A stretch of DNA of 64,000 nucleotides from assembly GCF_947259025.1 (NCBI RefSeq), contig NZ_CAMYKO010000002.1, positions 62,001 to 126,000 on the forward strand, written 5' to 3'. A program made the position numbers and the translations under genes. Of this stretch, positions 1 through 64,000 are shown piece by piece (within the stretch, counting starts at the first letter, position 1; each line of letters starts with the position of its first letter). The DNA comes from an uncultured Methylophaga sp. (GTDB lineage: Bacteria; Pseudomonadota; Gammaproteobacteria; Nitrosococcales; Methylophagaceae). The notes under the pieces are model-generated. The model was not told the DNA's origin. It searched no databases and saw nothing but the letters and a program-made list of their open reading frames with translations.

Positions 1-626
1 ATCAATACAATGGCCGGTGGTTGGCCATTGGCGAAATACCAGGAGTCCACAGCATAACGCTGCCGGCTCTGAGTATCGATAATACTGGCCGTGTTATGGG
101 GAGCCTGTCCGCTCAGCGGGCCGCGCGACGTGCGGGGCGCACTCTGGTGCCAGTACAGCAGGTCTTCCGATTCCATCATGCGTAGATAAACAGAGGTATT
201 GGTGGCTTCATCAATACAATCCAGTTGTCCCTGGCGGCTAGCGGTCAAAACATTCTTGGCATGGTCACCGCCAGTGCCGGTTTTGTTTCCCACCAACTGT
301 TCCAGCAGGGCGACGGCTTGTTTTATTTGCAGACGTTCAGTCTGAGCTGAGTCAGCTTGAGGTTCAAATAATAGACGAACTTGCTGCCATTCAGACTGAT
401 TCAGACTGACCTCGGAGACGCGATGACAGCTCAAATCATGGCACACAGAAAAGGCGTCGGGTGTGGGGAAACCGATAAAATTCCGATGCGATGACTGCCA
501 GCTTTGATGCAGGTGTTGCTGTAAAAAAATGGGTTTGATCGCCACTTCACTATAGGGCTGGCTGCTACAGGCTGCTTGCAGCAAAACCATCAAGGCTATC
601 GAAGCGAAACCAGCTGTTTGCCGCAT
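1..626 (-). CDS. Lipoprotein of unknown function, 3' end cut by window edge
   Basis: Reading leftwards from an ATG at 626, the frame stays open for 208 codons to the window edge, so the C-terminus is missing. The N-terminus is a lipoprotein signal: a short hydrophobic stretch ending in LLQAAC, with the lipidated Cys near residue 20. The mature part contains two further Cys in CHDLSC and no domain I recognise. It starts 14 bp after the rdgB stop, so it is probably the third gene of the rph-rdgB operon. The protein probably sits in the outer or inner membrane facing the periplasm. I cannot assign a function. Confidence 0.75.
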   Translation of the reverse strand, partial: MRQTAGFASIALMVLLQAACSSQPYSEVAIKPIFLQQHLHQSWQSSHRNFIGFPTPDAFSVCHDLSCHRVSEVSLNQSEWQQVRLLFEPQADSAQTERLQIKQAVALLEQLVGNKTGTGGDHAKNVLTASRQGQLDCIDEATNTSVYLRMMESEDLLYWHQSAPRTSRGPLSGQAPHNTASIIDTQSRQRYAVDSWYFANGQPPAIVL

Positions 627-640
627 CAAAAAACGACAGC

Positions 641-1246
641 TCAGGGCAGGTGCCGGATATACTGAAATTCTTGGATAAAGCGACGCATGGCCTGGCCCCG
701 GTGACTGATGGCGTGTTTTTGCTGTGCCGATAGTTCCGCTGCACTGCAGTCGGTCTCCGGCACAAAAAACACCGGGTCGTAGCCAAAGCCGCTGTCGCCG
801 GTCGGTTCACTCATGATCTGGCCGTGCCAGGTTCCCTGGCAAATCAGCGGCGTCGGATCCTCGGCATGGCGCATAAAGACCAGCACACACTGAAAGCGGG
901 CACTACGCTCGCCCTCAGGGGCGCCATCCAACGCTTTGAGCAAGGCCTGAACATTGTCTTCGTCACTGGCATCGAGCCCGGCATAGCGTGAGGAATAGAT
1001 GCCGGGTGCGCCGCGCAGCGCATCGACTTCAATACCGGAATCGTCGGCAATCGCCGGCAGTCCGGTCTGGTCACAGGCATTACGTGCCTTGAGGATAGCA
1101 TTCTCAACAAAGCTCAGCCCGGTCTCATCCGCTTCGATCACGTCGAGCTCGGACTGTGTGACGATGTCGATATTAAGTGGTGCCAGCAGTTGCGCGAATT
1201 CGCGCAACTTTCCCTGGTTACCACTGGCCAGTACGATTTGGCTCAT
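641..1246 (-). CDS. rdgB: RdgB/HAM1 dITP/XTP pyrophosphatase
   Basis: Hydrolyses non-canonical purine nucleoside triphosphates (dITP, XTP, ITP) to monophosphates and pyrophosphate in the cytoplasm, keeping deaminated bases out of DNA and RNA. The 201-aa length is normal for the family. The N-terminal substrate motif [11 protein letters not shown], the central [24 protein letters not shown] block and the C-terminal FGYDPVF and SHRGQA motifs are all intact. The start ATG overlaps the rph stop by 4 bp (ATGA), so the two are probably translationally coupled; rph-rdgB linkage is common in gammaproteobacteria. Confidence 0.96.
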
Positions 1247-1962
1247 GATGTTGCCAACGCTTCCCGTTGTTTTTCCATCAATTGCTCAATCCCGTGTTTA
1301 GCAAGGTCCAGCATGGATTGCAGCTCATCAGCACGGAAGGCATGACCTTCTGCCGTGCCTTGTAATTCAATATACGCCCCGGCTTCGTTCATGACTACAT
1401 TCATATCGGTTTCGGCAGTGGAATCCTCGGCATAATCCAGATCCAGCACCGGGGTGCCGTCAAAGATACCCACCGAAATCGACGCTACCTGGCCAAACAG
1501 CGGGCTGGATTTGATCTTCTTCTTTTTGAGCAGGAAGTTAACGGCATCCTGCAGCGCGACATAAGCACCGGTAATGGAGGCGGTGCGGGTGCCACCGTCA
1601 GCCTGGATGACATCGCAGTCGATAGTAATGGTGCGTTCGCCCAGCGATTTTAAATCGATAGCGGCGCGCAGAGAGCGACCAATCAGGCGCTGAATTTCCA
1701 TGGTGCGGCCACCCTGTTTGCCGCGGGCCGCTTCACGGCCCATACGGGAACCGGTGGAGCGGGGCAGCATGCCGTACTCGGCGGTGACCCAGCCTTCGCC
1801 AGTGCCGCGCAGAAATGGCGGGATACGTTCCTCTACCGAGGCATTACACAACACTTTGGTGTCGCCGAACTCAACCAGCACCGATCCTTCAGCATGTTTG
1901 GTGTAATTGCGGGTGATGGTAATTTGTCTTAATTCGTTGGTTTGACGACCACTTGGACGCAT
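1243..1962 (-). CDS. rph: Ribonuclease PH
   Basis: Phosphorolytic 3'-5' exoribonuclease that trims tRNA 3' ends, releasing nucleoside diphosphates. The 239-aa length matches full-length active RNase PH, unlike the truncated E. coli K-12 allele. The N-terminal [12 protein letters not shown] motif, the [12 protein letters not shown] core and the [12 protein letters not shown] metal/phosphate region are present. First gene of a likely minus-strand operon rph-rdgB-lipoprotein, divergent from yicC. A TATAAT-like -10 lies about 32 bp upstream of the ATG. Confidence 0.97.
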
Positions 1963-1993
1963 AATCTGAATCTCTCCCAGTCAAATTTGCCAC

Positions 1994-1999
1994 ATTATA
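1994..1999 (-). promoter_or_regulatory. Possible -10 box for rph
   Basis: Read on the minus strand this is a perfect TATAAT, in the 101-bp gap between divergent rph and yicC. No good -35 hexamer is seen 16-18 bp upstream, so this is a -10 match only. Confidence 0.3.
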
Positions 2000-2063
2000 C
2001 TGATCGTGACTGTCAGCCGCAGGGGGATTTGGGTAAGATCAGCCATTCACTAACGAATTTGGA

Positions 2064-2939
2064 ATGAAATCAGTGACTCGAAGTCTGACCGCGTTTGCCC
2101 GTCATGAGGCGCAAACAGAACTGGGCACCCTGAGCTGGGAAATCCGCTCGGTCAATCACCGTTATCTGGAAGTCGGTTTCCGGCTGGAAGAAAGCTTCCG
2201 TCCGCTGGAAATGGCGATGCGTAAACGCATTAGTGAACTGCTGAGCCGCGGCAAGGTGGAAGTGGCGCTGCGCTACAAAGCCCCGGAACAGCAACAGGAA
2301 AACATTGATATCAACGAGTCACTGGCGCAGACCGTGATTGCGCGTTACCAGCAACTGGCCGGCAGCGCCCAAGACCCGGCGCCACTGGATATGATGAAAG
2401 TCCTGCACTGGCCCGGTGTGATTCAGACTGAGAGTCTGGATCAGGACGCCTTGAGCGAATGCGTGATGCAATCACTCGAGCAGGCACTGGCTGATCTGCT
2501 GGCCACCCGCGAACGTGAAGGCGAAGCGCTGCAGGCGATGATTGAACAGCGCTGTCAGCAGATCAATGAGATTGCCGAATCAGTGCGTGAACTGATGCCG
2601 GAGATTCTGGAAAACCAGCGTCAGAAACTGCGCGAGCGGGTAGCGGACTTGCAGGTCAATCTGGAGCCGGAGCGCCTGGAACAGGAAATGGTACTGATTG
2701 CCCAGAAAAGCGATGTCGCAGAAGAACTGGACCGCTTGCAAAGCCACGTCAAAGAAGTCGAGCATGTACTGACAAGAGATGAGCCCATTGGTCGCCGGCT
2801 CGACTTTCTGATGCAGGAACTCAACCGTGAAGCCAATACGCTGGGCTCTAAATCCATCGATACCGGCACCACCCGTTTTTCGGTTGATCTCAAGGTGCTG
2901 ATTGAGCAGATGCGCGAACAGATTCAGAATATTGAATAA
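2064..2939 (+). CDS. yicC: YicC family endoribonuclease/stress protein
   Basis: A 291-aa YicC-type protein. The N-terminus (MKSVTRSLTAFARHE) and the C-terminal DUF1732-like end (RRLDFLMQELNREANTLGSKS, then a stretch ending EQMREQIQNIE) are hallmarks of the family. E. coli YicC is reported to be a Mn-dependent endoribonuclease that can act on small RNAs; that role is family knowledge, not visible here. The middle (about 150-250) is rich in heptad-like Leu/Glu/Arg and is probably helical. It is followed by gmk, a common pairing. Confidence 0.92.
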   Translation: MKSVTRSLTAFARHEAQTELGTLSWEIRSVNHRYLEVGFRLEESFRPLEMAMRKRISELLSRGKVEVALRYKAPEQQQENIDINESLAQTVIARYQQLAGSAQDPAPLDMMKVLHWPGVIQTESLDQDALSECVMQSLEQALADLLATREREGEALQAMIEQRCQQINEIAESVRELMPEILENQRQKLRERVADLQVNLEPERLEQEMVLIAQKSDVAEELDRLQSHVKEVEHVLTRDEPIGRRLDFLMQELNREANTLGSKSIDTGTTRFSVDLKVLIEQMREQIQNIE

Positions 2940-3043
2940 AACGCGGAAGGCCGGCACCGGTATAATGCTGGCTTAATCAATTTTTGACAGGCAGGCTGGG
3001 CATAGCGGCTTGTTACAAAGCAGGAATCTTTAAGGTCAGACAG

Positions 3044-3655
3044 ATGATGGGAAGTTTGTTTATCGTAGCCGCGCCCTCCGGTGCCGGAAAAACCAGCCTG
3101 GTTAATGCCCTGGTGGCGCGCCACGATGATATCCGGCTGTCGGTATCGCACACCACCAGACCGCCACGTGAAGGTGAGCGGGATGGGGTCGATTATCACT
3201 TTGTCAGCCAGCAGACTTTTGCCCAGATGCGCGATAATGGTGACTTTCTGGAATCGGCCACCGTGTTTGACAACAGTTATGGCACCTCAGCCAGGGCGGT
3301 CGAAAGCTTATTGGCGGCGGGTTATGATGTGATCCTGGAAATTGACTGGCAGGGAGCAGCTCAGGTACGTCGCAACTTTAAGGATTCGACCGGCATCTTT
3401 ATCCTGCCACCCTGTAAAGCCACGCTGGAACAACGTCTGCGCAACCGGGGTCAAGATAATGACGACATCATCGCCCGCCGCATGCGTGATGCCGAGAATG
3501 AAATCTCGCATTACATCGAATTTGACTATCTGATCGTCAATGACGATTTTGAGCAGGCCTTGTCGCAACTGACCGCCATCATCCAGAGCAAGCGACTTGG
3601 GCTGTCAAGGCAAAAACACAAACAGGCAGCATTGATCAGCGAACTGCTGGGTTGA
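3044..3655 (+). CDS. gmk: Guanylate kinase
   Basis: Phosphorylates GMP to GDP using ATP in purine nucleotide synthesis. The P-loop APSGAGKTSL lies at about residues 10-19, followed by the GMP-binding SHTTRPPREGERDGVDYHFV and the lid region RLRNRGQDNDDIIARRM. I start at ATG 3044 (203 aa, MMGSLFIV) because an AAGG ribosome site sits 8-9 bases upstream and the length fits the family. An in-frame extension upstream to 2984 has no family match. Followed by rpoZ and spoT, the classic gmk-rpoZ-spoT order. Confidence 0.96.
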   Translation: MMGSLFIVAAPSGAGKTSLVNALVARHDDIRLSVSHTTRPPREGERDGVDYHFVSQQTFAQMRDNGDFLESATVFDNSYGTSARAVESLLAAGYDVILEIDWQGAAQVRRNFKDSTGIFILPPCKATLEQRLRNRGQDNDDIIARRMRDAENEISHYIEFDYLIVNDDFEQALSQLTAIIQSKRLGLSRQKHKQAALISELLG

Positions 3656-3664
3656 GATCAAACC

Positions 3665-3682
3665 GGGCCCACCAGCGGGCCC
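3665..3682 (+). terminator. GC-rich hairpin between gmk and rpoZ
   Basis: Two copies of GGGCCC separated by six bases (3665-3670 and 3677-3682) can fold into a short stem. No T-run follows, so it is at best a weak or Rho-assisted terminator or attenuator. Confidence 0.3.
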
Positions 3683-3747
3683 AGATAAATTAGCGTAACG
3701 CGCTGATATTCCGTAAAATTAATTCTTTAACTGACAGGAAAAAAGAT

Positions 3748-4008
3748 ATGGCTCGTACTACCGTAGAAGATTGTTTAGAACACGTCGATAACCGTTTCCA
3801 ACTGGTGCTGGTTGCGGCCAAACGTGCCCGCGAAATTGCGCTGGGTGATGATGCGCTGGTTGAAATCGATAACGACAAGCCCACTGTGCTGGCGCTGCGT
3901 GAGATTGCCGAAGGTCTGACCACTCCCGATATCCTGACCAAAACCTCTGCCCGTGAGCATGCAGAAGAAACCCTGGTCGGTGAAGAAGAGCTGCAAAACG
4001 AAGAATAA
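3748..4008 (+). CDS. rpoZ: RNA polymerase omega subunit
   Basis: The 86-aa omega subunit of RNA polymerase, which chaperones beta-prime assembly and forms part of a ppGpp binding site. The N-terminus [30 protein letters not shown] is highly conserved, as is the ALREIAEGL segment. An AGGAAAAAAG ribosome site precedes the ATG. It ends 5 bp before spoT, so polymerase subunit and alarmone enzyme are almost certainly co-transcribed. Confidence 0.97.
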
Positions 4009-4013
4009 ACGCT

Positions 4014-6176
4014 GTGAGCGCTAAACCTTCAGTCGCCTCTGAACTGGATTTCATCCAGGAGTCAGAGCCGAAACTCACCATTGATGATCTGTGTTTCGCC
4101 ACTTCCAATTATCTGGATGCAAAACACGTAGATAGCATTCGTCGTGCCTATCACTTTGCTGATAACGCACACGAAGGCCAGACCCGCCGCAGTGGTGAAC
4201 GTTATATCACTCACCCGCTGGCGGTTGCGCATGTGCTGGCGATGATGCACATGGATTATGAATGCATCATGGCCGGCCTGCTGCATGATGTGATTGAAGA
4301 TACTGCGCTTACCCGTGACGATCTTACCGCTGAGTTCGGCGAGGAAGTCGCCGAACTGGTGGAAGGCGTCACTAAACTGGCCAAGGCGGCGTTTGAAACC
4401 ACCAAACATGCCCAAGCGGAAAACCTGCGCAAAATGCTGTTGGCGATGTCGCGCGATATTCGCGTCATTATCGTTAAGCTCGCTGACCGCCTCCATAACA
4501 TGCGGACCCTGGGTCATCTGCGCCCGGAAAAGCGCCGCCGGATTGCCCACGAAACCCTGGATATTTACGCACCGATAGCCCAGCGTCTGGGTATGAACCT
4601 GATGCGCTGTGAGTTGGAAGATCTGGGTTTCCATGTCCTGTATCCGATTCGCTACCGAGTGCTGCAGGGCGCGGTCAGAAAAGCGCGCGGCAACCGTAAA
4701 GAGATCGTCAGCCAGATTACTGCGTCAATCCTCAACCGGATGGAGCAGGAAGGCCTGACCGCGGATATTCAGGGCCGCGAGAAAAATCTCTATAGCCTCT
4801 ACAAGAAAATGGTCAGCAAGCAGTTGTCGTTTTCCGAGGTCATGGACGTGTATGCCTTCCGCATCATCGTCGATGATGTCGATGCCTGCTACCGGATGCT
4901 GGGCGTGGTGCATAACCTCTACAAACCAGTGCAGGGCAAGTTCAAGGACTATATCGCCATCCCCAAGGCCAACGGCTACCAGTCGCTGCATACTGTACTG
5001 TTTGGCCCATACGGTGTGCCGATTGAAGTGCAGATCCGCTCGCGTGATATGGACCATATGGCCGAAGCCGGCGTGGCCGCGCACTGGCTCTATAAAACCG
5101 GCGAATCATCCGGCGGAGACAGCCTGGCCCACCGTAAAGCCCGTCAGTGGTTGCAAGGTATTCTGGAAATGCAGAAAGGCTCTGGCGACTCAATGGAGTT
5201 TCTGGAAAACCTGCGCATTGACCTGTTCCCGGATGAAATTTATGTTTCGACACCAAAAGGCGAGATCCTGACGTTGCCTCGTGGCGGTACTGCGGTCGAT
5301 TTCGCTTATGCGGTGCATACCGATGTCGGCAATAACTGCGTCGCCGCCCGCGTTGGCCGTCATCTGGTGCCGCTGAGCACGCAGTTGGAAACCGGTGAGT
5401 CGGTCGAGATTATTACTTCGCCTAACTCGCATCCGAACCCGGCCTGGCTCAATTTTGTAGTGACCGCTAAAGCGCGCACCAGCATTCGCCACTATCTGCG
5501 TCATCTGCAGACCGAAGAGGCGATCCTTCTGGGGCGTCGCCTGCTCAATAAACATCTGAATGCGTTTTCAACACATCTGGATAATATTCCGGTCGAGCGT
5601 TTTAACGAGCTGGTCAATGAGTTCGAGCTTAAGCAGTTCGATGATCTGCTGGAAGATATCGGTCTGGGTAATCATTCAGCCTTGCTGATTGCCCAGAAGC
5701 TGGTCAATGAATCGACCCCGGATAAAGAGCCTCAGGCGCTGATGATTGCCGGTACCGAAGGCATGGTAGTGAGTTTTGCCCGCTGCTGTCACCCTATTCC
5801 GGGCGATCCGATCCACGGTTATGTCAGCACCGGACGCGGCATTATCATTCACCAGCGCGGTTGTAAGAACACCTCACACCTCAGGGTGCAGAATGAAAAA
5901 TGGCTGGATGTGACCTGGGCGCCGGATGTTGAACGTGACTTCCCGGTCGATATCATGGTGCACGTCAAAAACCAGCGCGGCGTGCTGGCCACGGTGGCTG
6001 CTGTGGTTTCAGAAGCTGATTCCAATATCGACAACGTCGTGGTCGACGAACGCGATGGCGGCTATTCTGATTTGCGCCTGACCATCGAAGTGCAGAGCCG
6101 ACAACACCTGGCGCGTGTGATGCGTCGTCTGCGTCTGCTGGATATGGTCGAACGTATTACCCGTATTCTTAATTAA
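4014..6176 (+). CDS. spoT: Bifunctional (p)ppGpp synthetase/hydrolase SpoT
   Basis: Makes and degrades the stringent-response alarmone (p)ppGpp. The 720-aa protein has the HD hydrolase domain near the N-terminus ([10 protein letters not shown] and LLHDVIEDT, both intact), then the synthetase domain ([28 protein letters not shown]), a TGS domain ([14 protein letters not shown]), a Cys-rich [11 protein letters not shown] motif and a C-terminal ACT domain. The intact HD site makes it SpoT rather than RelA. The start is a GTG at 4014, 5 bp after rpoZ; no better ATG lies nearby. Confidence 0.97.
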
Positions 6177-6207
6177 TGCCGCTCAGCGGCCCAAGATGGA
6201 GAACTCA

Positions 6208-6594
6208 ATGACACGCGAAATTATTCACAGCGCCGATGCGCCGGAAGCAATCGGTCCGTACTCGCAAGCAGTTAAAGTCGGTGACACGGTTTATCTGTCG
6301 GGTCAGATCCCGCTGGTGCCGGAAACCATGACTGTGTTGGACGGTGACTTTTCCGCCCAGGTACGTCGCGTGTTCGATAACCTGTCAGCGGTGGCCAAGG
6401 CTTCCGGTGGCAGCCTGCAGGATGTGGTTAAACTCAACATTTTCCTGACTGATCTCAGCCATTTTGGCACCGTTAACGACATTATGACCGAGTATTTTGA
6501 GCAGCCTTATCCAGCGCGTGCTGCCATCGGTGTGGCTTCTCTGCCCAAAGATGTGCCGGTAGAAATGGATGCCATCCTGCACCTGGATAATTAA
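6208..6594 (+). CDS. ridA: RidA family enamine/imine deaminase
   Basis: Hydrolyses reactive 2-aminoacrylate and related enamines released by PLP enzymes such as threonine dehydratase, which is encoded further along at 58.9 kb. The 128-aa RidA fold carries the signature [12 protein letters not shown], the YLSGQIPL strand and the C-terminal [22 protein letters not shown] with the catalytic Arg. I use the ATG at 6208 because GGAG just upstream then serves as its ribosome site; the in-frame ATG at 6196 has none. It follows spoT by 31 bp, a common arrangement. Confidence 0.95.
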
Positions 6595-6620
6595 TTTAAC
6601 GGTTAACGGAGTAGCCGGTT

Positions 6621-8708
6621 GTGGTGGCGGGTGAACTTTTATCACAGCCGGTAACAGCACTGAAAGGCGTCGGCGGCAAAGTCGCCGAGCGCCTGACTAA
6701 AATCGGTATTCAGCAGGTCCAGGATCTGCTGTTTCATCTACCGCTACGCTACCAGGATCGCACGCGATTAATGCCGCTGGGCAGCCTGCGACCCCAGCAG
6801 GAAGCACTGGTTGAAGGCACCATTCAACTATCCCAGGTTAAGTTCGGCCGCCGCCGCTCCTTGCTCTGCCATGTCTCCGATGGCACGGGTGCTATCATCC
6901 TGCGCTTTTTTCATTTTTCCAAAGCCCAACAACAGCAGCTGGCCAAGGGCCGGCGCATTCGCTGTTTCGGTGAAATCCGCAACGGTCCATCATCGCTGGA
7001 AATTGTGCATCCCGAATATCAGTTGCTGGCGACCGAGGGCATCGTGCCGGTCGATAATGAGATGACGCCGATTTATCCGACCACCGAAGGGCTGCACCAG
7101 CTATCGCTACGTAAACTCATGAAACAGGCGCTGGCGATTCTGGATCAGGATTCCATGCCGGAATTGCTCACCGAATCCTCGCGCCTGCATCAGGCGGCAG
7201 AATTTTCGCTGGTCGATGCGCTGAAATATGTACATCAACCGCCGCCCGATGCAGCGGTAGACCAGTTACTCGAGCGTAAACACCCGGCGCAGAAACGGCT
7301 GGCCTATGAAGAATTGCTGGCACAGCAACTGACGATGAAAAAATTGCGGGCCCAGACCCAGCATCACACCGCCCCCGTCCTGAAAAGCGATAGCAAACAG
7401 CGACAGCAGTTGCTGTCAGCTTTGCCGTTTCCGTTAACCGCGGCCCAGGACAGAGTGATCAAGGAAATCCTGGATGATGTCGCCGAAGCCCATCCGATGC
7501 AGCGGCTGGTGCAGGGCGATGTTGGCTCGGGCAAAACCGTGGTAGCGGCACTGGCCGCTGTCGAGGCCGTGGCTGCTGGTTGTCAGGCAGTGATGATGGC
7601 ACCCACTGAATTACTCGCCGAGCAGCATTACCGCACGTTTGATAACTGGCTGACACCGCTGGGCATAAGGGTCGGCTGGTGCGCCGGTAAGCAGACTGCC
7701 GCTGAGCGTAAACAGGTGTTGGCGGAATTGCAGTCGGGGGATATCAAGGTCGCGGTCGGTACGCATGCTTTGTTTCAGGATGAAGTCCTGTTCAACAATC
7801 TGGGCCTGGTGATCATCGACGAGCAGCACCGCTTCGGCGTGCATCAGCGGCTGGCATTGCGCGACAAGGGCAGGGAGACAGATTCGCTGCCCCATCAATT
7901 GGTAATGACAGCAACACCGATTCCTCGGACGCTGGCGATGACCGCCTATGCCGATCTCAATGTGTCGGTGATTGATGAAATGCCTCCGGGGCGAACTCCG
8001 GTGTCGACCGTAGTGCTGCCTGACAGCCGCCGTCAGGATGTCATTGACCGGGTGCATCATGCCTGTCAGCAACAACGGCAGGTCTATTGGGTCTGCACCC
8101 TGATTGAAGAGTCTGAGCATCTGCAATGCCAGGCGGCAGAAGATACGGCTACCGCGCTGCAGGACAGTCTGCCCGATCTGAAAATCGGTCTGGTACATGG
8201 CCGGATGAAAGCGGCCGACAAGGAACGGGTGATGCAGGCCTTCAAAGCCGCTGAGCTGGATATGCTAGTGGCGACCACGGTCATCGAGGTTGGCGTGGAT
8301 GTGCCCAACGCCAGTCTGATGGTGATTGAAAACGCCGAACGCCTGGGACTGGCACAATTGCACCAGCTCCGCGGCCGGGTCGGGCGAGGCCAGGTCGAGA
8401 GCCACTGCGTATTGATGTACCATCCGCCCTTATCCGAAAATGGGCAGGCAAGATTAAGCTGTCTGCGTGAGACCAATGATGGCTTTAAAATAGCGCAGCG
8501 CGATCTGGAAATCCGTGGCCCCGGCGAAGTGCTGGGCACCCGCCAGACCGGGTTGCCACAGTTCCGCGTCGCCGATCTGGTAGAAGATCAGGCCTTACTG
8601 GCAGTCATGGATCGCGCGTCGCGGGTGCTGCTTAAACAGGCGCCCCGGCAGGCCGATGCGCTGATAACGCGCTGGTTTGCGCACAAAATCAATTTCGGCA
8701 ACGTTTGA
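6621..8708 (+). CDS. recG: ATP-dependent DNA helicase RecG
   Basis: Branch-migrates Holliday junctions and remodels stalled replication forks. The 695-aa protein has an N-terminal wedge/OB domain (about 1-170) and superfamily 2 helicase domains. Walker A is GDVGSGKTVVA, Walker B is the RecG-typical DEQH in VIIDEQHRFG, motif III is MTATPIPRTLA, and motif VI is HQLRGRVGRG. The start is GTG at 6621, preceded by CGGAG nine bases upstream. The genes ridA, recG and ubiC are packed tightly in one direction. Confidence 0.97.
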   Translation: MVAGELLSQPVTALKGVGGKVAERLTKIGIQQVQDLLFHLPLRYQDRTRLMPLGSLRPQQEALVEGTIQLSQVKFGRRRSLLCHVSDGTGAIILRFFHFSKAQQQQLAKGRRIRCFGEIRNGPSSLEIVHPEYQLLATEGIVPVDNEMTPIYPTTEGLHQLSLRKLMKQALAILDQDSMPELLTESSRLHQAAEFSLVDALKYVHQPPPDAAVDQLLERKHPAQKRLAYEELLAQQLTMKKLRAQTQHHTAPVLKSDSKQRQQLLSALPFPLTAAQDRVIKEILDDVAEAHPMQRLVQGDVGSGKTVVAALAAVEAVAAGCQAVMMAPTELLAEQHYRTFDNWLTPLGIRVGWCAGKQTAAERKQVLAELQSGDIKVAVGTHALFQDEVLFNNLGLVIIDEQHRFGVHQRLALRDKGRETDSLPHQLVMTATPIPRTLAMTAYADLNVSVIDEMPPGRTPVSTVVLPDSRRQDVIDRVHHACQQQRQVYWVCTLIEESEHLQCQAAEDTATALQDSLPDLKIGLVHGRMKAADKERVMQAFKAAELDMLVATTVIEVGVDVPNASLMVIENAERLGLAQLHQLRGRVGRGQVESHCVLMYHPPLSENGQARLSCLRETNDGFKIAQRDLEIRGPGEVLGTRQTGLPQFRVADLVEDQALLAVMDRASRVLLKQAPRQADALITRWFAHKINFGNV

Positions 8709-8721
8709 TAATGGACTTTTA

Positions 8722-9264
8722 ATGAAACTGTGGACTCACTGGCAGACACCTGAGCTGGCGCCCATACCGGCCGCCTTGCGCGACTGGCTGACGGATACCG
8801 GATCGCTGACCCGTCAGTTGCAGCAGGCCTGCCAGCAATCATTTTCAGTGGCTTTATTGCATAGCGGCTGGCAGCGGCCGCTGCCCGATGAGTCTTTGCT
8901 GCTTGGTCAGCCGCTGGGGCAACTGATGTTCACGCGCGAGGTGCAATTGCTGGATGGTGAGCAGCCACAGGTTTATGCCCGCAGTCTGGTACCGGTCAAC
9001 ACTTACCATGCCAAGCGGGCCCGCTTTGATGCACTGGGCAATCAGTCGCTGGGTGAGATGCTGTTTAATGATCCGCAATTACAACGGGGGCCCATTCAGG
9101 TGGCCTGCCTGCGGCCGGGACAGCCTTTGTTCAAGCAGGCAAGCCGGTATCTGCAGCAAGCGCCATTAACATTGTGGGCCCGGCGCTCTTGTTTTTATCT
9201 GGCCGGTAAAGCAATGCTGGTCAATGAAGTGTTTCTGCCTAGTGATAACTGGAGTGATCAGTAA
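8722..9264 (+). CDS. ubiC: Chorismate pyruvate-lyase
   Basis: Converts chorismate to 4-hydroxybenzoate and pyruvate, the first committed step of ubiquinone synthesis. The 180-aa protein has conserved REVQLL, ARSLVP, the LG..LGEMLF segment and WARRSCFYLAGKAMLVNEVFLP at the C-terminus. The start is set at ATG 8722 (MKLWTHW); a longer frame reaches into recG without homology. It abuts ubiA directly: the stop ends at 9264 and ubiA begins at 9265, so the two consecutive pathway steps are co-translated. Confidence 0.93.
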   Translation: MKLWTHWQTPELAPIPAALRDWLTDTGSLTRQLQQACQQSFSVALLHSGWQRPLPDESLLLGQPLGQLMFTREVQLLDGEQPQVYARSLVPVNTYHAKRARFDALGNQSLGEMLFNDPQLQRGPIQVACLRPGQPLFKQASRYLQQAPLTLWARRSCFYLAGKAMLVNEVFLPSDNWSDQ

Positions 9265-10140
9265 GTGAACAAAATAAACCGCGCGCTGGATCCTTATATC
9301 CGCTTGATGCGTCTGGATCGGCCAATCGGTATTTTATTGCTGATGTGGCCGACCCTGAGTGCGCTGTGGATTGCTGCTGAAGGCAGGCCCGATCCATTGG
9401 TTCTGGTGGTGTTTGTGCTGGGCGTGATTATTATGCGTAGTGCCGGCTGTGCGATTAATGATTTTGCCGATCGCAATGTCGATGGCATGGTCTGGCGAAC
9501 CAATAGCAGGCCACTCGCCACTGGCGAACTCAAAGCCCGTCATGCGGTGATGGCTTTTGTACTGATGGCACTATTGGCGCTGGGGCTGGTGCTGTTACTC
9601 AACACACTGACTATCCTGCTGTCACTGGTGGCGCTGGTGCTGGCCGCCAGTTATCCGTTTATGAAGCGCTACACTTATCTGCCGCAACTGTTTCTGGGCA
9701 TGGCTTTTGGCTGGGCGATACCGATGGCATTTGCCGCTCAGACTGAGTCGGTGCCGGTGATTGCCTGGCTGCTGTTTCTGGCCAATATTATCTGGACCAC
9801 GGTTTATGACACCTTTTACGCCATGGCCGACCGCGAAGATGATTTGCTGGCCGGCATTAAATCGACGGCCGTGTTGTTCGGTGATGATGATCTGAAAATA
9901 CAGGGCCTGCTGCAGGGCGCTTATATCGTGGTAATGCTGCTGATCGGCCAGCAACTGGAACTGAGCGTGTTTTATTACCTGGGGCTGCTGATCGCTGCCG
10001 GGTTGTTTGTCTACCAGCAGTACCTGAGCCGCCACCGGGAACCCAAAGCCTGCCTGCGCGCTTTTCTCAATAATCACTATGTCGGTCTGGCTATTTTCGC
10101 CAGCCTGGTTTTGCATTACCTGCTGGCCGGTAGCGGATAA
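9265..10140 (+). CDS. ubiA: 4-hydroxybenzoate octaprenyltransferase
   Basis: Membrane prenyltransferase that attaches the polyprenyl chain to 4-hydroxybenzoate made by UbiC. The 291-aa protein has about eight to nine membrane helices and two Asp-rich magnesium/diphosphate sites, NDFADRNVD and [13 protein letters not shown], both intact, plus the conserved [11 protein letters not shown]. The start is GTG at 9265 with GGAG 10 bases upstream. Gene order ubiC-ubiA is as in E. coli. Confidence 0.96.
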
Positions 10141-10182
10141 CATAATCAAACCAGCCAGGACCGAATTTTCAGGGATGACTTT

Positions 10183-11031
10183 ATGACGACAGCGATAAGG
10201 ATTATCGGGCTGATATTGTCTATTGCCAGCAGCGTACAGGCAGACATTTACCGCAGTCAGGATCAGCATGGCAACACGGTTTTTTCTGATCAGCCCGCCC
10301 GGCATGCAGAAAAAATTGAACTCAACAACGAGCCCTATCGCTATAAGGTGTCGCTGAAACGGGTCATTGATGGTGACACGCTGATATTGGAGAGCGGCGA
10401 AACCATCAGATTGATTGGTATTAATACTCCCGAGATTGACAGCCGTTTCAGTGAGGCTCAGCCCGGAGGCAAAGCGGCGACAGAATGTCTGCAGCAAACC
10501 CTCAGGGACAGCAGCATCTGGGTGGAATACGATGCTGAACAGTTCGACAAATACCAGCGCCGGCTGGCGCATGTGTTTCTGGACTCCGGGGAGTACCTGA
10601 ACGCCATGTTGCTCAGGCAGGGCCTGGCGATGCTGACTTTGAGGCCGCCGAATCTGCGCTATAGCGATCGCTTGATCGAGGCCCAGCAACAGGCAGAGCA
10701 AGCTGGACTAGGCGTCTGGGCAATGGCGGCGTATCAACATAAAACCCTGGCTGACTTTGAGCCGGGGCGGAGTTATCGCGGCTGGCAGCGCTGGCAACTG
10801 ATGCCACAGTCAATCAATGCCGGTCGTAAATATATGCATCTTGAGGTCAGCGATAAGCTGTCGATTCACATTCCCAAAACACGGCTGGCTGACTTTATGC
10901 CGCTGGAAGCGTACCTCAATAAACCGCTGGAAGTGCGAGGGTGGATGCGCCGCCGCGGCAATGCGCATCATATTCTGGTCAGGCATCCCAGTGCCCTGAT
11001 TCAGCTATCCTCGGCCAGTTTGTCGCGATAG
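10183..11031 (+). CDS. Secreted thermonuclease-family (SNase-like) protein with DUF4124-like N-terminus
   Basis: A 282-aa exported protein. Residues 1-20 are a Sec signal ending in VQA. Next comes a DUF4124-type module (IYRSQDQHGNTVFSDQP), then a staphylococcal-nuclease OB-fold domain with the Ca/catalytic motifs VIDGDTL, RLIGINTPEID, and YDKYQRR-like FDKYQRRLAHV. A C-terminal extension of about 100 residues (FEPGRSYRGWQ to the end) follows. It probably cleaves DNA or RNA in the periplasm or outside the cell. The 3' end overlaps the convergent gene at 11001 by 31 bp. Confidence 0.85.
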   Translation: MTTAIRIIGLILSIASSVQADIYRSQDQHGNTVFSDQPARHAEKIELNNEPYRYKVSLKRVIDGDTLILESGETIRLIGINTPEIDSRFSEAQPGGKAATECLQQTLRDSSIWVEYDAEQFDKYQRRLAHVFLDSGEYLNAMLLRQGLAMLTLRPPNLRYSDRLIEAQQQAEQAGLGVWAMAAYQHKTLADFEPGRSYRGWQRWQLMPQSINAGRKYMHLEVSDKLSIHIPKTRLADFMPLEAYLNKPLEVRGWMRRRGNAHHILVRHPSALIQLSSASLSR

Positions 11032-11585
11032 CTTTGCAGCCGCTGATGATAGGACTCGGCATCGCCGTACTCGATAAAATACTGATAGCGTTCATGGGTG
11101 CCCAGTACTTTGCGCGCATGTTTTATCGGGCAGAAATACTGCTCGGTGCGGGCCAGAATCTCACGGATATAGGCGACCACGCCGTTACCGTAAGCACAAT
11201 AAATGCAGTGGAAGCGCTCAAAAAAGTTCAGGTAGTGGAGATGATGGCGATCCAGCACAATGTAATCCCGCCGCCGCACCAGCTTGATCCGGTAAATCGG
11301 GAAGCAGCTTAACTGGTAAAAACTGACCAGCAGATCAATGGCGAGCAACGGCACAATCATGGCGTAGATGATGGGCATGGTGATGATATTGACGGGCCGC
11401 ACGCCCAGCCAGCGCCATAAGCTGATTTTCAGTTTCTTATGGGTTTTTTTGATCGATTTTTCGAACTCGACCCGTTTGCCGCGGATGGTAAAGCCTATCA
11501 CCTGGCTGCGCTGATTGAGTTCAGCCCGCAGTTCTTCTTCTAGCTGGCGGATCTGTTGTAGCAGTTGGTCGATTCTGGTGTTCAT
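11001..11585 (-). CDS. Uncharacterised membrane protein with N-terminal coiled coil and Cys/His-rich tail
   Basis: A 194-aa protein I cannot name. Residues 1-30 are a predicted coiled coil (LLQQIRQLEEELRAEL). Next is a basic segment (KKTHKKLK), one or two hydrophobic helices (IITMPIIYAMIVPLLAIDLLV, about 67-88) and a C-terminal soluble part. The tail has CIYCAYGNG (a CxxC pair) and FCPIKHARK, so Cys/His metal or haem binding is possible. I prefer ATG 11585 over the upstream GTG at 11594 because GGTGGGA then acts as ribosome site. Probably a conserved orphan family, by resemblance only. Confidence 0.75.
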   Translation of the reverse strand: MNTRIDQLLQQIRQLEEELRAELNQRSQVIGFTIRGKRVEFEKSIKKTHKKLKISLWRWLGVRPVNIITMPIIYAMIVPLLAIDLLVSFYQLSCFPIYRIKLVRRRDYIVLDRHHLHYLNFFERFHCIYCAYGNGVVAYIREILARTEQYFCPIKHARKVLGTHERYQYFIEYGDAESYHQRLQSYRDKLAEDS

Positions 11586-11659
11586 TCCCACCACCTCTGT
11601 TTTAAGGCTTGCTGATCCCTCGTCTCCACCTCTGCTGGCGGCGACACTTCATACTTTAC

Positions 11660-11678
11660 GCCTTGTTTAAGGCTTTTT
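11660..11678 (+). terminator. Weak terminator-like hairpin
   Basis: GCCTT, a four-base loop, AAGGC, then five Ts, on the plus strand between the genes at 11001-11585 and 11717-12145. The stem is only 5 bp, so confidence is low. Confidence 0.25.
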
Positions 11679-11716
11679 CAGTCTCATCTGAGGCGGCGCC
11701 GAGCGGGCTATACGTC

Positions 11717-12145
11717 CTAGCGTTTGGGCCAGTATTTCTGCATTTCCAGGAACACAAAGGAGGCTGACCAGGTAATCATCACCAGGCCGGTCAGTGATTC
11801 CAGACCGGTCAGGAATCGCAGATATCCACTGGGTTCAATATCGCCGTAGCCCAGGGTGGTGAAAGTGGTGAAAGAGAAATAACTGCAGTCGAGCAGGCTC
11901 AGGTTGATATTGCCGCTCAATGTGCCGAACTCGCCGCTGTGAATCATTAGGTAGTAGCCCACGGCAAACAGCCAGATTTCAACAATATGCGCCAACATGA
12001 TCACCACCACGGCCAGCAGCACCCGGTAGCGATGAATCACCTGTAAGGCAGGCAGCTTTTTGGCCAGCAGGTACAGTGTTTCGTAGTGAATGATGACGGT
12101 GGCGAGCACCAGTAAGGTATTAATGCAGAAGGTCGCCAGCAGCAT
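11717..12145 (-). CDS. Small ion channel protein (K+-channel pore domain)
   Basis: A 142-aa membrane protein with helices at about 5-28, 42-66 and 110-133 and a pore loop containing the K+ selectivity-filter signature TLGYGD (97-102). It lacks any ligand-binding or RCK domain, so it is a minimal pore subunit of the Ion_trans_2 type, probably acting as a tetramer in the inner membrane. Its start codon overlaps the stop of the upstream diguanylate cyclase (TGATG), implying translational coupling. Physiological ion and gating are unknown. Confidence 0.85.
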   Translation of the reverse strand: MLLATFCINTLLVLATVIIHYETLYLLAKKLPALQVIHRYRVLLAVVVIMLAHIVEIWLFAVGYYLMIHSGEFGTLSGNINLSLLDCSYFSFTTFTTLGYGDIEPSGYLRFLTGLESLTGLVMITWSASFVFLEMQKYWPKR

Positions 12146-13209
12146 CAGCCGGCCTGTTTGACCCGGTTCCGGCCTGACAGCTTGGCAGCATAAACCGCCT
12201 GATCCGCTGCGGCCAGCAGTTGTCGGCCTTCTTCAATATCATTGTCCGCAGCCAGGCTGGCGACACCGATAGACAGGGTCACATGCAGCGTTTTGCCTGA
12301 TGGAATAGTGAAATGCGATTTGGCTACCCGGTCACGGATCTGCTCGGCAATCAATGCGGCATCGGCCTGGCTGGTATCGGCCAGTAGAATGACAAACTCC
12401 TCGCCACCATAGCGGGCCAGCACATCATTTTCCCGCAGCCGGGCGCTGAGCAGGCCGGAAACCTGTTTCAATACGGCATCGCCGGCCTGATGACCATGGT
12501 GATCATTCACGCGCTTGAAATAGTCCAGGTCAATAAACAGACAGGACAAGCTGCTGCCGCTGCGGCGGGCACGACTGACTTCTTCGCTGAGGCGCTGGTC
12601 AAAAAAGCGCCGGTTATTAATACCGGTCAAAGCATCGCGCAGTCCCACCAGCTTGATATGTTCATGCAGCCGGGCATTTTCAATGCAGGCGGAAACCACC
12701 GCAGCCAGGTGTTCGAGAAACTTGGTGCCGATTTTCTGCTGGAAACGTGAGGGGTTGCGGCTGCCCAGGTTGAGGCTGCCAATCAGCATGTTCTGCCTGA
12801 CCAATGGCAGCAGGGCCACCGAGCCCAGTTCATCGCAGTCCGGGAACAAATAAGCATGCTGATGCGGGGAATATTTCATCAGCCGGGGCTGCTGCTGGGG
12901 GCTGAAATGTTGATTGAGCAGATGCGCCGACTCGGTAAACAATAAGCGCCGGCGCCAACTGGCATGATCGATTTTAGCGGTGATCAGACGCTGCATTTCG
13001 TATTCCGGGTCATACAGCATCAGGGTGACTTCGGTGAGCTGAAAGCGGTCTTTGTGCTGATCCAGGATAATGCTGAGCAATTGCTCCAGGCTGGTGCTTT
13101 GCAGCAGGGCCAGTTCGTACTGCTGGAAATTCTCTTGTTTCCGCTCATTGCTTTTCGCGATACGCAGCAGTTCATCCAGGCGGGCTTGTAAAATGGCGAT
13201 GTCTTGCAT
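12145..13209 (-). CDS. GAF-like/GGDEF diguanylate cyclase
   Basis: A 354-aa cytoplasmic protein predicted to make cyclic di-GMP from two GTP. An N-terminal helix (1-35) leads into a GAF/DUF484-like sensory domain (about 38-180), then a GGDEF domain (186-350). The active site is GGEEF at 268-272, and a product-inhibition I-site RxxD (R259-D262) lies five residues upstream, so activity and feedback both look intact. No membrane segment is seen. Coupled to the downstream K+-channel gene by a TGATG overlap. Confidence 0.92.
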   Translation of the reverse strand: MQDIAILQARLDELLRIAKSNERKQENFQQYELALLQSTSLEQLLSIILDQHKDRFQLTEVTLMLYDPEYEMQRLITAKIDHASWRRRLLFTESAHLLNQHFSPQQQPRLMKYSPHQHAYLFPDCDELGSVALLPLVRQNMLIGSLNLGSRNPSRFQQKIGTKFLEHLAAVVSACIENARLHEHIKLVGLRDALTGINNRRFFDQRLSEEVSRARRSGSSLSCLFIDLDYFKRVNDHHGHQAGDAVLKQVSGLLSARLRENDVLARYGGEEFVILLADTSQADAALIAEQIRDRVAKSHFTIPSGKTLHVTLSIGVASLAADNDIEEGRQLLAAADQAVYAAKLSGRNRVKQAG

Positions 13210-13242
13210 TCAAACGCCTTATGAGCGGAATGTTATCTGGCC

Positions 13243-13965
13243 CTAATAATGGCTTATTGCGCGTGCAATTGTCCACACTTCAATGATTTGAACGCCGCGA
13301 CCTTGCAGGATTCTGGCTGCTTCAGCAACGGTCTGCCCGGTAGTCATCACATCATCAAGCAGGGCAACATGAGGGGGTAAAGACGCTGCTGTCGAGGCAA
13401 AGGCATGGCGGATATTGCGTTGACGTTGGCGATAGTGCAACTGACTCTGTGACGGGGTATTTCTGACCCGCTGCAGTAATTCGGGTCGGCAGCGGATCCC
13501 CAGCTGCTGAGCCAGGCGGGTGGCGACTTCCAGTGACTGGTTAAAGCCCCGGCTGCGCAGACGCCGTGGATGCAGCGGGATAGGAATCAGGCAAGCCGGC
13601 AGGTCCTGTCGTTGCTGTAACTGTTTGGCCATGTGCCCGGCAAAAAAGTCGGCAAACTGTAATTGCTGATGAAACTTAAAGCGGGTGATACAGCGCGGCA
13701 CGGCGGCCTGATAACGCAGCAGGCTGAAACTGTGCTGCTGGATCGGTGGGCTGTGCAGGCAGTGACCGCAAATTTGCGCAGATTGCAGGGGCATGGCACA
13801 GCGCGGACAAGCTGTCTCCAGCCACGGTAACTCCCCGATACAGGCCTGACAGAGCGGTGCCTTATGGGCAGGCAGGCCACAGAGCAAACAAGGTATCGGA
13901 AACAGTTTCCTGTATAATTCCACAGATCGATGAGTCAAAGCGCTGATAACAGCCATGACCGTCAC
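13243..13965 (-). CDS. comF: ComF family phosphoribosyltransferase-like protein
   Basis: A 240-aa ComF/GntX family protein linked to DNA uptake and use of external DNA. The N-terminus holds four CxxC pairs (C26/C29, C39/C42, C53/C56, C66/C69), forming a predicted zinc module. The C-terminal type I phosphoribosyltransferase domain has the PRPP loop VALLDDVMTTGQT. It is divergent from bioB with only 34 bp between starts, an arrangement often seen in gammaproteobacteria. An in-frame ATG at 13956 is an alternative start. Confidence 0.9.
   Translation of the reverse strand: MTVMAVISALTHRSVELYRKLFPIPCLLCGLPAHKAPLCQACIGELPWLETACPRCAMPLQSAQICGHCLHSPPIQQHSFSLLRYQAAVPRCITRFKFHQQLQFADFFAGHMAKQLQQRQDLPACLIPIPLHPRRLRSRGFNQSLEVATRLAQQLGIRCRPELLQRVRNTPSQSQLHYRQRQRNIRHAFASTAASLPPHVALLDDVMTTGQTVAEAARILQGRGVQIIEVWTIARAISHY
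13913..13918 (+). promoter_or_regulatory. Possible -10 box for the biotin operon
   Basis: A perfect TATAAT inside the 5' end of comF, 82 bp before the bioB ATG. No convincing -35 is seen 16-18 bp upstream. I searched the 13920-14000 region by eye for a BirA-type operator and saw none. Confidence 0.3.
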
Positions 13966-13968
13966 CTT

Positions 13969-13984
13969 ATTTAATCCATTAAAT
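13969..13984 (+). repeat. 16-bp perfect inverted repeat between comF and bioB
   Basis: ATTTAAT, CC, ATTAAAT: two perfect 7-bp arms around a 2-bp centre, lying exactly in the 34-bp divergent gap. It could be an operator for a dimeric regulator or simply AT-rich promoter DNA. Confidence 0.45.
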
Positions 13985-13999
13985 CAGTGAAGAGTCATC

Positions 14000-15010
14000 A
14001 TGCCTGAGAATGTAGCAGAAACCCAAGCGACGATTCGTCAAGACTGGAAGCAGGATGAGGTTGAGGCATTATTTGCCCTGCCTTTCAACGATCTGCTCTA
14101 TCAAGCTCAAACCGTTCACCGTGAGCATTTCGATCCCAATGCCGTGCAAATCAGCACCCTGCTGAGCATCAAAACCGGCGGCTGTGCCGAAGACTGTGGT
14201 TATTGCCCGCAAAGCGCGCATCACCCCTCGGCCGTGAAAGCGGAACCGCTGATGCCTTTGGAAGAAGTGATGAAGTCGGCCAATGACGCCAAAGAAGCCG
14301 GTGCCAGCCGTTTCTGCATGGGCGCAGCCTGGCGTAACCTGAAAGACCGTGATCTGGAGCGTGTTGCCGATATGGTCGAGGGCGTGAAAAGCCTGGGGCT
14401 GGAAACCTGTGTGACGCTGGGCATGCTGGAAGAGCACCAGGCCAAGCGTCTGAAAGATGCCGGTCTCGACTACTACAACCATAATCTGGATACCTCGCCT
14501 GAGTTTTATGGTGAGATCATCACCACCCGTACCTACGAGGACCGTCTCGATACCCTGAGTCATGTCCGCGATGCCGGCATCAATGTCTGCAGTGGCGGTA
14601 TTGTCGGTATGGGCGAGAGTCTGAAAGACCGCGCCGGTCTGTTGATCAGCCTGGCCAATCTGCCGACTCAGCCGCAGAGTGTGCCGATTAACCTGCTGGT
14701 GCAGGTAGAAGGCACGCCGCTGGATGGCATCGATAACCTGGATCCGATTGAGTTTGTCCGCACGATTGCCGTGGCCCGCATCATGATGCCTAAATCGTTT
14801 GTGCGCCTGTCAGCGGGACGTGAGCATATGACTGATGAAATGCAGGCCATGTGTTTCCTCGCCGGTGCCAACTCGATTTTCTACGGTGAAAAACTGCTCA
14901 CCACCGACAACCCGGATACCAACCACGATCAGCAGTTGTTCAAACGTCTGGGCATCACCCCCTGGGTGGGCGAAGAAAAAAGCGAAGACAAGCAAAGTTC
15001 GGCGGCCTGA
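14000..15010 (+). CDS. bioB: Biotin synthase
   Basis: Radical SAM enzyme that inserts sulfur into dethiobiotin to give biotin. The 336-aa length is typical. The SAM-binding Fe-S cluster Cys are C62, C66 and C69 in [16 protein letters not shown]; the [22 protein letters not shown] and RLSAGREHM motifs that bind substrate and the second cluster are intact. First gene of bioB-F-H-C-D. It starts 34 bp from divergent comF. Confidence 0.97.
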
Positions 15011-15020
15011 TTATCCGCGA

Positions 15021-16196
15021 GTGTCTCAGCTACCCTGGCATGATGAACTCTCTGCCGCTTTAGCCGACCGCAAAGCGGCAGGGCTTTACCGCTCACCGCG
15101 CTTACGTCTGGGTGAACAGGGCGTCAATATCACGGTGGACGGCAGGCCGGCACTGTCATTCTGCAGCAATGACTATCTTGGCCTGGCCGCGCATCCTGAT
15201 ATCAAAGCCGCCTTTCAGCAGGCGGTGGATAAAGAAGGTGCGGGCAGCGGCGCCGCCCACCTGCTGACCGGCCACAGTTTTTATCATCAGGCTCTGGAAG
15301 AGGCTTTGGCCGAGTTCACCGGCCAGCCCCGTGCCTTGCTGTTTTCCACCGGCTATATGGCTAATCTGGGCGTGATTGACGCTTTGCTGAGCCGTGGTGA
15401 TGCGGTGATTCAGGACAAGCTCAACCATGCTTCGTTGCTCGACGGCGGCCGGCTCACCGAGGCAGAACAGCTCCGTTACCCCCACGCCAATATGGATTTG
15501 CTGCACAAGCGCTTACACAATGCTGCCAGGGCCAGGCACCGGATGGTTGTCAGCGATGGCGTGTTCAGCATGGATGGTGATATCGCGCCCTTGCCCGATA
15601 TCATGGCCCATGCCCGCCAACACCGGGCGGCGGTCTTAATCGACGATGCCCACGGCTTTGGTGTGATTGGCAAAAATGGTCGTGGCAGTGTTTCCCATTT
15701 CAATATCGCGCCGGCATCGGCACCAATTCAGGTGGGCACGCTGGGTAAGGCTTTTGGCACCGGCGGCGCTTTTGTCGCCGCTGATGAAACCGTGATTGAA
15801 ACCCTGATCCAGCAGGCGCGCAGTTATGTTTACACTACGGCGCAGCCGCCGGCGGTGGCGGCGGCAACGCTGACCAGTCTCAAGCTGGTGGAGCAGGAAG
15901 ACTGGCGGCGTGAACAGTTGCAGGCGCTGATCCGGCAGTTCCGCCTTGGCGCAGCGCAACTGGGTTTAGATCTGATGCCATCCGAGACACCCATACAGCC
16001 GGTGGTCATCGGTGATGATAAAAAAGCGCTGGCTGTCGGCCAGGCACTGGAGGCGCAGGGCATCCTGGTCGGCGTGATCCGGCCGCCGACCGTACCCAGA
16101 AACAGTGCGCGTCTGCGTATTACTTTGTCTGCCAGTCACAGCGAAAAAGATGTGGATAAGTTATTAAGCGCATTGGAGCAGGCCGGTGCACATTGA
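15021..16196 (+). CDS. bioF: 8-amino-7-oxononanoate synthase
   Basis: PLP-dependent enzyme joining pimeloyl-ACP (or -CoA) and alanine. I start at GTG 15021, giving 391 aa beginning MSQLPWHDELSAAL, which aligns with known BioF N-termini; the frame is open upstream into bioB but that part has no homology. Visible motifs are CSNDYLGLA, GSGAAHLLTGHSFYHQALE, the SDGVFSMDGDIAPL strand, DDAHGFG, and the PLP lysine in GTLGKAFGTGG. It overlaps bioH by 11 bp. Confidence 0.95.
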   Translation: MSQLPWHDELSAALADRKAAGLYRSPRLRLGEQGVNITVDGRPALSFCSNDYLGLAAHPDIKAAFQQAVDKEGAGSGAAHLLTGHSFYHQALEEALAEFTGQPRALLFSTGYMANLGVIDALLSRGDAVIQDKLNHASLLDGGRLTEAEQLRYPHANMDLLHKRLHNAARARHRMVVSDGVFSMDGDIAPLPDIMAHARQHRAAVLIDDAHGFGVIGKNGRGSVSHFNIAPASAPIQVGTLGKAFGTGGAFVAADETVIETLIQQARSYVYTTAQPPAVAAATLTSLKLVEQEDWRREQLQALIRQFRLGAAQLGLDLMPSETPIQPVVIGDDKKALAVGQALEAQGILVGVIRPPTVPRNSARLRITLSASHSEKDVDKLLSALEQAGAH

Positions 16197-16947
16197 ACAG
16201 CGAGGCAGCGGCCCGCACCTGGTGATGTTGCATGGCTGGAGCATGCACAGTGGCGTCTGGCATGATCTGGCTGAGCGATTGGCACAACGTTACACGCTGC
16301 ATCTGGTCGATTTACCCGGCCACGGTCAAAGCGACTGGCATGATGGTGATCTGGCACTGGATAATTTTTTGCCAGCATTGGCACAGCTTATCCCGGATAA
16401 AGCGTTGTGGTTAGGCTGGTCTCTGGGCGGGTTGTTGAGCCTGGCATTGGCGCAGCGTTATCCGGATAAAGTCGCTAAACTGAGTCTGATCGCTGCCACG
16501 CCCAGCTTCGTGCAGAAAAACGACTGGCCCTGTGCCATGCAGGCAGCCATATTCGAAACCTTTGCTGCCAGTCTGGATGTCAATCAGGCGCAGACCCTGC
16601 AGCGTTTTTTAATGTTGCAGGCCAAAGGTGCAGACAAAAGCCGTGACAGTATCCGCCTTATCAGCGAACAATTGGCGACCCGGCATACACCGGAGCCGGC
16701 AGCGCTGGCGGCGGGGCTCTATTGCCTGCTGAAGCTGGATATGCGCGATGCGCTGGCTGCACTGTCCTGCCCGGTGCAAATGATATTGGGGGGCCGCGAT
16801 ACGCTGATCCCGGCAGAGATGCCTGATTGTGCCCGCCAACTGCAGCCGCGGCTGCAGACAACAATGCTTGAAGGTGGCGGACATGCGCCCTTTATCAGTC
16901 ACCCCGAATGGTGCCAACAACAGATAGAACAGTTTTTCGATGGTTGA
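16186..16947 (+). CDS. bioH: Pimeloyl-ACP methyl ester carboxylesterase BioH
   Basis: Alpha/beta hydrolase that removes the methyl cap from pimeloyl-ACP, ending the disguised fatty-acid cycle opened by BioC. The 253-aa protein starts at GTG 16186 (MHIEQRGSGP). The catalytic triad is visible: Ser79 in GWSLGG, Asp in GGRDTLIP and His in GGGHAPF; the oxyanion HGW motif lies at 16-18. It overlaps bioF by 11 bp and bioC by 8 bp, so stoichiometric translation is likely. Confidence 0.95.
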   Translation: MHIEQRGSGPHLVMLHGWSMHSGVWHDLAERLAQRYTLHLVDLPGHGQSDWHDGDLALDNFLPALAQLIPDKALWLGWSLGGLLSLALAQRYPDKVAKLSLIAATPSFVQKNDWPCAMQAAIFETFAASLDVNQAQTLQRFLMLQAKGADKSRDSIRLISEQLATRHTPEPAALAAGLYCLLKLDMRDALAALSCPVQMILGGRDTLIPAEMPDCARQLQPRLQTTMLEGGGHAPFISHPEWCQQQIEQFFDG

Positions 16948-17833
16948 TTATCGTCCCGACAAATCCAGTATGGCGAAGTCTTTTGCCGCTGCCGCATCGC
17001 AATATGACGATGTGGCTGTATTACAGCGCCAGACCTCTGATGAATTGCTGGACAGGCTGTCGCTGATGAAAATCAGCCCGGAGACCATCCTTGATCTGGG
17101 TACCGGCACCGGCCGTAATCTCTCTCTGCTGCAACAGCGTTATCCGCAGGCACGTTTGATAGCCATGGATATTGCGCCCGGCATGCTCAGACAGGCACAA
17201 AAGCGTTATCGCCATGATCTGGGCCTGAAACGCTGGTTGCCCGGACAGCACCGGCTGCAACTGGCGGCCGGTGATGCCGAGGCGATACCGCTGGCTGATA
17301 ACAGCGTGGATCTGGTGTTTGCCAACCTGGCCCTGCAATGGTGTGAGCCCCAGCTCAGTTTTAAGGAAATTCAGCGGGTGATGCGGCCCGATGGTTTGCT
17401 GATGTTTACCTCGCTGGGCCCCGACACGCTGACTGAACTGCGTCAGGCCTGGGCAGCGGTTGATGAGTATCCGCATGTGAATGTGTTTTACGATATGCAT
17501 GATGTGGGTGATGCCATGACTGCCAGCGGTTTGCAGGATTGTGTACTGGATATTGAGCCCTACACGCTGAACTACCCGACAGCGATGGCGATGATGCGGG
17601 ATTTAAAGATTCTGGGTGCGCATAATGTTAATCAGGGCCGCCGCCGCGGGCTCACCGGCAAGCAACTGATGAAAGACGTGATTGCCGCCTACGAAACATT
17701 CCGCACCGCAGGCCAGCTCCCGGCCAGCTATGAGGTGGTGTTTGGCCATGGTTGGAAAGCGGCCCGTTCCGGCCAGCATACCGAGGCTGATGGCAGTGTG
17801 CGTATTCCAATGGAAGAGATTCAACGCCGATGA
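16940..17833 (+). CDS. bioC: Malonyl-ACP O-methyltransferase
   Basis: SAM-dependent methyltransferase that caps malonyl-ACP so that fatty acid synthesis can build pimelate. The 297-aa protein has SAM motif I DLGTGTGRNL, motif II VDLVFANLALQWC and the BioC-typical N-terminus SMAKSFAAAASQYDDVAVLQ. Overlaps bioH by 8 bp and bioD by 4 bp (ATGA). Confidence 0.95.
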   Translation: MVDYRPDKSSMAKSFAAAASQYDDVAVLQRQTSDELLDRLSLMKISPETILDLGTGTGRNLSLLQQRYPQARLIAMDIAPGMLRQAQKRYRHDLGLKRWLPGQHRLQLAAGDAEAIPLADNSVDLVFANLALQWCEPQLSFKEIQRVMRPDGLLMFTSLGPDTLTELRQAWAAVDEYPHVNVFYDMHDVGDAMTASGLQDCVLDIEPYTLNYPTAMAMMRDLKILGAHNVNQGRRRGLTGKQLMKDVIAAYETFRTAGQLPASYEVVFGHGWKAARSGQHTEADGSVRIPMEEIQRR

Positions 17834-18498
17834 TTCCTAAACACCTATTTGTGACCGGCACCGATACCGAGGTCGGTAAAACCCGCATCAGTACCGGCCT
17901 GATGAGCGTTATACAGCAGCAGGGGCTGAAGGTGGCGGGCATGAAGCCGATAGCCAGCGGCTGCGAATGGCAGCAGGATCAGTGGCAAAATGAAGATGCA
18001 CTGGCAATGATTCAACAAAGCAATGTGGATCTGCCCTACAGCACAGTGAATCCCTATGCCTTTGAGCCGGCGATTGCCCCGCATATTGCCGCCGAACAGG
18101 CGGGGGTTGAGGTTTCGGTGTCTGTTATCCAGCAACAACTTGAGCAGATCAAAGAGCAAAGCGATGCCGTCATCGTGGAAGGCGCTGGTGGCTGGCTGGT
18201 CCCCCTCAATCAAACGCAAACCATGGCCGATCTGGCGCAGGCACTGGATTTACCGGTGGTGCTGGTGGTCGCCGTCAAATTAGGTTGTATCAATCATGCC
18301 TTGCTCAGTGTGCAGGCGATTGAAAACAAGGGGCTGAAACTGGCCGGCTGGGTCGCCAATCATCTGGAACAGCAGAGCGAGTCAGCCGACATTATCGAGA
18401 CCCTGAAACAGCATATTCACGCCCCCTGCCTAGGCGTGGTGCCCGCTTTGCAGCCAGCGCAGTCGGCAGCAGATTTTCTGTGCCGGGAGCAGCCGTAA
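17830..18498 (+). CDS. bioD: Dethiobiotin synthetase
   Basis: ATP-dependent ring closure of 7,8-diaminopelargonate with CO2 to dethiobiotin. The 222-aa protein has the P-loop VTGTDTEVGKT at 6-16, the substrate-contact KPIASG, and EGAGGWLVPL. The bioA transaminase that would feed it is absent from this window, so it must be encoded elsewhere. The stop overlaps the following lipoprotein gene by one base (TAATG). Confidence 0.95.
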   Translation: MIPKHLFVTGTDTEVGKTRISTGLMSVIQQQGLKVAGMKPIASGCEWQQDQWQNEDALAMIQQSNVDLPYSTVNPYAFEPAIAPHIAAEQAGVEVSVSVIQQQLEQIKEQSDAVIVEGAGGWLVPLNQTQTMADLAQALDLPVVLVVAVKLGCINHALLSVQAIENKGLKLAGWVANHLEQQSESADIIETLKQHIHAPCLGVVPALQPAQSAADFLCREQP

Positions 18499-19178
18499 TG
18501 AAGTGGCTACCAGTGCTGTTGCTGGCCTTGTTGGTGGGCTGTTCTTCCTCACCGAAAAAAGACAGCGCTATCAGCCCTGCAGTCGAGGCGCGTGTCCAGG
18601 CCTGGCAGTCGCTGATTGACGAGGGTAAGAGCTGGTCTGATCAGCGCCGGCTCAAAGCCGCCAATGACTTTATCAATCAACTGGTGTTTGTCGATGATAT
18701 CCAGCACTGGAAGCAGGAAGACTATTGGGCGACGCCGTTGGAAACGATTGTCAGTGGCGGCGGTGATTGTGAGGATTTTTCGCTGGCCAAGTTTTTTACT
18801 TTGACCGGCATGGGCATGGCGGAAGATAAGCTGCGGCTGACCTATGTTAAAGCGCTGACTATCAATCAGGCCCATATGGTGGTGAGTTATTACCCCACAA
18901 AGAAAGCCACGCCTTTATTGCTGGATAACCTTAATACCCGGGTGCTGCCGGCATCAGAGCGTGATGATTTATGGCCGGTGTACAGCTTTAATGGCGAGGG
19001 CCTTTGGCTGACCAAGCGTGACCATCAGGCGGACCGGCTGGATGATGCCGAAAGAATCAGTCTGTGGCAGCAACTGCTGAAGCGTATCGATGTGGAAGCC
19101 GCGGACAGGCAGACCATGATCTGCCGTTACCAGTATTATGATCTGCCGGCGTCTGAAGCCAAAGCGCGTTGCCCCTGA
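18498..19178 (+). CDS. Lipoprotein with LapG-like (BTLCP) transglutaminase-type cysteine peptidase domain
   Basis: A 226-aa lipoprotein: signal LLVGC with lipid Cys15. It is followed by a bacterial transglutaminase-like cysteine proteinase domain. The family triad is visible as Cys91 (GGGDCEDFSLAKFF), His126 (NQAHMVVSY) and Asp143 (LLDNLNTRVLP). LapG, the best known member, is a periplasmic protease that clips surface adhesins under cyclic-di-GMP control; here the protein is membrane-tethered and no adhesin or LapD lies nearby. It overlaps bioD by 1 bp, so it rides on the biotin operon, and overlaps the convergent GST gene by 43 bp. Confidence 0.88.
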   Translation: MKWLPVLLLALLVGCSSSPKKDSAISPAVEARVQAWQSLIDEGKSWSDQRRLKAANDFINQLVFVDDIQHWKQEDYWATPLETIVSGGGDCEDFSLAKFFTLTGMGMAEDKLRLTYVKALTINQAHMVVSYYPTKKATPLLLDNLNTRVLPASERDDLWPVYSFNGEGLWLTKRDHQADRLDDAERISLWQQLLKRIDVEAADRQTMICRYQYYDLPASEAKARCP

Positions 19179-19831
19179 GGGAATATCACCGCCTCATCCC
19201 CCGGTTGCCATTGTGCATATTTCGGCATAATGGATTTGAATAACTCACTGTCCAGAAAGTCTTCCAGCCAATCCCTGACCAGCGGGTAGGGTGCCTGATC
19301 AAACCAGCCTTTATCAACGAAGGCAAACTGGCGGATGAACGGCAGTAAAGCGATATCGGCGAGCGTCCAGTCTTCTGCAATCAGGCTACCATTGTCATCC
19401 AGCAGGGTTTCCAACTGGGCCAGGGTTTTCTCGCCTTGCTGACGGTAATAATCCTGCGACTGATCGGGATAACGATCAGCGTACTTATAACGATCCAGGA
19501 AATATTTAAACTCACCGTCATTCTGCTCAATCAATGCCAGCATCTGCTGATGCTGTTCATTGCTCAAACCCTGGTACCAGTTCTTCGGATCAGATTGCGC
19601 CAAAGCCCACAGCGCAATATCAATGCTTTCATCAATCACCTTGCCGTCAATAGTTTGCAGAACCGGTACCGTGGCTTTGGGTGACAGAGCAATCAAGGCC
19701 TCTGGTTTATCCTTGAGTACAACCTCTCTAAGTTCACAGCGGATAGCACTGCTGGCGATAGCCAGTCGGGCGCGCATGGCATAGGGACAACGGCGGAAAC
19801 TATAGAGAACAGGAAAAAAACTGTCAGACAT
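19136..19831 (-). CDS. Glutathione S-transferase family protein
   Basis: A 231-aa cytosolic GST-type protein. The thioredoxin-like N-terminal domain has YSFRRCPYAMRARLA with the possible catalytic Cys and then TVPVLQTIDGKVIDES, the glutathione-binding loop. The C-terminal all-helical domain runs from about 90. The CPYAM motif resembles glutaredoxin-2-like and omega-like GSTs, so thiol transfer or deglutathionylation is as likely as conjugation. Substrate unknown. Its 3' end overlaps the LapG-like gene by 43 bp tail to tail. Confidence 0.85.
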   Translation of the reverse strand: MSDSFFPVLYSFRRCPYAMRARLAIASSAIRCELREVVLKDKPEALIALSPKATVPVLQTIDGKVIDESIDIALWALAQSDPKNWYQGLSNEQHQQMLALIEQNDGEFKYFLDRYKYADRYPDQSQDYYRQQGEKTLAQLETLLDDNGSLIAEDWTLADIALLPFIRQFAFVDKGWFDQAPYPLVRDWLEDFLDSELFKSIMPKYAQWQPGDEAVIFPQGQRALASDAGRS

Positions 19832-19910
19832 AAAAACGATAGGGCGATAATAAAAGCCGCCAGTATAAAAGAACCGTCGCTGACAACAAACCCGGCAAAC
19901 GGGTGCAGAG

Positions 19911-20528
19911 TTAAAACTCGCGCAGACTCATGCTTTCATTAGCGACACCGCCACGCAGCATTTCTGCCTGACGGTTGAGGGTGTGTTTGACCAGTTGGTT
20001 GCGGTCCTGCTCATCCATATGGGTAAAAACCATACGCAGATGGTAGGGCTTGTCGGGGCTGGCGCCCATCAGACGCTCACAGGAAATCACCGTGGCGAGT
20101 GCATGAATGGTGTTGGCCGTGGGCAACAGTTGCAGGTGCAGCTCGACATGATCACGAATAGGGACAGCTTCATCGACCATAAAGGCAATACCGCCGCCAC
20201 TCAGGTTGGCTTCGGTCAGATCGTCCGGATTAATCGGGTTGTTGTAGCGCTGCATACTCTGTGAAACCAGATTGATTTTGTCATCCAGCATGCGCAGTGC
20301 ACGAGCCACTTCGCGATCATGATGATTGATTTGGTCTACCAGATGACTAAAAGCATTCTGGATCGCACGCAGCTGCGCTTTTTCGTTGGTTTCATCATCC
20401 ACTGATGCCCGTGCCACCCGATCGGCCGCTTGAGCAACCTGTTGCTTTTCGATGACCTTGTAGTCAACAACAACCGTGTCGTTTATGCGAAAAAATTCGC
20501 GCCTGTCTGAACCTGCGTAGTGCATCAT
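19911..20528 (-). CDS. tPilZ-type (tetrameric) PilZ domain protein
   Basis: A 205-aa protein with split PilZ hallmarks. The RxxxR-like RREFFR lies at 9-14 and the second motif NLSGGG at 108-113. Between them is a long helical stretch (about 28-95) with heptad spacing. That layout matches the atypical tetrameric PilZ family, in which two long helices form a coiled coil. It may bind cyclic di-GMP or act as a protein partner; the N in place of D in DxSxxG is tolerated in some PilZ domains. Two adjacent ATGs (20528, 20525) could be the start. Confidence 0.82.
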   Translation of the reverse strand: MMHYAGSDRREFFRINDTVVVDYKVIEKQQVAQAADRVARASVDDETNEKAQLRAIQNAFSHLVDQINHHDREVARALRMLDDKINLVSQSMQRYNNPINPDDLTEANLSGGGIAFMVDEAVPIRDHVELHLQLLPTANTIHALATVISCERLMGASPDKPYHLRMVFTHMDEQDRNQLVKHTLNRQAEMLRGGVANESMSLREF

Positions 20529-20701
20529 GCCTGTCCGATTTCTATCGTCATTATTATTTCCCCCTGGCGTGGGAACTCAGGGACAACCTTCTTTATATCA
20601 TGTTCAGACCGGTTTGCCAGCATTCCCTGCAGTAAAACACAACAAGGATCAGGCCTCACCTCAGGCAGGGAGCCATTGTTCATCGCTGTACATCATTGCT
20701 G

Positions 20702-22111
20702 CTAGAGATGCTCGGAAGCAAAGTCAGCCAGTCTCGAGCGCTCACCGCGCATCAGGGTGATGTGACCGCTGTGCTGCCAGTACTTAAAGTGGTCAACGAC
20801 ATAGGTCAGACCCGAGGTCGTCTCACTCAGGTAAGGCGTATCGATCTGCGCAATATTACCCAGGCAGACAATCTTGGTGCCGGGGCCGGCGCGGGTGATC
20901 AGCGTTTTCATCTGCTTGGAGGTCAGGTTCTGCGCCTCATCGATAATAATAAAGCGGTTGAGGAAGGTGCGGCCACGCATAAAATTCAAAGAGCGGATCT
21001 TGATCCAGCGTTGCAGCAAATCATTGGTAGCCTGACGGCCCCACTCACCGCCTTCGGTTTTATTGAGCACTTCCAGGTTGTCCATCAACGCGCCCATCCA
21101 CGGCGTCATTTTTTCTTCCTCGGTGCCGGGCAGAAAGCCGATATCTTCGCCTACAGGCACCGTGACCCGGGTCATAATGATTTCGCTGTAGCGCTTGTGT
21201 TCAACGGTCTGGGTCAGCGCGGCGGCCAGTGTCAGCAGGGTTTTGCCGGTACCGGCCTGACCCAGCAGGGTGACAAAATCAATATCCGGGTCCATCAGCA
21301 GGTTGAGGGCAAAGTTCTGCTCGCGGTTGCGCGCGGTGATGCCCCAGATGGCGTGGTTTTCCTTGCGATAATCCTGCACCAGTTGGATGTCGGCACTGGA
21401 CTCACTGACCGATCGCACAGCGGCCTCGATGGTGTTGTTCTCGCCCGGTGAATAAATCAGTTGGTTGGGATACCAGTCTTTCACTACGTCGCCTTCTACC
21501 TGGTAAAAGGTCTGGCCGTCAGCAGTCCAGGACTCCAGCCGGTTCAAATCATCCCAGAAATCGGCAGCCAGTTCAGCCGAGCCGCGATAGAGCAAATCGA
21601 CATCATCCAGCACTTTATCGTTGTAGTAGTCTTCGGCGCAGAGTCCCAACACGGTGGCCTTGATGCGCAGATTGATATCCTTGGAAACCAGAATCACAGT
21701 GGCATCAGTGACTGTTTGCTTAAGGGCAATGGCCACGCCCAGAATCGCATTATCCCCCTGGTGGCTGGGCAGCTCCTTGGGGATTTCATGTTTCATTTGT
21801 GTGGTCTGAAAAAACAGACGACCACTGGCCTGCGGCATATCGCCATTATTAACGCTGGGCAGGGGAATGCCGTTATTGATGGCCTCGTTGTCTATGGCCT
21901 GTAACAGCAGCTCATCAAGAAAGCGACTGACTTGGCGTACGTTACGTGAGACTTCGGATAAACCTTTTTTGCCGCGATCCAACTCCTCCAGTACCACCAT
22001 GGGTAAATACACATCGTGCTCATCAAAGCGGAACAGGGCAGTGGGGTCGTGCATCAGCACATTGGTGTCCAGAACGAACAGGCGTCTGCCGGCGGCGGGT
22101 CTCTTAATCAT
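20702..22111 (-). CDS. PIN-PhoH family ATPase/ribonuclease
   Basis: A 469-aa fusion of an N-terminal PIN RNase domain (about 10-150, FVLDTNVLMHDP with the acidic metal ligands, LEELDRGKKG) and a C-terminal PhoH ATPase (about 260-460). The ATPase has Walker A GQAGTGKTLL, Walker B FIIIDEAQNLTSKQ, and GNIAQID. PhoH2-type proteins unwind and cleave RNA. I start at ATG 22111 (MIKRPAAGRR) with GAGGAC upstream; the open frame extends to 22240 but without family similarity. Confidence 0.9.
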   Translation of the reverse strand: MIKRPAAGRRLFVLDTNVLMHDPTALFRFDEHDVYLPMVVLEELDRGKKGLSEVSRNVRQVSRFLDELLLQAIDNEAINNGIPLPSVNNGDMPQASGRLFFQTTQMKHEIPKELPSHQGDNAILGVAIALKQTVTDATVILVSKDINLRIKATVLGLCAEDYYNDKVLDDVDLLYRGSAELAADFWDDLNRLESWTADGQTFYQVEGDVVKDWYPNQLIYSPGENNTIEAAVRSVSESSADIQLVQDYRKENHAIWGITARNREQNFALNLLMDPDIDFVTLLGQAGTGKTLLTLAAALTQTVEHKRYSEIIMTRVTVPVGEDIGFLPGTEEEKMTPWMGALMDNLEVLNKTEGGEWGRQATNDLLQRWIKIRSLNFMRGRTFLNRFIIIDEAQNLTSKQMKTLITRAGPGTKIVCLGNIAQIDTPYLSETTSGLTYVVDHFKYWQHSGHITLMRGERSRLADFASEHL

Positions 22112-22153
22112 CTGCAAGAAGTCCTCTTGTTGATTGTCACGGTGCCTGAGTCG

Positions 22154-22182
22154 ATTATGATCAAACAAATACCCCTTGGAAA
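22154..22182 (-). promoter_or_regulatory. Candidate promoter for the PIN-PhoH gene
   Basis: On the minus strand: TTTCCA (22182-22177), a 17-bp spacer, CATAAT (22159-22154), about 43 bp before the chosen start. The -10 matches 5 of 6 and the -35 matches 4 of 6 of the sigma70 consensus. Confidence 0.35.
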
Positions 22183-22630
22183 GGGTTGGCAGCAGAATTT
22201 CTTGTAGCCAAAATGCGGGCCGCCAAAATGCCGCTTCCAAAGCGGAAAATTAGTGTTAAGATGACAAATCTACCCGTTCAAAACAGCCCTTTGCTCCGCT
22301 CGCCAATGTTCAAGCCTGGTGCCTTTCATCCCCCAAAACGATTTCTGGAACCACAGCAAGTATTTACTTGTAACGCTGGTGCGTCCGGGCTTGTCCTGAT
22401 CGCTTCCCTGTTAGTGGATACCTGACCGCAGCGTCTTGTTTTTATTCGGCCTGCAGCTATCACAGACAACAGCCATTATTTTTTTGAATAAATCTTTTCT
22501 GCTTGTATTCGGACAGCGCAAAAAGCCGATATTTGTGTTGGACTGCGCTGGATAGGAGCATGCTTGGGATTTTCTCCCGACTATAACTGTGAGTGCTTGT
22601 GAGCCCCTCTAAACCAGCATAGTGTGGGCA

Positions 22631-22674
22631 GACATTTGCGACTTGCTGTGGCCTGCCCGGCCGCCTCAAATGTC
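22631..22674 (+). repeat. Imperfect hairpin upstream of secreted protein gene
   Basis: Arms GACATTTG (22631-22638) and CAAATGTC (22667-22674) are exact complements. Inside, GGCC/GGCC around 22650-22662 forms a further short stem. No T-run follows. It may lie in the leader of the gene at 22715 or be a regulator site. Confidence 0.45.
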
Positions 22675-22714
22675 GCGATAATTCAAATTATTAGTCATAC
22701 AAGTCGAGGTCATC

Positions 22715-23158
22715 ATGCGCTTAACTCATCAAATTTTTCTGGCTACTGTCACCGGCCTGCTGTTAGCTGCGTCGGTTCAGGCCGCTCCTGACAGCGAAGA
22801 GCTGGTGGGCACTTGGTACAGCGAACGACAACAGGACGGTGAAACCATGAAATGGCTGACCCGGCGTATGGATAACCAGAAATATGCCGCCTTGTTTCTG
22901 GTATGCAACGGCGAAGATTTGTCCTGGGTACAGAAAGAAATCGGTGAGTGGCAGTTCAAAAACGGTGAGCTGGTTGAGACCATGATGTCGATGGAAGACA
23001 TGAACGGCAAAAAACAGGCGCCGCAAGGGGAAGGGGTTGATACCACTTATGTCGATCTCAGCATTGAGGGTGATGCCTTGCACTACCAAAAGAAAAACAG
23101 TGACACCGAATTTAATTTCGATCGGGTAGCAGACGGCTATCAGATAAAATGCAAGTAA
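22715..23158 (+). CDS. Small secreted protein of unknown function
   Basis: A 147-aa exported protein. Residues 1-23 form a Sec signal (LLLAASVQA/AP). The mature part begins ELVGTWYSERQQDGETMKW and ends FNFDRVADGYQIKCK, with alternating beta-strand-like segments that resemble small lipocalin-like or DUF-type beta-barrel proteins that open with VGTW. Two Cys (CNGE and the C-terminal KCK) could form a disulfide. GAGGTC precedes the ATG. I cannot assign a ligand. Confidence 0.75.
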   Translation: MRLTHQIFLATVTGLLLAASVQAAPDSEELVGTWYSERQQDGETMKWLTRRMDNQKYAALFLVCNGEDLSWVQKEIGEWQFKNGELVETMMSMEDMNGKKQAPQGEGVDTTYVDLSIEGDALHYQKKNSDTEFNFDRVADGYQIKCK

Positions 23159-23222
23159 TGTCAGTGATTTGCTGATTTATCCGCCTGGCAGGCATCGGAA
23201 AATCAGCAAAAATCTGGACTGG

Positions 23223-23243
23223 GCTCCCGCCGCTGGCGGGAGC
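23223..23243. terminator. Bidirectional hairpin terminator between convergent genes
   Basis: A perfect 9-bp stem, GCTCCCGCC and GGCGGGAGC, with a 3-base loop lies between the convergent genes ending at 23158 and 23255. The T content after it is weak on the plus side; on the minus side a run of five Ts appears about 10 bases on. It very likely ends both transcripts. Confidence 0.6.
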
Positions 23244-23254
23244 ATCAGTTTAGA

Positions 23255-24274
23255 TTAGTCGGGCACGACGGCTTTACCCACCGTGTTGGCGTCGGTGGCA
23301 AACCAGATAGCATTGCTGTCCGGATCAAACACCATATGCCGGATAGTAATGCCGCCTGAGGGCACGGCATCAATCGAAATAAACTGCTCGCTGTGGCTGT
23401 CAAAACCCACAAAACGATTGGGTTGCAGGCCGGTTTCCACGTACCAGATTCGGTCTTTGTTATCGACAGCCATAGCATAGATACCTGCCCCTTCACCGCC
23501 TGGTGTTGACCACTCCTGCATGGTTTGTTGCTGTGGGTCATAAACGCCCACATGCCCCAAAGCATTATCTCCCCACCAGATGCGGCCATCTGAAGTCATA
23601 CCGATGCGGCGGATCAGACTGTCTTCAGTTGGCGTTTCAATCACATCCAGTTTCATCGTCTCTGGGTTGACCGTGCCGATGGCATTGTCACCCATAAATG
23701 CGATCCAGGGTCTGTCATCGGGCCCGACCACGAGGCCATAGGGGCGCATATTTTTGCGGGGTAAAGTGACTTTTTCTACAATACCGGTCTCGGTGTTGAG
23801 TTTGGCAATATAGTTAGACCACTGCGCGGTAAACCAGAGATTGCCCTCTGAGGTCCAGCCCATTGTGTGCGGATCATCAATGCCCTCAGGCATGGTAAAC
23901 AGGGTGACTTCACCGTTTTCCGGATTCATTTTGCCGATATGTTTGTCCTTGTTACCGGCATACCAAGGCGTGCCGTTGTCACTGACCACCACGGTATGCG
24001 GGCCGGCACCGGGGATATCAAACTTTTTCATCTCTCCGCTTTCCGGATCGAGCTTGCCGACATAGTTGCCGACCTGACCCACAAACCAGACCGTTCCGTC
24101 CGGGGCCATATAGGGATCACGAGGTCGGGTATCTTGCCAGGGCACGGTCCACTCCTGGAATTCCAGCAGACCGGGTAAGGCCGCAGCTTTATTTTCAGCT
24201 TTGAGGTTCACGCTGAAAGACAAAATCAGCGTGAGAAAAACGGCAGAAAAGCGGCTTTTGCAGGATGCTGACAT
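23255..24274 (-). CDS. Exported Vgb-like (virginiamycin B lyase family) beta-propeller
   Basis: A 339-aa protein with an N-terminal signal peptide (about 1-26) followed by repeated blades. Each has a pattern like GxLWFT..xNxIgxxdpxTGevxxf (VWFVGQVGNYVGKLDPESGEM, LWFTAQWSNYIAKLNTETGIV), making a probable seven-bladed propeller. Streptogramin lyase Vgb has this fold, but most genomic homologues lack proof of antibiotic activity; binding or lyase activity on a periplasmic substrate is only a guess. The nearest neighbour in the same direction is the phosphatase-kinase gene, 99 bp upstream. Confidence 0.8.
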   Translation of the reverse strand: MSASCKSRFSAVFLTLILSFSVNLKAENKAAALPGLLEFQEWTVPWQDTRPRDPYMAPDGTVWFVGQVGNYVGKLDPESGEMKKFDIPGAGPHTVVVSDNGTPWYAGNKDKHIGKMNPENGEVTLFTMPEGIDDPHTMGWTSEGNLWFTAQWSNYIAKLNTETGIVEKVTLPRKNMRPYGLVVGPDDRPWIAFMGDNAIGTVNPETMKLDVIETPTEDSLIRRIGMTSDGRIWWGDNALGHVGVYDPQQQTMQEWSTPGGEGAGIYAMAVDNKDRIWYVETGLQPNRFVGFDSHSEQFISIDAVPSGGITIRHMVFDPDSNAIWFATDANTVGKAVVPD

Positions 24275-24373
24275 CAGATGGCTCCTCTATCTGTGGTGTC
24301 AGATAATGACAATAAAAAACACTGGCTTAGTTCCCTGCGCGGCGCTATTCCTGCTTAACTGATGTGATGAATG

Positions 24374-26089
24374 TCAGGCAAGCTGCTGATAAATCAATGC
24401 CGCCAGCAACAACAGGGAAATGCATTGCCAGAACAGAACCGGATTGCGCTCCATCAATGGCGGTCGGGCCTTATTCACAAAGGCTTTATTGGGATGGCTC
24501 AGATCATAAACAAACTCGGCCACCTCCTGGTAACGTCGGTGTGGCTGCACATGCACGGCTTTGCGGAGGGTGTCATCGACCCAGAACGGAATTTTGAGGT
24601 CCTCGCCAAGCAATGACTGATAGCTCAGCTTGCGCTGGGCAGCAACATTGTAGGCGCTGGAGACTTTGGTGCCATAGGGCAGGGCATGGGTTAACAGGTG
24701 ATAGGTCAATACGCCCAAAGAAAAGATATCGGATTGATTGGTGCCTTCGTAGCCGAGAAAGTACTCGGGCGCGGTGAACTGGGCGGTGCCCAGAATCAGC
24801 TGGGTTTCGGCACCGAGTTCAGCGATGCCGGCAATCCGGGTCGAACCGAAATCTAAAATTTTCACCGTGCCGGATTTATCAAGCAGGATATTGTCGGGAC
24901 GAATGTCCTGATGAATCATTTCCTTGCGGTGCATGGCCTGAAGGCCGTGGCCGATTTGCTCGACAATGCGCCGCACTTCATCCAGGCTCGGCTCGGGGTT
25001 GTCGTGCATCCACTGGGTCAGCGTCTGCCCTTCAATATATTCAGTAACGGTATAGAGATACTGCCGCTGGCGACCGTTATCAATAGCTTTAAGACAGTGC
25101 ACGTTATCCAGCCGATGCGCGATCCAGTCTTCCATCAGAAAACGATCGATGGCCTCAGGGTCGTCTTCCAGGTCGGTGGACAGGGTTTTGAGCGCGACCA
25201 ACTCGTCGCTATCCCGGTCTTTTGCCAGAAATACATGGCTGCGGCTGCTGGCATAAAGCTGGCGGATAATATCAAAGCCGTCAAATAGCATGCCCGGTTC
25301 CAGGGCCGGTGGCAGCGGCAGTTGTGCCGCTTCTGACTGTAATTGTGCCTCGCCTTGAGCCGGCAATTGCTCAATACGAATGATCTGCACAGTTAGGTTG
25401 TCATCACTGCCAGCATTCAAAGCTATTTCAATTAACTGCTCTGCCGCAGCCTGGAGATTATCCGGTTGAGCATGAATCACATCGCTGATTTGCTCGGGGC
25501 TTACAAAATCATAAACACCATCCGTGGTCAGCAAAAAGGTGTCCCCGACCTGAGTCTCAATAGTCCGGCAGTCACAGCGTAGCTGCTGTTCCAGGCCCAT
25601 GGCCCGGGTCAGGTAGCTGTCCTGTTCGTTATCAGATTGCCGATGATCGGTGGTGAGTGCTTCCAGTGCCGGGTTAGAAACCCGGTAGATGCGGCTGTCT
25701 CCGGCATGAAACAGGTGCGCCTTGTCGGCCTTCAACACCAGGCCGCTGAAGGTGCAGATATAGCCCTTATCCGGTTCGTAGCGGTATGCACTGTTACGGC
25801 TCAGACCGTATAGCCAGGCATTAATGGATTGCAGCACGCGACTGGCGGCGGTATTCACCGACCAGGAATTGGGGGTGGCGTAATAGTCATCAATAAAACT
25901 GGCAATGGCAGTGCTGCTCGCCTGCTGACTGACGTCGCTGCTACTGATGCCATCGGCTATGGCGGCCACAATACCTTTGGTTAATAACTCGCTGCCACCA
26001 GGGATATAGAGGCCATAATGATCCTGGTTGACGGGCTTGCGTCCTGCGCGGCTGTGCTGACCGATGCTGATCGATAAGGTCTGTGTCAT
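24374..26089 (-). CDS. PP2C-type phosphatase fused to a Ser/Thr protein kinase
   Basis: A 571-aa fusion. Residues 1-240 are a PP2C phosphatase with metal ligands in IADGIS (D46), HAGDSR (128-133), TTDGV (D190) and GSDDN (228-231). Residues 268-530 are a kinase with the VAxK lysine K301, catalytic loop HQDIRPDN (D395), DFG at 413-415 and APE at 440-442. The glycine-rich loop is degenerate (YASSRSHVF) and HRD is HQD. A single C-terminal helix (about 553-568) anchors it in the membrane. Such fusions occur beside nitrate transport genes in some bacteria; none are here. Target unknown. Confidence 0.9.
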   Translation of the reverse strand: MTQTLSISIGQHSRAGRKPVNQDHYGLYIPGGSELLTKGIVAAIADGISSSDVSQQASSTAIASFIDDYYATPNSWSVNTAASRVLQSINAWLYGLSRNSAYRYEPDKGYICTFSGLVLKADKAHLFHAGDSRIYRVSNPALEALTTDHRQSDNEQDSYLTRAMGLEQQLRCDCRTIETQVGDTFLLTTDGVYDFVSPEQISDVIHAQPDNLQAAAEQLIEIALNAGSDDNLTVQIIRIEQLPAQGEAQLQSEAAQLPLPPALEPGMLFDGFDIIRQLYASSRSHVFLAKDRDSDELVALKTLSTDLEDDPEAIDRFLMEDWIAHRLDNVHCLKAIDNGRQRQYLYTVTEYIEGQTLTQWMHDNPEPSLDEVRRIVEQIGHGLQAMHRKEMIHQDIRPDNILLDKSGTVKILDFGSTRIAGIAELGAETQLILGTAQFTAPEYFLGYEGTNQSDIFSLGVLTYHLLTHALPYGTKVSSAYNVAAQRKLSYQSLLGEDLKIPFWVDDTLRKAVHVQPHRRYQEVAEFVYDLSHPNKAFVNKARPPLMERNPVLFWQCISLLLLAALIYQQLA

Positions 26090-26169
26090 GCAATACTGTC
26101 TTAGACGGATGATTCATTATCATGCAGCATATCGAGATGATTGGAAAATCAGCCTGACAGGATTGCAAT

Positions 26170-26796
26170 ATGGGCTTAGACACCCTGATCGGTTTTTTCG
26201 TCGCTTCAGTGATACTGGCTTTGGCGCCGGGGCCGGATAATATTTTTGTAATGACCCATTCAATGATGCGAGGCCGGGAGGCTGGTCTGGCGGTCGTGAT
26301 GGGCTTATGCACCGGCCTGCTGGTGCACACCACCGCGGTGGCGCTGGGCATCGCCATTCTGTTTCAGACTTCGGACTGGGCTTTCACCGCTTTAAAAACT
26401 GTGGGCGCTGCTTATTTGTTGTACTTGTCTTGGCAGGCATTGACGACCTCATCGGTGATGGACAGCAATGAGGCTGATCATCAGCCCAGTCTGTTCTGGT
26501 CATACCGTCGCGGCATTATCATGAACATCACCAATCCCAAGGTCACGCTGTTTTTCCTAGCATTTTTGCCCCAGTTTATCGTGGAGGAGTCCGGGCAGGT
26601 GACCGGGCAGATCATTTTTCTCGGCGCTTTATTTATTGTCGCGACCATCGTGGTTTTCGGCACCATGGCCTTGCTGGCCGGCAGGGTCTCGGATTTTCTC
26701 AGACGTTCGCCTTTGTTTGAGAAAAATATTCACCGCCTGGCGGGGGGTATTTTTATCGGCCTGGCTGGTCATTTGTTACTGATAGAAGTTGGCTGA
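26170..26796 (+). CDS. LysE/RhtB family amino acid exporter
   Basis: A 208-aa inner membrane protein with about five to six helices. The family motif ALAPGPDN lies at about 16-23 and NITNPKVTLFFLAFLPQF at about 120-138, both diagnostic for LysE/RhtB translocators that export amino acids such as homoserine, threonine or lysine. Substrate cannot be read from sequence. Divergent from the phosphatase-kinase gene with an 80-bp gap; the DNA-repair gene follows within 2 bp. Confidence 0.93.
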   Translation: MGLDTLIGFFVASVILALAPGPDNIFVMTHSMMRGREAGLAVVMGLCTGLLVHTTAVALGIAILFQTSDWAFTALKTVGAAYLLYLSWQALTTSSVMDSNEADHQPSLFWSYRRGIIMNITNPKVTLFFLAFLPQFIVEESGQVTGQIIFLGALFIVATIVVFGTMALLAGRVSDFLRRSPLFEKNIHRLAGGIFIGLAGHLLLIEVG

Positions 26797-26797
26797 G

Positions 26798-27130
26798 ATG
26801 GCTTGTGAAGAATTAAAAGCCATGATCTGGCAGCTAATTGCGGCAATTTCGCGAGGAAAAGTCGCGACGTATGGCCAAATTGCCAGACTTTGCGGTTATC
26901 CCGGCTACGCCCGCTATGTCGGCAGCGTATTAAAGCAATTGCCTCCCGGCACATTATTGCCCTGGCAGCGCGTGATAAACGCAAAAGGTCAGATTGCCTT
27001 TCCACCCGGCAGCGAGGCTTATCAGATTCAGCGCGGCCGTCTACAGCAGGAGGGGATTGCGTTTGAGGGCGATACAGTTAGCCTGCGCCGTTATCAGTGG
27101 GATGGCATCAGCAACGATAACGACGGCTAA
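26798..27130 (+). CDS. Alkyltransferase-like (ATL) DNA repair protein
   Basis: A 110-aa relative of the MGMT C-terminal domain. The family active-site PCHRV reads PWQRV here (55-59), with Trp56 replacing the acceptor cysteine, so it cannot accept alkyl groups. It instead should bind O6-alkylguanine and recruit nucleotide excision repair, as known for ATL/YbaZ proteins. Conserved VATYGQIARLCGYPGYARYVGSVL forms the DNA-binding helix-turn-helix. The start ATG 26798 lies one base after the exporter stop. Confidence 0.92.
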   Translation: MACEELKAMIWQLIAAISRGKVATYGQIARLCGYPGYARYVGSVLKQLPPGTLLPWQRVINAKGQIAFPPGSEAYQIQRGRLQQEGIAFEGDTVSLRRYQWDGISNDNDG

Positions 27131-27168
27131 TATTGCTAAACTAGCCGTTTAAAAATCGCAGGATATCT

Positions 27169-28050
27169 ATGCAAGGTCTGGCCCTGGCCGTTCTGGCCTA
27201 CTCCATCTGGGGCATCTTCCCACTGTTTTTCAGCTACCTGAACCATGTGTCTCCGGTGGAGGTATTGTCGCACCGGATCATCTGGTCGCTGGTGGCCACC
27301 TTATCGCTGGGCTTGTTGCTGCAACGAGGGCGTTTGCTGGTGAAAGCCCTGCAGGATAAGAACACGCTAATCTGGCTGGGTGTGTCATCGTTACTCATCG
27401 CGGTTAACTGGCTGGTGTATATCTGGGCGGTGGGCAATCACCGGGTGCTTGAAGCCAGTCTGGGCTACTTTATTATGCCGGTGGTCAGTTTGCTGATGGG
27501 GCGGCTGATCCTGAAAGAATCCCTGCACCCCTTACAGGCCTGGGCCGGTGTCCTGGCGGCGGTTGCGGTGTTGTGGGAGTTGTGGAGTTTCGGCGCTTTG
27601 CCCTGGGTGGGCGTGGTGCTGGCTTTTGCCTTTGCTTTTTATGGTCTGGTGCGCAAGGTGCACCCGATTGATGGGCTCAATGGGCTGACCATTGAAACCC
27701 TCTGGTTACTGCCGATGGCGCTGGGCTTTGTGGCCTGGCAAAGCATCACGGCTGATCCTGATATGGGGTTTGGTCTGAATAACTCAACCACGCTGCTGCT
27801 GATTTTCTCAGGGTTTCTGACCGCATTGCCTTTGGTGCTGTTTGCGATGGCAACGCGACGGATCAACCTGTCGATAGTCGGTTTTATTATGTATATCAAC
27901 CCGACGATTCAGTTTCTGATCGGGGTGTATGTGCTTAATGAACACTTCCCGCAGGAACGGCTGGTGACCTTTGTTCTGGTCTGGATTGCCTTGCTGTTTT
28001 TTGTGGCCGGTATGTGGCAGCAGATCCGGCAAAAAGCCGAGTCTAGCTGA
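27169..28050 (+). CDS. rarD: RarD-type EamA transporter
   Basis: A 293-aa inner membrane protein with ten predicted helices in two EamA repeats. The N-terminus LAYSIWGIFPLFFSYLNHVSPVEVLSHRIIWS and the IMYINPTIQFLIGV segment near 245 are typical of RarD. The E. coli gene is named for chloramphenicol sensitivity; the natural substrate is unknown. It starts 38 bp after the ATL gene and overlaps the convergent Lrp-type gene by 8 bp. Confidence 0.93.
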   Translation: MQGLALAVLAYSIWGIFPLFFSYLNHVSPVEVLSHRIIWSLVATLSLGLLLQRGRLLVKALQDKNTLIWLGVSSLLIAVNWLVYIWAVGNHRVLEASLGYFIMPVVSLLMGRLILKESLHPLQAWAGVLAAVAVLWELWSFGALPWVGVVLAFAFAFYGLVRKVHPIDGLNGLTIETLWLLPMALGFVAWQSITADPDMGFGLNNSTTLLLIFSGFLTALPLVLFAMATRRINLSIVGFIMYINPTIQFLIGVYVLNEHFPQERLVTFVLVWIALLFFVAGMWQQIRQKAESS

Positions 28051-28513
28051 CCGGCAATGCCGTTGAATGAATCGGTGACTTCATCACAAACGAGGTATGC
28101 ACGCCGGTCACGCCCTCGATCCGCGTCAGCTTATTGAGCAGAAACTGCTGATAAGCGTCCATATCACGGACGATCACTTTGAGCAGATAGTCGGCATCCT
28201 GGCCGGTGATCAAGTGACATTCCAGCACTTCCGGGTAACCGGCCAGCGTCGATTCCAGTTTTTCAAAGCGTTCGGGAATATGTTTGTCCATGCTGATGCC
28301 GATAAATGCCATCAGCGTCAGGCCCAGCTTTTTGGCATTGAGCAATGCCACATAGCCATCGATCAGTCCATCTTCTTCCATCTGCCGAACCCGGCGCAGC
28401 GTGGGGGAGGGCGACAACTTGATCGCCTCCGCCAGTTCCTGGTTGGTAATACGGCCGTTTTTCTGCAGGATATCGAGGATGGCATGGTCATAGCGATCCA
28501 GCTTATCTGACAT
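28043..28513 (-). CDS. Lrp/AsnC family transcriptional regulator
   Basis: A 156-aa regulator: N-terminal helix-turn-helix (LDRYDHAILDILQKNGRITNQELAEAIKLSPSPTLRRVRQMEEDGLI, about 5-52) and a C-terminal RAM ligand-binding domain (about 70-145, ECHLITGQDADYLLKVIVRDMDAY). Members sense amino acids and form octamers that wrap DNA. It lies divergent from leuA with a 306-bp gap holding a perfect inverted repeat close to its own start, so it could control itself and possibly leuA. Confidence 0.95.
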   Translation of the reverse strand: MSDKLDRYDHAILDILQKNGRITNQELAEAIKLSPSPTLRRVRQMEEDGLIDGYVALLNAKKLGLTLMAFIGISMDKHIPERFEKLESTLAGYPEVLECHLITGQDADYLLKVIVRDMDAYQQFLLNKLTRIEGVTGVHTSFVMKSPIHSTALPVS

Positions 28514-28530
28514 GACCTTTCTCCATAATT

Positions 28531-28559
28531 ATTTAATGAAGCATATTATTCCATTAAAT
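28531..28559. promoter_or_regulatory. Candidate operator of the Lrp-type regulator
   Basis: Perfect 8-bp arms ATTTAATG (28531-28538) and CATTAAAT (28552-28559) are separated by 13 bp, so the arm centres are 21 bp, or two helical turns, apart. The site starts 18 bp upstream of the regulator start codon. This is the geometry expected of a dimer-binding autoregulatory site. Identification is inference from position and symmetry. Confidence 0.6.
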
Positions 28560-28636
28560 GGTTACTTGTGGCAATAAAATGCCTTTAAGAAAGATTTTAA
28601 TGCAATATTGGCAATTTAATTCTGTTGCAACCTCTC

Positions 28637-28819
28637 TATACTATTGTTCATAGCTGAAACCGGCAGCGGACGAGCCATAAGCTCTCGCTGGCACGAGTGG
28701 TCCCACATCATCAAAAGTGATGGTCGATGCTCGTCAGCCTCCAGTTAACCCGGCTGGAATGGTCAGTGAATCGCCAAAGTTATCAGCTAGCCATATTTAT
28801 TTATTGTCAGGAGTCAGCA
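28637..28819 (+). promoter_or_regulatory. leuA leader region
   Basis: A TATACT (28637-28642) could be a -10, though without a good -35. In the leader, GACGAGC (28669-28675) pairs exactly with GCTCGTC (28729-28735), enclosing a smaller CATCA/TGATG hairpin (28707-28726 area). An ATG at 28727 opens a frame in phase with leuA whose first 11 codons include four leucine codons (CTC, CTC, TTA, CTG). Leucine-sensing attenuation is possible, but there is no stop codon or terminator typical of classic leader peptides. Confidence 0.35.
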
Positions 28820-30520
28820 ATGATTAGCCATCCCGCTCAGAAATATCGCCGCTTTGAGCCTATCCAACTGCCCGTTCGGCAGTGGCCCAATGCCGTGCTG
28901 GATAAGCCACCCACCTGGATGAGCACCGATCTGCGTGATGGTAATCAGGCGCTGATTGACCCGATGTCGGTGGACACCAAGCTGCGTTATTTCGATGAGC
29001 TGGTGCGTATCGGCTTTAAAGAAATTGAAGTAGGTTTCCCATCGGCTTCTGATACTGACTTCACCGTGGTGCGTCGCCTGATTGAAGAAAACCGCATTCC
29101 GGATGACGTCACCATTGAAGTGCTGACTCAGGCGCGGGAAGACCTGATTGCCCGCACCGTTGAATCATTGAAAGGGGCACGCCGCGCAATCCTGCATATG
29201 TATAACCCGGTATCACCGACATTCCGTGAAGTGGTCTATCGGACTGACAAAGCCGGCGTGAAAGCCATTGCCGAGCGTGGCACGCGCTGGGTGAAAGAGA
29301 TGACGGCCAAACAGCCGGACACCGAGTGGGTCTACCAGTATTCACCGGAAGTCTTTTCCAGCACCGAAGTCGAGTTTGCCAGAGAGGTCTGTGATGCGGT
29401 GTCGGCTATATGGCAGCCGACGCCGGAGCAGAAAATGATCCTGAACCTGCCGGCTACGGTGGAAATGTCGACGCCCAATACCTATGCCGACCAGATCGAA
29501 TGGATGCACCGCAACCTCAATAATCGCGACAGCATTATTCTGAGTGTGCATCCACATAATGACCGTGGCACCGCCGTGGCGGCTGCTGAACTGGCGGTGA
29601 TGGCGGGAGCCGACCGGGTGGAAGGTTGCCTGTTTGGTAATGGCGAGCGTACCGGTAATGTCGATCTGGTCACCCTGGCATTGAACCTGTACTCACAGGG
29701 CATTGATCCGGGCCTGGATTTCACCCAGATCGATCAGATCCGCCAAATGTACGAGGAAACTACGCAGTTGCCGGTCCACCCGCGTCATCCCTATGCCGGT
29801 GAACTGGTGTTTACCGCCTTCTCCGGCTCGCATCAGGATGCCATCAAGAAAGGCTTTGCGGTGCAGAATGAGGCCAGTCACTGGCAGGTGCCTTATTTGC
29901 CCATCGACCCTGCTGATCTGAACCGTAGCTACGATGCTGTGGTGCGGGTCAACAGCCAGTCCGGTAAGGGCGGGGTCAGTTTCCTGTTGCAGCAGTCCGC
30001 GGGCTTTGAATTGCCGCGCCGTTTGCAGATTGAGTTCAGCAAAATCGTGCAGAAAGTCAGTGATGCCACCAGTAAGGAAGTTGATTCAGCCAATATTGTC
30101 AGTCTGTTTGAAGCTTCTTACTTGCAGGTGCAGGCGCCTTATCGCTACCTGAGCAGTCATGTGATTGATGAGGAAACCAGTGATGTGGTGACCAGAATGG
30201 TGATTGAACATGACGGTCAGCGCCTGGAGTTAGGGGGCCACGGCAATGGGCCGCTTGATGCTGCTGCCAAAGGGATTAGCGAACATCTCGGACAGGAAGT
30301 GACGGTGGCGGATTATCATGAACACGGTATGAGCGCTGGTTCTGACGCCGCTGCTGTGAGTTATGTTGAGGTCAAAGTCGGCGATAAAGCCACGGTTTTC
30401 GGTGTGGGCCAGGATAAAAATATCACCACGGCGGCGATCAAGGCCTTGATTAACGGCGTCAACCGGGTGATTACCAGCGATGCTAATGATGTTGAGCAAC
30501 TGGAGCAGGCCATTTCCTGA
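28820..30520 (+). CDS. leuA: 2-isopropylmalate synthase (long type)
   Basis: Condenses acetyl-CoA and 2-oxoisovalerate, the first step of leucine synthesis. The 566-aa protein has the catalytic TIM barrel ([45 protein letters not shown]) and a C-terminal LeuA dimerisation/leucine-feedback domain (about 430-560). This is the longer LeuA class, with N-terminal extension and barrel, seen in actinobacteria and some proteobacteria. I start at ATG 28820 with AGGAG upstream; an in-frame ATG at 28727 adds 31 residues with no family match. Confidence 0.94.
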
Positions 30521-30626
30521 TACGGGAGGAAGGCTGTCACGGGAATTGTCAGTATAATCCTGAGTGAAGCCTAAATTAAAAGTTAAGTATATGATTTAAA
30601 ATGTAAAAATATTAATTTTAACGTGT

Positions 30627-30655
30627 TTGAACAGGTCGAACCATTTCGTTAGAGT
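30627..30655 (+). promoter_or_regulatory. Sigma70-type promoter for the small periplasmic protein gene
   Basis: TTGAAC (30627-30632), a 17-bp spacer, then TAGAGT (30650-30655), about 70 bp before the ATG at 30731. An AT-rich block just upstream (30570-30620) could act as an UP element. Confidence 0.5.
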
Positions 30656-30730
30656 GAACTCGAACTCGACAGCACCAGAAAATAATTAGGTGCAAATTAT
30701 CATGTTTGAGCCATCAAACAAGGAGGAAAC

Positions 30731-30991
30731 ATGTTGAAACAAAGCTTAATGACACTACTGGTTTCGCTGCTGTTCGCGATGACGCCAGCATTGGCAGAAC
30801 ATCACAATGCCGATGAGCATAAAGGCAGCGAGCATCCCGCCCACGAAATGGGCGAAGCTGAAAATCAGGCTGCAGAAGGTGAAAAAAAGCTGAAAGAGGA
30901 TTACAAGGAAAACCTTGAAGAGGCTGAAGACGCAGCTAACGCACCCCATCCCGCTCACGAAATGGGCGAAGAGGATGTACTTGATGAGTAG
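30731..30991 (+). CDS. Small acidic, His-containing periplasmic protein with an internal repeat
   Basis: An 86-aa protein with a Sec signal (1-22, ending ALA). The mature 64 residues are strongly acidic with several His. Two copies of HPAHEMGE (35-42 and 73-80) flank a charged helix (about 45-70, EGEKKLKEDYKENLEEAEDA). The two repeats are encoded by nearly identical 24-bp DNA (30833-30856 and 30947-30970). A perfect AAGGAGGAAAC ribosome site and its own promoter and terminator suggest strong independent expression. Divalent metal binding is my guess; I do not recognise the family. Confidence 0.8.
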   Translation: MLKQSLMTLLVSLLFAMTPALAEHHNADEHKGSEHPAHEMGEAENQAAEGEKKLKEDYKENLEEAEDAANAPHPAHEMGEEDVLDE

Positions 30992-31022
30992 TTAATACCT
31001 GCTGATCACCTTCTATTGAAAG

Positions 31023-31056
31023 CGCGGCATGCCCGTTGGGTATGCCGCGTTTTTTT
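31023..31056 (+). terminator. Rho-independent terminator
   Basis: A 12-bp stem (31023-31034 with 31038-31049, one G-U pair), loop GTT, followed by seven Ts. Ends the transcript of the small periplasmic protein gene. Confidence 0.88.
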
Positions 31057-31140
31057 ATGTCATCAGGAAATTGATATCGATCATGCCGCCAATCCTGGCA
31101 ACTTGCTAAACTGAGCGCCATGTTTAACAGAGAGCCCCTT

Positions 31141-31623
31141 ATGCCTTATTTCAAAAGACTGTTGCTGGTATTGATGCTGATGGCCTTATCAGCCTGTGCC
31201 AGTCTCTGGTCGAGTTATGAAAAACCGCAGGTCAGTATTACCTCTTTCAGTGTGGCCCCCGGAACGACCGGCGCCACACCCACTTTCCTGATTGGGTTGC
31301 GGGTGGTGAACCCTAACCGCAAAGCGCTGCCGTTGCAGGGTATGAGTTACAGCCTTGAAGTTGAAGATCAGCGTGTGCTCAGCGGCGCTGAACCCAATCT
31401 GCCCGAACTACCGGGCTATGGTACTGCCGAGTTCACCATTAATGCCGTCCCTGATTTGCTGGGCAGCGCCCGTCTTCTCAATCAATTGTTGTCGAGACGG
31501 CAAGAAAATCTTGGCTATCGTTTTAAAGCCAAGTTTGATGTTGGCGGACTGCTACCCTACCTCACACTGGAAGAGCGCGGTGAGTTTGGTTTGAGCAACA
31601 GCGACAGGAATTCTGCCTATTAG
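31141..31623 (+). CDS. LEA type 2 family lipoprotein
   Basis: A 160-aa lipoprotein: signal with lipobox LSAC (Cys near 19), then a WHy/LEA14-like domain (VSITSFSVAPG, IGLRVVNPNRKALPLQGMSYSLEV). Bacterial LEA2 lipoproteins are linked to desiccation or osmotic stress by family analogy only. I choose ATG 31141 because it yields a standard lipoprotein signal; ATG 31120 would add seven polar residues. It lies after the terminator, so has its own promoter or start. Confidence 0.82.
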   Translation: MPYFKRLLLVLMLMALSACASLWSSYEKPQVSITSFSVAPGTTGATPTFLIGLRVVNPNRKALPLQGMSYSLEVEDQRVLSGAEPNLPELPGYGTAEFTINAVPDLLGSARLLNQLLSRRQENLGYRFKAKFDVGGLLPYLTLEERGEFGLSNSDRNSAY

Positions 31624-31686
31624 CCGCGAGCCCCGGTTTTCGTGGTGGTTATAATAATCTGAAAACAGGTTTCTGACTGGTTGTCT

Positions 31687-33396
31687 ATGGATTCGATTAA
31701 TACTTTATTTTTGTTAAGCGGTTTTCTGATCGCGCTCAGCATTCTGGCCAGCCGCCTGTCTTCGTTGTTTGGTTTGCCGCTGCTGATTATCTTCCTGGCG
31801 CTGGGCATGCTTGCCGGTGAAGACGGACTGCTGGGCATTCAGTTTGATGACTATTCGAAAGCTTTTCTGATTGGTCACCTGGCGCTGGCGATGATTCTGC
31901 TGGATGGTGGACTGCGCACGCGGCTGAAAACCTTCCGTGTCGGCTTCAAACCGGCTTTATCTATGGCGACACTGGGCGTGTTTGTCACCAGTGGCATCGT
32001 CGGCCTGATCGCCACTTGGGTGTTTGAACTCAGCTTGCTGGAAGGCCTGCTGATAGGGGCCATTGTCGGTTCAACGGATGCCGCTGCGGTGTTTTCCATG
32101 CTGCGCGGTCAGGGCATCAATATCAATGAGCGGGTGGCCGCCACCCTGGAAATTGAGTCCGGTACCAATGATCCGATGGCGATCTTCCTGACGCTGCTGT
32201 TGATTGAAATGCTGGTGGGCGACTTTCAGACACCGCTGGACTCGGTGGTATTTTTCTTCCAGCAGTTTGGTCTGGGCATTGCGGTCGGTCTGGCCGGGGG
32301 TTGGTTGACCACAAGGATGCTCAGCAAAGTGGAACTGGCACCGGCCCTGTATTCTTTGCTGGCACTGGCCATGGGCTTTTCCAGCTTTGGTCTGGCCAGT
32401 TTTATCGGTGGTAGTGGTTTCCTGGCGATTTATCTGTGCGGTTTGTTGATCGGTAATCATCCGGGCCGCCATGTGCAGCATATTCTGCCCGTGCATGACG
32501 GTCTGGCCTGGCTCAGTCAGATTGGCTTGTTCCTGGTGCTGGGTTTATTGGTGACCCCCAGTGAAATGCTGCAGTTTGCGCTGCCATCCTTACTTATCGC
32601 GCTGGCTTTGATTTTTATTGCCAGACCGCTGGCGGTGCTGCTGACCATTACCCCGTTTTTTAAATTCCGTAAGCGTGAGCTGGGCTTTATTTCCTGGGTC
32701 GGACTGCGCGGTGCGGTGCCCATTGTCTTGGCGATTTTTCCGGTGATTGGCGGTGTGGAAAATGCCAGTCTGTATTTCAACGTGGCTTTTGCCGTGGTGC
32801 TGTTATCTTTATTGATTCAGGGCGGAACCCTGTCACCGATGGCAAGACTGATGCGGATTCAGGTCCCCAAAGGCGTGGCGCCGCAGCAACGCGGTTCGCT
32901 GGGGATCCTGCCAGAAAATGATTACGAAATGTATGTCTACAAGGTGGAAAACCCCAGCCTTGACGATCAGCCTATTCAACTGTTGCAGTTCCCGTCAGGC
33001 GCGCTGATTTCGGGCCTGTTCCGCGGCCGGGTAATGCTGCACCCCAAGGGCAATACCCGGCTGCGTATCGGTGATGTGTTGTGCGTGATCAGCCGCGAAG
33101 AGGATCTGGAGCAACTCAACCTGATCTTTAATGGTGAAACCAAACTGGCTAAAGCCCAACAGGCCTTCTTCGGCGCTTTTGTGCTCAATGGTGATGCGCC
33201 GCTGATTGAGGTTGCCAAGGCGTACGGGCTGACAGTCAGTGGTCGTCAGCAGCATCTGACCCTGGGCGAGTTTATCTCCCGCCGCGTGGGCGGTCACCCA
33301 GTGGTAGGCGATGATGTCCACTGGCACGGCATTCACTGGGTGGTCAAGGAAGTAGAAGGCGATAACATCATTAAAGTCGGCATGCGGCTGTACTGA
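31687..33396 (+). CDS. CvrA/NhaP2-type K+(Na+)/H+ antiporter
   Basis: A 569-aa inner membrane antiporter. About 12 helices occupy 1-390 (CPA1 fold; GSTDAAAVFSML and GTNDPMAIFLTLL are the ion-binding signatures), followed by a cytoplasmic TrkA-C/RCK-like and CorC-like domain (about 400-560). It exchanges cytoplasmic K+ or Na+ for protons and helps in osmotic and pH balance. I start at ATG 31687 (MDSINTLF), which aligns with CvrA; a TTG at 31681 is two codons earlier. Confidence 0.92.
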   Translation: MDSINTLFLLSGFLIALSILASRLSSLFGLPLLIIFLALGMLAGEDGLLGIQFDDYSKAFLIGHLALAMILLDGGLRTRLKTFRVGFKPALSMATLGVFVTSGIVGLIATWVFELSLLEGLLIGAIVGSTDAAAVFSMLRGQGININERVAATLEIESGTNDPMAIFLTLLLIEMLVGDFQTPLDSVVFFFQQFGLGIAVGLAGGWLTTRMLSKVELAPALYSLLALAMGFSSFGLASFIGGSGFLAIYLCGLLIGNHPGRHVQHILPVHDGLAWLSQIGLFLVLGLLVTPSEMLQFALPSLLIALALIFIARPLAVLLTITPFFKFRKRELGFISWVGLRGAVPIVLAIFPVIGGVENASLYFNVAFAVVLLSLLIQGGTLSPMARLMRIQVPKGVAPQQRGSLGILPENDYEMYVYKVENPSLDDQPIQLLQFPSGALISGLFRGRVMLHPKGNTRLRIGDVLCVISREEDLEQLNLIFNGETKLAKAQQAFFGAFVLNGDAPLIEVAKAYGLTVSGRQQHLTLGEFISRRVGGHPVVGDDVHWHGIHWVVKEVEGDNIIKVGMRLY

Positions 33397-33421
33397 CAAC
33401 GGCACTGACTGGTCGAGGATC

Positions 33422-33430
33422 TGCTATAAT
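33422..33430 (+). promoter_or_regulatory. Extended -10 promoter for metH
   Basis: TGCTATAAT, a perfect extended -10 (TGnTATAAT), about 39 bp before the metH ATG. No clear -35 is present, as is allowed for extended -10 promoters. The gap is too short to hold a cobalamin riboswitch. Confidence 0.5.
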
Positions 33431-33468
33431 TTGCTGTTTTTTCGACCCTAATCCGGAACACCGACTGC

Positions 33469-36400
33469 ATGACCGTTTACCACCAACTCCACGCCTTGCT
33501 TGAAGAAAAAATCCTGATCCTCGATGGCGGGATGGGGACGCTGATCCAGAGCTATCAACTGGAAGAGAAGGATTTTCGTGGGGAGCGCTTTGAAAACCAT
33601 CCTTGTGATGTCAAAGGCAATAATGACCTGCTGTCGCTGACCCAGCCCGATATCATCCGGGATATCCACCGCGCCTACTTTGAAGCCGGCGCCGATATTG
33701 TTGAGACCAACACCTTTAACGGCACCTCGATCGCGATGGCCGATTACCAGATGGAAGATCTGGTCTACGAACTCAATAAAGTCTCAACCGAACTGGCCCG
33801 CGAAGTCGCCGATGAATTCACCGCGGCCAACCCGGACAAACCGCGCTTTGTAACCGGTGTTTTAGGCCCCACCAACCGCACCGCCAGTATTTCACCGGAT
33901 GTGAATAATCCGGGTTTCCGTAACGTCACTTTTGATGAGCTGGTCGAGGCCTATACCGAGGCGATACGTGGTCTGGTCGATGGCGGCGTGGACCTGCTGC
34001 TGGTGGAGACGGTGTTCGATACCCTCAACGCCAAAGCCGCCTTGTTTGCTATCGACAAGTTCTGTGAAGACCATGCTATCCATCTGCCGGTGATGATCTC
34101 CGGCACCATTACCGATGCCAGTGGCCGTACCCTGTCGGGTCAGACGGCTGAAGCCTTCTGGAATTCGCTGTCGCATATCAAACCCCTCAGTATTGGCCTG
34201 AACTGTGCCTTGGGTGCCGAGCAGTTGCGTCAGTACGTGGAAGAATTGTCCAACGTCGTCACCACCTATGTCAGCGCCCACCCCAACGCCGGCCTGCCCA
34301 ATGAGTTCGGTGAGTACGACGAATCCCCGGAAGTAATGGCGGCGCAAATCAAGGAATGGGCCGAGTCAGGCTTTCTGAATATTGTCGGTGGCTGTTGTGG
34401 TACCGCGCCGGCACATATCAAGGCGATTGCCGAAGCCGTTGAAGGCATCAAACCCCGTCAGCCGGTGGAAGACTTGCATCATTGCCGCCTGAGCGGACTG
34501 GAACCACTTAATATCACCGAAGACAGCCTGTTTGTGAACGTCGGTGAGCGGACTAATGTCACCGGTTCAAAACGTTTCGCCCGCCTGATCAAAGAAGGTG
34601 ATTACGACACGGCGCTGGAAGTCGCCCGGCAGCAGGTCGAAAACGGTGCCCAGATCATCGATATCAATATGGATGAGGGCATGCTGGAGTCACAGGAAGC
34701 GATGGTGACCTTCCTCAATCTGCTGGCGGCCGAACCTGATATCAGCCGGGTGCCGGTGATGATTGACTCATCCAAATGGGAAGTTATCGAGGCCGGTCTG
34801 AAATGTATCCAGGGCAAGGGCATCGTTAACTCCATCAGTCTCAAGGAAGGCGAAGACAAGTTTATCGAGCAGGCCAAGTTGGTGCGCCGTTATGGTGCTG
34901 CTGTGATCGTGATGGCCTTTGATGAAGTAGGGCAGGCCGATACCCGTGAGCGTAAACGCGAAATCTGTACCCGCAGTTATGAAGTGCTGACCGAGAAAGT
35001 CCATTTCCCGCCGGAAGATATTATTTTCGACCCCAATATCTTCGCGGTCGCTACCGGTATTGAAGAACACAATAACTATGCGATGGACTTTATCGAGGCC
35101 ACGCACGATATCAAGCAGAGCCTGCCGCATGCCAAGATCAGCGGTGGTGTGTCCAATGTGTCGTTCTCGTTCCGCGGTAATAATCCGGTGCGCGAGGCGA
35201 TTCATGCCGTGTTCCTGTATCACGCCATCAAAGCCGGTATGGATATGGGTATCGTTAATGCCGGTCAGCTGGCGATTTATGACGATCTACCGGAAGAACT
35301 GCGTGAAGCCGTTGAAGACGTCATTCAAAACCGCCGCGACGATGCTACAGACCGCCTGCTGGAACTGGCAGAGAAATATAAGGGCGAGGGCGGCACTGCG
35401 GCGAAACAGGAAGACCTGAGCTGGCGTGAACTGCCGGTCGCCAAAAGACTGGAACATGCGCTGGTCAAGGGCATTGCCGATTACGTCGAAGATGATACCG
35501 AAGAAGCCCGCCAGGCTTTTGCTAAGCCTTTGGAAGTGATCGAAGGGCCGCTGATGGACGGCATGAACGTGGTCGGTGATCTGTTCGGCGAGGGCAAGAT
35601 GTTCCTGCCGCAAGTGGTGAAATCAGCGCGGGTGATGAAAAAAGCCGTGGCCTATCTGATGCCGTTTATCGAGGCCGCCAAGGAAGAAGGCGATACCAGT
35701 AAAAATAACGGCAAGATCCTGATGGCCACCGTCAAAGGTGACGTGCACGATATCGGCAAAAACATTGTCGGCGTGGTGTTGCAGTGTAATAACTTCGAGG
35801 TCATCGATCTGGGCGTGATGGTGCCGGCGCAGACCATTCTCGATACCGCCCGCGAACAGAATGTCGATATTATCGGCCTGTCGGGTCTGATTACGCCGTC
35901 GTTGGATGAAATGGTGCATGTCGCCAAGGAAATGGAGCGACTGGGCTTTGAAATGCCGCTGATGATTGGTGGTGCCACCACTTCATTGATCCATACCGCG
36001 GTCAAGATTGAGCCTAACTACCACGGCTGCAGCATTTATGTGAAAGATGCCTCGCGCGCGGTGGGTGTGGCGCAGAAACTGGTCAGTAAAGATGCCCGCG
36101 ACGGTTTTGTCGCCGACGTCAAACAGGATTACCAGGAAAAACGCGCCCGCCATACCGGCCGCAAAAGCACCCGTCGCCAGTTGCCGATTGGCGAAGCCCG
36201 GGCCAATAAAACCAAGATTGACTGGCAGGCTTATCAGCCCACTAAACCGGCCAAACTAGGACTGGAAGTCTTTGACGACTACCCGCTGGATGAGCTGGTG
36301 GATCGCATTGACTGGACGCCGTTTTTCCAGTCCTGGGAACTGGCCGGTAAATTCCCGCGCATCCTGGAAGATGAAATTGTGGGTGAACATGCGACCCATC

Positions 36401-37167
36401 TTTTCGAAGATGCTAAGAAAATGCTCAAACAGATCGTTGATGAAAAGTGGCTGAAAGCCAAGGCTGTGATCGGCCTGTTCCCGGCCAACAGCGTCAACGA
36501 CGATGATATCGAGGTATACACCGATGATGAGCGCGGTGGAGTCCTGATGACGCTGCACAGTCTGCGTCAGCAGACCGAGCGGCCGCCGGGTCGGCCCAAT
36601 GCGGCTTTGGCCGACTTTGTCGCGCCCAAAGACAGCGGCGTTAATGATTACATCGGCGCCTTTGCGGTCACGGCCGGGATCGGCATTGATGAGCATGTCG
36701 AGCGCTTTGAAGAAGATCATGATGATTATCACAGCATCATGCTCAAGGCGCTGGCCGATCGCCTGGCCGAAGCCTTTGCCGAGCGCATGCATGAACGGGT
36801 GCGCAAGGAATTCTGGGGCTATGCCAAAGATGAGGCGCTCGACAACGATGCCCTGATCGATGAAAAATACCGTGGCATTCGTCCGGCGCCGGGCTATCCG
36901 GCCTGTCCCGATCACACCGAGAAAGCCATGCTGTGGGAACTGATCGATCCGGTGACCCATGCCGATATGACCATTACCGAGTCATTCGCGATGTTGCCCA
37001 CCGCCGCAGTAAGTGGCTTTTATTTTGCTCACCCGGAATCGCGTTATTTCGGTCTGGGTAAAATCGACCAGGATCAGGTGGAAGACTATGCCCAGCGTAA
37101 AGGCTGGGATATGCCTACCGCGGAACGCTGGCTGGGCCCGGCTTTGTCCTATGATGGGGATGATTGA
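33469..37167 (+). CDS. metH: Cobalamin-dependent methionine synthase
   Basis: Transfers a methyl group from methyltetrahydrofolate to homocysteine via cobalamin. The 1232-aa protein has all four modules. The homocysteine domain covers about 1-330, with zinc Cys in NCALGA and [10 protein letters not shown]. The folate domain covers about 350-620. The cobalamin cap and domain cover about 650-900, with the base-off motif [12 protein letters not shown]. The AdoMet activation domain covers about 920-1232, with [12 protein letters not shown]. Nothing is missing, so the cell needs or imports B12. slyX follows with a 1-base overlap. Confidence 0.98.
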
Positions 37168-37370
37168 TGAACGACGAGATTGTTGATTTACAGACCCGCG
37201 TCGCGTTTCAGGATGGGCTGCTGGAAGACCTGAATCAGGTCGTGACCAGCCAGCAGCAACAGATTGATCGGCTGGAAAACCAGCTTAAAGCCCTCAAGTC
37301 GCAGCTGGAAAGCCTGCAACACACACAACTGGTGCAGCAGGGTGACGAACCGCCACCGCCTCACTACTGA
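37167..37370 (+). CDS. slyX: SlyX family protein
   Basis: A 67-aa coiled-coil protein. Heptad Leu/Val positions run through VDLQTRVAFQDGLLEDLNQ to about residue 52, and the C-terminus PPPHY matches SlyX. Function unknown in any organism. The ATG overlaps the metH stop by one base; a TTG one codon earlier is the only alternative. tmcA starts 4 bp after it. Confidence 0.88.
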   Translation: MNDEIVDLQTRVAFQDGLLEDLNQVVTSQQQQIDRLENQLKALKSQLESLQHTQLVQQGDEPPPPHY

Positions 37371-37374
37371 TTCG

Positions 37375-39408
37375 ATGAACCTGCCCCAGCGACAATGTTG
37401 GATTCTGCAGGGGGAGCCGCTGATAAAGCAGGCTAGCCTGCTTTATCAGCAAGCTGATCACACTTCACGCTGCTGGTTATCCGATGAGGCTGATCGGCCT
37501 GACACAGCAATAGGCCACAAGCAAGCGCAGCAACAACTGGGCCGCGACAACCAGCTGATCGTGTTTGATGCTCGCCAGGATTTTTACGCTGATGCCTTTG
37601 GCGCCCTGGTGGGCACACTGCAGGCCGGCGGGCTAATGCTGATCCTGCTGCCAGAGCAGGCAGGGCCGTCACCCTGGTTACAGCGTTTTCTGCATATCGC
37701 CGATCAGCACGCTGCAGTCAGATTTTTCAGCGGGGATGAATCTCTGCCCGAGATCACATTGCCGGCCAAGCGGGGTCAGGCGCAAGCGATAACAGCCACC
37801 ACGGAACAAACTCAGGCGATTGAGGCCGTACTGCGGGTGGTGAAAGGCCATCGACGACGGCCGCTGGTGATTTCAGCTGATCGCGGTCGCGGTAAAACGG
37901 CACTGCTGGGGATGGCAGCAGCGCAGTTGCTGCAACAGGGGAAACACCACATCCTGGTCACCGCACCCTCGGTTAATAATATTCAACCCTTAATTCAGCA
38001 TGCACAGCAGGGCCTGGAAGGGGCTGTCAGCCACCGAACCGGACTGGACTGGCAGCAAGGGAAAATCCGCTTTATGGCCCCGGATACCTTGCTTGAGAAT
38101 AAACCACAGACCGATCTGCTGATTGTCGATGAAGCAGCCGCGATCCCGGCCGCGATGCTGACAAAGATGCTGGAAAGCTATTCCCGCATTGTGTTCGCCA
38201 CGACTTTGCATGGCTATGAAGGCACGGGCCGTGGTTTTGCCTTGCGCTTTCAGAAAACCCTCGATGAGATGACGCCTGACTGGCGCGCTATCAGTCTTAA
38301 ACAGCCAGTCCGTTGGGCTGAGGATGACCCACTGGAAGCCTTCAGCTTTGATGCCCTGTTGCTTGATGCTGAACCGGTTGCAGATGCACGAATATCAATG
38401 GCCGAACATGCTGAACTCGACTTTGATCTGATTGATCGTCACAGCCTGGCCGAAGATGAAGTTTTGCTGCGGGAAGTGTTCGGTTTAATGACGCTGGCCC
38501 ATTACCGGACCCGGCCCTCGGATCTGCAAATGCTGCTGGATCGCGATGATATTTCTATTGCGGTGCTGCGCTATCGTGGACATGTCCTTGCCAGTGCCTG
38601 GCTGGTGGATGAACCACCACTGGATGATGCTTTGGCGGAACAGGTTTTTGCCGGACAGCGCCGGCTCAAGGGCCAGCTTTTGCCACAATCGCTGCTGGTT
38701 CATAGCGGTCTGCCTCAGGCCGGGCAATATCGTTATCAGCGCATTATTCGTATTGCTGTGCACCCTGCCTTGCAATCACGGGGGCTCGGTAGCCTGTTGC
38801 TGGCGCAGTTGCAAAACCAAATCGCCGAGCAGGGCGATGTGCTGGGCACCAGTTTTGCCATGGAAACCCGTTTGAACTGCTTTTGGTTGAATAATGGCTT
38901 TGTGCCGGTGCGTCTCGGCCAGCACCAGGATGAAGTCAGCGGCAGCCGCTCGTTGATGCTGTTAAAGGCCATCACCGATGATGGCGCGGATCTGGTTGAG
39001 TCTGCGCGCAACCGTCTGAGCAGGGAGTGGCCGTTTTTACTGCAGACACAATTGACTGAGCTTTCGAGCGACAGTGTGGTGTTATTGTCATCGGCGCTCA
39101 AGCCGTTCGGTACAGAGCCGGATAAAGATTATCAGGCGCAGGTTCAGGCCTTTGCCCATGCCCTGCGACCGCTGGCATCCAGCCAGTTTGCCTTATGGCA
39201 ATGGTTACAGCAGCAACTCACCTCAACAGCATTTCAGCAGCTTCCCCCCGATCAGCAGCAGTTGCTGGTGAAGCTGATCCTGCAACAACAGTCGATTGAA
39301 AAGGTCGCTGATAGCCTGGCTTTATCGGGCCGGGCCGAGGTGGTGAGGGCGCTGCGTCAGGCGGTTTTTGACTGCTTGTCGTCAAACTCACCGGTGGAGA
39401 CCAGGTAA
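37375..39408 (+). CDS. tmcA: tRNA(Met) cytidine acetyltransferase TmcA
   Basis: Acetylates the wobble cytidine of elongator tRNA-Met (ac4C34), guarding decoding accuracy. The 677-aa protein has an N-terminal domain, an ATPase (P-loop SADRGRGKTALLG; IVDEAAAIPAAML), a GNAT acetyltransferase domain (RIIRIAVHPALQSRGLGSLLL; LGTSFAMETRLNCFW) and a C-terminal helical tRNA-binding part. I start at ATG 37375 (MNLPQRQCW), 4 bp after slyX. The last 52 bp overlap the convergent Rieske gene. Confidence 0.94.
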   Translation: MNLPQRQCWILQGEPLIKQASLLYQQADHTSRCWLSDEADRPDTAIGHKQAQQQLGRDNQLIVFDARQDFYADAFGALVGTLQAGGLMLILLPEQAGPSPWLQRFLHIADQHAAVRFFSGDESLPEITLPAKRGQAQAITATTEQTQAIEAVLRVVKGHRRRPLVISADRGRGKTALLGMAAAQLLQQGKHHILVTAPSVNNIQPLIQHAQQGLEGAVSHRTGLDWQQGKIRFMAPDTLLENKPQTDLLIVDEAAAIPAAMLTKMLESYSRIVFATTLHGYEGTGRGFALRFQKTLDEMTPDWRAISLKQPVRWAEDDPLEAFSFDALLLDAEPVADARISMAEHAELDFDLIDRHSLAEDEVLLREVFGLMTLAHYRTRPSDLQMLLDRDDISIAVLRYRGHVLASAWLVDEPPLDDALAEQVFAGQRRLKGQLLPQSLLVHSGLPQAGQYRYQRIIRIAVHPALQSRGLGSLLLAQLQNQIAEQGDVLGTSFAMETRLNCFWLNNGFVPVRLGQHQDEVSGSRSLMLLKAITDDGADLVESARNRLSREWPFLLQTQLTELSSDSVVLLSSALKPFGTEPDKDYQAQVQAFAHALRPLASSQFALWQWLQQQLTSTAFQQLPPDQQQLLVKLILQQQSIEKVADSLALSGRAEVVRALRQAVFDCLSSNSPVETR

Positions 39409-39731
39409 ATCTCGTCGCTGTCGTTGATGTCGATATTCAGTGGCGTCAGGCTCTCACCGCGGCAGGGCCCGGAAAAGCAGTAGCCGTCTTCCAGTTGAAA
39501 CAGCGCGCCGTGGGTTGAGCACTGGATATGCGTGCCTTCCATCGACATAAATTCATCCGGCTGCCAGTTAAGCGGAATACCCAGATGCGGACAGAAGTTC
39601 AGATAGGCACGGATGTCCCCATCCTGTTTAAGCAGGAAAAAGTTGAGCGAGTCTTCACCGATTTCAACGGTGAATTCCCGGGTCTGATATTCTTCAAGTT
39701 CGCCAGTTTGGCACAGATAAATCTTTTTCAT
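39357..39731 (-). CDS. Rieske [2Fe-2S] domain protein
   Basis: A 124-aa single-domain Rieske ferredoxin-like protein. Cluster ligands are C47/H49 in CPHLG and C71/H74 in CSTHGALF, with the usual spacing. No signal peptide or partner oxygenase is visible. It may pass electrons to an unknown enzyme. It lies 2 bp downstream of the ketohexokinase-like gene and so is probably translated from the same mRNA. Its end overlaps tmcA by 52 bp. Confidence 0.9.
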   Translation of the reverse strand: MKKIYLCQTGELEEYQTREFTVEIGEDSLNFFLLKQDGDIRAYLNFCPHLGIPLNWQPDEFMSMEGTHIQCSTHGALFQLEDGYCFSGPCRGESLTPLNIDINDSDEIYLVSTGEFDDKQSKTA

Positions 39732-39733
39732 AA

Positions 39734-40591
39734 TCAGTGGGATAAATGTTCAAAACCATGCTGGCCACATTTCTGACCGGCCAGCCGACAGGCTGATTCC
39801 AGCGCCTGTTTGGGCGTCTGGTCATTAACCAAGGCCGAGATCAGTCCGGCATTAAAAGTATCGCCCGCACCCAGCGTATCAACGACCCGCGCTGGCGGAA
39901 AGGCCGGGCTGTGCATAATAGCTTCACCTCGGCGCAGCCAGGCACCGTCTTCGCCCCAGCTACAGGTCATCAATCCGGGCGCGGATTGCGCTTTCAGCAG
40001 GGCCTGGGCGTTGTCAAAACCACGGCTGCGGGCATAGGGCCGGGAAAACATCAGCACATCAGGCAGGTTGAACAAGTCCTCAATACCTGCACGTGGCTTT
40101 TCCACCTCCAGCGAGCAGGGGATCCCCGGGTAATGCTGACGCAGCCAGTGCAGCATCTGCCCCAGCTCTTCAACATTACGGCCCTCAAAATGAATCCAGT
40201 CAAAATCAGTCACTGCCAGATTTTTGAAATGGGCAAAAGGCAGCTCCGGACAGTCGCGGTGATGCACGATAGTGCGGCTACCGCTTTCCTCACTGACACT
40301 GATATAGGAGGTGGGCATTTTGCCCTGATTCAGACGAAGTGCAGAGCGGTAATCGATCTGGTGTCGATCAAAGTCCTGTTCCACCACGGTGGCATCGGGT
40401 TCGTTGATTAATACGCCTGCCCAGGCGCATTGGTGGCCAAGCTGGCTGAGTACCACCAGGCTATTGCTGGCATTGCCGCCACGCACCTGCTTTTGCGATA
40501 AAGCCCGGACCTCATCGTCTTCAGCCGGATAATGGCTGACCCGGTTAATGATATCGATAGTGGCGATGCCGACGGCGAGAATACGGGCCAT
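39734..40591 (-). CDS. PfkB family sugar kinase, ketohexokinase-like
   Basis: A 285-aa ribokinase-fold kinase. The N-terminus (GIATIDIINRVSHYPAEDDEVRALSQKQVRGGNASNSLVVL, written here in parts: GIATIDIIN; RGGNASNS) closely recalls animal ketohexokinase. The catalytic and ATP motif DTLGAGDTFNAG is intact near the C-terminus. It probably phosphorylates fructose or another ketose, or a nucleoside, at the expense of ATP. Followed 2 bp later by the Rieske gene and preceded by adk with a hairpin in the 37-bp gap. Confidence 0.85.
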   Translation of the reverse strand: MARILAVGIATIDIINRVSHYPAEDDEVRALSQKQVRGGNASNSLVVLSQLGHQCAWAGVLINEPDATVVEQDFDRHQIDYRSALRLNQGKMPTSYISVSEESGSRTIVHHRDCPELPFAHFKNLAVTDFDWIHFEGRNVEELGQMLHWLRQHYPGIPCSLEVEKPRAGIEDLFNLPDVLMFSRPYARSRGFDNAQALLKAQSAPGLMTCSWGEDGAWLRRGEAIMHSPAFPPARVVDTLGAGDTFNAGLISALVNDQTPKQALESACRLAGQKCGQHGFEHLSH

Positions 40592-40599
40592 AGGGAGAG

Positions 40600-40619
40600 C
40601 CGGCTCCCGCAGGAGCCGG
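40600..40619 (-). terminator. Hairpin between adk and the sugar kinase gene
   Basis: CCGGCTCC and GGAGCCGG form a perfect 8-bp stem with a 4-base loop, placed after the adk stop and ending 8 bp before the kinase start. With no T-run it may attenuate or shape translation of the kinase rather than terminate fully. Confidence 0.4.
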
Positions 40620-40628
40620 AATCACGGT

Positions 40629-41276
40629 TTAGATCTTGTCGAACACGGCGCCGACCTGGTTGGTGATATTCTCGATATCACCGGTGCCGGGAATAGTGTG
40701 CAGCTTGGACTGTTCCTGGTAGTAACCGATCAGGGGCGCTGTCTGTTCTTCGTAGACTTTCAGGCGATTGCCAATAGTCTCTTCATTGTCGTCTTCACGC
40801 TGGAACAGTTCACCGCCACAGCGATCGCAGTGACCTTCGGTTTTCGGAGGTGACAAATGAATGTTGTAGATGGCGCCACAGTCCTTACAGGTACGACGGC
40901 CGGTCAGACGCTGCATCAGCTCTTCAAAAGGCACGTCCAGCAACACTACGCCCTGCAGCGGCTGGCCCAGTTCTTCCAGCATACTGTCCAATGCTTCAGC
41001 TTGCGGGATGTTGCGTGGGAAGCCATCCAGAATGTAACCATTTTTGGCGTCGTCCTCGGACAAGCGTTCGCGGATCAGGCCAATCACGATATCGTCAGAT
41101 ACCAGCGCGCCGGCATCCATCGCACTTTTGGCTTTTTTACCCAGTTCACTGCCGGCTTTGACCGCGGCACGCAGCAAGTCACCGGTGGAAATTTGCGGGA
41201 TATTGAACTTCTTTGACAGCACCACGCCTTGAGTGCCTTTACCGGAGCCAGGGGCGCCGAGGAGAACCGTTCTCAT
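40629..41276 (-). CDS. adk: Adenylate kinase with zinc-type LID
   Basis: Interconverts AMP + ATP and two ADP. The 215-aa length is the long bacterial form. The P-loop is GAPGSGKGTQ (7-16) and NMP-binding DGFPRN is at 84-89. The LID carries four cysteines in two CxxC pairs (C130, C133, C150, C153), a zinc-binding arrangement common in Gram-positives but replaced by a His/Ser/Asp/Thr hydrogen-bond network in E. coli. A good standalone housekeeping gene. Confidence 0.97.
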   Translation of the reverse strand: MRTVLLGAPGSGKGTQGVVLSKKFNIPQISTGDLLRAAVKAGSELGKKAKSAMDAGALVSDDIVIGLIRERLSEDDAKNGYILDGFPRNIPQAEALDSMLEELGQPLQGVVLLDVPFEELMQRLTGRRTCKDCGAIYNIHLSPPKTEGHCDRCGGELFQREDDNEETIGNRLKVYEEQTAPLIGYYQEQSKLHTIPGTGDIENITNQVGAVFDKI

Positions 41277-41317
41277 TGTTAGCCTCTTGTTAAATTCATG
41301 AATAATGGGAATACGGG

Positions 41318-42169
41318 TTAATCCTGACTCAGCATCACAGCGCTGAGATCATCAATTTTCTGATCGACCTGCTCCATCAGCATCGGCATCTGAAGTTCGT
41401 TCAAAGCCAGCAGGTCCCAGGCGGTCTCATCCAGTGGTGGCACATGATTGTCGCCACTGTGGCCGAAAGGCACGGAAGATACCAGAATATCGGCGATATG
41501 GATAATCGCGACATCCACCGGGAAGTCTTCGGCCTGGGCCGGCGTGTGATGGTAGCGGGCCACTTCCTGCAATGAGTGGGGCAGGTGCCAGGCCCGCGCC
41601 AAAGCATAGCCGACTTCGGTGTGGTCAAAGCCGATCACACGTTGCTCCGCACGGAATAACACTTCATGGCCGAACTCAGCACTGCGGATGGCCTCACCGG
41701 CCAGTTCCGGCATCGACTGATACATGACCAGACTGCCGATATTATGCAGCAGGCCGGCAATAAAGAAACGCTCGGTGGCGTTCTGCCCGCATTCTTCTGC
41801 CAGCAGTCTGGCAGTGATGGCGGTGGCAAAACTGTGACGCCAGAATTGATCCATATTAATCAGAGAAGCAGGGATGCCTCTGAACGCATTGATCACCGAA
41901 GTGGCCAGCACCAGGTGAGTCAGCTCCCGTGTGCCAATAATGGTAATCGCCCGCGATATCGTATTGATTTCAGAAGGAAAGCCGTAAAACGGGCTGTTAA
42001 CGATACGCAACAGGCGCGTTGCCAGCGCTGGATCGGTGTTGATCACCACGCTGATATCATCAATCGCACTGTCTGGATCCTGAATCAGTTTGTTGAGTTG
42101 AATATAGGTACTGGGCGGGGAGACCAGATCCAGTGATTTGTTGACCAGAGATTGTGCTGTCAGTCCCAT
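41318..42169 (-). CDS. HDOD domain signalling protein
   Basis: A 283-aa cytoplasmic HDOD protein (about 15-215): PPSTYIQLNKLI, DPALATRLLRIVNSPFYGF, AITIIGTRELTHLVL and AGLLHNIGSLVMY are typical. HDOD is related to HD phosphohydrolases but here the metal ligand pattern is incomplete (LLHNIG in place of HD), so it is likely a regulatory scaffold rather than an enzyme. Targets unknown. It overlaps the upstream 48-aa gene by 10 bp. Confidence 0.9.
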   Translation of the reverse strand: MGLTAQSLVNKSLDLVSPPSTYIQLNKLIQDPDSAIDDISVVINTDPALATRLLRIVNSPFYGFPSEINTISRAITIIGTRELTHLVLATSVINAFRGIPASLINMDQFWRHSFATAITARLLAEECGQNATERFFIAGLLHNIGSLVMYQSMPELAGEAIRSAEFGHEVLFRAEQRVIGFDHTEVGYALARAWHLPHSLQEVARYHHTPAQAEDFPVDVAIIHIADILVSSVPFGHSGDNHVPPLDETAWDLLALNELQMPMLMEQVDQKIDDLSAVMLSQD

Positions 42170-42306
42170 TGCTCAGCCCCCGGTTTTTTATCGGCGGAAA
42201 GCTGCATATTAAACAATACTTGCATTAGCGGGTGACTCAGATCGACATAGCGAAAACGTTCTTCCCGCTTTTTGCGCTCTTCTTCACTCAGCGTTGCTTG
42301 ACTCAT
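42160..42306 (-). CDS. 48-aa protein of unknown function
   Basis: A short gene whose ATG overlaps the sppA stop (ATGA) and whose end overlaps the HDOD start by 10 bp. The protein is a charged N-terminal helix (LSEEERKKREERF) followed by RYVDLSHPLMQVLFNMQLSADKKPG. The tight coupling on both sides and codon use like its neighbours support real translation. I do not recognise a family. Confidence 0.65.
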   Translation of the reverse strand: MSQATLSEEERKKREERFRYVDLSHPLMQVLFNMQLSADKKPGAEQWD

Positions 42307-43286
42307 TGCAGGCTCCATTTGCTTTTTTCGCTGATCAGGTTAGCAATGCTGCTACCCAGTTTGCCAGTGAACTGGTCAAGATAATTGGGACGCGGTGTGT
42401 AATCGATAATTTCTTCAGCACCAACCAGATCACGGGCGACCTTGCCGGAGCCGGCCAGGCCGTCAATCAGGCCCAGATCGACAGCGGTTTCACCCGACCA
42501 GAACAGGCCGCTGAATAATTCGTCGTTATCCTGCAGCCGATCGCCACGACCCGCTTTAACCACATCGATAAACTGCTGATGAATGGTATCGAGCATTTGC
42601 TGCGCGTGTTCAACATCGTCTGATTTCATCGGCAGGAACGGGTCCAGGAATGCCTTGTTGTCACCGGCAGTCAGCGAGCGACGTTCAATGCCGATTTTGT
42701 CGATCAGGCCGGTGAGGCCGAAACTGTCCATGCGCACGCCAATAGAACCGACGATGCTCGCCTTGTCGGCATAAATTTCGTCAGCCGCCACTGCAATATA
42801 GTAACCACCGGATGCGCAGACATCCTGAACCACAGCATAAACCGGGAAGTCGGGTCGTTCGGCACGCAGCCGTTGGATTTCATCATTGACCAGGCCGGCC
42901 TGAACCGGACTGCCGCCGGGCGTGTTAAGACGCAGGATCAGGCCCTTGGCAGTTTCCGATTCAAAGGCTTCGCGGATGCCCGTCACCAGTGCATCGGCAT
43001 TGGCTTCGGAGTCGGCTGAAATAATGCCGCGGATATCAACCAGTGCGGTGTGTGATTCAGCGGCTGAAGACAGCTTGCCGGGTGAGTAGGCCAGGATCAT
43101 AAAGCCCACCAGGTAAAGCAGAATCAGCAGTTTGAAGACATAGCCCCAGCGACGCTTGGCCCGTTGTTCCTTAATCGCCGCAAACGCCAGATCCCTGAGC
43201 ACGTCGCGCTCCCAACTATTGTCGCCGCTGGCGGATTGGTTTTTTTTAGTCCCGCTTTCCGGCGGGAAGTCTCCAAATGTGGCCAT
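42303..43286 (-). CDS. sppA: SppA-type signal peptide peptidase (S49 family)
   Basis: A 327-aa inner membrane serine protease that degrades cleaved signal peptides. One transmembrane helix lies at about 50-67. The S49 domain covers about 80-290, with nucleophile Ser159 in CASGGYY and general-base Lys197 in DKIGIE. This is the short form with one catalytic domain, as in B. subtilis SppA/SohB, not the long E. coli form. I start at ATG 43286 (MATFGDF); the TTG at 43307 is unlikely. Confidence 0.93.
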   Translation of the reverse strand: MATFGDFPPESGTKKNQSASGDNSWERDVLRDLAFAAIKEQRAKRRWGYVFKLLILLYLVGFMILAYSPGKLSSAAESHTALVDIRGIISADSEANADALVTGIREAFESETAKGLILRLNTPGGSPVQAGLVNDEIQRLRAERPDFPVYAVVQDVCASGGYYIAVAADEIYADKASIVGSIGVRMDSFGLTGLIDKIGIERRSLTAGDNKAFLDPFLPMKSDDVEHAQQMLDTIHQQFIDVVKAGRGDRLQDNDELFSGLFWSGETAVDLGLIDGLAGSGKVARDLVGAEEIIDYTPRPNYLDQFTGKLGSSIANLISEKSKWSLQ

Positions 43287-43321
43287 CTTTTTTCTGCCCT
43301 GAATCAAAAAATACCATCATA

Positions 43322-43984
43322 TCAAAACTCGGTGACGGCGCGACGTAACCAATGCTGAACTTGATGCAGATCATGCACGATTGCCTGAGGCTCACAGGCC
43401 AGAAGCTTGGCTTCATCATGCGCGCCGTGGGTAATGCCCAGACTGTGAGCACCGGCATTTTTGGCCATCAGCAGATCGAATTCGGTGTCACCAATCATCA
43501 GCGCATCACTGCCACTGACGCCGGTAAAGTCCATGATTTCACTGACCATTTGCGGGTGTGGCTTGGAATGACATTCATCGGCGCAGCGGGTGGCGACAAA
43601 CAGGTCACCCAAGCCGGTGGCTTTCAATACCTTGTCCAGACCACGGCGGCTTTTGCCGGTGGCCACGCCCAGAAATAATTCCTGCTCGGCCAGTTCGGTC
43701 AGGAGTTCACAGGCATTGTCGAATAGCGGTGTATCGACCGGACTGTCGAGCCAGGTCTGGCGATAGCAATCGGCCAGGCTGGTCCACATGGCCGCGTTGC
43801 CGTTGGGATAGAGCGTTTGTACCGCCTCCTGCAGGCCCAGACCGATAATATGGCTGATTTGCTGGTCTTCCAGTGGGGCCAGGTCCAATTTAGTGATGGC
43901 GTGGCGCATGCAGTTGACGATATGACCGGTGGAGTCCATCAGGGTCCCATCCCAGTCAAAGATGATTAATTGGTATTGACTCAT
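43322..43984 (-). CDS. HAD-IA family phosphatase
   Basis: A 220-aa HAD hydrolase. Motif I is DWDGTLMDS (10-18, with both catalytic Asp), motif II is ATGKS near 109, motif III the Lys in KPHPQM, and motif IV GDTEFDLLMA. The cap is the alpha type. It resembles phosphoglycolate phosphatase-like proteins that sit between rluC and sppA in many gammaproteobacteria. The substrate is uncertain. The start overlaps rluC by 4 bp. Confidence 0.92.
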   Translation of the reverse strand: MSQYQLIIFDWDGTLMDSTGHIVNCMRHAITKLDLAPLEDQQISHIIGLGLQEAVQTLYPNGNAAMWTSLADCYRQTWLDSPVDTPLFDNACELLTELAEQELFLGVATGKSRRGLDKVLKATGLGDLFVATRCADECHSKPHPQMVSEIMDFTGVSGSDALMIGDTEFDLLMAKNAGAHSLGITHGAHDEAKLLACEPQAIVHDLHQVQHWLRRAVTEF

Positions 43985-44937
43985 GTTGCGTCTAATTGTG
44001 TGATCAAGGTGTTGAGCGCTTCCGGGAGCGGCGCTTCCAGTTGCAAAGCATCCCCGCTGAGCGGATGTTGAATACCCAGCCGCCAGGCATGCAGGAACAT
44101 GCGTTTGAGGCCGACGGTTTTCATGCTTTTATTGAATTCACGGTCGCCATATTTGTCATCACCGGCGACCGGTTGACCCAAAGATGCGGCATGCACCCGG
44201 ATTTGATGGGTGCGGCCGGTGTAGAGTTTGACCTCGGTCAGTTGGGCCTGCTGCCAGCCCTGTTTTTTTATAAACAGGGTTTTGGCTTTTTTACCGGTTG
44301 GATCGATGCGCACCATGCGCTCGCCGGAAGACAGGGTATTTTTCTGCAAAGGCTGCTCCACCAGTTTTTCCAGTTCCGGCATTTCACCCTTAAGCAGGGT
44401 CAGATAGCGTTTATCAATGTCGTCCGACTGCATCTGCTGCTGCAGCTTGAGCAGGCTGTCACGGCTCTTGGCCAGCAGCAGGCAGCCCGATGTGTCGCGG
44501 TCGAGACGATGAACCAGTTCCAGAAACGGCAATTCCGCTTTGATAATACGCAATGCCTCAATCACGCCCAATTGAATCTGGCTGCCGGCATGCACGGCAA
44601 GGCCGGCGGGTTTGTTAATTGCCAGCATACAGTCATCTTCGAAAATGATATTCTCTAACAGTTGCTGTTTAAGTGAGTCTTTAACCTGGCTCGGCGGCTT
44701 TTTCTCACTGACCCGTAGCGGCGGAACGCGGACGGTATCGCCGGCCTGCAATCTATAGGTTTGTTTGATGCGTCCCTTGTTGACCCGCACTTCACCCTTA
44801 CGCAAAGCCCGGTAGATACGGCTTTTAGGCACGCCTTTTTCCAGGCTGAGCAGGAAATTATCAATCCGCTGGCCGGCTTGCGGAGCAGAGATTTCGATAA
44901 ACTGAACTTTTTGCGACTGCGGTTTATGGCCTGTCAT
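43981..44937 (-). CDS. rluC: 23S rRNA pseudouridine synthase RluC
   Basis: Makes pseudouridines 955, 2504 and 2580 in 23S rRNA (by homology). The 318-aa protein has an N-terminal S4 RNA-binding domain (about 17-75, RIDNFLLSLEKGVPKSRIYRALRKGEVRVNKGRI, seen in parts) and the RluA-type catalytic domain with HRLDRDTSGCLLLAKS (catalytic Asp) and GRTHQIRVH. Divergent from rne, the usual gammaproteobacterial pairing. First gene of the rluC-HAD-sppA-48aa-HDOD chain. Confidence 0.96.
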   Translation of the reverse strand: MTGHKPQSQKVQFIEISAPQAGQRIDNFLLSLEKGVPKSRIYRALRKGEVRVNKGRIKQTYRLQAGDTVRVPPLRVSEKKPPSQVKDSLKQQLLENIIFEDDCMLAINKPAGLAVHAGSQIQLGVIEALRIIKAELPFLELVHRLDRDTSGCLLLAKSRDSLLKLQQQMQSDDIDKRYLTLLKGEMPELEKLVEQPLQKNTLSSGERMVRIDPTGKKAKTLFIKKQGWQQAQLTEVKLYTGRTHQIRVHAASLGQPVAGDDKYGDREFNKSMKTVGLKRMFLHAWRLGIQHPLSGDALQLEAPLPEALNTLITQLDAT

Positions 44938-45045
44938 TTTCCTGATCTGCCGGGGTTGAAGGCGCGTTAAGGCTGCAATAAGCTACCGCTTGAGAAAGCC
45001 ACGCCAGTAAAAGCTCTATTCTACAGCATTTGTAGAAATTATCAG

Positions 45046-45074
45046 TTGCTGACATAGCCCGGGACTGCTATATT
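45046..45074 (+). promoter_or_regulatory. Sigma70 promoter of rne
   Basis: TTGCTG (45046-45051), a 17-bp spacer, and TATATT (45069-45074). This places the start of transcription near 45081, giving an rne leader of about 470 nt. Confidence 0.65.
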
Positions 45075-45080
45075 CGCACG

Positions 45081-45551
45081 TTGGTTCGTGCGTAAAATGA
45101 GGTCAAAGTACTGGCCTGCGCTATGAAGACCAAAAACAATGTGTCGCTCCCTCCTGTGAGGTTGATGCGGCGCCTGGTAAAGAAATGAATTCAGCTGAAC
45201 AGGGGTTCAGCGGGTGGGCTCATTGGGAGTCCAGGAAGAACATCAGGTTCCCATGTCTTGATTGCCATCAGAACGAATAGAAAGACGCAACAGACAGGAC
45301 GACAAGTAATTAATAAAGCGCCGCAGGCAATCTGTTGCCACGGCCACAGCATAATCGCAGAAATCCTATTGCGATGACATTGAACTGAAACAGAAACTCA
45401 TGACCTGACGATGGGTGCATGAATGGCAAATAACACTAACAATTAATTACTGAACACAGACACAGTCGCTCTGTACGGCCCGGTTGGCCGAAGCGTCCAC
45501 ATCAGTGGTGTGCGGCAGGATATGCGGGAACCTCAAATTTGAGGTTAATGC
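45081..45551 (+). promoter_or_regulatory. Long structured 5' leader of rne
   Basis: A gene-free 470-nt transcribed leader with several stems. These include GCTGAAC/GTTCAGC with a 4-base loop (45194-45211), and a hairpin with internal loop CGCT..CGGCC-cggtt-GGCCG..AGCG (45467-45495). They also include CCAC/GTGG (45497-45508) and a perfect 18-bp palindrome (45529-45546) that contains the ribosome site. E. coli RNase E represses itself through hairpins in a 361-nt leader; this leader is likely a functional analogue. A 21-codon frame at 45123-45188 is also present. Confidence 0.6.
45529..45546 (+). promoter_or_regulatory. Palindrome covering the rne ribosome binding site
   Basis: AACCTCAAATTTGAGGTT is a perfect 18-bp palindrome. 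Its 3' arm contains GAGG (45541-45544), seven bases before the rne ATG at 45552. In RNA, the arms could pair intermolecularly, or as a hairpin with loss of the central bases, hiding the Shine-Dalgarno. Confidence 0.65.
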
Positions 45552-48170
45552 ATGAAACGAATTTTGATTAACGCAACCCATGAAGAAGAGTTGCGTGTGG
45601 CAATGGTTGACGGCCAGCGCCTGTTTGATTTGGATATCGATACCCCTTCCAGGGAACAGAAAAAAGGCAACATCTACAAAGGCAAAATTACCCGGGTTGA
45701 ACCCAGTCTGGAAGCTGTTTTCGTTGATTACGGCTCCGAACGTCAGGGCTTTCTGCCGCTCAAGGAAATTGCCAAAAGCTACTTCAAGAAACGCGACGGC
45801 AGCGATGACAAAAGCGGTCGCATCAACGTCCAGGATGTGCTCTCCGTCGGCCAGGAACTGGTTGTACAAATCGAGAAGGAAGAACGCGGTAACAAGGGCG
45901 CAGCGCTGACCACCTTTATCAGCCTGGCCGGTCGTTACCTGGTTCTGATGCCTAACAGCCCCCGTGCCGGAGGTATCTCACGCCGTATTGAAGGCGATGA
46001 CCGCGCTGAGCTGCAGGAAACCCTGCGCCATCTGGAAGTGCCCGATGATATGGGCATGATCGTGCGCACCGCCGGTGTCGGCAAACAGCCGGAAGAACTG
46101 CAATGGGATCTGGAATACCTGATCCAGTTGTGGACTGCGATTGATGTCGCCACCAAAGACCGCAGTGCGCCGTTTCTGGTCTATCAGGAAAGCAATATCA
46201 TTATCCGTGCGCTACGTGACTATCTGCGTAAAGATATCGGCGAAATCCTGGTGGATTCGCCCGAGGTCTACCAGACCGGTTACGACTTTATGCGCATGGT
46301 GATGCCGCATGAACTGAGCAAGTTCAAGCTGTATCAGGACAAGGTGCCGCTGTTTACCCGCTACCAGGTAGAAAGCCAGATCGAGAGTGCCTTCCGTCAT
46401 GAAGTACGCCTGCCTTCCGGCGGTGCGCTGGTGATTGACCCGACCGAAGCGCTGATCTCCATTGACGTGAACTCGGCCCGTGCCAACAAGGGCGGGGATA
46501 TCGAAGAAACGGCGCTCAATACCAACCTGGAAGCGGCCGAAGAAATCGCCCGCCAATTGCGCCTGCGCGACCTGGGTGGTCTGGTGGTGATCGACTTTAT
46601 CGATATGGGCCCCAGTCGTAACCAGCGCGAAGTCGAGAACCGTCTGCGTGATCACCTGAAAGCGGACCGTGCCCGCGTGCAGGTCGGCCGTATTTCCCGA
46701 TTCGGTCTGCTGGAAATGTCACGTCAGCGTTTGCGTCCGGCCTTGGGAGAAGCGCATCAGGAAATCTGCCCGCGTTGTGCCGGTCTGGGTCATGTTCGCG
46801 GTGTTGAATCTCTGGGCCTCGCTGTCCTGCGCCTGGTTGAAGAAGAAGCCACCAAGGACAAAATCACCCAACTGGTAGTGCAACTGCCGGTGCCGGTGGC
46901 GACCTTTATTCTCAACGACAAGCGGCTGCAGATCGAAGCGATTGAACAACGTCATAACGTCAAGATTGTGCTGATTCCGAACCCGCATCTGGACACACCG
47001 CATTACGATATTGAGCGCATTAAAGATGGCAACGCACGCAGTGAAGTCAGTCATCAGATGATCTCCACACCGGAAGCGGAAACGCCCGTGGTGCTGCGTG
47101 ACAAACCGGCGATGGAACAGCCCGCAGTGACTGGCGTGTCACCGGCAGCACCGGCACCGGTTGTGGTGCGGGACAATAAAGAGCAGGAACAAAAACCGAG
47201 CCTGCTGAAACGCCTGCTGAATGTGCTGACCGGCAAGCCGGAGGCGGAGGAGAGGGAAACCTCGTCAAAAGAAGAAAAATCTTCACAGCCACAACGCGGC
47301 CGCTCCCAGAATCGCGGTGGTGGTAATAACAATCGTGGTGGTCGCGGCAATGGCGAGCGCCGTAAGCCCCGTCGCCGTAACGACAATAGCAACAATAATA
47401 AACAGAGCGGTGATGATAAAAAGCCGGCGACTGACAACAAGAAAACCGACAATAATGACGACAGCAGTAACAACAACGGTAAGCCACGTAGTGGTAATGG
47501 CCGTCGTTCACGCCGCGGTGGTCGCCGTCGTCGTTCTTCACGGCCTGAGACTCAGGATCAGGCAGTACGTCAGGAGCAGGAAAAAGGCAATGTGGCACCG
47601 CAGCCAGAACCTGAGGTCAATGGTAATGCTATCCCCCAGCCTGAACCTGAAGTAAATGGCAATGTCGTCAAGGAGGATAAAGGCAACGAAGTGGATGGCA
47701 ACAAAGCGCCATCATCCAAGCCTAAGCGCAGCCGTTCTTCATCTGGTAGCAGTAACCGCCGCCGTCGCAGTGATGCCAGACAAAAACCGGAGACAGGGGA
47801 GAACAACAGCGAGTCCTCGGACAAGCAGTCTGCTGAGACCAAAGCGTCGCCTGCAGCAGATGACAAGCAGGATAGTGCCAACAAAAAGCCGCGTGCGCCA
47901 AGAAGCCGTCAGAATAAAGCTGACAGCACAGCGCAGAAGGGTGAGGCGAAAGCAGAGCCAAGCACTGAGAAGGCAAAAGCAGCATCTGCTGATAAGCCTG
48001 ATCAGAGCGGTCAGTCGGCAGCCCCGGCTGAAAGCCAGACTGCGAAGTCTGAGCCCAAAGCGCCGCAAACCGGTGTAGAAAAAAAGCTGGCTTCGGTTGA
48101 TAATGGCAAGGAAAGAAAACCCAAGGCCAAAACCGAAGCGAGTGCAACAACTGATGCCCCGGAACAGTAA
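45552..48170 (+). CDS. rne: Ribonuclease E
   Basis: Endoribonuclease central to mRNA decay and rRNA/tRNA processing, scaffold of the degradosome. The 872-aa protein has an S1 domain (about 37-125), RNase H-like/DNase I-like catalytic core with acidic sites in [12 protein letters not shown] and [12 protein letters not shown], and the zinc-link CPRCAGLGH. From about residue 510 to the end it is disordered and rich in Arg, Asn, Lys and Glu, the degradosome-scaffold type. It includes a 12-codon tandem repeat ([10 protein letters not shown] twice, 47598-47663). Shorter than E. coli's 1061 aa. Confidence 0.97.
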
Positions 48171-48438
48171 TATTCCCTGTGAAGATCTGCTGGCCTTAAT
48201 CGGCCAGCAGGTCAGTTACCATCATCATCGCTGCGAGATCATTGAATTACTGGATGGTAGTGAGTTGGTGCTGCAGGTACTGGAAGATAATCACAGTATC
48301 CAACCGACCCAGTATGGCGAGGGTCACCGTAATGTGCCCAAGACTTATACACTGCCGGTATTTGATGGCGAAGGTAATTTACACGCCGAGCTGGTGGCGG
48401 CTGGGCTGGACAGGCTGCTGCCGACCCAGCAGGACTAA
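48154..48438 (+). CDS. Conserved-looking 94-aa protein downstream of rne
   Basis: Starts at ATG 48154, 17 bp inside the rne 3' end, and encodes [17 protein letters not shown] then a Val/Leu/Glu-rich strand-like region, a [18 protein letters not shown] segment and ends PTQQD. Composition is ordinary for a soluble cytoplasmic protein. I do not know the family, though it resembles small orphan proteins located after rne in other gammaproteobacteria. Ends 18 bp before convergent kdsB. Confidence 0.65.
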
Positions 48439-48456
48439 GCGGCTTCAGCGATTCAG

Positions 48457-49209
48457 TTAGGCCAGCAAAGCTCTGGCTGCCTCAAGATCATCCTCAGTAT
48501 CGACCCCATGACCGGCGCTGACCAGCGCTTCCGACATATGAATCCTTTTGCCATGGAATAGGGCACGAAGCTGTTCCAATGACTCGTCGGTTTCCAGCAG
48601 GCAAGGTGTCAAATCACTGTAATGCTTAAGAAAACCGGCCCGGTAGCCGTAGAGACCGATATGCCGGTAATGCGGCAGTTCCGGTGGTAGAGGCGTGTCT
48701 TTATTGAAATGCTCGCGCATCCAGGGAATCGGCGCACGGCTGAAATACAGGGCAAAGCCCTCGGCATCCATCACCACTTTGACCACATTGGGATCAAACA
48801 CCTGCTTTTCCTGCTCGATACGGCTGAATAAGGACGCCATATCAGCCTGCGGGAATTCCGCCAGATCGGCAGCCACCTGGTTAATCAATAAGGCCGGCAG
48901 GGTCGGCTCGTCGCCCTGCACATTGAGTACGATATCGTTATCGGCAAAGCCACGCTGTTTGGCGACTTCGGCCAGCCGGTCAGTGCCGGAACGGTGACTG
49001 TCAGCCGTCATGCAGACATCGGCGCCGAAATTACCGGCCACATCGGCGATTTGCTGATTATCGGTGGCGATGATGACTTCTGCCGCATCGCTTTCAGTGG
49101 CGCGTTCATAGACATGCTGAATCATCGGTTTGCCGGCAATATCCAGCAGCGGTTTACCCGGTAGCCGGCTAGAGGCATAGCGGGCCGGAATAACGATTTT
49201 AAAACTCAT
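48457..49209 (-). CDS. kdsB: CMP-Kdo synthetase
   Basis: Activates 3-deoxy-manno-octulosonate with CTP to CMP-Kdo for lipopolysaccharide core synthesis. The 250-aa protein has the nucleotide-binding RYASSRLPGKPL at about 8-19, the NVQGDEP motif near 100 and RHIGLYGYRAGFL. Last gene of the minus-strand block comEC, exbB, exbD, msbA, lpxK, ycaR, kdsB. The upstream ycaR stop immediately precedes its ATG. Confidence 0.97.
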   Translation of the reverse strand: MSFKIVIPARYASSRLPGKPLLDIAGKPMIQHVYERATESDAAEVIIATDNQQIADVAGNFGADVCMTADSHRSGTDRLAEVAKQRGFADNDIVLNVQGDEPTLPALLINQVAADLAEFPQADMASLFSRIEQEKQVFDPNVVKVVMDAEGFALYFSRAPIPWMREHFNKDTPLPPELPHYRHIGLYGYRAGFLKHYSDLTPCLLETDESLEQLRALFHGKRIHMSEALVSAGHGVDTEDDLEAARALLA

Positions 49210-49389
49210 TTATACCTCTTCGTCAGCCGCCAGTTCACGTGCCTCATCGGTCAGCATGACCGGAATATCATCGCGGACAGGATAGGCCAAACGACAGCCG
49301 CGGCAGATCAGTTCCTGCCGATCTTTGTTCAGTTGCAGGCTGCTTTTGCAGGCCGGACAGGCCAGAATTTCCAGTAATGCTTTATCCAT
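49210..49389 (-). CDS. ycaR: Trm112/YcaR family zinc-ribbon protein
   Basis: A 59-aa protein, too short for most gene callers but clear here. It begins [18 protein letters not shown] and has two CxxC pairs (C11/C14, C29/C32), the Trm112 zinc fold, ending [17 protein letters not shown]. The lpxK stop is inside its first codons (8-bp overlap) and its stop codon directly abuts the kdsB start. Position between lpxK and kdsB is as in E. coli. Its exact job is unknown. Confidence 0.9.
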
Positions 49390-50365
49390 TGGCAGGATCC
49401 TTCAGTTTATTCAAAATAGCCTGAGCCAGACTGGCATCAAGTGTTGCCGACACGGGCAAATACCAGTGATGAGGCTGGGCGAATGACTGGCATTTTACCG
49501 CATCTTTTTCGGTCATCAGTACCGCTTCGCCGTCAGCAAAATGGATATCATCGGCAGTAAAGCGGTGATGATCGGCAAAAGCATGCGGGTGCACGACTTT
49601 GATGTGCTCGCTGAGCAGGTCAAAAAAGCGTTGAGGATTGCCGATGCCGGCAATAGCGTGAACTTCCTGCGCAGCAAAAGCATCCAGCGGTCGGGTCTGG
49701 CTCGGATCGGCCAGATTCACCCACTCAACGGCGTTTAGCTGCATCTGGTAGCGCTGGCTGGCGGCTTCGCCGTTATAAACCACAAAGTCAACGCTTTGCA
49801 GGCGTGAAAGCGGTTCCCGCAGCGGCCCGGCCGGCAGACACAGCCGGTTACCGAAGCGCCGCTGGCTATCGACCAGCACAATTTCGATATCACGTTGCAA
49901 CGCATAATGCTGCAAGCCGTCATCACAAACAATCACATCACATTGCTGTTGACTGAGCAGATGAACAGCCGCGCTGCAGCGATCCGGATCCACCACCACC
50001 GGACAAGCAGTACGGCGGGCAATGAGAACCGGCTCGTCACCGGCTTCGCTGGTTGCGGTATCAGCACTGACATCCAGCGGGTAATGGCCACTGCGGCCAC
50101 CGTAACCGCGGCTAATAACGCCTGGTTTGTAACCGGCCCGTTGCAACTTCTCACAGAGCCAGATAACAAAAGGGGTTTTACCGGTGCCGCCGACGCTTAT
50201 ATTACCGACGATGATGACCGGCACCCGCATTTTATGGCGGGTCAGCCAGTCGCGCTGATAGGCCAGTGTGCGTAGTTTGATGATCAGCCGGTAAAGCAGG
50301 CTCAGCGGCAGCAGCAGCCAGCGCACCGGATGCGGTTGATACCAACTGTCGCTCAGCCATTTCAT
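49382..50365 (-). CDS. lpxK: Tetraacyldisaccharide 4'-kinase
   Basis: Phosphorylates the 4' position of the lipid A precursor at the inner membrane. The 327-aa protein has the N-terminal membrane-associated helix ([19 protein letters not shown]) and the P-loop [15 protein letters not shown] near 53-66. It also has DDGLQHYAL and the C-terminal MTEKDAVKC motif. Directly downstream of msbA (11-bp gap), matching their joint role in lipid A export. Confidence 0.96.
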
Positions 50366-50376
50366 AGACCTTATCT

Positions 50377-52128
50377 TTACTCCTGGAACTGCAGGCGGTG
50401 CAACTCGGCGTAATGATTATCACGGGCCAGCAGCTCCCTGTGGGTGCCAGTTTCCAGCACTTCACCGTTATGCATCACCACGATCAGATCAGCATTTTCA
50501 ATGGTCGACAGCCGGTGGGCGATGACCAGGGTAGTGCGTTGTTGCATCAGTGCTTCCAGGCCGGCCTGGATATGGCGTTCGGCTTCGCTGTCCAGCGCCG
50601 AGGTCGCTTCATCCAGAATCAGGATCGGTGCATCACGCAGCAGCGCACGGGCAATCGCCAGCCGCTGGCGCTGACCGCCGGATAGTAACACACCGTTTTC
50701 ACCGACCTGGGTTTGCAGGCCATCGGGCAGACGCTGGATAAAGTCCCAGGCGTGGGCTGACTTGGCCGCCTCGATAATCGCCTGTTCATTGACCTCACCG
50801 GCCTGACCATAGCTGATATTGTTGGCAATGGTGTCATTGAACAGTACTACCTGCTGGTTAACCAGCGATAGTTGACGGCGCAAATCAGTGAGTTTGAGCT
50901 CCTTAATATTGATACCGTCGATCAGGATTTGGCCACCATCAATGTTGTAGAAGCGTGCCAGCAGGCTGACCAGCGTGGTTTTACCGCTGCCGGAGTGACC
51001 AACAAAGGCCACGGTCTGCCCCGGTCTGGCTTCAAAAGACACCCGATCCAGCACGTTGCCCTTGTCTGGATTATAGGCAAAGCTGACATCGCGGTATTCG
51101 ATATGGCCTTCAGCGCGGCTGATGCTGCGCGGGCCGTCATCGATTTCCGGACGTTCATCGAGTAGTCGGAAGATGCTCTCCGCTGCCGCGATACCGGCCT
51201 GCAGTTTGGCATTGACCTTGGTCAGCCTTTTCATCGGCGTCAGCAGCATCATCATCGCTGTAACAAAGGAAATAAAATCCCCCACGGTAATTTCATCCAG
51301 CATACGCGGCAGGGTAGCGATATAAATAACCAGCGCCATGCCTACAGCAGCAATCAAAGCGGTCAGCGGCTGACTGATAGCGTCGGTGGCGATCTTTTTC
51401 ATCTGCTGGCGGCGATTGTGCTGGTTGACCCGGTCGAAACGTTTGATTTCATAATCCTGACCACCGAAGGTCTTGACCTCGCGATGGCCTTCGATAATTT
51501 CCCCGGAGACATGGCTGACATCGCCCATCGAATTCTGAATATGTTTACTGATACGACGAAAACGAATGCTGACGTAATACACCAGCAGGGCGATAAAGGG
51601 CACGGTAATCAGAATCAACAGCGATAGAAAGCCACTCAGGTAGAGCATCCAGGCCAGCAGCCCGATAATGGTCAGACTGTCGCGGATAATGGTCAGTACC
51701 GCATCGGTCGCGGCAGAGGCGACCTGCTCCACGTCATAGAGTAGCTTCGACATTAACTGGCCTGAAGTACTGTGATCGTAAAAAACCGACGGCAGCATCA
51801 ATAATTTATTAAACATCTGCTCGCGCAGCGTTTTGATGACATTGCGGGCAATCCAGCCCAGGCCATAAGTGGTAAAGAAATCCGCCAGGCCGCGCACAAT
51901 AAACAAGCCAATAATCGCCAGTGGCAGCAGTTGAATGACTTCAGGATCACGACCGACAAAGCCCTCATCCATCAGCGGTTTCATGATCATCGCCACCCCG
52001 GCCTCGGTGGCGGAGTAGACGACCATCGCAATGATGACCGCGATAAACGCCCGCCAGTACGGTTTGGCATAGTGCAACAGGCGCTTGTACAACTGTACAG
52101 CGCTCATTTCGGCATGGTTATCTGTCAT
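50377..52128 (-). CDS. msbA: Lipid A export ABC transporter MsbA
   Basis: Flips lipid A core across the inner membrane, energised by ATP. The 583-aa half-transporter has a six-helix transmembrane domain (about 20-325) and an ATPase domain (about 340-583) with Walker A GHSGSGKTTL, signature LLSGGQRQRL, and Walker B ILILDEATSALD. Its start overlaps exbD by 4 bp. Confidence 0.96.
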   Translation of the reverse strand: MTDNHAEMSAVQLYKRLLHYAKPYWRAFIAVIIAMVVYSATEAGVAMIMKPLMDEGFVGRDPEVIQLLPLAIIGLFIVRGLADFFTTYGLGWIARNVIKTLREQMFNKLLMLPSVFYDHSTSGQLMSKLLYDVEQVASAATDAVLTIIRDSLTIIGLLAWMLYLSGFLSLLILITVPFIALLVYYVSIRFRRISKHIQNSMGDVSHVSGEIIEGHREVKTFGGQDYEIKRFDRVNQHNRRQQMKKIATDAISQPLTALIAAVGMALVIYIATLPRMLDEITVGDFISFVTAMMMLLTPMKRLTKVNAKLQAGIAAAESIFRLLDERPEIDDGPRSISRAEGHIEYRDVSFAYNPDKGNVLDRVSFEARPGQTVAFVGHSGSGKTTLVSLLARFYNIDGGQILIDGINIKELKLTDLRRQLSLVNQQVVLFNDTIANNISYGQAGEVNEQAIIEAAKSAHAWDFIQRLPDGLQTQVGENGVLLSGGQRQRLAIARALLRDAPILILDEATSALDSEAERHIQAGLEALMQQRTTLVIAHRLSTIENADLIVVMHNGEVLETGTHRELLARDNHYAELHRLQFQE

Positions 52129-52571
52129 TCGTTGTCTTTTTGAGTTTGCCGGGTGGCCAGGGTCAGCCGCGTGTAGCCCATCTGCTGGGCGGTATCCATG
52201 GCGGTGACAATATGCTGGTACTGGGCATCAGCATCGGCGCTGATAATAATATGCGGATCTTCGCGGTCGCCGACAGCCAGCTTAAGCGCATTTCGCAGGA
52301 CTTCGCTGCTGACTACCGGAATCGCTTGATCGTTGATAAGAAAACCGCCATCAGCCTGAATTACGATATCGACCGGTTGTTCCTGCTCTACCATCGCTTC
52401 ACCGGTCGCCTCCGGCAGGTTCACTTTGAGTGAGCTTTCGCGGATAAAGCTGGTGGAGACCATAAAAAACAGTAGCAGCAGAAAAACGACGTCAATCATC
52501 GGCGTCAGATTGACATCGGGTTCCTCAGACCGTTGTGGTGACAGATTCACGTCGGGTTTCCTCGTCGACAT
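52125..52571 (-). CDS. exbD: ExbD/TolR biopolymer transport protein
   Basis: A 148-aa protein (from ATG 52571): one N-terminal helix (about 25-43, MIDVVFLLLLFFMVSTSF) and a periplasmic domain. Works with ExbB to drive TonB- or Tol-type energy transfer across the envelope. The start is uncertain. ATG 52571 gives a 47-bp overlap with exbB, whereas GTG 52550 has a better-placed GAGGAA ribosome site and starts VNLSPQRSEEPDVNL. Clusters of exbB-exbD with msbA-lpxK are frequent in gammaproteobacteria. Confidence 0.9.
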   Translation of the reverse strand: MSTRKPDVNLSPQRSEEPDVNLTPMIDVVFLLLLFFMVSTSFIRESSLKVNLPEATGEAMVEQEQPVDIVIQADGGFLINDQAIPVVSSEVLRNALKLAVGDREDPHIIISADADAQYQHIVTAMDTAQQMGYTRLTLATRQTQKDNE

Positions 52572-53181
52572 CAAATTGACGTTCGCCGTGCAGGATTTCT
52601 ATAAGCTGCATGGCCTGCTCTTCCATCCCTACGACCAGTTTGTTGATCTTACCGCGGAAATAGCGGTAGAAAATCAGGCTGGGAATGGCCACCACCAGAC
52701 CGGTTGCGGTGGTGATCAGGGCTTCAGAAATACCACCGGCCAGGGTTTCCGGGTTGCCAACGCCTTCGGCGGTAATCACGGCAAAGACCTTGATCATGCC
52801 GATCACGGTGCCCAGCAAACCTATCAGCGGGGAAATAGCGGCGATGGTGCCCAGGGTATTAAGATTGCGTTCCAGCGCTACGGTCACATGGCGACCGATA
52901 TCCAGAATGCTTTCCTTGGTAATATCACGTGAACTGTTGCGGTTAATCAGTCCTGCAGCCAGGATTTGTCCCAGTGGCGAGTTGTTTTGCAGCGCCTTGA
53001 TGCGGCTCTGATCCACCTGATCAAACTTGAGCCACTGCCAGATTTGGGTGACCAGCTCGGTGGGGGCGATACGCTTTTGCTGCAGACTCCAGAAACGCTC
53101 GGCAATGATCGCAATCGAGATCACCGAACAGATAAATAGCGGTATCATCAACCAACCGCCTGCTTTGAACAATTCCAGCAT
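52525..53181 (-). CDS. exbB: ExbB/TolQ/MotA family proton channel protein
   Basis: A 218-aa inner membrane protein with three helices (about 10-28, 110-135, 150-175). The family segment GTVIGMIKVFAVITAEGVGNPETLAGGISEALITTATGLVVAIPSL, seen in parts, carries the conserved Thr/Gly pattern lining the proton path. It partners with ExbD, the next gene. Lies 58 bp downstream of comEC's 3' end, which runs in the same direction. Confidence 0.93.
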   Translation of the reverse strand: MLELFKAGGWLMIPLFICSVISIAIIAERFWSLQQKRIAPTELVTQIWQWLKFDQVDQSRIKALQNNSPLGQILAAGLINRNSSRDITKESILDIGRHVTVALERNLNTLGTIAAISPLIGLLGTVIGMIKVFAVITAEGVGNPETLAGGISEALITTATGLVVAIPSLIFYRYFRGKINKLVVGMEEQAMQLIEILHGERQFDVDEETRRESVTTTV

Positions 53182-53239
53182 AATGATTCAGTCTCTGTTG
53201 ATTCCGTGATGACAGCGCTCATCATACGTGAAAATCATG

Positions 53240-55486
53240 TCACTCAGTAGTTCCTGCTGTCCATAAATGATCCCGTTGCCGGCGCCAGCGAATGGGCTGA
53301 GCGCTGCCGTCAAACAGCAAAGCACCATCATAATCAGTGCGCATTATAACGCTGCCCTGTTGTTGATAACGTGCCACAACACGCTTTTTGGGAAACTGAT
53401 AGCGATTGCGGTAGCCCACCGCAAACAAGGCATAATGCGGATCGACCGCTTGGATAAAGTCCATGCCTGATGAAGTGGCGCTGCCATGGTGTGGCACCAC
53501 CAGGATATCGCTGTTCAGTTTACTACCATAGGACCTGAGCAGACGTTGCTCACTGTCTTTTTCGATATCGCCGGGTAACAGCACGTCGATATTATCAGCA
53601 CGCACCTGCAAAACGCAGGAGCGATCATTGTCGCTGCCGCTCTGATTTGAACCGGGCAGCAGAATATCGAATTGAACCCCGTCCCATTGCCACTGCTGAC
53701 CAGCCTCACAGATTCTGGCATCGGTTAATGCCTGTCGATCACTGGTCAGAATGTCTGCAACCACAATATGCTGTTTCAGGCCTTCAACACCGCCGATATG
53801 GTCATTATCACCGTGGCTGACGATCAGACGATCGACCTCGGTGATGCCACGGCTCTGCAAGAAAGGCGCTACCACCGCACTACCGGTATTAAAACGGGCG
53901 CTGTAGCGGGGACCAGTATCAAACACCAGGGTATGACGACGGGTTTCAATCACCGCAGCCAGGCCCTGACCAACATCAAGCAGAGAGAAATGTAGATGGC
54001 CTTCAGCGGGGCGGGCGGGTTGATAAAAGGCAATCGGCAGTATCAGCAGCAGGCATAGTGATTTGCCGGGTACGCCGCGCGGCAGCAATAACAGTATCAC
54101 CAGCAACATCATCAACAGACTCAGGCTGAGCGGCAAACTGCTCAGTTGCCAGTCGGCAAAAGGTAACGCTGCCAGCAATTTCAGCCAGTGCCAGAGCCAA
54201 CTGAGCAAAAGGTCGGCAGCCATTAACAGCCAGCTCGCCAGCGTCTGGCTGAACAGCATCATCAGCATAGCCAGCAGAATCAACGGCACGATCAGCAGGC
54301 TGACCATAGGGACAGCGAGGATGTTGGCGAGCGGTGCGATCAAGGAAAACTCACCAAAGAAAAGCACCAGCATGGGCAGCAAGCCCACAGCCAGCCACAG
54401 ATGTATCCAGGCCCAGTTGCCGCGGCGTGGCGGAAATCGTCCGCTACAGGTCAGCAGAATTAAAGCCACGGCAGAAAATGACAGCCAGAAACCGGCGCTG
54501 AGCACCGACATCGGATCATAGACCAGCACCATCAATAAGCTGAAAGCCAAGACGTGGGAGGGATAAAGTGGCCGTTTCAGGCACAGGGCCAGCATTACCG
54601 TGCTCACCATAATCAGTGCCCGCTGGGTTGGCACGGCCATGCCTGCGAGCAGGGCATAACTCAGGGCAAAAATAAAACCACCGATGGCCCCCGCCTGTCT
54701 GGCAGGCAGCCAGCTTAAAGCATGCAAAGACAGGGACCAGCCCCAGCGAAACAGGAAAAAGCCTAATGCCGCCGCGAGACCGATATGCAGGCCGGAAATT
54801 GCCAGTAAATGACTGGTGCCGGTCTGGCGCAGGACTTCCCAGTGTGATGCTGTCAGCTCATCCCGCTGTCCGGTAGACAGGCCAAGCAAAAGCGGCAATT
54901 GCGTGGCATTGGGGGTTAGAAGGCTGATTTGTTCAATGATATTTTGCCGCAGCCGGTTAAGATGCCAGTCCGGTGCCGTGGCTAATAACTGATTGTCATT
55001 GTGCTGACGGATATAGCCGGTGGCGCCGATGCCCTCACTGAACAGCCATTTTTCATAATCAAATCCACCGGGGTTCATCATGCCCCGGGGTGGTTTCAGG
55101 CGCACCGTGAACTGCCATCGTTCTCCGGCGCGGGGCGCGCTGCCGTTGTGGTGATACCAACTGAGCCGAATCTTATCGGGTAAGGTCTCTGAGTCCGGCT
55201 TAAAGTTAAAACGCAGCACCTGTTCATGCTGTTCGGGAAGTGAGGCGATCATGCCGGTGGTCGTGATGTCCTCACCACTCAGCGCGGGGGAAAGGCGATC
55301 ATCAAGTCGCCATTGCGCTTGAAATCCAGCCCATAACAGGCCGACAATAAAGCTGGCGATAAGCAGTTGCCTGAACCAGAACAGCACAGGCAAGAGCAAA
55401 ATCAGCAGCCATCCGTGGCTGGGCAGATTGCTGAGGTGCAGACACAGCACACAGACCAGCAAAAAGGCAATGGCAGTTTTAATCAT
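53240..55486 (-). CDS. comEC: DNA uptake channel protein ComEC/Rec2
   Basis: A 748-aa inner membrane protein that imports single-stranded DNA during natural transformation. It has an N-terminal DUF4131 OB-like region (to about 200), a competence domain with about 10 helices (210-490), and a C-terminal metallo-beta-lactamase-like domain with SHGDNDHIGGVEGL and PHHGSATSS. Together with comF at 13.2 kb this is consistent with competence. The frame is intact. Confidence 0.93.
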   Translation of the reverse strand: MIKTAIAFLLVCVLCLHLSNLPSHGWLLILLLPVLFWFRQLLIASFIVGLLWAGFQAQWRLDDRLSPALSGEDITTTGMIASLPEQHEQVLRFNFKPDSETLPDKIRLSWYHHNGSAPRAGERWQFTVRLKPPRGMMNPGGFDYEKWLFSEGIGATGYIRQHNDNQLLATAPDWHLNRLRQNIIEQISLLTPNATQLPLLLGLSTGQRDELTASHWEVLRQTGTSHLLAISGLHIGLAAALGFFLFRWGWSLSLHALSWLPARQAGAIGGFIFALSYALLAGMAVPTQRALIMVSTVMLALCLKRPLYPSHVLAFSLLMVLVYDPMSVLSAGFWLSFSAVALILLTCSGRFPPRRGNWAWIHLWLAVGLLPMLVLFFGEFSLIAPLANILAVPMVSLLIVPLILLAMLMMLFSQTLASWLLMAADLLLSWLWHWLKLLAALPFADWQLSSLPLSLSLLMMLLVILLLLPRGVPGKSLCLLLILPIAFYQPARPAEGHLHFSLLDVGQGLAAVIETRRHTLVFDTGPRYSARFNTGSAVVAPFLQSRGITEVDRLIVSHGDNDHIGGVEGLKQHIVVADILTSDRQALTDARICEAGQQWQWDGVQFDILLPGSNQSGSDNDRSCVLQVRADNIDVLLPGDIEKDSEQRLLRSYGSKLNSDILVVPHHGSATSSGMDFIQAVDPHYALFAVGYRNRYQFPKKRVVARYQQQGSVIMRTDYDGALLFDGSAQPIRWRRQRDHLWTAGTTE

Positions 55487-55493
55487 ATGTCCC

Positions 55494-55499
55494 TATAAT
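55494..55499 (+). promoter_or_regulatory. Possible -10 box for the DUF2062 gene
   Basis: A perfect TATAAT in the 64-bp divergent gap between comEC and the gene at 55551, with no strong -35. Confidence 0.3.
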
Positions 55500-55550
55500 G
55501 ACGCCGGTTTATATCCCTATTTTTGTCGACTTTGCAGCGACTGAGACGCG

Positions 55551-56075
55551 ATGCCTCGTAGATTCCTAAAACGCATCATGCCAGATCACGACACGATGCG
55601 TGAACATCCACACCTGCGCAAGTTTGGGCAAAGACTGACCGAACCCAGACTGTGGCACCTGAACCGACGTTCGGTATCCGGTGGCGTGGCACTGGGCCTG
55701 TTTGTCGGCTTCATGCCGATTCTGGGACAGATATTTATCGCTGCGGCGCTGGCAATCTGGCTGCGCGTCAACCTACCGATAGCTTCAATGGCGGTTTGGG
55801 TCACCAACCCGTTTACTGTGGCGCCGATTTTCTTTTATGCCTACAAGCTCGGCGCCTGGGTGCTACAGATCCCCATGCAGCACTATGCCTTCAGTCTGTC
55901 CTGGGAGTGGTTCAGCCAGGAGTTTCTCAATATCTGGCAGCCGCTGTTACTGGGTAGTGTGATCTGCGGCATTGTCGCCGCTTTGCTGGGAATCCTGTTT
56001 GTCAGGCTGATCTGGCGGCTGGTGGTGATCCGTAGCTGGATTCGCCGGCCGCACAAAAACAACTCAAGACTCTGA
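55551..56075 (+). CDS. DUF2062 membrane protein
   Basis: A 174-aa protein with a DUF2062 domain: [37 protein letters not shown] and [14 protein letters not shown], with two to three membrane helices. Unknown function; it is often found near lipid or polysaccharide genes. It overlaps the convergent lolD gene by 12 bp. Confidence 0.9.
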
Positions 56076-56747
56076 CTGCAAAACGCCGTCCATCAGTGTC
56101 ATGATGCGATCCATTTTGCCCGCCAGCTCGGTATCGTGAGTGACGATCACCAGCGCGGTACCCAGATCGGCATTGAGCTGCAGCAACAGATCGAACATTG
56201 ACTGTGCGGTGCGGTGGTCAAGATTACCGGTAGGTTCGTCTGCCAGCAGACACGCAGGTTCAGTGATCAAAGCCCTTGCCATCGCCGCACGCTGGCGCTC
56301 ACCGCCGGAGAGTTCACTGGGCTTGTGCTCCAGCCGGTGGCCGAGCCCGACCTTTTCCAGCAGATCACTGGCTTTCTGCTGCGCCGGTATCGGCGCCTCA
56401 CCACCAATTACCAGTGGCATGGCGACATTTTCCACCGCAGTAAACTCCGGTAAAAGATGATGAAACTGGTAAACAAAGCCCAGTTGCTGATTTCGCAGGC
56501 GACTAGCAGCTTTGTGATTCAGTGCGTGAATATCTTCACCATTGACCAGCACCTGACCTTGACTGGGTGTATCCAGACCGCCCAAAAGGTGCAGCAGCGT
56601 GCTTTTACCCGAGCCGGAACTACCGACAATGGCCAGCCGATCTCCCTTGTGAACGCTGAGGTTGATATTGTCCAGCACATGGGTTTGCAGACCGCCATCG
56701 GTAAACGATTTAGCCAGGTTGATCGATGTCAGAACCGCATCAGTCAT
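56064..56747 (-). CDS. lolD: Lipoprotein-releasing ABC ATPase LolD
   Basis: The ATPase that powers release of outer-membrane lipoproteins from the inner membrane to LolA. The 227-aa protein has Walker [18 protein letters not shown], the LolD-typical [17 protein letters not shown] loop, signature [15 protein letters not shown] and Walker [13 protein letters not shown]. It overlaps the membrane subunit gene by 8 bp. Confidence 0.96.
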
Positions 56748-57987
56748 AACGTAAAGCCTCGGCCGGTTTCACCTGGGCAGCACGCCAGGAAGGATAGAGC
56801 GTAGAAAGAATGGATAGTACAAAAGCTGTCACCGCAATGATAGTGACATCCTGACTCTGCAGGTCAGAGGGCAGGCTGCTGATGTAATAAACATCGGCGG
56901 GCAGGAACTGGTAGCCCAGCAGGCTCTCCAGTTTGGAGATTAAAGTCTCGATATTAAGCGCCAGTAGTATGCCGCCTATCACCCCAAGTCCCGTACCTAT
57001 CAAGCCGATGAGCGTGCCCTGCACCATAAATATGCCCATCACTTTGCCCGGCGTCATGCCCAGTGTTCTGAGAATCGCAATATCCGCCTGTTTATCGGTG
57101 ACCATCATCACCAGGGTGGAGACAATATTGAAAGCTGCCACCGCCACGATTAGCATCAGGATGACGAACATCACGGTTTTCTCGGTTTTCAGCGCGCGGA
57201 AGAAATTGGCGTGCTGGTAAGTCCAGTCGGCACCACGGTAATGCGTAGGCACATCCTGCATTACATCACGCAGCAGTTGCGGGGCACTGAACACATCATC
57301 AAACTCCAGCCGCAGGCCGGTGACCCGCTCGGGAATACGGAACAGTTTGGCGGCATCATTGATATTCATGACCGCCAGTGCGCTGTCGTACTCATACATG
57401 CCGATTTCAAAAATACCGCTAACGGTCAGTCGTTTCAGACGCGGGATAATGCCAGCCGGGGTGGGGCTGACATGCGGCGTAATCAGCGTGATCTTATCGC
57501 CGGTGACGACGCCCATAGCGGCCGCCAGATCCTTGCCCAGCATAATGCCAAAACTGCCTTCCTCAAGATCCGCCAGTTGGCCCTGAACAACCTTGTCACC
57601 AATGCTGGATACAGTTTGCTCCATCTCCACATCAATGCCGCGCACCATGGTGCCGCGCACCCGGTTGCCCTGACTCAGCATGGCCTGGCCTTCGACGAAG
57701 GGCGCTGAGTCCACCAGTTCCGGATGATCCTTAATACGGTCGCGCAGGCCCTCCCAGTCTTCCAGGGTGCCGTCGGCACCGGTAATAAAGGCATGGGAAG
57801 TCATGCCCAGAATGCGTTCCTTTAATTCTTTTTCAAAGCCGTTCATTACCGATAACACGGTAATCAGCGCCGCCACACCCAGTGCCACACCGAGCATGGA
57901 GGTCAGCGAGATAAAAGAAATAAAGTGATTGCGGCGTTTTGCCCGTGTGTATCGCGAGCCGATATAGAGACTGAGGGGTCTGAACAT
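56740..57987 (-). CDS. LolC/E-family lipoprotein release permease (probably a LolF-type single subunit)
   Basis: A 415-aa FtsX-fold permease with four helices (about 25-45, 270-295, 320-345, 380-400) and a large periplasmic loop. The N-terminus [41 protein letters not shown], seen in parts, is LolC/E-like. Only one such gene lies next to lolD, so the complex may be a homodimeric LolF type. It could equally be LolC with LolE elsewhere; sequence alone does not settle this. Confidence 0.9.
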
Positions 57988-58051
57988 AACTGCGCCAAAT
58001 CAGAAAGGAAAGAGGACCGGCCCGGTACTGGGCCGGCCTGCCAGGGTATGA

Positions 58052-58714
58052 CTATTTTGCGTGAACGGTTCGGGTACCGTCTTCGCTGCCCACCAGCAAT
58101 ACATCAGCCGGGCGCATCGCAAACAGACCGTTAGTCACCACGCCGACGATATCGTTCAGGGTTTTTTCCAGTTTAATCGGCTCCATGATATCCAGGCCGT
58201 GCACGTCCAGGATGACATTGCCATTATCGGTAACATAACCATCACGATAGACCGGCTGACCGCCCAGTTTGACGATTTCACGGGCAACATAGCTGCGCGC
58301 CATTGGAATCACTTCTACGGGTAGCGGGAATTTGCCCAGGATATCCACCTGCTTGCTGGCATCGACAATACAAACAAACTGCTTGCTGGCCGCGGCAATA
58401 ATCTTTTCACGGGTCAATGCGCCGCCGCCACCTTTGACCAGTTCCAGGTAGGCATTGGACTCATCAGCGCCGTCAACATAGACTTCTATTTCGTTGCATT
58501 CATTAAGGTCGAAAACCGGAATGCCCAGGTCTTTCATTTTCTGGGTGGAAGCTTCAGAACTGGACACCGCGCCTTCGATGCGGCCCTTGATGGTGGCCAG
58601 GGCATCGATAAAGTGGTTGACGGTGGAACCGGTGCCCACACCGACCACCCCGTCGCCCTTGATATATTCCAGGGCCGCCCAGGCCGCCTGCTTTTTCATT
58701 TCATCAGCATTCAT
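58052..58714 (-). CDS. rpiA: Ribose-5-phosphate isomerase A
   Basis: Interconverts ribose-5-phosphate and ribulose-5-phosphate. The 220-aa protein has [13 protein letters not shown] (phosphate loop), the [10 protein letters not shown] region, DGADE and the catalytic Lys in [12 protein letters not shown]. Divergent from ilvA. A promoter is predicted at 58759-58788. Confidence 0.97.
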
Positions 58715-58758
58715 TTACGCTTCCTCTTGTTCTTTGAGACTTAAAAATAATCCCGGCA

Positions 58759-58788
58759 ATTATAGAGATAAATCAGCGTCAATGGTAA
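58759..58788 (-). promoter_or_regulatory. Candidate sigma70 promoter for rpiA
   Basis: On the minus strand: TTACCA (58788-58783), an 18-bp spacer, TATAAT (58764-58759), 45 bp before the rpiA start. The perfect -10 makes this a good candidate. Confidence 0.45.
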
Positions 58789-58873
58789 CGTAAGCGTCTG
58801 CTTCAACCATAATGAATCTGTCACGTTCTGCGTCCTGGATGCTGATACGGACAACCATAAAGACTGAAATGGA

Positions 58874-60394
58874 ATGGCAATGCTAACCGGATACGTAGAA
58901 AAAATTCTCAAGGCCAGAGTCTATGATGTCGCCCAGGAGACACCGCTGGACGTCATGCCGCGCCTGTCGAAGCGACTTGATAACACGATTCTGCTCAAGC
59001 GCGAGGATTTACAGCCGGTATTTTCTTTCAAGCTGCGCGGCGCATATAACCGCATGAACCAGCTCAGCGATGAAGAAAGAAAACGTGGCGTGGTCTGTGC
59101 GTCGGCCGGTAACCATGCCCAGGGCGTGGCTTTGTCGGCCCACAAAATGGGCATTTCCGCGATTATCGTCATGCCCAAAACCACGCCGCCGATCAAAGTC
59201 GAAGCGGTGCGTGCGCTGGGCGCGGAAATCAGCCTGCATGGCAACAGCTACGATGATGCCGGCGCTTTTGCCCGCGATATTGCCGATAAAGAAGGCCGTA
59301 CCTATATCCACCCCTATGATGATCCGGAAGTGATCGCCGGCCAGGGCACCATTGCCATGGAGATCATCCGTCAGCATCCGGATCCGCTGCACGCGATTTT
59401 TGTACCGGTGGGCGGCGGTGGTCTGATTGCTGGTATTGCCGCTTACGTCAAAGCTTTCTGGCCGGAGATCAAAATCATTGCGGTGGAGCCGGCTGATGCT
59501 GCCAGCCTCAAAGCCGCGCTGGATGCCGATGAGCGGGTCAAACTGGAGCAGGTGGGCCTGTTTGCTGACGGCACTGCGGTCAGACAGGTTGGCGCCGAGC
59601 CTTTCCGTATCTGTCGTGAGACCGTGGATGAAGTGGTCACGGTTGACAGTGATGAACTGTGCGCGGCCATTATGGATATCTTTGAAGATACCCGTTCGAT
59701 CGCCGAACCTTCCGGTGCATTGGCCGTGGCCGGGGTGAAGAAATACCTGGCTGATAATCCGATGCACAATCAGCACATGGTGGTCATCGACAGCGGCGCC
59801 AATATCAATTTTGACCGCTTGCGTCATGTGGCTGAACGCGCAGAAATCGGTGAACGCCGTGAGGTCTTGTTTGCGACTGAAATTGATGAGCGGCCCGGCA
59901 GTTTCCAGGAATTTTGCAAAATGCTGGGCGACCGCGGCATTACCGAATTCAATTACCGTTATGCCGATGACCAGCAAGCCCAGGTGTTTGTCGGTGTGCG
60001 TATTAACGGCAAGGATGAAGAACGTCAGCAACTGTTTGAATTGCTCGACAAGGGCGGATATGGCTGGGTCGATTTCACCGATAATGAAATGGCCAAGCTG
60101 CATATCCGTTATATGGTCGGCGGTCATGCGCCACAGGTGGATAATGAACGCCTGATCCGCTTTGAATTCCCGGAACGCCCCGGCGCCTTGCTGCGCTTTT
60201 TGACCCGTATCGGCAAGCGCTGGAATATCAGCCTGTTCCATTATCGCAACCACGGTGCGGCCTATGGCCGGGTGCTGGTGGGTATTCAGGTGCCGGCTAA
60301 TTACGAAGCAGAATTCCAGACCTTCCTCGACACCCTCGGCTACAGCTACTGGGAAGAAACGGACAATCCGGCCTATCCGCTGTTTCTGAAATAA
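58874..60394 (+). CDS. ilvA: Biosynthetic threonine ammonia-lyase (threonine dehydratase)
   Basis: Deaminates threonine to 2-oxobutyrate, first step of isoleucine synthesis; the enamine intermediate it releases is a RidA substrate. The 506-aa protein has the PLP lysine in SFKLRGAYNRM, the glycine loop GGGGLIAG and two C-terminal ACT-like regulatory modules (about 325-500, REVLFATEIDERPGSFQEF and RLIRFEFPERPGALLRFL) for isoleucine feedback. ATG 58874 and 58880 are both possible; the latter has a GGA ribosome site at better spacing. Confidence 0.96.
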   Translation: MAMLTGYVEKILKARVYDVAQETPLDVMPRLSKRLDNTILLKREDLQPVFSFKLRGAYNRMNQLSDEERKRGVVCASAGNHAQGVALSAHKMGISAIIVMPKTTPPIKVEAVRALGAEISLHGNSYDDAGAFARDIADKEGRTYIHPYDDPEVIAGQGTIAMEIIRQHPDPLHAIFVPVGGGGLIAGIAAYVKAFWPEIKIIAVEPADAASLKAALDADERVKLEQVGLFADGTAVRQVGAEPFRICRETVDEVVTVDSDELCAAIMDIFEDTRSIAEPSGALAVAGVKKYLADNPMHNQHMVVIDSGANINFDRLRHVAERAEIGERREVLFATEIDERPGSFQEFCKMLGDRGITEFNYRYADDQQAQVFVGVRINGKDEERQQLFELLDKGGYGWVDFTDNEMAKLHIRYMVGGHAPQVDNERLIRFEFPERPGALLRFLTRIGKRWNISLFHYRNHGAAYGRVLVGIQVPANYEAEFQTFLDTLGYSYWEETDNPAYPLFLK

Positions 60395-60496
60395 GCAGTG
60401 ACTTGCGGCTTGCCGCAGCCTGTGATTAGCTGATGGCAACAGCGCCAACAGAGGAGATCGCCATGATCCTGTGCAGCCTGACAGTGGTTGGCTGAA

Positions 60497-61723
60497 ATGA
60501 GCCTTGCCACCAGTCTGATGTGGCTGGCTTTGTTGGTATTGCTGGCCCTGTTGCTTCGCCCCTTGAGTGAACGCTGGCATCTGCCTTTTGCCGGCCTGTT
60601 GATTGCGCTCGGCTTTGTCGGCAGCGAACTGGTGGTGGCCGCCGGTTTTGATACCGGTATTCGCTACCACAGTTTTCATGACCTGATTTTCTATGTGCTG
60701 CTGCCTTTGCTGATTTTTCAGGCTGCTTTGAGTATTGATACGCTGGCCGCCCGTCGTCACTGGCTGCCCGTGTTATTGCTGGCCTTTCCGTTGATGATGC
60801 TGGTGCTGTTTATCAGCGGCTGGCTGATGTTTCTGGGTATTGCGCACGCTAGCGGATTTCCCCTGATAGCGGCGATGCTGACCGCAGTTTTACTGGCTGC
60901 CACCGATCCGGCCGCGGTAGTCGGCACGATGCGAAGGCTGGGGGCACCAGCGCGGCTATGTATTCTGCTGGAAGGGGAGTCGCTGCTCAATGATGCGCTG
61001 GCGATAGTGGCTTTCAGCGTTGTGCTGCAACTGGCGCTGATGCCAGCCGCGCAATTTTCCCCTGCTGCAGTATTGCAGCAGTTTGTGCTGGTACTGGCCG
61101 GCGGACTGGCCGTAGGCGGGGTGTTCGGCCTGCTGGCTACAAGTCTTATCAAGCGCTTCAGCGATAATGTGTCACAGGCAGTCGTGACCCTGAGTCTGGC
61201 CTACCTGTCTTTTTTGCTGGCAGAAACCGTGCTGGGGGTATCCGGGGTAATGGCTGTGCTGGTCACCGGCTTGATGCTCAATCACCAGCTCCGGGTACAG
61301 CGTGAAGCGGCGCAAACCCTGTTTATCGACAGCTTCTGGCAACTCAATGTTTTTATCGCTGAGGCGCTGATGTTTTTACTGATGGGGGTCACCATTACCG
61401 TCAGCATGTTCAGTGATAACTGGCTGGCGATGTTGATAGCCATCGCCGCCGTGGTGACTGCCAGACTGATGATGGTGTGGAGCGGCGCACTGCTGTTGTG
61501 GCCGCTGAAAGCGCAAAGACTGAGCTGGCCTGAGCAAAAGCTGTTACTGGCAGGCGGACTGCGCGGTGCTGTCACCTTGGCCCTGGTGTTGTCGCTGCCC
61601 ACCGAGTTGGACTACTGGTGGACGATCCAGTCGATGGTCTATGGCGTCGTCTTGTTCACCTTTTTTGTGCAGGCGCCGCTGATACCGCGCCTGCTCAAAA
61701 GCGATCAGTTCAAGTCGAGCTGA
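60497..61723 (+). CDS. CPA1 family Na+/H+ antiporter
   Basis: A 408-aa inner membrane antiporter with about 12 helices. The ion-site signatures AATDPAAVVGTMRRL and LLEGESLLNDALAIVAF are NhaP-like. Unlike the CvrA-type gene at 31.7 kb it lacks a cytoplasmic RCK domain. It overlaps the convergent SIMPL gene by 19 bp. I start at ATG 60497; a TTG at 60488 is upstream. Confidence 0.9.
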   Translation: MSLATSLMWLALLVLLALLLRPLSERWHLPFAGLLIALGFVGSELVVAAGFDTGIRYHSFHDLIFYVLLPLLIFQAALSIDTLAARRHWLPVLLLAFPLMMLVLFISGWLMFLGIAHASGFPLIAAMLTAVLLAATDPAAVVGTMRRLGAPARLCILLEGESLLNDALAIVAFSVVLQLALMPAAQFSPAAVLQQFVLVLAGGLAVGGVFGLLATSLIKRFSDNVSQAVVTLSLAYLSFLLAETVLGVSGVMAVLVTGLMLNHQLRVQREAAQTLFIDSFWQLNVFIAEALMFLLMGVTITVSMFSDNWLAMLIAIAAVVTARLMMVWSGALLLWPLKAQRLSWPEQKLLLAGGLRGAVTLALVLSLPTELDYWWTIQSMVYGVVLFTFFVQAPLIPRLLKSDQFKSS

Positions 61724-62397
61724 ATACTGCCGCGCACCGTGACCGAGACTTCATTGCTGCCGCCAGCTAAGGCTGCCGGCGCTCCCTTACTGGCCACATC
61801 GGCCGACATCATAGCGGCGCGTTCCATGACGGGTCTGGGACTGAAATAATTACCGTCAATCGACAGGTTGACCAGCTCATATCCACTGCGATCAAACTCG
61901 CTGGCAATCAGGCTGGCTTTATCCCTGAAGTTGGCAATGGCCTGCTTCAACAGGTCCTGTTTAACCTGTTCGGCCTTGTCATCGGAGACCTGAAACTGCA
62001 TCGCCTGGATATTAGCCAATGAGCTGATATCGGCAATGAATTGACTCATCTGATCAAAATTACCGGTTTCCAGCGTCAGTTGCTGTGAGACCTGCCAGGA
62101 GCTGATGTTGCCGTTTTTGTATATAGGGCGGGTGTTATAACTGGAGGTCTCGGCTTCGATATCTTTGAAGTTTTTGACGGCGTCCAGCACCAGCGCGGTT
62201 TTCTGGTTGACCAAGTCAGTGAGCTGTGCCGGGTCACGGCCATCTTCAATCACCTGCAGGCGGGTGACCAGTTCATCATTGTCGACATCCTGACTGGCAC
62301 TGGCATCAAGATTGACGATGCCTAGCTGCATTTGCTGATCAGCCACAGCCAGCGGGGACAACAGAAATAGGGTGAGAAAGGCGAGGGTGGGTTTCAT
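61705..62397 (-). CDS. SIMPL (DUF541) domain exported protein
   Basis: A 230-aa exported protein: a Sec signal (to about 20, LAVA) then a SIMPL/DUF541 domain with NLDASASQDVDNDEL, repeated strands and ending ITVRG-like VSVTVRGSIQLDLN. E. coli YggE, a relative, affects oxidative stress and biofilm; the molecular role is unknown. I start at ATG 62397 with AAGGA upstream. Overlaps the antiporter by 19 bp tail to tail. Confidence 0.87.
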   Translation of the reverse strand: MKPTLAFLTLFLLSPLAVADQQMQLGIVNLDASASQDVDNDELVTRLQVIEDGRDPAQLTDLVNQKTALVLDAVKNFKDIEAETSSYNTRPIYKNGNISSWQVSQQLTLETGNFDQMSQFIADISSLANIQAMQFQVSDDKAEQVKQDLLKQAIANFRDKASLIASEFDRSGYELVNLSIDGNYFSPRPVMERAAMMSADVASKGAPAALAGGSNEVSVTVRGSIQLDLN

Positions 62398-62557
62398 AAG
62401 CAATCCTTGTTCAGAGCGGAGGCGGGTGTTAAGACAAACTCAATTAGGGTAAGTTTTCATATATCATGCTGACAACGCAAGCACGAAGCTTGGCTAATTC
62501 GGCCTTTTCGTGAAACGCATTCAATTTACCTGACTTAATCTTTAACAGAGGACTTAC

Positions 62558-63268
62558 ATGAAAGCAGAACAAAAGATCCTGCCTGATTCAGCCAAGCTGA
62601 TTGAAGCGGCTGCCGAGCATTTTGTCGCCACAGCCCGCGCCGCCATTGCCAAGCGCGGTGTGTTTTATGTGGCTTTGGCTGGTGGTTCCACACCCAAAGG
62701 GCTGTATCAGAAGCTGGCGACTTCACCTTATACCGAGCAGATCGACTGGTCCCGCGTACACCTGTTTTTCGGTGATGAACGCTGTGTTCCGCCGACCCAT
62801 GATGACAGTAACTTCAAGATGGCCCGTCATGCCCTGATTGATCATGTGCCTATCCCGGCCGAAAACGTGCACCGCATGCCCACGGAAACCGTCGATGCAC
62901 AGGCGGTGGCCGAGCAATATGCCGAGACCATGGCAGAGGTGATGGACGGCGCACCCTTTGATTTGCTTTTGCTGGGCCTGGGTCCGGATGGGCATATCGC
63001 TTCTTTATTCCCGGAAACGCTGGCGCTGGATGTCACCGACACGCTGACCACCAGTCTGTTTGTGGAAAAATTTGAATCCTGGCGGGTCACCATGACCTAC
63101 CCGGTCATTAATGCCGCCCGTCAGGTGATTGTCTTTATTTCCGGCGAAGCCAAAGCTGCCATCGTCAAAGACATCACCAGTGAGGCGGTCACAGGATTGC
63201 CGGTACAGCGACTGGCGCCAGAAAACGACTACTTCTGGTTTATGGACGAGGCGGCCGCCGGGCAGTAA
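62558..63268 (+). CDS. pgl: 6-phosphogluconolactonase
   Basis: Hydrolyses 6-phosphogluconolactone in the oxidative pentose phosphate or Entner-Doudoroff pathway. The 236-aa DevB-type protein has VALAGGSTPKGLYQ at about 33-46, the FGDERCVPP motif, and LLGLGPDGHIASLFP. AGAGGAC precedes the ATG. Two bases separate it from glk, so glucose phosphorylation and its oxidation are co-expressed. Confidence 0.96.
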   Translation: MKAEQKILPDSAKLIEAAAEHFVATARAAIAKRGVFYVALAGGSTPKGLYQKLATSPYTEQIDWSRVHLFFGDERCVPPTHDDSNFKMARHALIDHVPIPAENVHRMPTETVDAQAVAEQYAETMAEVMDGAPFDLLLLGLGPDGHIASLFPETLALDVTDTLTTSLFVEKFESWRVTMTYPVINAARQVIVFISGEAKAAIVKDITSEAVTGLPVQRLAPENDYFWFMDEAAAGQ

Positions 63269-63270
63269 GC

Positions 63271-64000
63271 ATGGGGCATTTGCTCGCAGCCGATATCGGC
63301 GGGACCAAAACCCTGTTGCAATTAACAAGGGCAGACGGGGAGGTGGTCTCGCGGCAGCGCTTTAACAGCGGTGACTATGACGACTTCGGGCAGCTGCTGT
63401 CAGCCTTTCTGGCAGCGCTGGATGCGGCTTATCCGATCGATATTGCCTGTCTGGCAGTTGCCGGGCCGGTGTCAGAGCGCAGTGCCAGAGTGACCAATCT
63501 GCCCTGGCAGCTTCACGCTGATGAGCTCGAGACTCAGCATGGCATCAGCCGGGTTATTCTGTGCAATGATTTTGAAGCGGTGGGTCACGGTATTGCCGCT
63601 TTGAAGGATGAAGATCTGCTGATCCTGCAAGCAGGGCAGGAATCAGCCGGGCCCCGCGCTGTGATTGGCGCTGGAACCGGGCTGGGGCAGGCCTACCTGA
63701 TTGAACAGGGCCCGGGCTGGCTGGTCTATGCCACCGAAGGCGGGCACAGCGATTTTGCGCCACTGGACCGAACTCAGGTGCGCTTACTGGAAAATCTGCT
63801 GGAGCGCTTCGGTCATGTCTCCTATGAGCGGCTGCTGTCGGGCGAAGGACTGGTTACGATCTACAATTTCCTGCGCGATTACCGGCAGCTGGACGAGGAT
63901 GCCGAATGCAGACTGGCGATGGTCAATCAGGATGCGGCGCAAGCTATCAGTGATTATGCCCGCCGCGGAGACAGGCTGGCGTCAGAAGCCCTGGCTTTGT
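63271..64000 (+). CDS. glk: Glucokinase, 3' end cut by window edge
   Basis: Phosphorylates glucose with ATP. The first 243 codons are visible and the frame is open to the edge. Phosphate-1 motif ADIGGTKTLLQL at 6-17, sugar-binding LAVAGPV and LCNDFEAVGHG, and phosphate-2 IGAGTGLGQAYL are all present, matching the bacterial Glk family (about 320 aa). Starts 2 bp after the pgl stop. Confidence 0.95.
   Translation, partial: MGHLLAADIGGTKTLLQLTRADGEVVSRQRFNSGDYDDFGQLLSAFLAALDAAYPIDIACLAVAGPVSERSARVTNLPWQLHADELETQHGISRVILCNDFEAVGHGIAALKDEDLLILQAGQESAGPRAVIGAGTGLGQAYLIEQGPGWLVYATEGGHSDFAPLDRTQVRLLENLLERFGHVSYERLLSGEGLVTIYNFLRDYRQLDEDAECRLAMVNQDAAQAISDYARRGDRLASEALAL

Follow-up and report, generated by a model that had tools for sequence, protein, structure and literature searches.

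The rne leader in the window (the whole 64,000-nucleotide stretch of DNA from an uncultured Methylophaga sp. analysed here) appears to be a two-state RNA, in which an upstream block can free the Shine-Dalgarno (SD) sequence and RNase E cleavage between the block and the ribosome-binding-site (RBS) hairpin would lock the leader OFF; we give this reading a probability of roughly 0.55. The distant block, which competes for the anti-SD strand, was missed by the earlier reading of this leader, called the original prediction below. The features discussed are the following:

45046 to 45074, + strand: promoter, with TTGCTG at 45046-45051, a 17-nt spacer and TATATT at 45069-45074 (extended -10 TG).
45140 to 45174, + strand: hairpin HP-A, with GUCGC/GCGGC and CCUC/GAGG helices and an asymmetric internal loop holding a conserved UUGAU (match to our model R2).
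45194 to 45211, + strand: hairpin HP-B, GCUGAAC/GUUCAGC, predicted with p 0.99 and with every pair intact in the alignment of 14 genus leaders.
45245 to 45260, + strand: anti-anti-SD block, AGGUUCC-CAUGUCUUG, from fixed-register pairing and covariation in the family and a masking test.
45305 to 45451, + strand: central domain, closed by a predicted long-range AU helix (45305-45314 with 45442-45451) and holding a hairpin at 45354-45375, from the pair probabilities of this one leader.
45516 to 45533, + strand: partner of the block, CAGGAUAUG-cg-GGAACCU, overlapping the anti-SD arm, from pairing and covariation in the family.
45529 to 45535, + strand: anti-SD arm AACCUCA of the RBS hairpin, six core positions being paired in 50 of 52 leaders.
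45540 to 45546, + strand: SD arm UGAGGUU of the RBS hairpin, with the SD GAGG at 45541-45544, from sequence comparison in the family.
45552 to 48170, + strand: rne (RNase E), an 872-aa open reading frame (ORF) starting at ATG 45552, with the same protein in relatives.

An rne match at E<=1e-60 was obtained in 53 of the 57 genomes of the window's family, and 52 leaders were usable (L054 was left out, as its contig ends too early). The window's own genome (2.7 Mb) carries two hexulose-6-phosphate synthase genes above the family cut-off, which together with the structure of GTDB points to a Methylophaga-like methylotroph. The promoter that the original prediction placed upstream of the leader is borne out by the relatives: at the same place, all 51 family leaders long enough to include it (one is cut off) have a TG-N-TATA(T/G)T box and a TTG-type -35, though the consensus scanner did not list the window's copy. 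The leader would begin near 45081, and leader lengths in the family would range from 463 to 545 nt. Near the 5' end of the window's leader we saw by eye three short ORFs that overlap; they look non-conserved in the alignments and were discarded. At the other end, the first rne codons (45559-45585) give a sub-threshold match to the Rfam nuoG model (22.3 bits, threshold 33) that is probably due to chance.

The RBS hairpin lies where a perfect 18-nt palindrome holding a GAGG SD had been reported five bases before the rne start. We find this palindrome (AACCTCAAATTTGAGGTT) at 45529-45546, five bases from the ATG, its right half holding the SD. The local fold of the window's leader adds an outer stem (45521-45526 with 45549-45554), by which the start codon would also be enclosed. 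Judged by sequence, AACCUC-loop-GAGGUU stands just 5' of the ATG in 52 of 52 family leaders, with all six pairs in 50 of them; the two broken cells have an A in the outermost SD-side position. The hiding arm changes only from A to G and from C to U, wobble pairs thus being preserved (4 C to U; 8 A to G; 12 A to G at the outermost position, 11 of these facing U and one a changed base). Loops measure 5 nt in 27 leaders, 6 in 19, 38 in four, 9 in one and 4 in one, examples being UAACU, AAUAA and the 38-nt insert; in L041, L042, L044 and L045 this insert may fold as a hairpin of its own, with arms that differ yet match. With the four long loops excluded (48 leaders, 38 distinct), 99.1% of cells are paired in the hairpin core and 74.5% in the outer stem. 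The core of these 48 leaders shows neither two-sided changes nor an excess over shuffles, since its SD side, fixed by the SD itself, hardly varies. Occlusion of the SD, one of two routes offered by the original prediction, is thereby well supported from sequence comparison.

Stems of this kind are rare at start sites of the same genome: a perfect 7-pair stem with a loop of 3 to 8 nt covers the SD in only two of 250 SD genes in 464 kb, rne being one. In the window, a second start site near 51984 on the minus strand has a 7-bp stem over an SD-like GGTG word. By the broader measure, the cost of opening the start region, rne is less striking (22nd of 216 genes). The median opening cost is 10.8 kcal/mol in the family vs 6.3 for 85 other rne loci, sister-family leaders included; five of the six leaders fetched from the sister family have no such hairpin before the ATG (in the sixth the start was not recognised), and these five cost 1.1 to 5.5 kcal/mol. 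A shuffle test of occlusion gave P<0.05 in eight of 13 family leaders (in L041, one of those missed, the 5' arm falls beyond the part tested), in 22 of the 85 other rne loci, and in 11 of 145 genes of the window's genome, rne included. General occlusion of rne start sites is weak in a wider sample and was rejected. That sample comprised 100 of 174 matched class genomes, one per family label, of which four with a start reading MN were dropped; the remaining 96 starts have a mean z of 0.24 and a median of -0.10, with 12 at P<0.05 vs one of 63 rluC starts (P 0.05). Among 181 other rne loci, occlusion correlates with upstream complementarity (rho -0.30), and complementarity at P<=0.02 occurs in six of 34 hairpin carriers vs six of 147 others, both statistics ignoring kinship.

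The second pairing, new here, joins the block (45245-45260) with 45516-45533, the two strands lying 255 nt apart, and by sequence comparison and folding would exclude the RBS hairpin. Its lower half (45253-45260 with 45516-45523) forms when the window's leader is folded in full and returns, with two-sided changes, in the consensus of 14 of the 21 genus leaders; its upper half sets AGGUUCC (45245-45251) against GGAACCU (45527-45533), the anti-SD strand. At fixed register in 39 of the 52 leaders, 88.5% of 390 cells pair vs 8 to 50% at slid registers. This count omits L050 (no block), three leaders with a 2-nt bulge, four whose block is a base shorter and five missed by the pattern, most of which still pair with the block in our other pairing analyses. 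Across positions 6 to 10, pairing with a leader's own partner was better than with a swapped one in each of 2000 trials. Position 6, mismatched in most leaders, is C in 31, never paired there, and another letter in eight, complementary in seven. Covariation in the long helix (30 distinct rows) amounts to 0.282 vs 0.230 +/- 0.012 in shuffles, of which 0 of 500 reach it, and 15 cells are changed on both sides vs 5.2 in shuffles; two of five measures are unremarkable, 53 of 500 shuffles reaching the five pairs that change on both sides and 223 of 500 the value for pair types, and none of these shuffle figures is a probability, because the rows are related. By our reading, the anti-SD segment finds its strongest duplex partner in the block in 43 of 52 leaders (mean z -1.9); taken singly, only 29 of 52 leaders reach P<0.05 for the duplex, and the anti-SD segment of the window's leader has its best duplex with the extreme 5' end. 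Taken together, the comparison supports both predicted pairings and their overlap.

Folding energies also connect the block with the SD. In minimum-energy folds with the SD held open, 47 of 52 leaders pair their anti-SD arm with the block. If the 14-nt block is masked, the cost of releasing the SD rises by 2.9 kcal/mol vs 0.12 for random 14-nt masks (51 leaders), and in 36 of 51 leaders the block mask equals or exceeds all ten random ones. That cost also falls from 9.4 kcal/mol in the cut leader to 5.6 in the full leader. We rejected this drop as proof of a switch, since it is not specific: controls matched for opening cost drop nearly as much (3.2 at other rne loci, n 20, vs 4.2 in the family, n 41; P 0.09).

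From these pairings a mechanism can be proposed. In the OFF state AACCUC (45529-45534) would pair with GAGGUU (45541-45546) and hide the SD; in the ON state the anti-SD strand would pair with the distant block and release it. The upper half of the long helix (AGGUUCC with GGAACCU) and the hairpin would be mutually exclusive, and the lower half, compatible with the hairpin core and incompatible with the outer stem, could serve as a toehold. Because the block and the anti-SD strand are transcribed before the SD, a new mRNA could begin ON. A cut by RNase E anywhere between block and hairpin would then detach the block, so that the mRNA downstream, besides undergoing normal decay, would stay locked OFF; we infer that such cleavage is the likeliest way to lock the leader. 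Switching of this sort, with RNase E as its agent, would constitute negative feedback.

Some of the same observations fit an arrangement that does not switch, in which the hairpin merely keeps rne translation low and the mRNA exposed to RNase E, while the block closes a domain. We consider this possible, if on the unlikely side. The hairpin is stable and universal in the family, the ON state is less stable than the OFF state (by 0.1 to 9.6 kcal/mol) in all 20 full leaders compared, and the Rfam rne5 structure of E. coli likewise has a domain-closing long-range helix upstream of the start. A pure closing helix, however, would not need a block that reaches into GGUUC and has the anti-SD strand for its partner, nor does it explain the harder release of the SD once the block is masked. 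An RNA thermometer, whose hairpin would melt on warming and release the SD, is very improbable: a short hairpin over an SD close to the start codon is what one would expect of it, but in all 11 leaders folded the SD is predicted to be paired at 10, 25, 37 and 45 C, the probability at the highest temperature being 1.00, and the upstream block is left unexplained. Equally little speaks for ribosomes that translate a short upstream ORF and open the hairpin as they cross it. The window does have a six-codon ATG ORF across the hairpin (-30 to -9), but a common start or frame is not seen among the leaders, L015, L016 and L019 have no ORF by the criteria used, and one-base differences in loop length shift the frame. 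The other route of the original prediction, an RNA dimer formed through the palindrome and cleaved as a duplex, suits the perfectly self-complementary 18 nt of the window but is more improbable still, as by our reading of the alignment only two of 52 leaders (the window's and L004) have the perfect palindrome and loops vary; conservation in relatives thus fails for the palindrome and holds for the hairpin (52 of 52), and with the symmetry lost and the arms kept the element is a hairpin over the SD and not a dimer element.

To return to the two-state leader, it contains other elements besides block and hairpin. Three further upstream stems had been proposed, and further stems are predicted by our folding as well. 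HP-A, for which model R2 was built with the window's sequence among others, is a candidate protein-binding hairpin. Its pattern occurs in 50 of the 52 family leaders; of the other two, L010 is cut off and L050 (genus g4) has a differing HP-A, keeps the RBS hairpin and has no recognised upstream block. Over 38 leaders two-sided changes affect 24 cells of HP-A, a number that 0 of 500 shuffles reach, and an ordinary three of its pairs (348 of 500 shuffles). Outside the family, one Vibrio rne leader gives a weak match (E 0.0064 in 11 loci), and in five other class genomes with E<=0.01 the matches lie away from rne (10 kb off in G168, otherwise on other contigs). In the central domain, the hairpin at 45354-45375 has two-sided changes in the genus alignment, and the AU helix is absent from the consensus of that alignment.

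The E. coli rne leader has a hairpin with a CA/UAAGA loop, which we take to be hp2. A similar hairpin (stem-CA-loop-UAAGA-stem) is present in 26 leaders of g3 and g4, sister genera within the window's family, and in an alignment of 31, completed by E. coli, a Vibrio and three Rodentibacter-like loci, seven of eight pairs change on both sides. In L017, L024, L028 and other g3 leaders it stands some 115 to 158 nt before the rne ATG; L027 and L030, also of g3, have weaker model matches only. The rne leader of L105, a record titled Pseudomonas stutzeri, resembles the Rodentibacter loci, and its label is possibly wrong. Nothing convincing of the hp2 type was found by pattern in 21 g1 and three g2 leaders (a match in L009, with five pairs and a 21-nt loop, was taken as chance) or with model R1 in the leaders of 16 g1 and three g2 loci. 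The strict pattern was absent from 96 class-wide leaders and occurred in one of 234 shuffled ones. That the window's genus has no recognised hp2-like hairpin may reflect the loss of a known RNase E sensor. In g3 the hairpin lies between block and RBS hairpin, and recruitment of RNase E there would separate the two.

Beyond the family, the six Alteromonas-like leaders we inspected (L064, L070, L078, L080, L090, L091) have an RBS hairpin of unrelated sequence, and in all six a GCCGUUU block 257 to 342 nt upstream pairs with the hairpin's 5' arm. In L113, L134, L108, L118, L232 and L069 a distant partner appears when the start region is forced open. We treat these twelve leaders as a lead, because they were selected for standing out, have no mask control and are subject to the general energy drop described above. 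An upstream block is conserved in the family and the six Alteromonas-like leaders, with similar topology at a few other loci. It is a tentative and rather doubtful extension that several gammaproteobacterial lineages have, in unrelated sequences, an RBS hairpin, an unlocking block some 200 to 430 nt upstream and RNase E cleavage that locks translation. If the switch is real, the leader would be a built-in device by which RNase E, a principal RNA-cleaving enzyme of this bacterium, could limit its own production. The enzyme's cut would also stop translation, a second and irreversible level of control, and the leader would be one more sign that rne leaders vary widely among lineages.

Autoregulation of E. 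coli RNase E is a classical case of feedback through mRNA decay. The leader studied here was predicted to differ from the E. coli type, and the Rfam check agrees: rne5 (RF00040; gathering threshold 180 bits, E. coli scoring 260) has no match in the window, nor in 44940-45700 at E<=10. Both are long, structured rne leaders in which a domain upstream of the start is closed by a long-range helix, and the sister genera carry a hairpin with the E. coli CA/UAAGA loop; the window's genus differs in having no recognised hairpin of that type, and in the conserved hairpin that holds the SD and start codon. Control of E. coli rne is described as cleavage and decay of its mRNA (PMC3997798). The rne-II motif (RF01756; gathering threshold 50 bits) is likewise a structured rne leader, listed for Pseudomonadales (PMC2864571); for P. 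aeruginosa, cleavage at this motif has been proposed (PMC8545117). It has no match at E<=10 in the window's own genome; 143 class genomes also gave none, so that this search is without a positive control. None of 20 rne loci from other Gammaproteobacteria (20 of 80 fetched) reaches the Rfam threshold for either rne5 or rne-II. In Synechocystis, RNase E cuts inside its own leader, as is proposed here; that leader differs in its U-rich cleavage site and premature termination, and the term Shine-Dalgarno is absent from the main text of the paper describing it (PMC10989929).

Our literature searches returned nothing joining RNase E with an anti-anti-Shine-Dalgarno, or Methylophaga with RNase E and a leader. 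Leaders that carry anti-SD and anti-anti-SD strands, like translational riboswitches, rely on two mutually exclusive pairings of the anti-SD. The rne leader resembles them in its SD-bearing hairpin, present by sequence in 52 of 52 family leaders, and in a second conserved anti-SD pairing that, from comparison and prediction, would exclude the first (L050 excepted). It departs from them in that a ligand-binding domain was not identified, in the 255 nt between the strands of the second helix, and in its proposed trigger, which would be cleavage by the gene's own product.
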